Origin: a virus
Virus record (IMG/VR): IMGVR_UViG_3300013088_000124
Coordinates: 1 to 25,162 of that record
Direction: 5' to 3' (one strand)
Length of the DNA stretch: 25,162 bases
Positions within the stretch are counted from its first letter, which is position 1. Every line of letters starts with the position of its first letter. The translations under genes were made by a program, and so were the position numbers. The notes below the pieces were generated by a model. The model searched no databases and was not told where the DNA came from. It saw nothing but the letters and a program-made list of their open reading frames with translations. Of this stretch, positions 1 to 25,162 are shown piece after piece.

Positions 1-3
1 AAG

Positions 4-477
4 ATGAAAAGGTATATCGGATTTGTAAATCAGGAAAGGGGTCATGCTTTTGCTAAATCTGTTGCAGATGAACTGAGGAAGAACGGCTGGGAGGCACGCA
101 ATGAGGTGCAGATGACGGAGTTGGGAGCAGGATCAAGGCTTGGAGACATTGATGTGCTTGCCTGGAAGGCAGGGGGCAAAATTCTGCTAATAGAATGCAA
201 ACGCCTGCAACTTGCAAGCACGATAGCAGAGATTGCAGAAATCTGCCGGCGCTTTCGAGGGGATGCGAAAGATGAACTTGCCAGGCACATCACCCGCGCT
301 GAGTGGGTAGCACAAAATGCCGATACCCTCCAGCGCATTATCGGATTTAGACCAGATACCGGCAGCATTGATACGATGCTTGTTACCAATACTCATGTTC
401 CCATGATGTATTTGACTTCGTTACCGATCAAGGCAGACAAAGTTCTTCCGTTTAACAGATTGGTTGGGATAGTATAG
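4..477 (+). CDS. PD-(D/E)XK nuclease-like protein, possibly N-terminally truncated by the window edge
   Basis: This 157-aa protein carries a restriction-endonuclease-like signature. GDIDVL at residues 47-52 supplies an acidic residue (D50), followed 14 residues later by IECKRL (63-68) with E64 and K66, the usual D-x(n)-ExK core of PD-(D/E)XK nucleases. A preceding helix with Glu residues (about 11-34) fits the fold. The family includes Mrr-like and other DNA-cleaving enzymes, and the substrate cannot be named here. The first ATG lies only three bases from the window edge and the frame is open there, so this may be the C-terminal part of a longer protein. It belongs to the host flank, converges with the MFS gene, and looks more AT-rich than the genes that follow. 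Existence of the CDS is fairly sure; the function is inferred from the motif alone. Confidence 0.6.
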   Translation: MKRYIGFVNQERGHAFAKSVADELRKNGWEARNEVQMTELGAGSRLGDIDVLAWKAGGKILLIECKRLQLASTIAEIAEICRRFRGDAKDELARHITRAEWVAQNADTLQRIIGFRPDTGSIDTMLVTNTHVPMMYLTSLPIKADKVLPFNRLVGIV

Positions 478-701
478 CAACTCCACGACCGCATCCTCTA
501 TTTTGTTGACCTCTTTGTTGTCGATAGCGACAAGATCACTGCCATCAGAATCTTCCACAGTTCACAAGTGACGGTGATCAAGAATCAACAATATTGGCTC
601 CACAAACTTTGGCTTTACGAATTAACTGCCCTGAGGCGTTCACCCCTTCGCATCGATCCGTTGTGGAAACTTCTTCTACGGATCGTAAGCGACACGCCTC
701 T

Positions 702-1895
702 TCAACCCGCCCGTTTTCCACTCGTCATCCAGAACGCGAGGACAAAGAGGACGGTCAGGGCGGCGATCAGCAAATAGAGCGTGAGGAGGTTCGAACCCGC
801 CAGGACGAAGGTCGCCATCAGGGGGCCGACGCCATTTCCGGCGAATCGCGCCGAATTCAGAAAGCCGATCCCCGTTCCCCCCAATTCCGAAGCGAAACTG
901 GCCATCACCAGCGGGATGACCACCGCAACGACCCCGGTCTGAAGCATCCTGATGACGGCAAAGCTGATGACTTCCCCCGGAAAGAACAGCAGGACCTGGA
1001 GGAATGCAGAGGTCAGGCATAATGCCGCGATGACCCTTTTGAGCCGTTTCCCCGCGGTCAGACGGCTGATCACGTAGTTTCCGATGATGGCGGTCGCCGT
1101 GTACCCCATCATGATAAACCCGGCGGATTTTATTGCGCTCTCACCCACCAGATCAAACCCCTCCAGCACATGGGGCAATATGCTCGGCAAAAAAGTCAGG
1201 TGGATGGTGGCGATGAAGCTTAACGCCCACCCCCACAGGACGCCTTGATCGAAATGGCTGCTCTGATCGGAGCCCGCCTCCCTCTTCCGGGTTTCAACGA
1301 TGTAGATATGGCACAGGACCAGGGCAACGCCGACCAAAAGGAAAGAGAGGACAAACGGGGCCCGGTATCCGATCTGGGCTGCGGCGTACGCCCCGACGGG
1401 CGGCCCCAAGAGCTGGCCGGCGGTCATGGAATTTTGATAGAGGCTCAGATTGCTTGGCAATCGCTCTTTCGACGATAGCTGCGAAATCATGAAAATACCG
1501 ATCGTCGAGGCGCCGCCGAGAGCTCCCTGGATCAGGCGCAGCGCCAGCAGCATGGGCAGGCTGTCCGTAAAACCCATGAGAAGAAAGATGATCCCGTTGC
1601 ATAAAAAAGCCCCCTGGTAGAGGGCCTTGGGGCGGAATGTTGCGGTCAGGCTTCCCCAGAAGGGCGCCGCCCCAGCGGCGATAAAGGAATTCAAACCCAT
1701 GATGAGCCCGATCCACACCATCGTTTCCGGAGGCTTGTAGGGGCTCATTCTAATGATATAGAAGGGCATGAACGACATGACGACGTTGAAGCTAAACGCC
1801 AGACCAAACTGCGACAGGGCGATGAAAATAATGCCCTTGTTTCCGTCCGAGGCAGGCAGGATACGGTTTAAAAAAGGAAATGCTATTTTTTTCAT
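702..1895 (-). CDS. MFS family transporter (probable drug/solute efflux)
   Basis: A 397-aa, very hydrophobic protein with about twelve predicted membrane segments, the usual size of a major facilitator superfamily permease in the inner membrane. The loop after the second segment (GSLTATFRPKALYQG, near residue 80) resembles the MFS motif A region. A second long hydrophilic loop near residues 205-220 (ETRKREAGSDQSS) separates the two six-helix halves. I chose the ATG at 1895 because AAGGTG precedes it at good spacing; a GTG three codons upstream (1904) is the alternative. The gene is divergent from a tetR-type gene across a 277-bp spacer, a common arrangement for a repressor-controlled efflux pump. 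Substrate is unknown. The family call is firm; the efflux role is inferred from context. Confidence 0.85.
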   Translation of the reverse strand: MKKIAFPFLNRILPASDGNKGIIFIALSQFGLAFSFNVVMSFMPFYIIRMSPYKPPETMVWIGLIMGLNSFIAAGAAPFWGSLTATFRPKALYQGAFLCNGIIFLLMGFTDSLPMLLALRLIQGALGGASTIGIFMISQLSSKERLPSNLSLYQNSMTAGQLLGPPVGAYAAAQIGYRAPFVLSFLLVGVALVLCHIYIVETRKREAGSDQSSHFDQGVLWGWALSFIATIHLTFLPSILPHVLEGFDLVGESAIKSAGFIMMGYTATAIIGNYVISRLTAGKRLKRVIAALCLTSAFLQVLLFFPGEVISFAVIRMLQTGVVAVVIPLVMASFASELGGTGIGFLNSARFAGNGVGPLMATFVLAGSNLLTLYLLIAALTVLFVLAFWMTSGKRAG

Positions 1896-2073
1896 ACGGT
1901 TCACACCTTACCGGCGGGGATTCCCGGGCGCCGGTCTCGGCGATGATTCACTCCTATCGTTCCATAAGGTACCCGGCGTTCTTATCACGGGTGCCGGAAG
2001 AGAAGCAATGATCTTCCCATCTGCCGCCAAAAGCCGGCGCCTATATCCGTCTCCTTCAGCCGACCGGGTGAAA

Positions 2074-2099
2074 ACGGACAATATTCACGGACAATATTC
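2074..2099. repeat. Tandem 13-bp direct repeat, candidate operator
   Basis: ACGGACAATATTC occurs twice back to back, immediately upstream of the TTGACA element of the tetR promoter and inside the divergent tetR/MFS spacer. TetR proteins usually bind inverted repeats, so a head-to-tail pair is atypical. The position still fits a regulator site controlling one or both divergent genes. The rest of the spacer (1896-2073) shows no clear element. Confidence 0.45.
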
Positions 2100-2102
2100 C
2101 CC

Positions 2103-2131
2103 TTGACAGACCGCTCTTTTTTCGTTATCTA
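2103..2131 (+). promoter_or_regulatory. Putative sigma-70 promoter of the tetR-family gene
   Basis: A perfect TTGACA (2103-2108) is followed after 17 bp by TATCTA (2126-2131), a weak -10 hexamer. It lies about 40 bp before the TetR start codon, whose own ribosome site is GGAAGG just ahead of ATG 2173. The -35 box is convincing; the -10 is not. Confidence 0.45.
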
Positions 2132-2172
2132 CCTATCCATCAAACGATTGAATCGCAGACTGGAAGGCGCCC

Positions 2173-2538
2173 ATGTCCACCCCTCTCGAAAAGGCCCGCA
2201 AGGACCCCGAATCAATGAAGGCCCGCATCCTCGACGTCGCCCGCCGGATCTTCGGCGAGTACGGCTTCCACGGCACGACGACCCGGATGATCGCCCAGGA
2301 GGTGGGGATCGACATCTCCACTCTTCATTACCACTGGGGCGGGAAGAAGGACCTCTATGAGTCCGTGGTCATCGACATCAACAAGGACCTCCGGCAAAAG
2401 CTGATCGAAGTGGAGCAGGCGATCCACGGCCTGCCGCTCGGCGAGCGTCTGGACATCTCGATCGACATGACGACCGATTACCTCTTCGAGCACCCAGAAG
2501 TCTCGAACCTGATCCTCTTCTGTGGCCGCGCGAGATAA
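2173..2538 (+). pseudogene. TetR/AcrR-family transcriptional repressor, truncated by prophage insertion
   Basis: The 121-aa reading frame has a complete TetR-type DNA-binding domain. Residues 15-65 hold KARILDVARRIFGEYGFHGT, then a helix-turn-helix (TTTRMIAQEVGIDISTLHYHW) and the KKDLYESV helix typical of the family. TetR proteins normally run to about 190-220 residues, with the second half forming the ligand pocket and dimer interface. Here the frame stops after LILFCGRAR, in the third or fourth helix of the ligand domain, at the point where phage-end sequence begins. The last few codons are probably phage-encoded. The gene is divergent from the MFS transporter, its likely target. The product should be unable to dimerise or sense ligand normally. 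The C-terminal half should lie at the other end of the prophage, outside this window. Confidence 0.8.
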
Positions 2539-2576
2539 CTAAAGGCGGAAAATCGAGATAACTGACTTCCCAAAAG
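2521..2576. repeat. Putative prophage terminus with two tandem 23-bp transposase-site-like units
   Basis: Two adjacent 23-bp units, 2531-2553 and 2554-2576, share CGAGATAACT at positions 1-10 and AAAA at positions 19-22, with about 16 of 23 positions identical. They begin about 10 bp after the last plausible host codon of the broken tetR gene. Mu-type phages carry adjacent 22-bp transposase sites (R1, R2) at their right end, also ending in an A-rich block. A 5'-TG at 2521 is a candidate first dinucleotide of the element, but the exact junction cannot be fixed without the other end. Confidence 0.5.
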
Positions 2577-2577
2577 C

Positions 2578-2594
2578 GTTTGATCTGGTCAAAC
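2578..2594 (-). terminator. Possible intrinsic terminator of the late operon
   Basis: On the minus strand GTTTGA-CCAGA-TCAAAC forms a 6-bp stem with a 5-nt loop, followed by GCTTTT. It lies about 20 bp after the stop codon of the last phage gene (2614). The stem is AT-rich and the T-run short, so termination would be weak. Confidence 0.35.
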
Positions 2595-2613
2595 TTCATT
2601 TGATATTGTCATA

Positions 2614-2976
2614 TCACGATTCCTTGATCACCGTTAACTTCACCCTTTCCGCCGCAGCCTGAGTCTCATAGGTTACCAGGATCGGTTTACCATCATCGTC
2701 TTTGGGAAGCAGAGGGTCGTTGGCAAATTTGGCAGCTACAAACTCCCGGATCGAGCGAATGGAGGCGATGTCGATCTCGCGGAGGTTGGCCTTCACCTCC
2801 TGTGCGGCTCGTTCAAGTTCTTCTGGAGACGGCGGAGCCTTGGTGAAGGTCTTCCCGTCCCAGAGATCTCCGATTTCTCCCCCTTGAGCCGCGTCGATCA
2901 GATTCGGCATAATATCGAGTCGATCAACGAGGATTGTGTTGACCACCTTCCCATTTTCAATGACGTGCGCTCTCAT
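2614..2976 (-). CDS. Putative tail fibre assembly / tail-associated protein
   Basis: This 120-aa soluble protein begins MRAHVIENGKVVNTI, a short beta-rich N-terminus (self-name, 'N..V.NTI.V') of the kind common in small proteins encoded directly after phage tail fibres. It then has a DxWDGKTFTK segment (about 37-46) and a charged helical C-terminal half (PPSPEELERAAQEVKANLRE onward). Fibre-assembly chaperones and XkdW/DUF4376-like proteins share this layout. The ATG at 2976 is preceded by AGGAGG at ideal spacing, and it overlaps the stop of the Cys-rich gene upstream (ATGA), indicating coupled translation. It is the last gene before the prophage end. The role is inferred from position and architecture; the sequence itself gives no catalytic clue. 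Confidence 0.65.
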   Translation of the reverse strand: MRAHVIENGKVVNTILVDRLDIMPNLIDAAQGGEIGDLWDGKTFTKAPPSPEELERAAQEVKANLREIDIASIRSIREFVAAKFANDPLLPKDDDGKPILVTYETQAAAERVKLTVIKES

Positions 2977-3146
2977 GATGCCTCCTTTGTAGCACTGTAT
3001 TCCCCACACCATCCGCTCCCTTGCATCGATGGAAAAATTGACACTGCTGGCCCGTTGAAATGAATCCATACCGTTGGCGGATAGCGGCGACACAAGCCTA
3101 TGCCTTTAGACGTTTGGAAATAATACTTGCAGGATGAGCACTCCAT
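2973..3146 (-). CDS. Small Cys-rich phage protein (possible zinc-binding)
   Basis: A 57-aa gene starting at ATG 3146 inside the stop of the tail fibre gene (TGATG) and ending in the start of the next gene (ATGA). The protein has MECSSCKYY, then GLCRRYPP, and finally SGWCGEY, giving a C-x2-C ... C ... C pattern. This CxxC...CRRYPP...WCGEY layout recurs in small phage and bacterial proteins of unknown function and could bind a metal. The tight overlaps on both sides argue strongly that it is translated. No function can be assigned from sequence. Confidence 0.7.
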   Translation of the reverse strand: MECSSCKYYFQTSKGIGLCRRYPPTVWIHFNGPAVSIFPSMQGSGWCGEYSATKEAS

Positions 3147-4912
3147 CACACTATCCCCCACACGATGACTTCTCCGCGACCACCTGTACCTCCTGCGCCG
3201 CCTGTTCCGCTCGCGTTGCATCCTCCACCGCCCGCTCCGCCACCTGGGGCACCGCCATTCCCTCCTGCCCCAGAGGTTAAACTTCCCTTATATCCTCCTC
3301 CGCCGCCGCCATCAGATCCTGTATACAAGACGCTATCGCTTCCGGCTGTCCCGGCTTCTCCCGACGTGCCAGTTCCTCCTGCTCCACCACCACCCGTAGA
3401 AATTGTATTCACCCCCCCCTTTCCTCCGGCAGTTGCTTCAATTCTCCCACTATCATTTCCCATGCTGGCGCCAGCACCGCCGCCGCCGCCGCCCCATTGG
3501 GATGATCCGCCTGCCTGTTGTGCCTGGGCTGCATCAGAACACGATGCTGCACCGGCTGCGCCACCTGTAGTTGCCCATCCCTGAGTAGCGTTGTATTGCA
3601 TCGCCGCCGATCCACCACCAAAAATGTTCTCCGGAATTGTAGATGTCGAGCCGAAATGACTTGCTAAAAAAGGCGCTCCCCCATTGCTATTTCCACCCGC
3701 ACCAAGATATCCCCCTCCCGCGCCACCTGTCGATCCTGCTGTTTGCCCATATCCTCCGCCGCCACCATAAGCAACAACAAATGTCCCAAATGCGGACGTT
3801 CCGCCTACCCCGCCGCTTGTTGTGGCGCCATTATTTGTGGTAGATCCTGCTCCCGGCGTTCCGCCGGCGCCTACCGTGCAGGTGATTGCTGTCCCTACGG
3901 TAAGGCTTCCAACGTGATCCCTTCTTGTGTAGCATCCACCACCGCCGCCTGCGCCGCCTTTTTTTTCCGCCGCATCATTACGGCGCCCACCTCCCCCACC
4001 GCCACCTGCTCCGATGCAAATAACACCACAGGTCTTGTATCTCGGTGGGACATAGAATGACGCCGTTGTTGTGAACTTTTTGAGAAAACTTTGAATCACT
4101 ATTGTATAAAATCCCGATCCGTCGCATTGGATCAAACGACATTCTCCGGGATACATGATGAAAGAGATCACTCCATCAATAGTCTCCTCGCCATCCGGGT
4201 CAAGTGTCACGTCGCCGGTTCCGCTGTTGCGATAGAACACGAACCATCCGCTGCCAAGCGTAGCCGCCGCTGTGAAAGTCTGCGTGAATGTGCTCGCGCC
4301 GGTGACATCGATCAAAGTTCCCATATTCCCTGCTTCGAGAACTGTGTTCGATGTTCGAGTTGTCCGCGTCATGACAGCCGCCGTTCCATTTGCACCTTTA
4401 TCGCCAGTTCGGGAAAACTTCAGGATGATCGAATCGTTATTTGTAAAGGGATTTGCCGAGCTCGCAGAAACCACGGCCACGGTGATGTTCTTATATCCCG
4501 ACGGCGAGGCGACGGCGGAAACGGTGAACAGGATCCACTTTGTTGCGTCGGCGAGCTTTTGCAGGAGGATGTGCCCCTTGACGGTGCTGTCGGACCCGGC
4601 GAAGGTTGCCAGAACATCGGTCCAGGTCGAGCCGTCGGCCCCTACCAGATCGGCCCGGATGGTGGTGGCGGTATTCTGCGTGGCATTGTCAAGGCGGAGA
4701 TAGCCAGCACCCGGATCGCTGTCCGTCGTGGTCGTGCTGAAGGTGTAGGGGATGCCGACGGCGGTTCCTGCGGCGATCGCGCTCATGGCGGCAGCCAGGG
4801 CGTCTACTGCTGCGCCCCAGGCTGGGAGTTTGCCGAGCAGGGTGTCCATGTAGGAGGCAAAATTGGTTGGATCTGTAGATATCGGTATTGGCGTCATCGA
4901 GGGTATAGTCAT
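3146..4912 (-). CDS. Tail fibre / receptor-binding protein with glycine-rich C-terminal domain
   Basis: The protein has 588 residues. The N-terminal 60 residues are helical and probably attach to the tail. Residues about 60-290 are beta-rich, with Thr/Ser-rich strands (for example TRTTRTSNTVLEAGNMGTLIDV... and DPDGEETIDG) resembling trimeric fibre modules. From about residue 295 to the end the chain is dominated by glycine runs (AGGGGGGG, GGGGGYGQ, GGAGGTGGRGEVIVW), ending in a GxVxVW strand typical of glycine-rich phage fibre tips. Such domains can fold as packed polyglycine-II helices, as in the S16-type adhesin tip, with variable loops contacting the receptor. It follows the tail-tip gene by one base (stop 4914) and is followed by the Cys-rich and fibre-assembly genes. 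The fibre call is strong; the receptor is unknown. Confidence 0.8.
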   Translation of the reverse strand: MTIPSMTPIPISTDPTNFASYMDTLLGKLPAWGAAVDALAAAMSAIAAGTAVGIPYTFSTTTTDSDPGAGYLRLDNATQNTATTIRADLVGADGSTWTDVLATFAGSDSTVKGHILLQKLADATKWILFTVSAVASPSGYKNITVAVVSASSANPFTNNDSIILKFSRTGDKGANGTAAVMTRTTRTSNTVLEAGNMGTLIDVTGASTFTQTFTAAATLGSGWFVFYRNSGTGDVTLDPDGEETIDGVISFIMYPGECRLIQCDGSGFYTIVIQSFLKKFTTTASFYVPPRYKTCGVICIGAGGGGGGGRRNDAAEKKGGAGGGGGCYTRRDHVGSLTVGTAITCTVGAGGTPGAGSTTNNGATTSGGVGGTSAFGTFVVAYGGGGGYGQTAGSTGGAGGGYLGAGGNSNGGAPFLASHFGSTSTIPENIFGGGSAAMQYNATQGWATTGGAAGAASCSDAAQAQQAGGSSQWGGGGGGAGASMGNDSGRIEATAGGKGGVNTISTGGGGAGGTGTSGEAGTAGSDSVLYTGSDGGGGGGYKGSLTSGAGGNGGAPGGGAGGGGCNASGTGGAGGTGGRGEVIVWGIV

Positions 4913-4913
4913 T

Positions 4914-6008
4914 TTATATTTCCTCCAAACTCAAATTTATCTCGGCCATTCCATCTCTCACCTGGCTAATTTCAAATTGTGTATAGATGCCAAGAATGGT
5001 AAGCATATCGAACCATTCACTTTCATTGTCGTCGAATCCGGTCCACAGCGCGGGCACTGCATTAAGCAGAACCCGCGCCTCTTTGCACCTGTTAACGCGA
5101 CCGCTTGATACACGCAACGTCTGCACAGTTTTTGGTATCGTCCTTCTCGGAATAAGAGTTGCGTTCCCAAAAGTATCCCGCGTGACACTGGAGAAGTTTA
5201 GGCCGTCGTTGGTTGCCCCATATTGAACATCGCCGATGTAGATGTAGGTGCCGCATACCAGCGCCCCGCACTTCACGTTGCCGCTGGTGGCTGTAATCGT
5301 CACGGTGATGATGATGTCGGAAAACGGCGGGATGTCGAAGATAGTCATGCTCGGCCGTGTTGAAAAAGGCTCAAAGCAGTAGTCGTAACCATCGTTGACA
5401 ATCCGAGTATTCAGATCGAATATGCCGGTGGGCGATTTACTATACGCGTTGGGGTATACCGTTCCGCCTCCCATCACAGATGTCGCGCTGATCTGCACCT
5501 GATTCGCGGACAACCCAGCAAGACCGACAGCATTGACACGCTGGCCGGGAGCAATCACAACGGTCAGGGGCGAGGCTGTAACCGTCTGTGTGTTCCGGCT
5601 GAGGTCGAACATCGCATAACGGTTTGTCGGCCCCACGTCCAGCCATTTCGTCGTTACCGTTTCCGGGAGCACCGGGAGAGGGTTTCCGACGTTCCCGGCG
5701 GCAAGGGATTCGTAACAGCGGTGGGATGTTGCCGATGACACGGTATCGCCCAGGGCATAGGTTGTCGCCGCATTATACGCCGTTTCGGTAGTGCCAAGAA
5801 CCCGCCACCAGATCGGGTTGATGTTCGGCGTGTTCCCGGTATTTGCGCCGGCCAGGGATTCGTATATGGCGAAATCCGCCGCCACGGAGACGATGGCGCC
5901 GAAGGCGTAAGTGGTCCCCGCCACGTAAGCCGCCGGGGCGTGGGGCTCGGCAGCGGTAGAGGATGTCAGTTTTGTGGTCGTTATTGCAACGGGGGGCGTT
6001 ACCCTCAT
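4914..6008 (-). CDS. Tail-tip/baseplate protein with two carbohydrate-binding-like modules
   Basis: The 364-aa protein has two tandem modules of about 45 residues, around 27-73 and 77-126. Each follows the pattern AY..GTTY..G..V....... YESLA..N.GN.P... ending in a Trp (WWRVLG, KWLDVG). This resembles the small aromatic-rich chitin/carbohydrate-binding modules (CBM5/12-like) used by phages to touch surface glycans. Next comes NRYAMFD and a beta-rich core with VTITATSGNVKCGALVCGTYIYIGDV. The acidic C-terminus (ESEWFDMLTILG...) may dock to the tail. It starts at ATG 6008, overlapping the tape measure stop (ATGA). Position directly after the tape measure, where distal tail or hub proteins normally lie, suggests a combined tip-adhesin role. 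Module assignment is by pattern only. Confidence 0.65.
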   Translation of the reverse strand: MRVTPPVAITTTKLTSSTAAEPHAPAAYVAGTTYAFGAIVSVAADFAIYESLAGANTGNTPNINPIWWRVLGTTETAYNAATTYALGDTVSSATSHRCYESLAAGNVGNPLPVLPETVTTKWLDVGPTNRYAMFDLSRNTQTVTASPLTVVIAPGQRVNAVGLAGLSANQVQISATSVMGGGTVYPNAYSKSPTGIFDLNTRIVNDGYDYCFEPFSTRPSMTIFDIPPFSDIIITVTITATSGNVKCGALVCGTYIYIGDVQYGATNDGLNFSSVTRDTFGNATLIPRRTIPKTVQTLRVSSGRVNRCKEARVLLNAVPALWTGFDDNESEWFDMLTILGIYTQFEISQVRDGMAEINLSLEEI

Positions 6009-9000
6009 GCCGGAGCCTCCGTCTTTATTGTCAGCCCGCCGCGGATGACAGAATTGAGCATGTAGGACAGGTCGCCGGTGTTTTTTTCAACCTTTGTGCC
6101 GCTTTTCTCAATTGCTACTGTCAAGGCCCTTAATTCAGAGATCAGCTCCGCGTTACTCGCCTGATCCTTCGAACCGTAAACCGTCGCCGGGTAGCTGGTG
6201 CGCGGGGAAACTATCAGTTCTGTCCCGTGGAGGGTGGCACCGTATCCGCTATATGGTCCGGTAGAGATCCCGCCATCTGCAAAGCCGCGCGACTCGTGGG
6301 CCGAAATGTCCCATGATGTCTTCGCGCCACCCAACATGGCCGATTCAAGCGCGGAGCCGGTTAATCCCGTGCCAAGATACCATGCCAATCCTTCAGAATC
6401 AGCAACCCGTCCGAAAAACCGCTGGTAATTGTCGATGATCTCGTTGGCGACTATATCCAACTTTTGTGCCCCATTGTGGATTGCTGTGGTCAGTGCTCCG
6501 CCCGTCAACCCGGTCTTCTGGTAATACTGCTTACCAATATCTTCGGCGGCTCTGCCAAACAGCGCTTGATAGTTCGCCTCTATCTCATTGGGCTGAATCG
6601 GCGGCGGCAAGGGGGGCGCAATGGTCCCGCCCGCCGCTACAACCGCCGCCTGGGCGAGCTGGAGCGCCGCTATCGCATCGGCAACGGAAAGCACGCTTGT
6701 ATCGATCCCCAGCAGGGCGTTCATCTGGGCATCGCGCCATGCGATATTTGCATCATAATTCTTCGTGAGGATGGAGATCTGCAGTTCCTGATCGGTCATG
6801 GACTTTTCAGCGGTGCCCAGTTGGGCGCCGGCATACTTTTCCAGCTCCGAGATCGCCGCATAGGTGGTCATGAAATCCCGCTTGTAGTCCGTCGAATTGG
6901 CGTACATCTCCGGGGTGATCCCGGTGAGGATGTCAACGGATTTTTGGACATCTTTGAGGCCGGAAAGGTCGCCCTTTCGCGCCTTCTCCAAGACGTTGGC
7001 AAGGTCCACCTGCGCCCGCATGAAGGTTGCGTGATCCGCAGCCGCGTCGACCAGTTTCATGCGCTCTTTGGCGGTTCGGAGTTTGTCGACCCCGGATTTC
7101 AAATCGGCGATGATCGCCTTTGTGGCGTCCAGGGTGGTATTCATCCCGGCCAATTCAAGGTTGTAAGTATCGGTCAACCGCTTCTTTTCAGCGTCAAAGG
7201 CTTTCTTCAGGTTGTCCTCGGCAACGGAAAGGAGCTTTTCCGCATTGTCGAGCTGGGCCTGATAGTATTGATCGGCCATTTCGGACATCTGCAGCAGGGC
7301 AACATAGGCTTTCTGCCCGGCGGTGGTGGTCAGATCCAGCCCTTCGACAAGCTGCCGGTAGCCCGCCCAATTGCCGGGGAGGGCCATGTTCATTGCCGCG
7401 AGGGAGTCGGTGAGCTGGCCCTGTAACCGGAGCTGCTTTTCCTCATCCGAGAAAAACTTGTCGTAATAGGTGGCGGCTGCTTCCTGGAGTTTATCCAGGC
7501 CACCGGCGATTTCTATCAATGCCTCTGAAAAGGCGATCATCTGCGGGATGGTGCCGCTGTAAGTCTGCCCGGTCATGTCAAGGACATCCGCAATCACGGC
7601 CTTGTCAATCAACAGGCGGCTTGCCGTTTCAAGCAGCCCTTCGTTTAATTTTTGATATTGTCCTATGACATCGCCAAGCAGGGCATTTGCCGCCGTATCG
7701 CTCATGGTGCTGATCGCTTCCGAAATAGCCTTGCTGATTTCTTCCGAGGTCTTGCCCATCAAATTGACGGCGAGGTTGCCGAACGAGTAGGCATAAATCT
7801 TGTCCATATCCGCGCCGAACGCTTGCCCGTAAGTGATGATGGCGGAAGAAAGGCTTGCATACACTTGCCGCATCATCCTTACGCTGGCATCGTCAAGGGC
7901 TGAGTTTTCGCCCGTAAGGGATGTGCTGTCAGAGCCAAAGAGACCTCCATCCCTATTTGTTACCCAGTTTCCCCATTTGTAAGGGCTTACCGATGCCCCC
8001 CGATTCCCGATGATTTCCTGGATCGACCCCGCATCGACCCCGATTCCAGAACCACTCTGTGACGTTGTAGTGCTGCCCCATAACCATTGATCGATTGCAG
8101 CGAAAATCTTGTCTGCATATAGGGAATACTTCGCCGCGATCGCGCTGAGCCGGGGGGATGTTTGGCCGAGGTCGATCATTGTTTCGCTCGCCGTGAACGT
8201 GCCGCCTCCCCGGATCAAACTCGTCACCAGCCCCGTGATGTTGGAATTCAAATCCTTCATCTCGTTGTAAATGCCGGTGAGCTTCGTATTTTCCATGTCG
8301 TAGGTGCCTTGCAAGAGTTCCCACGATTTCTGGATGGATTCGGAGCCTTGATCGTTTGCGCCGCCGAGGACTGTGGTGTTTTGGCCGTAAGCCGCCGCTT
8401 TAACCGGATAGCTCCCGCCGCTACCGCTGAACGATGCTCCTATCTGCGCTAAGTAGGATGCGACAACAGCCGCGACAGCCAACCCTCGCGCGATAGCCGT
8501 ATATCCATCTCCGTTTGCCATTGCATTAATGACGGCCTCAACCCCCTTGACTACGGCGTTAGCCGTATCGAAGCCCTTTTGAGCCAAAGCAAAGGCCATC
8601 GACATCTCGTGGTATTGTTTCTGCTTTGCCGACCCCTGATCATAAAGTTGGCTGACATATTCGAGGGCAGTTGACCACTCGCCCAGCGCATCCTTCATTG
8701 ATGATGCGTATTGAAAATTAGCCGCCCTTTTTTGTTCTGCTGCCCACTTCGCGGCTGCCACGTCGTCGCCATAAAAAGCCGCCAGGCGTTTTTCTTCTTT
8801 ATCAATCCAATCAAGTTTATTCTGTCGATACTTGTCTTCATAGCCTCCGATTGTTGAATAGTACTCGGCAAGTTCTTTTGACTGACCCCAATATTCGGCC
8901 ATGAGCGCATCAATCCCGATCTTGTTTTTCTGATCGGGGGCGACTTTCGTGCCGGTCATTTTCTCGTACAGGGCTATCGCGTCCCATACGTCCGCCTCTA

Positions 9001-10531
9001 TCTTCACCCGCCCAGCTCCGGCATGCCGCGCAAACTCAATAAGGTCCGCGGCCTGTTTTTTCTCCCATGTTACATAGGCCGAATATGCGCTCTTCATGAA
9101 TTCGAGGGTCTTTGCGTTGTTCAGTTGAATTTGCAGCCTATTTTCATATCGCTTCGCGGCTACATCGGCATCCATTGCGATCATTTTTTGTGCAACAAAG
9201 AGGGCGGCGCTGACTTTATCTCGGTCGGTCTTGGCTCGGGCCGCCTCCTCGAGGATGATCTCCTTCTTTGAGCGGTCGTAATATTCATCGATGAGCGTTG
9301 CCCTCTCGGCAAGGGTCTCGCGGCCTATCTGGAGTTCGTTCTCGCCGGCCAGTTTTCTGATCTCCTCGTTGTATTTGATCCGCGCTTCCTCTTCCGCAAA
9401 ATAGGCTTTATTCTCGGCCTTCATCGTTTCAAGGGCCATTTTTCGCTGTTGAACTGCGCCGATCATGGCGGCTAATTTGGCATCCGCGGCCGCCTTCGCC
9501 TTTTCAGCGCTTTGAATTGCCGCCAAGTCCCCCGCTTTGGCCGCCGCAGCCTGGCCGAGGATGTTGTCCATGCCCTTCGCGGCCAGTTCGCCGGATGCGC
9601 CGAGCATATCGTCAACCGCCTTGCCCATCACTTCGGCGTTTTCCCTGTACGCTTTGGCTCGGTCATCCTGCCCGGTCATTTCAAAAAACTTGGCGGAGGC
9701 CAAATCCATGTACTTCAAGAGCAATGGGAATCCCGACGCGGCGGTCAGCACGCCGGCGGCGAGCCATTGGAAAAAGCCGGTTGCAACCTGGAGGCTGCGA
9801 ATTAGGAAATTGCCGATTGTATCGGCTGTTTCTTTTGCTCCGGCTTTAAATATTTGGAGCTGCTCCTTGGCGTCGATCGCCACGGTCCCCACTTTGGCGG
9901 CCTGGAGGGCCGCATTGGCCATCGCGATCTCGTAGAGGCCGACGTCGTCGATTCCCTCAGCCAAGGCCTGGTTGACCAGTGTCATTTCCTGCTTCGTGAT
10001 CAGACCGTACTGCTTGAGCGCCCGGGGCATATTGGTTGATATGGCGTCCGTGATGGTCTCGTAGGTGGTTTTGACGTCCTGCCCGGTGACGCGAGCGGAG
10101 ATCCGCGCCGCCTCCATGATCTTGACCATCTCCTCGCCCTTCAGGCCAAGAATCAACCCTTTGGCGGCCTTTTGCATGAGATCGGTCTCTTCGATCGTGC
10201 CTGCGGATGCGCGCTTCATGGCGGCGAGGACACCGTCGGCGCTTTCATTCGCCGCCGCGGCGACGGAGCGAAACGAGGCTTCGCCCTGCTGGGATGCAGC
10301 GCCCTGCTCGATGTACGCCATCGCCTTTTTGAAGGCCACGCCGGCCGCATACGCCGCAGCGGTAAGTTCAACCCACGACGACTTGAGTTTACCGATAAGG
10401 CTGGCCGACGACGACGCGGAATCAGACACCTTCTGCAGGGCTTGTCCCGCGTTGGCTTCGAATTGCTTCATCGTCACCGACCCGTTGTCGTTGACTTTGA
10501 TCTCTATAGCGATAGTGCTTTGGTTTGCCAT
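6005..10531 (-). CDS. Tail tape measure protein
   Basis: At 1508 aa from ATG 10531 this is by far the longest gene and follows the frameshifted chaperone pair, the standard place for the tape measure. It shows an Ala-rich helical N-terminus (LTAAAYAAGVAFKKAMAYIEQG), a hydrophobic segment near residues 240-275 (FLIRSLQVATGFFQWLAAGV), long charged coiled-coil stretches, and two copies of a Y..LFGRAA(D/E) repeat near residues 1320-1390 that resemble DUF4214 motifs. A GFADGGISTGP...HGTE motif common near tape-measure C-termini follows. The protein sets tail length and is thought to pass through the membrane during DNA entry; at about 1.5 angstrom per residue the tail would be roughly 220-230 nm. 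A GTG at 10567 is an alternative start. It overlaps the chaperone frame by 28 bp. Confidence 0.92.
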   Translation of the reverse strand: MANQSTIAIEIKVNDNGSVTMKQFEANAGQALQKVSDSASSSASLIGKLKSSWVELTAAAYAAGVAFKKAMAYIEQGAASQQGEASFRSVAAAANESADGVLAAMKRASAGTIEETDLMQKAAKGLILGLKGEEMVKIMEAARISARVTGQDVKTTYETITDAISTNMPRALKQYGLITKQEMTLVNQALAEGIDDVGLYEIAMANAALQAAKVGTVAIDAKEQLQIFKAGAKETADTIGNFLIRSLQVATGFFQWLAAGVLTAASGFPLLLKYMDLASAKFFEMTGQDDRAKAYRENAEVMGKAVDDMLGASGELAAKGMDNILGQAAAAKAGDLAAIQSAEKAKAAADAKLAAMIGAVQQRKMALETMKAENKAYFAEEEARIKYNEEIRKLAGENELQIGRETLAERATLIDEYYDRSKKEIILEEAARAKTDRDKVSAALFVAQKMIAMDADVAAKRYENRLQIQLNNAKTLEFMKSAYSAYVTWEKKQAADLIEFARHAGAGRVKIEADVWDAIALYEKMTGTKVAPDQKNKIGIDALMAEYWGQSKELAEYYSTIGGYEDKYRQNKLDWIDKEEKRLAAFYGDDVAAAKWAAEQKRAANFQYASSMKDALGEWSTALEYVSQLYDQGSAKQKQYHEMSMAFALAQKGFDTANAVVKGVEAVINAMANGDGYTAIARGLAVAAVVASYLAQIGASFSGSGGSYPVKAAAYGQNTTVLGGANDQGSESIQKSWELLQGTYDMENTKLTGIYNEMKDLNSNITGLVTSLIRGGGTFTASETMIDLGQTSPRLSAIAAKYSLYADKIFAAIDQWLWGSTTTSQSGSGIGVDAGSIQEIIGNRGASVSPYKWGNWVTNRDGGLFGSDSTSLTGENSALDDASVRMMRQVYASLSSAIITYGQAFGADMDKIYAYSFGNLAVNLMGKTSEEISKAISEAISTMSDTAANALLGDVIGQYQKLNEGLLETASRLLIDKAVIADVLDMTGQTYSGTIPQMIAFSEALIEIAGGLDKLQEAAATYYDKFFSDEEKQLRLQGQLTDSLAAMNMALPGNWAGYRQLVEGLDLTTTAGQKAYVALLQMSEMADQYYQAQLDNAEKLLSVAEDNLKKAFDAEKKRLTDTYNLELAGMNTTLDATKAIIADLKSGVDKLRTAKERMKLVDAAADHATFMRAQVDLANVLEKARKGDLSGLKDVQKSVDILTGITPEMYANSTDYKRDFMTTYAAISELEKYAGAQLGTAEKSMTDQELQISILTKNYDANIAWRDAQMNALLGIDTSVLSVADAIAALQLAQAAVVAAGGTIAPPLPPPIQPNEIEANYQALFGRAAEDIGKQYYQKTGLTGGALTTAIHNGAQKLDIVANEIIDNYQRFFGRVADSEGLAWYLGTGLTGSALESAMLGGAKTSWDISAHESRGFADGGISTGPYSGYGATLHGTELIVSPRTSYPATVYGSKDQASNAELISELRALTVAIEKSGTKVEKNTGDLSYMLNSVIRGGLTIKTEAPA

Positions 10532-10812
10532 TCCATTGTTTCCTCGACCAGCCCCAGATCCATCCACTCCTCCAGGCTCAGGTCGTTTTTACCAAAGGGG
10601 TACCCGGCTTTTCGCAACTGCCGGAGTTTGAACATTTTATGCGTGTATTCGCTTAACTCGCTTTGCTTCTTTTTTTCGCATTCTCCGCACCGGTGGGTGA
10701 GCAGGGCGACTATCAGCTCACCGTCATCGGTTGAACATTCTTCCAAACATGTCGCCTCTTCGATGTCGTCGCAGAGCCCTCGGCGGATCGCCGCCAGGTC
10801 TACACTAAAGGG
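10504..10812 (-). CDS. Tail assembly chaperone, -1 frame extension (lambda gpT-like part)
   Basis: This reading frame has no good start of its own. It is open without a stop from the CCCTTTA heptamer at 10812-10806 to 10504, in the -1 frame relative to the upstream chaperone. A slip at the heptamer would give a 237-aa fusion: 137 residues of the first protein followed by 100 residues beginning SVDLAAIRRG. The extension has a Cys cluster (CLEEC ... HRCGEC) that could bind metal, then a basic, Leu-rich C-terminus (KLRQLRKAGYPFG) and ends overlapping the tape measure start. In lambda the G-T fusion binds the tape measure and recruits tail tube protein. A TTG start at 10746 is the alternative, giving 80 aa. 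The assignment rests on position, frame and slippery site, not on sequence similarity. Confidence 0.75.
   Translation of the reverse strand, partial: PFSVDLAAIRRGLCDDIEEATCLEECSTDDGELIVALLTHRCGECEKKKQSELSEYTHKMFKLRQLRKAGYPFGKNDLSLEEWMDLGLVEETMEWQTKALSL
10782..10812 (-). promoter_or_regulatory. Programmed -1 ribosomal frameshift site (CCCTTTA heptamer plus hairpin)
   Basis: On the sense strand the zero frame reads GAC CCT TTA GTG TAG. C-CCT-TTA is a perfect X-XXY-YYZ heptamer (10812-10806), two codons before the stop (10802-10800). Nine to ten bases after it, GGCGG-CGAT-CCGCC (10795-10782) forms a GC-only 5-bp stem, extendable by a U-G pair. Both elements match the known architecture of tail-chaperone frameshift signals. 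Confidence 0.8.
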
Positions 10813-11216
10813 TCTTCGGGCTTCCCGGCTTCCTCCTCGTCCGGCGTGTCGCTGATCAGCGAGGATTCAAAGACGTGCATGGCCAGCATTTCGATCACGT
10901 CCTGCGCGTACTGCCGGACGATCGTCTTCCATGCCGGGTCGTAATTGGGAGACTTCGGATCCGACGCGAGGGGCTTTCCTTCTTCCTTCTCGAAACAGCC
11001 TTCCTTGAAGCCGAGCAGGATCGCCGAGCCGTACTTCAGCCGCGCCGTACCCACGTTGCTTTCGATTTTGTTCCCGCGCCTGGTGGCCAGGGAATTGGTG
11101 TAGGCGACGCGTTCCTCGGTTGTCGGCAGGCGGTAAAAGAGGGTGATTTTCGACTCGCTGATGCGGTCAAAAAAGGTCACTACACAGGGCTGCTTATCAT
11201 TCAATAATCGGGGCAT
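10800..11216 (-). CDS. Tail assembly chaperone (lambda gpG-like, zero-frame product)
   Basis: A 138-aa acidic protein between the tail tube and tape measure genes, the slot of lambda gpG, whose length (140 aa) is nearly the same. It starts MPRLLNDKQPCVVTFFDRIS, with AAAGGA ahead of ATG 11216. The N-terminal half is beta/alpha mixed (ITLFYRLPTTEERVAYTNSL) and the C-terminal half helical (TIVRQYAQDVIEMLAMHVF), closing with an acidic tail (DTPDEEEAGKPED). The gene ends two codons after a CCCTTTA slippery site that links it to the downstream frame. Family members keep the tape measure soluble and guide tube polymerisation. Sequence divergence among these chaperones is extreme, so the call depends on synteny and the frameshift signal. 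Confidence 0.75.
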   Translation of the reverse strand: MPRLLNDKQPCVVTFFDRISESKITLFYRLPTTEERVAYTNSLATRRGNKIESNVGTARLKYGSAILLGFKEGCFEKEEGKPLASDPKSPNYDPAWKTIVRQYAQDVIEMLAMHVFESSLISDTPDEEEAGKPEDPLV

Positions 11217-11419
11217 TGGATCTGTCCTTTCTCCCGTGGGGCGGGATGTTTTGCCCCCTCCCCTTTGTCCCCTCCCGCGAGGGGAGGGGAGATCTCGTAT
11301 CCGCTTTCGCGGGGAGATCTTGAGAGGGCGCGTGGTTTATGGCGGGGGGCGGTGGGGTTCTTCCCCCATAGGCCGGGAGATATCCCGGCTTACCGCGGCC
11401 GCCCCCGTAACTTCCGTCT
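11217..11419 (-). other. Hairpin-rich non-coding spacer between tail tube and chaperone genes
   Basis: No convincing gene. Several inverted repeats follow one another: CCCCTC-CCGC-GAGGGG (about 11269-11284), AGATCTC ... GAGATCT (11290-11320), GGGG-TTCTT-CCCC (11354-11366) and GCCGGGA-GATA-TCCCGGC (11372-11389). With the 47-nt double hairpin at 11420-11466 they fill the whole 262-nt gap. They could act as attenuators, partial terminators or RNA-processing sites after the highly expressed tube gene. Confidence 0.55.
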
Positions 11420-11466
11420 GGAAACACGATGCGATCCCGCCGGGCGGGCTTCCGCATCATGTCCCC
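11420..11466 (-). repeat. 47-nt double-hairpin repeat, copy A
   Basis: Plus-strand arms GGAAACACGATGCG (11420-11433) and CGCATCATGTCCCC (11453-11466) enclose an inner stem CCCGC/GCGGG. It lies 12 nt after the stop of the tail tube gene. In the minus-strand RNA all 14 outer pairs form (with G-U wobbles); in plus-strand RNA three would be mismatched. It matches copy B at 43 of 47 positions. Confidence 0.85.
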
Positions 11467-11478
11467 GTGGCGTTATGT

Positions 11479-13005
11479 TTAAGCCGCGTACGTCGCCTGT
11501 AAATTCTTCACCTTGACGATCACCGAGCCGTAGGTGTCATCCTCGAGGACCTGAAGATCACCGGCCTCGCCGAGCCGCTTCCCGTCCACCGAGATCGGCG
11601 CCGCAAGGACTGCCACTTTCGGGAAGATGATCTCCACCTGGTACTTGTGGGGCGTGTCGTAGATTGCCCCTTCGGCCAGGATGTAGAATCCCATAGTGTC
11701 GTTGTCGATCAGCTTCTGCTGCATGATAAACTCACGGAACTCGCGGTTCAGCGTGATCTTCTGCGTCCTTCCGCCGCGCATGCCCCTGGAGGCATAAGTG
11801 CCGCCCCCCCCGGGGACAAACTCCACAGCCATGTTTTTATTCCCCGACCAATCGACGGATTTTACCTCGGCCTGTAATTCACGGCCGCCCAGAAAGGTCG
11901 TCCCGTTCCACTTTCCGCCGGCCTTTAGCGTCATCTGCGACACCCGCAGCGGGGTCTCATTGATCCGCGCGGGGAACGTCATCCATCCCGATTCCGTCGG
12001 GATGTAGAGGATATCATAGGTGGCGTTTGTGGATTCGATGACGGTTCCGGGATCGGTCCCGGCGTCATACGCCACCGCGAACCCCGAGGAGTTGATCGCG
12101 ACGGAGAATGAATCGACTCCGATATACGTGACGGTCTGCTCGCCGTTGAGGCCGGACCAGTCCGCCTGCGTGATCCCCGCAAAAGTCACTTTGTCGGTGC
12201 TGACCAGACCGTGGGCAACCCACGTAACGACGCAAGCCGCCGCCTTCGAGAGCCCGGCGATAGCCACCGCTGTCGCCGGCGGCGTGATGGTGATGACAGC
12301 CGGAGTCGCAGCGGAGACCTCCGAGAATGCGACATTCTGATATTCGCCGCTGTTTGGCATCAACACGCGGATCTGCTGGACGTTTTCCAGCCTTGTCGCG
12401 GCGCTCGCGGGAGTGTCGTCCTGGACGGCCAGGGCGGCCAGCGTCAGCGACGTGGCGTTCATTTTGGCCGTCTTGTTCTCTTTTGCGATATTGTCCGTAT
12501 ACTTTCCGGCGCCCTTGATCGTCCCCGAGATCTTGCACCAGGCGTCCTTTGCAAACGATGCCGAGATGGAATCGACGAACATCGAAGCAAACCGCCGCCG
12601 GAGAACATTGTCGCCATAGCGCTGCGCCGCCGTAAACGAGGGCTCCGAGCGATCATCATCAAGGTCTCCGTCAATCGGGGTGATGGTATGCTGATAACCC
12701 GTTCCGGCAGGCACCGTGGCGCACTCACCCAGAAAATACGCCAGCAGGAAGGCAAAGTGCTGCGGCTGCGCCTTCTCAAAATTGAATGTGGCGTTGGACA
12801 GCGAACCCAGGTCGTAGAGGGTGTCGGGCTCCTCTTTTCCGGTCGCCTCATTTTCGTTTGACTCGCGCCGGTGCTCCAGGTTGATGATGTCGCCCAGGGC
12901 GCAGAGCATCGTCGTATCCAGCGTCTGTTCCGTATTGATGGCCGTCTCCCTTGTGTTGGCCGAGACGGCGATCAGATCGTGCGTCGCCATGTGTGATCGC
13001 GTCAT
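11479..13005 (-). CDS. Major tail tube protein with inserted surface domain
   Basis: A 508-aa protein. The N-terminus has NTEQTLDTTMLC and long beta-strand stretches, with FAFLLAYFLG and GTGYQHTITPIDGD typical of siphovirus/Mu-type tube proteins. Residues about 100-200 (SISASFAKDAWCKISGTIKGAGKY) and 340-500 (RVSQMTLKAGGKW, GGGGTYASRGMRG, YQVEIIFPKVAVL) continue the tube fold. Between them, residues about 256-325 (CVVTWVAHGLVSTDKVTFAGI ... DSFSVAINSSGF) form a separate small beta module. This module also recurs in other phage virion proteins and probably projects from the tube. ATG 13005 follows GGAGG; the gene starts 4 bp after the small gene upstream. The gap after its stop is a hairpin-rich spacer. 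The call is by composition, module layout and synteny with the tape measure. Confidence 0.75.
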   Translation of the reverse strand: MTRSHMATHDLIAVSANTRETAINTEQTLDTTMLCALGDIINLEHRRESNENEATGKEEPDTLYDLGSLSNATFNFEKAQPQHFAFLLAYFLGECATVPAGTGYQHTITPIDGDLDDDRSEPSFTAAQRYGDNVLRRRFASMFVDSISASFAKDAWCKISGTIKGAGKYTDNIAKENKTAKMNATSLTLAALAVQDDTPASAATRLENVQQIRVLMPNSGEYQNVAFSEVSAATPAVITITPPATAVAIAGLSKAAACVVTWVAHGLVSTDKVTFAGITQADWSGLNGEQTVTYIGVDSFSVAINSSGFAVAYDAGTDPGTVIESTNATYDILYIPTESGWMTFPARINETPLRVSQMTLKAGGKWNGTTFLGGRELQAEVKSVDWSGNKNMAVEFVPGGGGTYASRGMRGGRTQKITLNREFREFIMQQKLIDNDTMGFYILAEGAIYDTPHKYQVEIIFPKVAVLAAPISVDGKRLGEAGDLQVLEDDTYGSVIVKVKNLQATYAA

Positions 13006-13008
13006 AGC

Positions 13009-13242
13009 TTATTTCCTCCCCTTTTCCGAAGGCGGGTTTGAGACACCCTCCTCCTTGCTGTCGGCGACCTTTGCGGGTTTTGCCGCCTCGCGCACCGGCG
13101 CGGCCGCCTTTTTGATTTCCGTGAAATTACCGGCCATGCCGGGCGGAATCTCGTCGTATGACTTGCCCGGCTCAAACTTCCGGCCCCCGAACGGGCCTTC
13201 CACCATTGTGAATGCCTCTTTTCCTTTTTTTAACTCAAACAT
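13009..13242 (-). CDS. Small phage protein of unknown function
   Basis: A 77-aa protein with AGGAGG ahead of ATG 13242. The first half is a compact segment (MFELKKGKEAFTMVEGPFGG ... GKSYDEIPPGMAGNF) with the look of a small SH3-like or decoration-type fold. The second half is Ala/Lys/Pro-rich and probably disordered. It sits between the tail terminator-like gene and the tail tube gene with 12-bp and 3-bp spacers, so it is clearly part of the structural operon. A similarly placed small gene occurs in Mu-like phages. I do not recognise the family. Confidence 0.65.
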   Translation of the reverse strand: MFELKKGKEAFTMVEGPFGGRKFEPGKSYDEIPPGMAGNFTEIKKAAAPVREAAKPAKVADSKEEGVSNPPSEKGRK

Positions 13243-13254
13243 AGCGCCTCCTTT

Positions 13255-13731
13255 TTAATTTTCCTGAGCCTCGATTACACACAATCTGCATTCCGCCACA
13301 TGGCACAAAACGTTGCCGAACATACGAGGTTCGATCACGTCTCCCTGCAACCCTACTGCGCCCGCCATAGGCCCCCAATCGGGGTCGATCGTTCGGCATT
13401 CACCGTCCAGGGTTTCGTGGCCTTTGAAGGCGGCACGCATATTCTCCAGATGATCGTCGAACATGATCCCGGTCGCGCGCTCGTCTTGCAGGCCCATGAT
13501 TCGCCTGAATAAGAATACGTGCGCCGTTTCGGTCTCCCCGATCGTTTGCTGCTGCTCCTGCCATTTTTCACGCACAAACGCGCACCCGTTGATCCGCCCG
13601 TCGGCATCTTTGTAAAGAGCGAGATATTTGTTCCAATCGGGGCTCCAGCGTTCGTAATCGTGGACAACCCCAATCCCGTCGACGCCCGCGAGGATGACCT
13701 TGATTCGCTCCCTGATCGCCGCCAAACTCAT
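13255..13731 (-). CDS. Probable tail terminator / neck protein
   Basis: A 158-aa protein starting MSLAAIRERIKVILAGVDGIGVVHDYERW, where the helix followed by 'G...VHDY.R.' is the usual opening of siphovirus tail-completion or tail-terminator proteins. The middle (HVFLFRRIMGLQDERATG) and the C-terminal segment (AVGLQGDVIEPRMFGNVLCHVAECRLCVIE) read as a mixed alpha/beta core ending in strands. Tail terminators cap the tube and join it to the neck. ATG 13731 overlaps the previous stop (ATGA), and the position after the gp10/G-like gene and before the tube gene is the expected one. The call is by synteny and fold impression. Confidence 0.6.
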   Translation of the reverse strand: MSLAAIRERIKVILAGVDGIGVVHDYERWSPDWNKYLALYKDADGRINGCAFVREKWQEQQQTIGETETAHVFLFRRIMGLQDERATGIMFDDHLENMRAAFKGHETLDGECRTIDPDWGPMAGAVGLQGDVIEPRMFGNVLCHVAECRLCVIEAQEN

Positions 13732-14237
13732 GCTTTATCCTCGCTTAGATGGAAGGCTATATCGTAGCCCGCCCGGTCAAAAATCTCCGTCATTTTTCCC
13801 TGGCTCTCTTTGAACGTATTTTCAAACATGTGGACGCCCGGGAAGCCCACCTTGCCGATCTTGCGCCGAATTAGAAACTCTACCCGCTGCGCCGGTTTCC
13901 CGCTGAGCCCGGTCTTGATCTCCACCCAGCGGAGCATGGATCCGGCGGGCGGCATTTTTTTGCCCGGGCGACGGCCATATTCGATAACATCTCCATATTT
14001 GCTCCCGTGGCCCACGATGCCGCTGATCGCCGTCCCGTGCTGAACAACCTCGCCGAAGATGGTACTCCGCAGGCCGCCCTGCATCCCGAAGACGCCCTGG
14101 GGGGTTCTTTCTTTGACTTTGCCCTCCAGGTATCCGGTCGCCTCGTACATGGCGGAGAGCAGGTCCTTCCGGATGATCTCCGGGGCCTTTCCGTCAAAGA
14201 TCGCGCCCTTCCTGCTGACCGTCGCTTTCAATTCCAT
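13728..14237 (-). CDS. HK97 gp10-like / Mu G-like virion morphogenesis (tail completion) protein
   Basis: A 169-aa protein from ATG 14237. It begins with an amphipathic helix (IIRKDLLSAMYEATGYLEGKVKERTPQGVFGMQGGLRSTIF), where 'V...TP.......LR.SI' is the hallmark of gp10-like neck proteins. It continues with the short strands HGTAISGIVGHGSKYGDVIEYGRRPGKKMPP, which match the 'Y....E.G...' core. It ends with a helical FPGVHMFENTFKESQGKMTEIF, also typical. The protein acts at the head-tail joint. The start ATG shares one base with the upstream stop (TGATG), and the stop overlaps the next start. Family recognition is good by motif pattern. Confidence 0.75.
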   Translation of the reverse strand: MELKATVSRKGAIFDGKAPEIIRKDLLSAMYEATGYLEGKVKERTPQGVFGMQGGLRSTIFGEVVQHGTAISGIVGHGSKYGDVIEYGRRPGKKMPPAGSMLRWVEIKTGLSGKPAQRVEFLIRRKIGKVGFPGVHMFENTFKESQGKMTEIFDRAGYDIAFHLSEDKA

Positions 14238-14941
14238 CAGCGCCTCTTTCGATCGCTCCGGGGATGGGTCAACCGCTCGCCCCCGCCCGGGTATTTCATG
14301 TCCAGATCGCCCACGGCGGCGGCCGCGGGGACGGTGTCTTCGTCCTTCAGCCCCAGGTGATCCCGGTAGATCTTCCGGAACGCCTTTGCCCGCGCGGCGA
14401 AGTCCCTGGACTTGCTCGTGTGGTCCACGCTGTCCGCCTGGATGGTGCTGTCCTGATTCTGCGCGAACCATGTCGCCAAAATCTCGCAATAGAGCGCCGC
14501 CGCCAGCGACTGGACAGCCTCCTCATCGATCGCCTTCACCGTGCAGGCCGTATCGGTGCAGGTGTGCAGGGCAGTGTAGGTCGCCCGGAACGTCTCCGTT
14601 GACTCCGGCTGATCCTCCAGGAAGCGGAGATAATCGCCCGCCGGCTTGCGGTAGATCGTCCAGGCGTCTTCATCGAGGATCTCGGCGGTTTCGTTTGTGT
14701 CGTTGACGGGGTATTCCACCGCCTGAATCATCGAAAACCCGTCGGACCATCCAGCGAGGAGCGACACGGCATAATCGAAGGCCCCGGTACCGGCCTCATC
14801 TTCAACGACGATCCGCGGGCGGTGCCTGGAATAGGTCTTCACCGCCTGGCCGATCGCCAGGATCTTGGCCGCCTCGCCCGGCTCGTAATCGCCCTTGACC
14901 AGGCTCTCCAGCGCCGTGATGTAGTCTTGCCGTGTGGTCAT
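14237..14941 (-). CDS. Head-tail connector (adaptor) protein
   Basis: A 234-aa protein with AAGGTG ahead of ATG 14941. The N-terminal part is helical (MTTRQDYITALESLVKGDYE...AKILAIGQAVKTYSRHRPR). The acidic middle, with an insertion bearing CTDTACTV, leads to a long helix bundle (SLAAALYCEILATWFAQNQDSTI ... SRDFAARAKAFRKIYRDHLGL). The last helices, with paired Ala and Arg positions, are characteristic of connector proteins that sit under the portal. The C-terminus (YPGGGERLTHPRSDRKRR) is basic. It begins the neck cluster; the next gene starts inside its stop codon. It is separated from the upstream exported-protein genes by a repeat-filled gap. Confidence 0.6.
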   Translation of the reverse strand: MTTRQDYITALESLVKGDYEPGEAAKILAIGQAVKTYSRHRPRIVVEDEAGTGAFDYAVSLLAGWSDGFSMIQAVEYPVNDTNETAEILDEDAWTIYRKPAGDYLRFLEDQPESTETFRATYTALHTCTDTACTVKAIDEEAVQSLAAALYCEILATWFAQNQDSTIQADSVDHTSKSRDFAARAKAFRKIYRDHLGLKDEDTVPAAAAVGDLDMKYPGGGERLTHPRSDRKRR

Positions 14942-14968
14942 TAAATCACCTTCCGTTCAGGAACGTCG

Positions 14969-15104
14969 CGCTCCACTTTGGCCCGGTGATGAGCTCGTCA
15001 TCACCCTCCGATCGCTCCACTTTACCCCTTTTTTTAGGGGCTCTTCCTCCACTTTACCCGGCGCCGGCGTCCGGATCCGGGACGAGATCGCTCCACTTTA
15101 CCCA
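14969..15104 (-). repeat. Four copies of a 13-15 bp motif alternating with hairpins
   Basis: On the sense strand GGGTAAAGTGGAG(CG) occurs at 15104-15089, 15060-15048 and 15028-15013, and as GGCCAAAGTGGAGCG near 14983-14969. Motif spacings are 43, 33 and 44 bp, close to whole helical turns. Between them lie CCGGATCCGG (15071-15080), CCCCT-TTTTTT-AGGGG (15025-15040) and GGTGATGA-GCTCG-TCATCACC (14985-15005). No reading frame is convincing here. Confidence 0.7.
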
Positions 15105-15602
15105 CTAATTCTTAAACACTCCCGTCACGCTGAATGTGAACGACGTCCCGCCGACGACGTAGTTGATCCGCAGATAATTCCCGAAATTCGTGACCGCGGC
15201 GCGGGTCTGCCCGATCGCCGAGATCTGGCCGACCGTTGTGTGGGTGTACCAGGCCGCGTTGTCCGGCGATGTCTGGACGGTGATGTCCAGCGTAGAGGTT
15301 CCGGCTTCGACCGTTACATCGATGAAGATTTGCCCCTCGGTGTAGCTGCTGACATCAAACGCGGTGGACTGCGCCGTCGCCGCCGTTTTGATGCCGCTCG
15401 AAAGGAGGGTGATGACGCGCGTTTTCCTGTCATCCGCCCGGGCAGGCGAAGCCGTGACGATCTCCGCGATGAAAATGGCCGCCAATAACACCAGGACCGC
15501 CCACAAGAGGAGATTCGACCCTCGGACGGCCAAAGCACCGTCCCCGGCAGCCGATTGCCCCACGGAGGCCGTGTTCTTGATTCTCGGTAAATGGATTTTC
15601 AT
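15105..15602 (-). CDS. Exported or membrane-anchored protein with virion-type beta domain
   Basis: A 165-aa protein. After a polar N-terminus it has one hydrophobic segment (LLLWAVLVLLAAIFIAEIV, about 31-49) followed by TASPARADD, where ARA-DD resembles a signal peptidase site. The remainder is a beta-sandwich-like domain: TSTLDITVQTSPDNAAWYTH, then NYLRINYVVGGTSFTFSV near the C-terminus. That LDITVQTSPD ... YLRI...GGTSFTFSV layout is common in phage virion surface proteins. AGGAG precedes ATG 15602. Together with the neighbouring 418-aa gene it forms a two-gene block with export signals inside the head operon, set off by hairpin repeats on both sides. Function is unknown; surface display on the lysogen or virion decoration are both possible. 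Confidence 0.65.
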   Translation of the reverse strand: MKIHLPRIKNTASVGQSAAGDGALAVRGSNLLLWAVLVLLAAIFIAEIVTASPARADDRKTRVITLLSSGIKTAATAQSTAFDVSSYTEGQIFIDVTVEAGTSTLDITVQTSPDNAAWYTHTTVGQISAIGQTRAAVTNFGNYLRINYVVGGTSFTFSVTGVFKN

Positions 15603-15625
15603 GGTCCCGATCTCCTTTCTCTTCC

Positions 15626-15672
15626 GGGGACACGATGCGATCCCGCAAGGCGGGCTTCCGCATCATGTCCCC
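15626..15672 (-). repeat. 47-nt double-hairpin repeat, copy B
   Basis: Outer arms GGGGACACGATGCG (15626-15639) and CGCATCATGTCCCC (15659-15672) with the inner CCCGC/GCGGG stem, ending 23 nt before the start of the 165-aa gene. It differs from copy C at one of 47 positions; that change is an A-U/G-U exchange in the sense RNA. Confidence 0.88.
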
Positions 15673-15688
15673 GATTCAGCCCGTTTTC

Positions 15689-15750
15689 GGTCTCCGGGAT
15701 CCGCGATCGATCGCGGCCCCTGGAGACCGGCGGAAGGTCGCCCCTCCGCC
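15689..15750 (-). other. Two further strong hairpins in the same spacer
   Basis: GGTCTCC (15689) pairs with GGAGACC (ending 15728) around the perfect 16-nt palindrome CCGCGATCGATCGCGG, giving about 18 base pairs. Immediately next, GGCGGA ... TCCGCC (15729-15750) adds a 6-bp stem. They lie 43 nt after the stop of the 418-aa gene. Neither has a T-tract. Confidence 0.6.
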
Positions 15751-15793
15751 GACTCGTTTACGCCCTCCAAAAGTGCGGGGCCGGGTTTATCAG

Positions 15794-17050
15794 TTACGTC
15801 TGTACCGCCGTTCGGCAAACCTCGTACCAATGCGATCCATCCGAAATGAACCTGATCACATAATACCTTGCCGCCGTGTTGCCGATCGTCAGAGTTCCGG
15901 TGGACGATACAAGCGTCGCCTGGAATGTGATGACCTCGGTGTTTGTCGTGGTGGCGGTGAAAATGATGGTTAGTACGTCGCCCGCCGTCCCCGCACCCGA
16001 AAAAGTGATGGTTTCAGCCTCGTTGTCATTCGGCGTCAGCGTGTAGCAATTCGACAAACCGACCGTAAGAGTAGGTGTGGCTGAGGGAGTCACTACGCTG
16101 CAAGCCGAGGCCAACTGAACCTGCCCGGTCCTGTCTGGAAATGTGATTGACCGGTCCGCCGTGGGATCTACGACGGTGACGGTCGTTTCATAAGCGTCGG
16201 CCGTCGCCCCCTCGAACTCAATCCCATTGGAAACCAGAGTGACGGCGTTGGCCGCATCCCGCACGTTGGTAGACAGAGTGGAAAGCACCACGGTGCCGGT
16301 GGCGTTGGGCAGCGTGATCGTCCTGTCCGCCGTCGGATCGATTACGGTAAGCGAGGTCTCGTAGGCGTCCGCCGTTGCGCCCTCAAAGACCAGGGCGTTT
16401 GACGCGCCTGTAACAGAATTCGCCGCATCCGGGGCGTTGGTGGACAGGGTAGAAAGCATCACCGTACCGCTGGCGTCCGCCAGGGTTACTGTTCTGTCCG
16501 CCGTGGGATCCGTCACGGCGATCGACGTTTCATATTCGTCCGCCGTTGCGCCCTCAAATACCAGAGGCGTCGCCCCGGAAAGCGTTCCCAAAACCGTCAG
16601 AGAGGAGCTGTCAAAGTAATTTTGAAAATTTACCAAGTACGTCGTGGCTGAAATCGCCTGGCCGACCTGCTGGCTATACGACGGGGACGACTGTGTCACC
16701 GCGCCGGCAGTCTCCGAGAGATACCCCGGAGCCCCCTCGGAGAGCGCAGTCCATCCGGAGAGACTACCGACCACGATGATTTCAACCGTAGCGCCGGTCG
16801 CCCCACCCTTGCCGACGATCCCGATCGCGGGCCGCAGGGCGGCATCGTTGGCGTCGGCCTTATACGCTTTGCCGTCGGCATCCTTGAGCATAACCACGTT
16901 GCCCGTGGCCAGGGTTTCCGCCGCGACTGCGGAGAACCGCAGAACGGCCTGCTTGACGCTGTAGGCCGCAAATGCGTCCGTCGTCACAAATACCAGGGCG
17001 ACTAAAAGCAGAAGCGCGGCCATGAACTTTTGACCTATATTTTTCCTCAT
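15794..17050 (-). CDS. Signal-peptide-bearing decoration/fibre-like protein with three 57-aa repeats
   Basis: A 418-aa protein. Residues 1-28 are a classical signal peptide: MRKNIGQK, a hydrophobic core LLLLVALVFV, and AFA at the cleavage site. Residues about 40-145 resemble capsid cement/decoration domains (ETLATGNVVMLKDADGKAYKAD ... GYLSETAGAVTQ). Then come three repeats of 57 residues starting at 163, 220 and 277, each opening FEGATADxYET and containing DPTADRT(I/V)T(L/F). This module is common in phage and environmental tail-fibre-like proteins. The C-terminal domain (about 320-418) is Thr-rich beta structure ending near FISDGSHWYEV. AGGAGG precedes ATG 17050. A signal peptide on such a protein is odd because virions assemble in the cytoplasm. 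It follows the capsid gene, separated by hairpin copies C and D. Confidence 0.7.
   Translation of the reverse strand: MRKNIGQKFMAALLLLVALVFVTTDAFAAYSVKQAVLRFSAVAAETLATGNVVMLKDADGKAYKADANDAALRPAIGIVGKGGATGATVEIIVVGSLSGWTALSEGAPGYLSETAGAVTQSSPSYSQQVGQAISATTYLVNFQNYFDSSSLTVLGTLSGATPLVFEGATADEYETSIAVTDPTADRTVTLADASGTVMLSTLSTNAPDAANSVTGASNALVFEGATADAYETSLTVIDPTADRTITLPNATGTVVLSTLSTNVRDAANAVTLVSNGIEFEGATADAYETTVTVVDPTADRSITFPDRTGQVQLASACSVVTPSATPTLTVGLSNCYTLTPNDNEAETITFSGAGTAGDVLTIIFTATTTNTEVITFQATLVSSTGTLTIGNTAARYYVIRFISDGSHWYEVCRTAVQT
16094..16564 (-). repeat. Internal 171-bp coding repeats (two full, one partial)
   Basis: Segments 16564-16394, 16393-16223 and 16222-16094 encode successive copies of the FEGATADxYET...DPTADRT unit. 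Period is 57 codons. The copies have diverged at the DNA level, so the duplication is not recent. Confidence 0.75.
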
Positions 17051-17119
17051 TTGTAACCTCCTGTTTTAGTTTTGGTTTCGTTCGGCCATTCAGAGGCCTG
17101 TTTTTTATTTCCCGGTGGC

Positions 17120-17166
17120 GGGGACATGATGCGATCCCGCAAGGCGGGCTTCCGCATCATGTCCCC
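17120..17166 (-). repeat. 47-nt double-hairpin repeat, copy C
   Basis: Arms GGGGACATGATGCG (17120-17133) and CGCATCATGTCCCC (17153-17166) are perfectly complementary over 14 bp, with the inner CCCGC-loop-GCGGG stem. It lies in the gap between the capsid gene and the 418-aa exported protein, 49 nt after the capsid stop. Confidence 0.88.
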
Positions 17167-17181
17167 GATCGTGCCGTGGAT

Positions 17182-17208
17182 GGGGTCACGATGCGGCATC
17201 GTGTCCCC
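17182..17208 (-). repeat. Short hairpin repeat, copy D (inner arm missing)
   Basis: GGGGTCACGATGC and GCATCGTGTCCCC form the same outer stem as copies A-C (12 of 13 pairs) but without the inner CCCGC/GCGGG arm. It starts 6 nt after the stop codon of the capsid fusion gene. It looks like a deletion form or a minimal version of the element. Confidence 0.75.
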
Positions 17209-17214
17209 ATATCG

Positions 17215-19656
17215 TTATCCGCCCGCGACGACCGACTTGTCGAAGCCGCGGTAGTCCGCAATTTCCCACTCATACTCATGCCGCTGTTTGTACTGGATTT
17301 TGTCCGCTACAAACATCTGACCGACGAGCGGGTTGTCGGCCACAAACAGCTCCGGGACTTCCTGGCCGTTCAGGAACGCGACCTCCAGGAGCTCCACCTC
17401 GGCCGGGTTGCCGATCAGGCCCCAGTCGGTGGTATCCGTGGCGCTCTTATTCACCAGGATGTTCTCGTGGTTGGCGCCGAAAAGCCCTGCATGGGAGTTC
17501 GGCGCAGCCGCGCCGGGCCAACTGGAATTGAGCAGCCTTGCCGTTTCCAGGAGGGCGCGGGGCACCCAGATCTTGGCCGGCTCCAGGCAGAGACATTTGC
17601 CGCTGTCCTTTTCGGTCTGGTTGAACATGGCCACCAGGCGGTTGGTCAGCGTCGTCACCCCGGTTGCATCGGCGGTGAGGGCCACCGAGCCGAGGTTCCC
17701 ATGCGAGGCGTCGAACAGCGCCGTGGAGTCGCCCTTATACGTGGCGTTGCTGTTGATTTTCGCCCAGCCGCGTTCCGCAAAGGTGCGCTTGGCCGCCCGG
17801 CCCAGCCGTGAGACCAGAACCTGGACGCTCTTGAGGTCGTCGTTTATGATCACCTTCCGGTTGACCGTCAGGATGATGCCCTTCTGGTTCAGCGCGTAGG
17901 AGATCTCCTCGTCGTTCGCCATCGTGATCTCCGCGTAGTCTCCGGACTCGGGATCTACATCCGGGAGATCGCCGAAATAGCCGACGTTGATGGATTCCAT
18001 CGTTTTAAAATCCTTGGCGTTCCGCTTGTAGCTGATCAGGGCCTGCTCGCCATAATCGACGGCGCGGTAGTCCTGAATCAATCTCCGGTACATGGAGTTT
18101 CCGAGGACATAGGTGAAGGATGCGGTGCTGTACGCGGCCGGCATCCTCATCATCTGCATCATCGCCTCGCCTATTTTCAGCCCGTTCTGGGTGGGCACGC
18201 CGCGCACATCGGTGTCGCCGGTGAGGTGCACGTAGGCGGCGCGAAGCGAGGTAAGCGCCGCGACGTCCTTGAACTTCTCGTCCACCGTGACGCCCATGAG
18301 CTTGTCAAAGGCCGCCTGGAGCTTTTCGGGCTCCTCCGCCCCGACGCGTACGCCGCCGGCGCCGGAAACGATTCCCGCCCCGGTGAGCTTGTCGAGATAT
18401 TCCTTCTCGTCGTTCACTGCAGCCTGGAGCGCCGTGACGTCAAAGACCTTGCCGTCAAACTGCTTTTTGACCCGAGCCTGAGAGAGATCCGGCAGGCCGC
18501 TTTCGCGCAACTCGTCTTTCAGGGTGAGCCCGCATGCGGTAATCCTGGACTGCTCCAGGAGCTGACGCATCTCCGCCCCGCCCGCATCGCCTGCGGCCTT
18601 CACCGCCGCCTGGATGCGCTGGTCGAGGTCCTTCGTGTCCTTCGTGTCGCCGGTTGCCGACGCCAGCAGGGCGATCACCTCGTCTTCGGTGATCGTCTTG
18701 TCCGTGATTTTTGCCTCGATCGACTTGTAGAGATCGGCGCTTTTCGTCTTCAAGGCTGCCAAAAGTTTCTCCAACATACCTTCCTCCTTCCGGCCCGCCT
18801 GATAGGCAGCGGCCATTCTCAAAATCTTCCCCCCCGCAATGGGGTCATAGACAACGTCCACGCTGTCCACCCTGACGATCTTTTCCACTCTCTTCGGATT
18901 CGTGCCCGGCATTGTGGCCGCCAGCACGTCGTGGGAGAGCCCCACGATATCTTTCTTCCCGCGAGCCCAGGCGTCGCCGATCATGTCCTTCAGCCAGGCG
19001 GCGCTTTTGAGGATATTGAGCGTGCCCTCCAGCCCCGTGGCATTGGCCGCGACGTCGGACATCCAGCCCACCAGATCCCGGACGGATTTTCCGTAAGGAT
19101 TCGCCGGGTTGTCATGCTGCGCCTGGGACAGCGCAAACACCCGGGAGCCCTCGTAAAGAGGCGCCGCCGCCGTGAGCACGGCGAGCGGATAGTCGGCGAT
19201 TTTCTGTTTGTCGATCCCGGCTTCGTTGATCTGCACCCGCCAGCGGGAGCCGTAATCGGCGTCGGTCGTTTCGCCCACCGCTGCCGATAATTGAGCCGCC
19301 GCCTGGACCTTGATGTAATCGACCTGCTTGCGCACCTCCACCGACGTTCCCAGCACGATCTTGCTATCGACGATTGCGTAAGGGACCTCATATGTTTTGT
19401 CGTCGTCTCCGGACGCGATGCAGCGATCGTCGTAAACGTCCACAATCCACCCGCCGCCCTTCTGCGGATAGGCTGCCGTGAGCGCCGGGCAGAGCATCTT
19501 CTTGATCTCCGCATGGCTGAATCCCGCCGCGGTGAGCCGATCGGCGTCATCCGTTCCCGCGGCCAGCAGCCGTGTTAAATCCTTCCAGGTAGGGAACCGG
19601 GTGCAGTTTACACCCTCCCCCACCACGAGCACCCGTGTCAGCGTTTTCCTGGACAT
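17215..19656 (-). CDS. Prohead protease - scaffold - major capsid fusion protein
   Basis: An 813-aa polyprotein. Residues about 90-285 resemble phage prohead serine proteases: SQAQHDNPANPYGKSVRDLVGW (His181 a likely catalytic residue), then KKDIVGLSHDV (Ser241 the likely nucleophile). Residues about 290-440 are helical and charged, like a scaffold (LEKLLAALKTKSADLYKSIE ... DLDQRIQAAVKAAGD). Residues about 450-813 resemble Mu gpT-type major capsid proteins (NQKGIILTVNRKVIINDDL, ALFDASHGNLG, and near the end YEWEIADYRGFDKS). Protease-capsid fusions are known in some Mu-like prophages. ATG 19656 follows GGAGGAG and abuts the stop of the upstream gene. A strong internal Shine-Dalgarno and ATG at codon 294 could yield a separate 520-aa scaffold-capsid product. 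Domain order is clear; catalytic residues are inferred. Confidence 0.85.
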   Translation of the reverse strand: MSRKTLTRVLVVGEGVNCTRFPTWKDLTRLLAAGTDDADRLTAAGFSHAEIKKMLCPALTAAYPQKGGGWIVDVYDDRCIASGDDDKTYEVPYAIVDSKIVLGTSVEVRKQVDYIKVQAAAQLSAAVGETTDADYGSRWRVQINEAGIDKQKIADYPLAVLTAAAPLYEGSRVFALSQAQHDNPANPYGKSVRDLVGWMSDVAANATGLEGTLNILKSAAWLKDMIGDAWARGKKDIVGLSHDVLAATMPGTNPKRVEKIVRVDSVDVVYDPIAGGKILRMAAAYQAGRKEEGMLEKLLAALKTKSADLYKSIEAKITDKTITEDEVIALLASATGDTKDTKDLDQRIQAAVKAAGDAGGAEMRQLLEQSRITACGLTLKDELRESGLPDLSQARVKKQFDGKVFDVTALQAAVNDEKEYLDKLTGAGIVSGAGGVRVGAEEPEKLQAAFDKLMGVTVDEKFKDVAALTSLRAAYVHLTGDTDVRGVPTQNGLKIGEAMMQMMRMPAAYSTASFTYVLGNSMYRRLIQDYRAVDYGEQALISYKRNAKDFKTMESINVGYFGDLPDVDPESGDYAEITMANDEEISYALNQKGIILTVNRKVIINDDLKSVQVLVSRLGRAAKRTFAERGWAKINSNATYKGDSTALFDASHGNLGSVALTADATGVTTLTNRLVAMFNQTEKDSGKCLCLEPAKIWVPRALLETARLLNSSWPGAAAPNSHAGLFGANHENILVNKSATDTTDWGLIGNPAEVELLEVAFLNGQEVPELFVADNPLVGQMFVADKIQYKQRHEYEWEIADYRGFDKSVVAGG
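18775..18788 (-). promoter_or_regulatory. Internal ribosome binding site and ATG inside the protease-capsid fusion
   Basis: The sense strand reads GGAAGGAGGAAGGTATG, with a full AGGAGG (18788-18783) five bases before an in-frame ATG (codon 294). It sits exactly between the protease and scaffold regions. It is as strong as the true gene starts of this operon and would make a 520-aa scaffold-capsid protein without the protease. Confidence 0.65.
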
Positions 19657-19890
19657 CTACTCCTCCTTCCCGGCCTTCGCGCCCTTCACGGGGGCCTTCT
19701 GGATCACATGCTTCCGGCCGTTTTTCGTGACGACGACGAAGGTGTCGCCCTTGTCGGCCTGCGCGAGCAGGTCCTCGATGGTGAGAGGCCGTTCCTGGGG
19801 AACGTATTTCTTTTTCCCGTCCTCGCCCTTGGCTGTTTTGACCGTCCGGAAAACCAATCCTTCGAGGTGTTTCTGTTCTACTTTTGCCAT
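19657..19890 (-). CDS. Small phage protein of unknown function
   Basis: A 77-aa, strongly basic protein starting at ATG 19890 with AGGAGG at ideal spacing. MAKVEQKHLEGLVFRTVKTA is followed by a short alpha/beta segment (LTIEDLLAQADKGDTFVVVTKNGRKHVI), and the C-terminus is Lys-rich (KAPVKGAKAGKEE). The stop abuts the capsid fusion start with no gap, so it is coupled to it. Placement between the Mu F-like gene and the protease-capsid gene suggests a head component or a small regulator of capsid assembly. Sequence alone does not identify it. Confidence 0.65.
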   Translation of the reverse strand: MAKVEQKHLEGLVFRTVKTAKGEDGKKKYVPQERPLTIEDLLAQADKGDTFVVVTKNGRKHVIQKAPVKGAKAGKEE

Positions 19891-19919
19891 GATGTATGCC
19901 TCCTTTTTTTGTTTGATTC

Positions 19920-20720
19920 TCACGCCCAGTTGGCGTGATACGGTACATGGTCGCAGCCGCAATTGATCGTCTCCCCGATGGGCGCGGCCGGGTCCCGGGG
20001 GAACATCATCGACACGCCGCCGACGTTAAACGGCTCACCGACCGGTCGGAGTTGCCCGTCAATGGCGACATGAGTCGGGCGCGCCTTCATCGGGTGCCCC
20101 GCGTGAACCCACTTCTTTTTAAGCCCTTCCACATGCTCTGCCGCTTGCTCCATCCGGAGCTGGGCCGCCTCTGAAAACGCCCGGCCCATCTCTGTCTTCG
20201 TAATTGTCTCCGCGCGCAGCGAGATGGATGCGAACCGGCCTTCATCGATGTTTTTACCGATCGCCGTGGCCACCTCCTGCGGCGTTTTCCCGCCGAGGAT
20301 CCCGAGGGAGATTTCGCCCCGGATCTGATCCCAGGCAGCGGCGGAAACGCCGTCGATCTTGTGAAACGTGAAGCTCTTCATCGTCTCCAGCACCGAGGTG
20401 GAAAGGTAGAATCCCGAATAGATTCCGCCCGCCGCCAGCGGCGCATCCACCAGGGCCTGCCCCATGCCCCAGGATTCGGTTAGAAGCGCGCCCTCGCTCG
20501 TCTTTGTTTTTGCCGTAAAGGCCGCCATCTGGTTTTCAATGGCGTAGAGATACTGCCTAAGCGAATAGGCGTCCCAGGAGCCAAGGGCGGCCTTGCCGAG
20601 CTCGCCCATCACCTGGCTATGCAGCTCCGTCAAGAGGTCGCGCACCGTCTCCGTGCCCGTCCGGATCGCCAGGTCTTTTTCCCGGATGATCCGTTTTATT
20701 TCGCTATTGACCGTTGGCAT
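19920..20720 (-). CDS. Phage head morphogenesis protein (Mu F / SPP1 gp7-like)
   Basis: A 266-aa protein. The first half is helical (MPTVNSEIKRIIREKDLAIR, LLTELHSQVMGELGKAALG). The second half carries the diagnostic block of the Mu F/SPP1 gp7 family: RAETITKTEMGRAFSEAAQLRM, then KKWVHAGHP...RPTHVAIDGQ, GEPF, FPRDP and ETINCGCD near the C-terminus. This minor head protein binds the portal and enters the prohead. ATG 20720 lies inside the end of the portal gene, with GGGCAGG in front; GTG 20726 is an alternative. The next gene starts 29 bp after its stop. Family assignment is firm from the conserved block. Confidence 0.9.
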   Translation of the reverse strand: MPTVNSEIKRIIREKDLAIRTGTETVRDLLTELHSQVMGELGKAALGSWDAYSLRQYLYAIENQMAAFTAKTKTSEGALLTESWGMGQALVDAPLAAGGIYSGFYLSTSVLETMKSFTFHKIDGVSAAAWDQIRGEISLGILGGKTPQEVATAIGKNIDEGRFASISLRAETITKTEMGRAFSEAAQLRMEQAAEHVEGLKKKWVHAGHPMKARPTHVAIDGQLRPVGEPFNVGGVSMMFPRDPAAPIGETINCGCDHVPYHANWA

Positions 20721-22209
20721 TCGCACCCTGCCCCATGTCGCCCATTCCGCCCGATTTGGCCGGACTGCCCGGCTTGCCCGTGTAATCCTCGTAACCCGCC
20801 ATGTCTTTCTTCTCCTTCAGCGTGCTGACGACCGCGTCCAGATCCAGATCGATGCCGATGAAGCCCATCGTGACGCCGAAGACCTTGCGGGCGGTGTCTT
20901 TATCGATCCAGCCCTGCGTCTCGGCTCCGATCAACGCCGCGGCGATCTGCTGGACCGCCGAGCCGAACTTGCTGACATCTTTGGAATCGAGCTCCGGCGT
21001 AATCACGGAAAAAGCCTTTGCCTGGTCATCGGTGATTCGCGCATAGCCCGCCTGGCGCGCCTTCCGAATCGCATGGGTGAACATATCCTCCAGCATGTAT
21101 TTGACGACCTTCTGCCGCATCGAGAGCATCTTGAAGATCGGCGCGCCCATCTCGCCGGCCGTCGCGCGGTTCACGTCGCCGCCGCCGCCGTACCAGTGTT
21201 CCGGGATGCTGCGGCTGCCGAGGATGTGGTTGCGAAGAAGCCTTGCCCCCTCCGCGACATCAACGGCATTGAGATCCGGAGTAACGGCGGTGAGCGTAAT
21301 TTTGTCGTTGTGGCCATACACGCTGCCGGATTTCTTTGTGAATTTCTTGACCTGCGCATCGATGTCCGCCGTGTCGGCGCTATCCACCTTGAGATCCCAG
21401 ACGAACGAATTCAGGAGCGGCCACTTGTCGGCATAATCAAAAAGGAATTGCTCATAGGCGTCCAGCCAGTCGGCCACCCGGATCAGGTCGCTGCGCCCTC
21501 GGGGGGAGTTCGTCACGTTGTTGATCGCATGATAAAAGCACTCGCCGTCGGTAAACGATTCGCGCAGGGCCTTGCCCTTCGGCGAGATCACATATTCCGC
21601 CTCGTCCGGCAGGATGGTCTTATATTTTCGCCCGGTGCCGTCCTGCGTATCCTTCAGGGTGACGCCGATGATCATTTTCACATTCTCGGGATCCGTGACG
21701 ACCTGGTTGATCTGAGCGGGGTCGATGTAGCCAAGGTAGAGCCTGCCGGTCTGTTTCGCGGTGATCGCCGGGAACATCAGTTCGCCGAAAATGCCCAGCT
21801 CTCCGACATGCTTCGGAAAGTAGAGGCTCATCCGATTGACGGGGTTATCCCAAAAATCATCGAGGATTTTCTTGACGTCCGGATCGTCGGCCTCGTAGGG
21901 AAGCCCTTCGCCCAGCACAAACGCGACCATCAGATCGATCATCCAGCCCGCCATCGGGTTGGTTTCCCAGAGCCAGTAGGCGATCTCGATCATCCGCTCC
22001 TGCGTGGTGGAGACCAATTCCCGCTCGGAATTCCCGGTGAGCTTCCGCCAGCCGATATCCTCCTCGCGGCTCAGGGCGGCAGCCGGCAGCCGCTCGGCCA
22101 CCTTCGCCTCGATGACATCGCCGAAAAACCGCTCGATGGCGCGATCTTTCCAGGTCGTCGCGGGGGAGGGTGTAAGGGCCGCTTTCGGCGTTTGTGTGAT
22201 TCGCTTCAT
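20704..22209 (-). CDS. Portal protein
   Basis: A 501-aa protein in the slot after the large terminase and before the Mu F-like protein. Typical portal features are ERMIEIAYWLWETNPMAGWMIDLMVAFVLGEG near residues 70-105, a beta-rich wing (YLGYIDPAQINQVVTDPEN...), and HAINNVTNSPRGRSDLIRVADWLDAYE near 230-255. The central helix region reads LLRNHILGSRSIPEHWYGGGGDVNRATAGEMGAP. The C-terminus is Gly/Met-rich and disordered. Portals form the dodecameric DNA channel at the capsid vertex. ATG 22209 overlaps the stop of a 50-aa gene (ATGA) and follows a G-rich Shine-Dalgarno (GGGGGGG). The call is strong from synteny and motifs; the exact portal subfamily is not settled. Confidence 0.88.
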   Translation of the reverse strand: MKRITQTPKAALTPSPATTWKDRAIERFFGDVIEAKVAERLPAAALSREEDIGWRKLTGNSERELVSTTQERMIEIAYWLWETNPMAGWMIDLMVAFVLGEGLPYEADDPDVKKILDDFWDNPVNRMSLYFPKHVGELGIFGELMFPAITAKQTGRLYLGYIDPAQINQVVTDPENVKMIIGVTLKDTQDGTGRKYKTILPDEAEYVISPKGKALRESFTDGECFYHAINNVTNSPRGRSDLIRVADWLDAYEQFLFDYADKWPLLNSFVWDLKVDSADTADIDAQVKKFTKKSGSVYGHNDKITLTAVTPDLNAVDVAEGARLLRNHILGSRSIPEHWYGGGGDVNRATAGEMGAPIFKMLSMRQKVVKYMLEDMFTHAIRKARQAGYARITDDQAKAFSVITPELDSKDVSKFGSAVQQIAAALIGAETQGWIDKDTARKVFGVTMGFIGIDLDLDAVVSTLKEKKDMAGYEDYTGKPGSPAKSGGMGDMGQGANANGQ

Positions 22210-22358
22210 CGGACACCCCCCCGATATGCCGTTCTGAGGCCGCTTGACATGTTTATAAACAATGTCAAGGAACCCATGCGGTAGAAGAGCCGTCCGGACA
22301 CGAAAATCGATTGTGGCTCAAATTTGGGCATACTTTTCTCCAAACGCGCCTCGGTCAT
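22206..22358 (-). CDS. 50-aa overlapping gene between terminase and portal
   Basis: A 50-residue frame starting at ATG 22358, inside the stop of the large terminase (ATGA), and ending inside the start of the portal gene (ATGA). AGGAGG lies six bases before the ATG. The product begins MTEARLEKSMPKFEPQSIFV and continues with a mildly hydrophobic centre (GSLTLFINMSSG) and a basic end (RTAYRGGVR). Double 4-bp overlaps plus a strong ribosome site make translation very likely. Small genes at this spot occur in other phages, sometimes as head-tail joining proteins, but no family is recognisable. Its coding sequence holds a striking palindrome at 22243-22269. Confidence 0.7.
   Translation of the reverse strand: MTEARLEKSMPKFEPQSIFVSGRLFYRMGSLTLFINMSSGLRTAYRGGVR
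22243..22269. repeat. 27-bp near-perfect palindrome inside the 50-aa gene
   Basis: CTTGACAT and ATGTCAAG flank GTTTATAAAC, itself a perfect palindrome, with one extra A on the right side. The AT-rich symmetrical layout looks like a repressor operator. It is coding sequence of the overlapping gene, so codon constraints may be a partial cause. Confidence 0.55.
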
Positions 22359-23926
22359 GCCGCCCTCCTGAAAAGCCGTCCTAAAAACCGCCCGCTGCGC
22401 TCGGCGTGATAGTCGCCCTTATCGGGTTCGCTGCTCGCCCCGGCTGCTTTTACGAGGCCGCCCTGCAGTTTGCTGATCGACATCTCCGCCGCATCCGGCC
22501 CGTCGTCATGGACCGTCGGGACGAAGATGTAGACGAACTGCTCGACCAGGATCGACTGGTCGCTGTGGTTCTTCTCGAAGAGGATCTTCTTATGCTCCCA
22601 GAGATACGAGCAGGTGCCGACGATCCGGGCGATCTTGTTGGCGCTGTGCTGGATCGGCGCCCAGGGCAGGAAGCGGCTGTTCTCCTTGGCGTAGTTATTG
22701 ATCGCCTCGTGGAGAAAATCCTTGAACATGTTCTCCTCGATGCAGACCGGCCCGGGATACAGATCGTGCTGCTGATAGGCGGCGGCGAACATCTCGCCGA
22801 TCGACCGGCGCTTGATCCAGGCGTGCATGCAGGGGAAGACCATGTTCTCGGGGTCCATGCCGAAGGTGATCACCGACCGGAAGTCGCTTCCCTTGGTAGC
22901 GGTGCCGGACGGATCCACTGCTGTGCAGAAAATCAACTTGCGGTTGATTACTTCGATCCGCTCGAAATATGCGGCCTGTTCCACCGGGAAGGGCGAGTCG
23001 TCCACGCCGACGCGATTCCGGTATTCCTTGTTGAAGGTATAGGAGCCCACGTCGTGCTTCTTTTTGATGATCCTCTCCATCGGCCAGGCGGCCGGCCAGA
23101 GGGATCGCTCGTTGGGTGTGCCCTCATCCAGGATCAGGTCGTACACCTTGGATATGTAGCGTGGTAGTCCCTCTTCATCCTGATCGGCGATGAGTTGGGA
23201 GATGGCGGAGAGCGGGGAGAAGAGGTTCCCGACCATGATCGCCGAGTATCCTTTGCCCAGCGAGCCGAGCACGGCGCCGCGAATCCAGTTCTTGATCTTC
23301 TTCGTCGTGTCCGGGTTCTCGACGGTCTCGTCGTTCTCCATGTCGTCGAAGGTCACCATGTCCGGACGGTGCTGCCGGTGCCTGATGCCGCGTACCTTAT
23401 CCTTGCGCCCCCGGGCCAGGACCTTGACTCCGTTGGTCGTCTCAAACTCGTCGTCGCTCCAGTTCTTCGTCTTGAGCGCGCCGAAGTCGTGCTTGAGGCG
23501 CGGGTTCTCCTCCAACTCCAGTTTGATTTGGAGGGTGAAAGCGGCGGCTTGTTCGTGGGTATCGGAGCAGAGCCAGATGAATTTCTTGAGCCCATATGCG
23601 ATCTTGTGGACCGGGTTCCCCAGGGAGAAGAAGGTTGACTTGGCCAGTTCCCTGGGGGCGCCGACCAGGGCGAGCTGATCCTGCAGCTCGGTGATCTCCT
23701 GCCATTCGCTGTGGCAATCGGCGAAGGCGGCGCTGAAGTAATGCGGCAGATAGGTGGCAAAGAAATAGAGCAGATCCGTCCGGCCCCGCTCCTTGCGGGC
23801 GGCCTGTTTCGCGGGGGTGTCGTGTTCGAACGGAGAAACGGATTCGCGGATCCACTTCTTCAGCTCCTCGACCTGTTTGTCGAACTGCCCCTCGGTCAGG
23901 ATCGGCCGTTTACGCATTGCTGCCAT
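22355..23926 (-). CDS. Large terminase subunit
   Basis: A 523-aa packaging motor. The ATPase half has a Walker A-like segment GAPRELAKST (89-98), a Walker B segment MVTFDDMEND (190-199) and a coupling segment IMVGNLFS (about 230). The nuclease half shows the acidic triad of the RNase H-like fold: AVDPSG (Asp338), CIEENM (Glu397/398) and HDDGPDA (Asp474/475). ATG 23926 follows CGGAG and overlaps the small terminase stop by 17 bp. The stop overlaps the 50-aa gene. All key motifs are present, so the enzyme should be active. It translocates DNA into proheads and makes headful cuts. Assignment is secure. Confidence 0.95.
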   Translation of the reverse strand: MAAMRKRPILTEGQFDKQVEELKKWIRESVSPFEHDTPAKQAARKERGRTDLLYFFATYLPHYFSAAFADCHSEWQEITELQDQLALVGAPRELAKSTFFSLGNPVHKIAYGLKKFIWLCSDTHEQAAAFTLQIKLELEENPRLKHDFGALKTKNWSDDEFETTNGVKVLARGRKDKVRGIRHRQHRPDMVTFDDMENDETVENPDTTKKIKNWIRGAVLGSLGKGYSAIMVGNLFSPLSAISQLIADQDEEGLPRYISKVYDLILDEGTPNERSLWPAAWPMERIIKKKHDVGSYTFNKEYRNRVGVDDSPFPVEQAAYFERIEVINRKLIFCTAVDPSGTATKGSDFRSVITFGMDPENMVFPCMHAWIKRRSIGEMFAAAYQQHDLYPGPVCIEENMFKDFLHEAINNYAKENSRFLPWAPIQHSANKIARIVGTCSYLWEHKKILFEKNHSDQSILVEQFVYIFVPTVHDDGPDAAEMSISKLQGGLVKAAGASSEPDKGDYHAERSGRFLGRLFRRAA

Positions 23927-24407
23927 TCATGCACTCCGATTTGAACCGCATCGTCATCGCGTCAAAGTCCGCCGCCAGGGTCTTGAGCCCCTCCGGATCG
24001 GTCTCCCGCAGCCACGAAACCATCCATTGCACGTTCTCCAGGAAGACCTTGGCTTTGTCGTATCCGGACCCCTGGCCTTCGACCGTTTTGAATCTCACCA
24101 CCAATGAGCCGAGCTTGGTAAGATTGTCGAGGCTCGCCCCACCAATCGCGCCCGGCTGCCGTTCCTCGGCAAACGTCAGCTCGCGATCCAGGAGCGCCTC
24201 CATCCGGAGGCCGAACGCCGCTTTCCGCGAACGGGCTTTGTCCCACTCGTCAAACTCCTCATCGGGCTTCTTTGTCTGCGCCTTCCAGGCGGATAGCGTC
24301 TGGCGGGAGACATTCAGGGCGGCCTCGATGGCGGTGAGGCTTTGCCCGTCGATGTACATCTGCCGGGCCACGGCCTCCAACTGTGTGCGCGCTCCCTTTT
24401 CGGCCAT
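23910..24407 (-). CDS. Small terminase subunit (Mu gp27 / DUF3486-like)
   Basis: A 165-aa protein. Residues about 8-45 form a helix-turn-helix (EAVARQMYIDGQSLTAIEAAL, NVSRQTLSAWKAQTKKP) for recognising packaging DNA. Next come helical regions (SRKAAFGLRMEALLDRELTFAE) and a segment starting SLDNLTKLGSLVVRFKTVE, typical of Mu-type small terminases. The C-terminal part (VQWMVSWLRETDPEGLKTLA) is a helix that could contact the large subunit. The ATG at 24407 shares a base with the upstream stop (TAATG), so translation is coupled; a longer frame starts upstream but lacks a ribosome site. DUF3486 assignment is by motif impression; the terminase role is well supported by the gene directly downstream. 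Confidence 0.8.
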   Translation of the reverse strand: MAEKGARTQLEAVARQMYIDGQSLTAIEAALNVSRQTLSAWKAQTKKPDEEFDEWDKARSRKAAFGLRMEALLDRELTFAEERQPGAIGGASLDNLTKLGSLVVRFKTVEGQGSGYDKAKVFLENVQWMVSWLRETDPEGLKTLAADFDAMTMRFKSECMNGSNA

Positions 24408-24652
24408 TACGTCAGCTCCGCTTCCAACCGGGAGATCTCCTCGATGGCGACTGCCAACTCGCCCCACTTGAACTTGAGCTCGTCAAACTGTGCGTCCGCC
24501 TCGCCGATGGGCAAATCCTCGGGCTTTTTCAGGCTGCAATCCAGGTTGATGCAGATGATCCTGGCGAGGCTCTCGATCTCCCCGCGGAGACGTTTAGCGG
24601 CATACTCTTGGTTGATCTTCCGTGTTCGCCGCATTTCGTTTTGAATGCTCAT
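24407..24652 (-). CDS. Small helical phage protein, unknown function
   Basis: An 81-aa, highly charged helical protein starting MSIQNEMRRTRKINQEYAAK. It is one continuous predicted helix with heptad-like Leu/Ile spacing (RLRGEIESLARIICINLDC ... ELKFKWGELAVAIEEISRLEAEL). ATG 24652 sits inside the upstream stop (ATGA), and its stop overlaps the small terminase start. A similar small gene precedes the small terminase in Mu-like phages (the gp26 position). Function is unknown. Confidence 0.7.
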   Translation of the reverse strand: MSIQNEMRRTRKINQEYAAKRLRGEIESLARIICINLDCSLKKPEDLPIGEADAQFDELKFKWGELAVAIEEISRLEAELT

Positions 24653-25005
24653 CCTGTCTCCTTCTGCCGTAGGCTCATCCGGGCGCTCATGTTCGCAGTG
24701 AGCAGTTGGTGGCATGGGGTCTTGGTTTTTAGATACGTCGTCAGCTCCGTCGTCGCGGCGGTGGCGAGCCGGATCGTGTCCGCCTGCTGATCAGCTACCT
24801 GCTCGTACTTTTCGACCAGTCTGACATTTGTCTCGTACATTTTAAGCGCGGCCTCTTGCCGCTTTTCCATTGCTCGCGATATGAAAAACATGAAAATGTA
24901 GGGGCCTAAGACGACAATCAGCAGGAGCGTTCCGATCGGAAGGGTTCCGATCTGGCCGATTAGTTCCGAAACTTTCGCGAGTACTGAGATCTGGTCAGGC
25001 GTCAT
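24649..25005 (-). CDS. Single-pass membrane protein with coiled coil (Mu gp25/DUF2730-like or holin-like)
   Basis: A 118-aa protein. One membrane segment near residues 20-43 (GTLPIGTLLLIVVLGPYIFM) is followed by a long charged helix (RAMEKRQEAALKMYETNVRL, VEKYEQVADQQADTI). The C-terminus is polar. Mu-like phages carry a comparable membrane-helix protein (DUF2730, gp25) two genes before the small terminase; a holin or spanin subunit is the alternative. ATG 25005 follows GGAAAG; the longer frame upstream has no ribosome site. The next gene starts inside its stop codon. Confidence 0.7.
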   Translation of the reverse strand: MTPDQISVLAKVSELIGQIGTLPIGTLLLIVVLGPYIFMFFISRAMEKRQEAALKMYETNVRLVEKYEQVADQQADTIRLATAATTELTTYLKTKTPCHQLLTANMSARMSLRQKETG

Positions 25006-25021
25006 CAGGCATTTTCTTTCC

Positions 25022-25162
25022 CTATAGAATTTTGACGGGTTCCTTGAAGATACCCAAACCTGGCATATCCGCCGGCGTCGGCGCATCGCCCTCGATGCCG
25101 TAGCAAATTCCGCAGTACTCTGAGCAGAAGAGCGCCCGGGCGTCCGTGGAGACGCGGCCGAA
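25022..25162 (-). CDS. Partial phage CDS (C-terminal 46 residues), unknown function
   Basis: An open frame enters the window from the right edge and ends at TAG 25024-25022, 16 bp before the next start. The visible C-terminus contains ALFCSEYCGICYGIEGDAP, with three clustered cysteines (C-x3-C-x2-C). This could be part of a metal-binding motif, possibly like the small TraR/DksA-type or gp24-position proteins of Mu-like phages. Only the tail of the protein is seen. Confidence 0.55.
   Translation of the reverse strand, partial: FGRVSTDARALFCSEYCGICYGIEGDAPTPADMPGLGIFKEPVKIL

Follow-up and report, generated by a model that had tools for sequence, protein, structure and literature searches.

The closest described system is the pair of tail assembly chaperone genes G and T of phage lambda, whose G/GT mechanism has been reviewed and whose type of frameshift persists across phages even though the frames themselves share little sequence similarity (PMC5009743). 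Lambda G is 140 aa and T 144 aa; the gene order is upstream gene, G, T and tape measure gene (H), with a -1 overlap near the end of G, no conserved start for T and a slip motif, GGGAAAG, at the junction. The window analysed here, a stretch of 25,162 nt (IMG/VR virus record IMGVR_UViG_3300013088_000124, positions 1 to 25,162), belongs to a Mu-related phage of anaerobic bacteria, and its head genes include Mu F-like and protease/capsid proteins. Its minus strand shares with lambda the gene order, the -1 overlap, the T frame without a conserved start and the slip motif at the junction. We conclude that the G/T pair of the window very probably undergoes a programmed -1 ribosomal frameshift in tail assembly chaperone genes, as lambda G/GT does, a true and ordinary instance of the known tail-chaperone kind. 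The features of the locus are the following:

11479..13005, minus strand: probable major tail protein, a role suggested by position
10800..11216, minus strand: upstream ORF, G-type tail assembly chaperone (zero-frame product), 138 aa, with ATG at 11216
10806..10812, minus strand: slippery heptamer C CCT TTA, read from the sequence
10809..10812, minus strand: conserved slip core C_CCT, in 25/25 members of the window's clade
10800..10802, minus strand: zero-frame stop TAG, shortly 3' of the slip site, read from the sequence
10504..10806, minus strand: T-type -1 frame extension, 100 codons, with a four-cysteine domain (sequence and AlphaFold2 model, pLDDT 93.9)
10782..10795, minus strand: downstream hairpin GGCGG-CGAT-CCGCC from the sequence, arms GGCGG 10795-10791 and CCGCC 10786-10782
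10768..10805, minus strand: wider predicted stimulatory RNA structure, fold -18.2 kcal/mol
10744..10746, minus strand: TTG, candidate alternative start for the second frame under a rival explanation; GAGG 8 nt upstream, non-conserved
6005..10531, minus strand: tape measure protein (phrog_7740, E 1.9e-28)

The zero-frame codons at the junction are CCT (10811-10809), TTA, GTG and TAG (10802-10800), and the minus-strand sequence bears out the initial annotation, which had placed C CCT TTA in the zero frame two codons before the stop of the 138-aa frame. It had also described a -1 frame open for 100 codons to the tape measure start, and this too is as stated: from A10806 the frame reads SVDLAAIRRGLC... 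for 100 codons to a TAG at 10506-10504. A one-base shift back after TTA yields SVDLAAIRRGLCDD..., with the stop inside the start of the tape measure gene (ATG 10531, or GTG 10567), which the -1 frame overlaps. The hairpin with a GC-only stem, which it had set 9-10 nt downstream, begins 10 nt 3' of the heptamer, all coordinates in the annotation are right, and the likeness in size between the upstream product and lambda G (138 and 140 aa) holds. The locus differs from lambda in the length of T (100 rather than 144 aa), in the four-cysteine pattern conserved here, in its slip motif, C CCT TTA, and in having no detectable sequence similarity in G or T; lambda-like homology by sequence was sought by profile comparison with lambda G and T, which gave no signal.

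That ribosomes shift frame here, how efficiently they do so, how exactly the tRNAs re-pair and what the products bind are inferred from these features. For most ribosomes, translation would end at TAG 10800 and yield the 138-aa G-type protein. A minority would be slowed by RNA structure starting about 10 nt 3' of the slip site and would re-pair tRNA-Pro on C_CCT one base back, in the window together with the next tRNA on TTA. Continuing through 100 codons of the -1 frame, these shifted ribosomes would produce a fusion of G and T, about 237 aa long. If lambda is a guide, its G portion may bind the tape measure protein and its T portion may recruit the major tail protein.

The search for relatives started from the -1 frame product by itself, continued with its alignment, and yielded 114 viral hits, of which 80 were kept, together with 10 contigs from bacterial genomes. 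The bacterial contigs were mostly from Desulfobacterota (Desulfobacteraceae, Desulfobulbaceae, Smithella and unnamed Deltaproteobacteria), with two from Nitrospinaceae. After removal of redundancy, 76 loci remained, comprising 75 non-redundant relatives and the window's own; one of the loci, L014, is from a record that matches the window record 100% over the -1 frame protein. In 76/76 loci a G frame lies upstream and ends in a -1 relation to the T frame, and the G frames are homologous where aligned. Because the G frame was absent from the query, its presence upstream of T is independent evidence. A gene homologous to the 11479-13005 product stands upstream of G in 68/76 loci and a tape measure homologue downstream in 21/76 (own record included in both counts), many flanks being short. 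Two overlapping frames, the second in -1, directly upstream of a tape measure gene are the arrangement of the lambda G/GT type. The source of the window, IMG/VR, is a public collection of virus records derived from metagenomes, as would suit an origin of the split in gene decay or in a frameshift introduced by sequencing or assembly; with the -1 split at the same protein position in 76/76 non-redundant loci, on many contigs and genomes, the probability of such an artefact is practically negligible.

The beginning of the -1 frame evolves as coding sequence. Between its conserved DL and the position of the window's TTG (17 loci), pN/pS was 0.36 in the -1 frame, as against 1.16 and 1.33 in the other frames, and by this comparison selection acts at the protein level on the first 18 conserved codons of the -1 frame. 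Among 37 aligned T domains, C12, C40 and C43 never vary and C20 hardly does, and a conserved GYPFxxNDLTxEEWxDLG comes after them; a zinc site in this domain would be a guess from the residues.

These codons bear on whether the second frame could be a separate gene, translated from an internal start at TTG 10746 or by re-initiation after TAG. The initial annotation had stated that this frame lacks a normal start codon. No start is conserved; the frame does have a non-ATG candidate, TTG 10746, which alone near its beginning is plausible as an internal start and has a Shine-Dalgarno-like GAGG 8 nt upstream in the window. The codon aligned with this TTG is ATG or TTG in only 3/56 loci (own record included), and in most loci the first in-frame ATG, GTG or TTG comes at least 20 codons after the slip site, within or past conserved residues. 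Translation from the TTG would also leave out the selected codons between it and the slip site, which include C12 and C20, and leaves the slip motifs unexplained. We therefore regard a separate second gene as very unlikely; a T frame without its own conserved start, as found here, is a property of the lambda G/GT type.

A slip motif of the kind expected for a lambda G/GT-type pair is present at the junction in 75/76 loci. The commonest is A AAA AAC (24 loci), followed by C CCT TTG and G GGA AAC (8 each), G GGA AAG (7), A AAC CCT (5), C CCT TTA (4) and C CCA AAC (2); C_CCT stands alone in 12 and A_AAG alone in 2, three are single cases and one (L063) has none. G GGA AAG, in seven relatives, is the lambda motif. 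Zero-frame X XXY YYZ heptamers occur at a background of 0.39% per codon in the gene bodies, far below their frequency at the second (45/76) and third (16/76) codons before the stop. The zero frame stays open longer in two loci, L049 and L089, where the heptamer, 9 and 16 codons before the stop, respectively, is still at the start of the conserved T domain. Since these heptamers adjoin the T domain far from the stop, the position of the motif tracks the fusion point, not the stop codon. On a quick tree, in which several branches are weakly supported, the class of slip motif changes at least 11 times, and across the wider family the frame relation is unchanged throughout. L063 is the sole relative with no recognized slip motif at its junction (GAC CAG GAC TGA); a strong 13-bp hairpin is predicted after it (L063:1975-2035).

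The same motifs speak to transcriptional slippage, by which the polymerase rather than the ribosome would shift the frame. One group of relatives does have A-rich junctions (GAA AAA AAC) of the sort that this would call for. However, the runs in the window are only three C and three T, and other relatives use C_CCT or GGGAAA motifs without a long homopolymer; transcriptional slippage is thus extremely improbable here, and ribosomal frameshifting is the reading that we retain. In about a third of loci, GAGGA lies 6-7 nt upstream of the slip motif, a position from which it could weakly stimulate the shift as an internal Shine-Dalgarno element; the window lacks it. The choice of GAG over GAA at this Shine-Dalgarno-like site (25/36 against a background of 54%) is unconvincing.

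The window falls in a clade of 25 rows (tree support 99), in which the conserved element is the tetramer C_CCT and not the heptamer. All 25 members have C_CCT, whereas CCT accounts for only 10% of the Pro codons of these genes, and the codon before CCT ends in C in 25/25 against a background of 32%; the members are related and hence not independent observations, and these counts are to be read accordingly. The codon after CCT varies (TTG 7, ACC 6, TTA 4, TCC 3, ACT 2, ACG 2 and ATT 1), and the heptamer C CCT TTR is found in 11/25 members. In ten, CCT is preceded by AAC, and the AAAC context provides a second possible heptamer, A AAC CCT. The initial annotation had proposed looking in relatives for the heptamer together with the fused frame, and had named as a refutation the case in which both frames are kept and the heptamer is lost. 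The frame relation (76/76) and a slip motif (75/76) were indeed found across the family, and the particular heptamer proved to be present in only 11 of the 25 clade members. The other 14 keep the frames without C CCT TTR, yet all 25 keep C_CCT, which counts against the heptamer and not against the frameshift.

In E. coli, a strong stimulator puts C_CC.U among six tetramers at least four-fold above background, and C_CC.U_UU.A exceeds 0.10% with no stimulator present (Sharma et al. 2014, PMC4066793). The Z_ZZN and X_XXZ_ZZN motifs of that study were tested with reporters in E. coli, whereas the phages that carry the motifs here have named hosts mostly among the Desulfobacterota. One joint reading, which in our judgement could equally well hold or fail, is that in the clade a lone C_CCT with a downstream hairpin would be the working slip site, depending on re-pairing of a single tRNA-Pro, with C CCT TTA only an optional strengthener; and that across the family the slip motif would have passed from one class to another at least 11 times (A AAA AAC, G GGA AAS, C CCA AAC, A_AAG and C_CCT), always with the same frame relation and joined to a previously undescribed four-cysteine T domain.

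RNA structure 3' of the slip site was in excess across the family. Against dinucleotide shuffles, mean folding z was -1.49 (s.e. 0.22, 76 loci) at 0 to +44 nt after the slip site, and near zero (+0.1 to -0.5) elsewhere in the region. Against synonymous recodings of the -1 frame, the family mean was -1.78 (s.e. 0.18) at codons 2-14 after the slip site, with -0.05 to -0.51 in five later segments. For the window alone, synonymous recoding gave z -2.11 at codons 2-14 (39 nt) and -0.12 at codons 4-14; against dinucleotide shuffling, its own hairpin had z -1.14, ordinary for its composition, and the minimum-energy and centroid folds of the 10782..10795 hairpin differ in register. The position of the stem varies between subgroups. 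We sought a single conserved hairpin by covariation in two registers, neither of which was clearly above slid controls, and we therefore limit the claim to excess structure. In A4 one of 40 rows, that of the window, is three bases out of register, with 27 nt taken from 10797 instead of 10800.

The G and T products had no match in Pfam, PHROGs or NCBIfam, nor in PDB sequences or phage records. The G-type ORF gave an AlphaFold2 model of pLDDT 91.2, and the frame is at the same place in the 75 non-redundant relatives. Its fold matches were 3fgx (Z 6.9), YqbN 3klu (Z 4.5) and the HK97 tail assembly chaperone 2ob9 (Z 4.2), all weak (Z under 8); the predicted G aligns with the last two, but at 10-13% identity and with no sequence family match. 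The BFVD matches of the model include several proteins annotated as tail assembly chaperones, at E 0.016 to 0.5 and none below E 0.001. The predicted G fold thus weakly resembles known tail assembly chaperones. The T model (AlphaFold2, pLDDT 93.9) had no fold match in the PDB or BFVD. Taken with the frame relation, the slip motif, selection in the -1 frame, RNA structure and gene order, the weak G fold match supports the tail-chaperone frameshift that the initial annotation had read from the sequence.

What is new here is the family itself: tail chaperone pairs in large number, with no match in Pfam, PHROGs or NCBIfam and met in this analysis chiefly on virus contigs from the environment and in uncultured Desulfobacterota, are added to a textbook case of recoding. 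Within the family the gene pair retains its frameshift as one slip motif replaces another, the weak tetramer C_CCT included, and in this natural series motifs can be compared for a usable ratio of G to GT. Annotation tools that rely on heptamers only will miss some of these fusions.

Other parts of the window were also unusual. In the roughly 260 nt between the upstream gene and G (11217-11478), inspection by eye showed inverted repeats rich in G and C, such as CTCCCCTCCCCTCGCGGGAGGGG, which are unusual inside a tail operon. The upstream gene itself (11479..13005) encodes a product with no Pfam, PHROG or NCBIfam match. An 813-aa ORF at 17215-19656 (minus strand) joins a protease-like N-terminal part (phrog_15531) to a capsid C-terminal part (Phage_capsid_4) and is apparently a protease-capsid fusion. 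Beyond the tail fibre genes, at 702-1904 (minus strand), lies an MFS transporter (MFS_1, E 1.9e-32), so the record may run into host DNA at this end, and the phage may be integrated.

Follow-up and report, generated by a model that had tools for sequence, protein, structure and literature searches.

The window analysed here is a whole viral contig of 25,162 nt from IMG/VR, and it carries a late operon on its minus strand. This operon encodes a terminase, a portal, a MuF-like protein, a protease-capsid fusion, a decoration-like protein, a tail-tube-like protein and a tape measure. The gene for the fused protease and major capsid protein (17215..19656, minus strand) matches PF25209 (2.6e-29) and phrog_4523, major head and protease protein. 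The decoration-like structural gene 3′ of it (15794..17050, minus strand; without a Pfam match) was assigned by position, as was the tail-tube-like gene (11479..13005, minus strand; without a Pfam or PHROG match), which lies upstream of the tail chaperone and tape measure. Three full copies of a 47-nt element are found on the minus strand, one 3′ of the tail-tube gene (11420..11466), one 3′ of the decoration-like gene (15626..15672) and one 3′ of the protease-capsid gene (17120..17166). A short, near-symmetric palindrome of 27 nt, GGGGACACGATGC-C-GCATCGTGACCCC, consists of the arms only and occupies 17182..17208, nominally on the minus strand. A preliminary description of this DNA gave the coordinates and sequences of all four copies exactly, and correctly placed the structural genes on the minus strand.

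The sequence of a full copy in the minus-strand RNA is GGGGACATGATGCGG-AAG-CCCGC-nnn-GCGGG-A-TCGCATCRTGTCCCC. Rather than the double hairpin first described, each full copy folds as one stem-loop with an interruption: an outer stem of 15 bp, whose last pair is G-U, is separated by an AAG/A internal loop from an inner stem of 5 bp. Stems common to all four copies had been proposed, and this holds for the full copies; the short copy, however, lacks the inner stem and has one stem mismatch whichever strand is folded. Nor does the loop vary freely, as only two states, CTT and CCG, occur in the window. The copy behind the tail tube has the CCG loop and a CC-to-TT change in its 3′ arm that produces two G-U wobbles, the copy behind the decoration-like gene has the CTT loop and one U-G wobble, and the outer arms of the post-capsid copy are perfectly Watson-Crick. 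Predicted folding energies of the full copies were -30.6, -36.3 and -36.7 kcal/mol for minus-strand RNA versus -20.2, -30.6 and -35.0 for the plus strand. On L128, a near-identical contig, the post-decoration copy ranks first and the post-capsid copy second among 1292 60-nt windows by folding z-score (-7.6 and -6.6). An Rfam scan of the window at gathering and relaxed thresholds returned no relevant match, and six copy-rich loci gave a single match far below threshold.

These hairpins resemble intrinsic terminators in being GC-rich and following a gene, but they are not followed by a U-tract at any window copy (flanks GCCACC, GGAAGA and AGACGG) and also lie between co-directional structural genes. 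An intrinsic terminator is ruled out by the missing U-tract. The preliminary description had left the choice between stabilising or processing late mRNA and partly stopping transcription; since no U-tract is present, stabilising or processing fits better than termination. A partial terminator or attenuator that reduces expression of genes past highly expressed ones would account for GC-rich stems of high stability between high-demand genes and the genes downstream of them. We nevertheless consider this highly doubtful, as a terminator scan of the window picked none of the four elements, and what follows the capsid copies is a further structural gene.

It had also been argued that pairing is kept only in the sense RNA. 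Minus-strand folds are indeed the stronger ones for the window copies, but the copy at 17120 pairs perfectly in both strands. In the window the argument comes down to two events (C/T in one arm and CC to TT in one copy), either of which was as likely as not to look sense-specific. Among 70 distinct copies of the family, positions 7 and 8 hold a fixed wobble (U-G or G-U) on the strand that carries GGAAG, and the departures from Watson-Crick pairing outside these positions are 12 G-U versus 9 A-C. Sense-only pairing thus does not extend to the family, the inference from wobbles fails across it, and these counts rule it out as proof of selection on RNA. The fixed wobble marks the folding strand, and its presence would be explained as well by a Y1 enzyme that recognises single-stranded DNA as by RNA.

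The window hairpins are well supported as members of a dispersed REP-like palindromic repeat family of Syntrophales-type bacteria. A pattern scan of viral contigs and 84,980 genomes recovered copies in further phage contigs and in MAGs whose titles are Deltaproteobacteria, Syntrophaceae and Syntrophobacterales, with single loci in one Omnitrophota and one Planctomycetota MAG. The family consensus is (A/G)TC-GGGGACATGNNC-GGAAG-CCC..GGG-ATC-GNNCGTGTCCCC-GGAA, and the copy at 15626..15672 is bordered by ATC...GGAA as host copies are. Using a covariance model with 150 candidates scored per genome, we counted at least 83, 64, 58, 52, 47, 30 and 25 matches in seven genomes of one family, which includes Syntrophaceae. 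Under a covariance model built with the window copies included, the full window copies scored E values of 1e-12 to 1e-14 and the short copy only about 1e-4. The NNC/GNN part of the arms varies as matched pairs (ATG/CAT, TTC/GAA, TAC/GTA and AAC/GTT), and this covariation is far above shuffled and slid controls. Each base of the GGAA tail, which the search pattern did not impose, is present in 73-79 of 89 host copies.

Most host copies are intergenic, with 16 of the 89 overlapping a predicted gene. Those between two genes comprise 32 sense, 15 antisense, 12 convergent and 3 divergent cases, and the excess of convergent over divergent sites shows that gene 3′ ends are favoured. The published genomic distribution of REPs, which likewise favours gene 3′ ends, resembles this one (PMC3733652). 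The preliminary description had named many host copies on both strands, with no sense bias in compensatory changes, as evidence against its reading. The first half of this is borne out, with dozens of copies per host genome. Host copies lie in either orientation, those between co-directional genes being more often sense, as given above. The dispersed host copies rule out a family confined to phages.

Like REP, REPIN and BIME elements, the repeats are short palindromes, number tens of copies per genome and lie chiefly in intergenic DNA between co-directional or convergent genes, with compensatory changes in the stem and fixed tags. Unlike the GTAG- and CGTC-tagged elements, they carry neither tag and have the conserved flanks (A/G)TC and GGAA instead. 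Each is also a single interrupted hairpin rather than a REP pair, and no RAYT flanked by the hairpin was found.

The ends of the hairpins resemble the terminal inverted repeats (TIRs) of TIRYT-type Y1 transposases. The same order has many Y1 (HUH) genes of 230-240 aa that lie between inverted repeats with a spacing of about 740 bp and a GGGGACA start. In many cases these TIRs come after TTCC, which is the hairpin’s GGAA tail in reverse complement (TTCC|GGGGACA). Such loci match the TIRYT/TIRtron class, described with the TIR motif GGGGWSAS (Di Nocera et al. 2013, PMC3733652; TnpA_Y1 subclass 2.1, PMC6006769). The first seven bases of the hairpin ends, GGGGACA, fit this motif, and the eighth is T or C, of which S allows C but not T. 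TIRYT TIRs and TIRtrons also resemble the present family in occurring as dispersed dimers and clusters. They differ in that the inverted ends are here joined in a stem-loop of 43-50 nt whose GGAAG/ATC internal loop is fixed, in that copies are here borne by phages, and in that no TIRYT gene with matching arms was found. Neither a transposase flanked by the hairpin or its arms, nor a TIRYT-like gene whose GGGGACA TIRs have the hairpin’s GNNC arm, was encountered at the Y1 loci examined in 17 genomes and in 30 of the best order-wide matches, in MAGs that are incomplete. Because the arm sequence is absent from these loci, the link to the transposase consists of shared ends only. We infer from these ends that the repeats may be mobilised by a TIRYT-type Y1 transposase, and a cognate enzyme would be predicted to bear TIRs GGGGACAYGNNC.

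The same features raise the question of whether the element acts as DNA, the GGAAG strand folding as single-stranded DNA to form a site for a Y1/HUH nuclease or a replication or packaging protein, with no role in RNA. The fixed wobble, conserved GGAAG/ATC loop and GGAA tail resemble protein-recognition features, TnpA-REP proteins act on hairpins of single-stranded DNA (PMC6006769), and the GGGGACA ends match TIRYT repeats. We judge such a device improbable, given that it leaves unexplained both the preference for sites behind highly expressed genes and the interchangeability with unrelated hairpins, to which we now turn.

Among the full phage copies (12 phage contigs), 18 of 21 lie 3′ of a capsid, decoration-like or tail-tube gene, with tube and decoration genes in the phage contigs assigned by position and sequence inspection. 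The window, L270 and L008 each have three full copies at such genes, and L270 has another after MuF. Copies lie 3′ of tail tubes in L011, L013, L109 and L273, 3′ of capsids in L009, L272 and L274, 3′ of the gene that comes after the capsid in L111, and between decoration and capsid, antisense, in L047; the remaining two are a second copy in L272 and an antisense copy in L103. With L047 and L103 as the only antisense cases, 19 of the 21 are sense. The placement first described for the window phage also occurs in unrelated phages. A gpT-type capsid, unrelated in sequence to that of the window, is encoded by L008, L272/L047 and L274, the capsid of L009 is 25% identical to it, and in L109 and L273 the element follows tail tubes other than the window type. 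The residual intergenic space behind capsid, decoration and tube genes makes up 19% of all gaps in these contigs, but about half of the gaps within the window’s late operon. Since some sites are orthologous, and so not independent, and this share of gaps is large, the position is only moderately unlikely by chance. The positional pattern is suggestive rather than decisive.

Further evidence comes from the 47-nt subtype and its conservation. Of 155 genomes of the order, one has the inner stem that defines it, CCCGC..GCGGG; there it occurs in four copies, all on contig G002:C337, where a relative of the window phage is encoded. The chromosomal host copies in the MAG holding this contig are mostly 43 nt and of another arm type. 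The subtype has so far been found only in phages, and the proposal of a phage element, which fails for a family with dozens of copies per host genome, stands for this subtype. In the window and L270, full copies occupy orthologous post-capsid, post-decoration and post-tube sites. The L270 orthologue of the post-decoration copy (4382-4428) is identical and that of the post-capsid copy (2697-2743) has one difference; flanks are conserved at these two sites too, so this is the weaker evidence. Loop types are mostly site-specific (CTT post-capsid, CTT post-decoration and CCG post-tube), with the exception of L013, which has CTT at the tube site.

The tube site of 11420..11466 is also occupied in L270, L008, L011 and L013. 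The window and L013 elements there are identical at 45-47 of 47 positions to the L008/L270/L011 version, while the flanks cannot be aligned and the tube genes of the four phages measured agree at 59-74% of fourfold sites in every pairwise comparison. The probability of 45 or more matches in 47 at 60% neutral identity is about 2e-8. Purifying selection on the tube-site element is the simplest reading of this comparison; repeated replacement by like copies is the alternative.

Each of five capsid relatives without the element (50-73% identical) has another hairpin closely 3′ of the capsid stop, at a distance of up to about 70 nt, and none of these has a U-tract. By z-score these rank 2 of 380 in L124, 1 of 732 in L126, 1 of 869 in L129, 34 of 1068 in L127 and 113 of 1485 in L125, the z-scores of the L125 and L127 hairpins not being significant. 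The L124 hairpin starts with GTAG. As a candidate common repeat of the host order it was rejected, being present in only 1 of 154 genomes.

These observations bear on whether the phage copies are neutral passengers, inserted by a host transposase acting in trans and surviving only in the few gaps of a dense late operon, which would be those 3′ of the capsid, decoration and tube genes, the sense bias reflecting strand-biased insertion. Such passengers would be expected of a family dispersed in hosts, whose host copies have an orientation bias of only 2:1, and much of the positional pattern follows from where gaps are available. However, neutrality leaves unexplained the near-identity of the tube-site elements against diverged fourfold sites and unalignable flanks, the phage-restricted subtype and the other hairpins at the same place in relatives, and on balance we think it unlikely.

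We favour, as the probable explanation, that host REP-like repeats have been adopted by phages as intercistronic hairpins without a U-tract that stabilise or process late mRNA. A Syntrophales-type repeat, in essence miniature, head-to-head terminal inverted repeats, would have been acquired by phages of these bacteria, and the 47-nt subtype passed down at fixed late-operon sites. There it would be kept because the transcribed strand, close 3′ of the stop codon, folds into a very stable intercistronic hairpin lacking a U-tract. The hairpin would most likely stop 3′-to-5′ decay, mark a processed 3′ end, or both, such that the capsid, decoration and tail-tube messages would outlast the remaining polycistronic transcript. 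A role for REPs as mRNA-stabilising intercistronic hairpins has been named as a hypothesis (PMC3733652). The present hairpins are like them in being very stable, without a U-tract, and placed between a high-demand gene and its operon neighbour, but they lie in phage late operons; their RNA function is inferred. A direct precedent for REP-like repeats in phage late operons was not found in the open-access literature searched.

More tentatively, the phages may have domesticated a host mobile repeat. This would entail a phage-specific subtype held by purifying selection at fixed sites 3′ of tail-tube, capsid and decoration genes, and a post-capsid slot filled by interchangeable palindromes, among them a REP-like hairpin with a GTAG end. 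The conserved GGAAG/ATC internal loop may be a site to which a specific protein binds. We regard this reading as a real possibility, though somewhat less likely than not. It has long been asked whether REP-like repeats are of any use to the genomes in which they reside, and phage late operons offer a clean test bed, with few gaps, known product ratios and many comparable lineages. If a host repeat is kept by phages specifically 3′ of the structural genes with the most abundant products, and is elsewhere swapped for unrelated palindromes, this argues for use of the hairpin itself at the RNA level. Phages would then also be vehicles that carry such repeats between hosts.

Insertion polymorphism was seen for short copies only: L270 is without one at the post-capsid site of 17182..17208 and has one at the decoration site instead. 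These differing positions are in line with the neutral passengers considered above. The arms-only form, at 26-27 nt, is also common in the family.

Several GGGGACAC-type palindromes with differing arms (AATTG, CATT) were located in another phage contig, L103, at positions 1687-1725, 3396-3422 and 5946-5986, which suggests that at least two families of this kind of repeat exist in phages. In L124, a capsid relative of the window phage, the hairpin GTAGGGGCGGGTTTCACGCCCGCCCCTAC (4804-4832) lies immediately 3′ of the capsid stop and looks like a GTAG-tagged REP. Hairpins of this GTAGGGGCGGGTTT..CCCGCCCCTAC type were present in one (G024) of 154 genomes of the host order. Tandem clusters of the window's own REP-like repeat, with arm types mixed, occur in host genome G021 at two loci (L242, 2306-2468; L246, 1056-1219).

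Two intergenic gaps of the window that bear a copy of the element also hold a strong palindrome, at 15688-15729 and 11225-11289. The former is missing from the related phage L270, where other sequence, with a short copy of the repeat in it, takes its place.

At the left end of the window (1-2600), genes for an Mrr_cat nuclease, an MFS transporter and a TetR-type protein look like host or cargo genes; therefore, the contig may span a prophage border.

Decoration-like proteins (window 15794-17050, minus strand; phage contig L008, 5153-6358) and a 165-aa protein (window 15105-15602) begin with a signal-peptide-like hydrophobic segment, which is unusual among virion proteins. Within the window's decoration-like gene, three repeats spaced 171 nt apart (16143-16558) correspond to 57-aa protein repeats. 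The L270 version of this gene is longer and aligns poorly over its later part.
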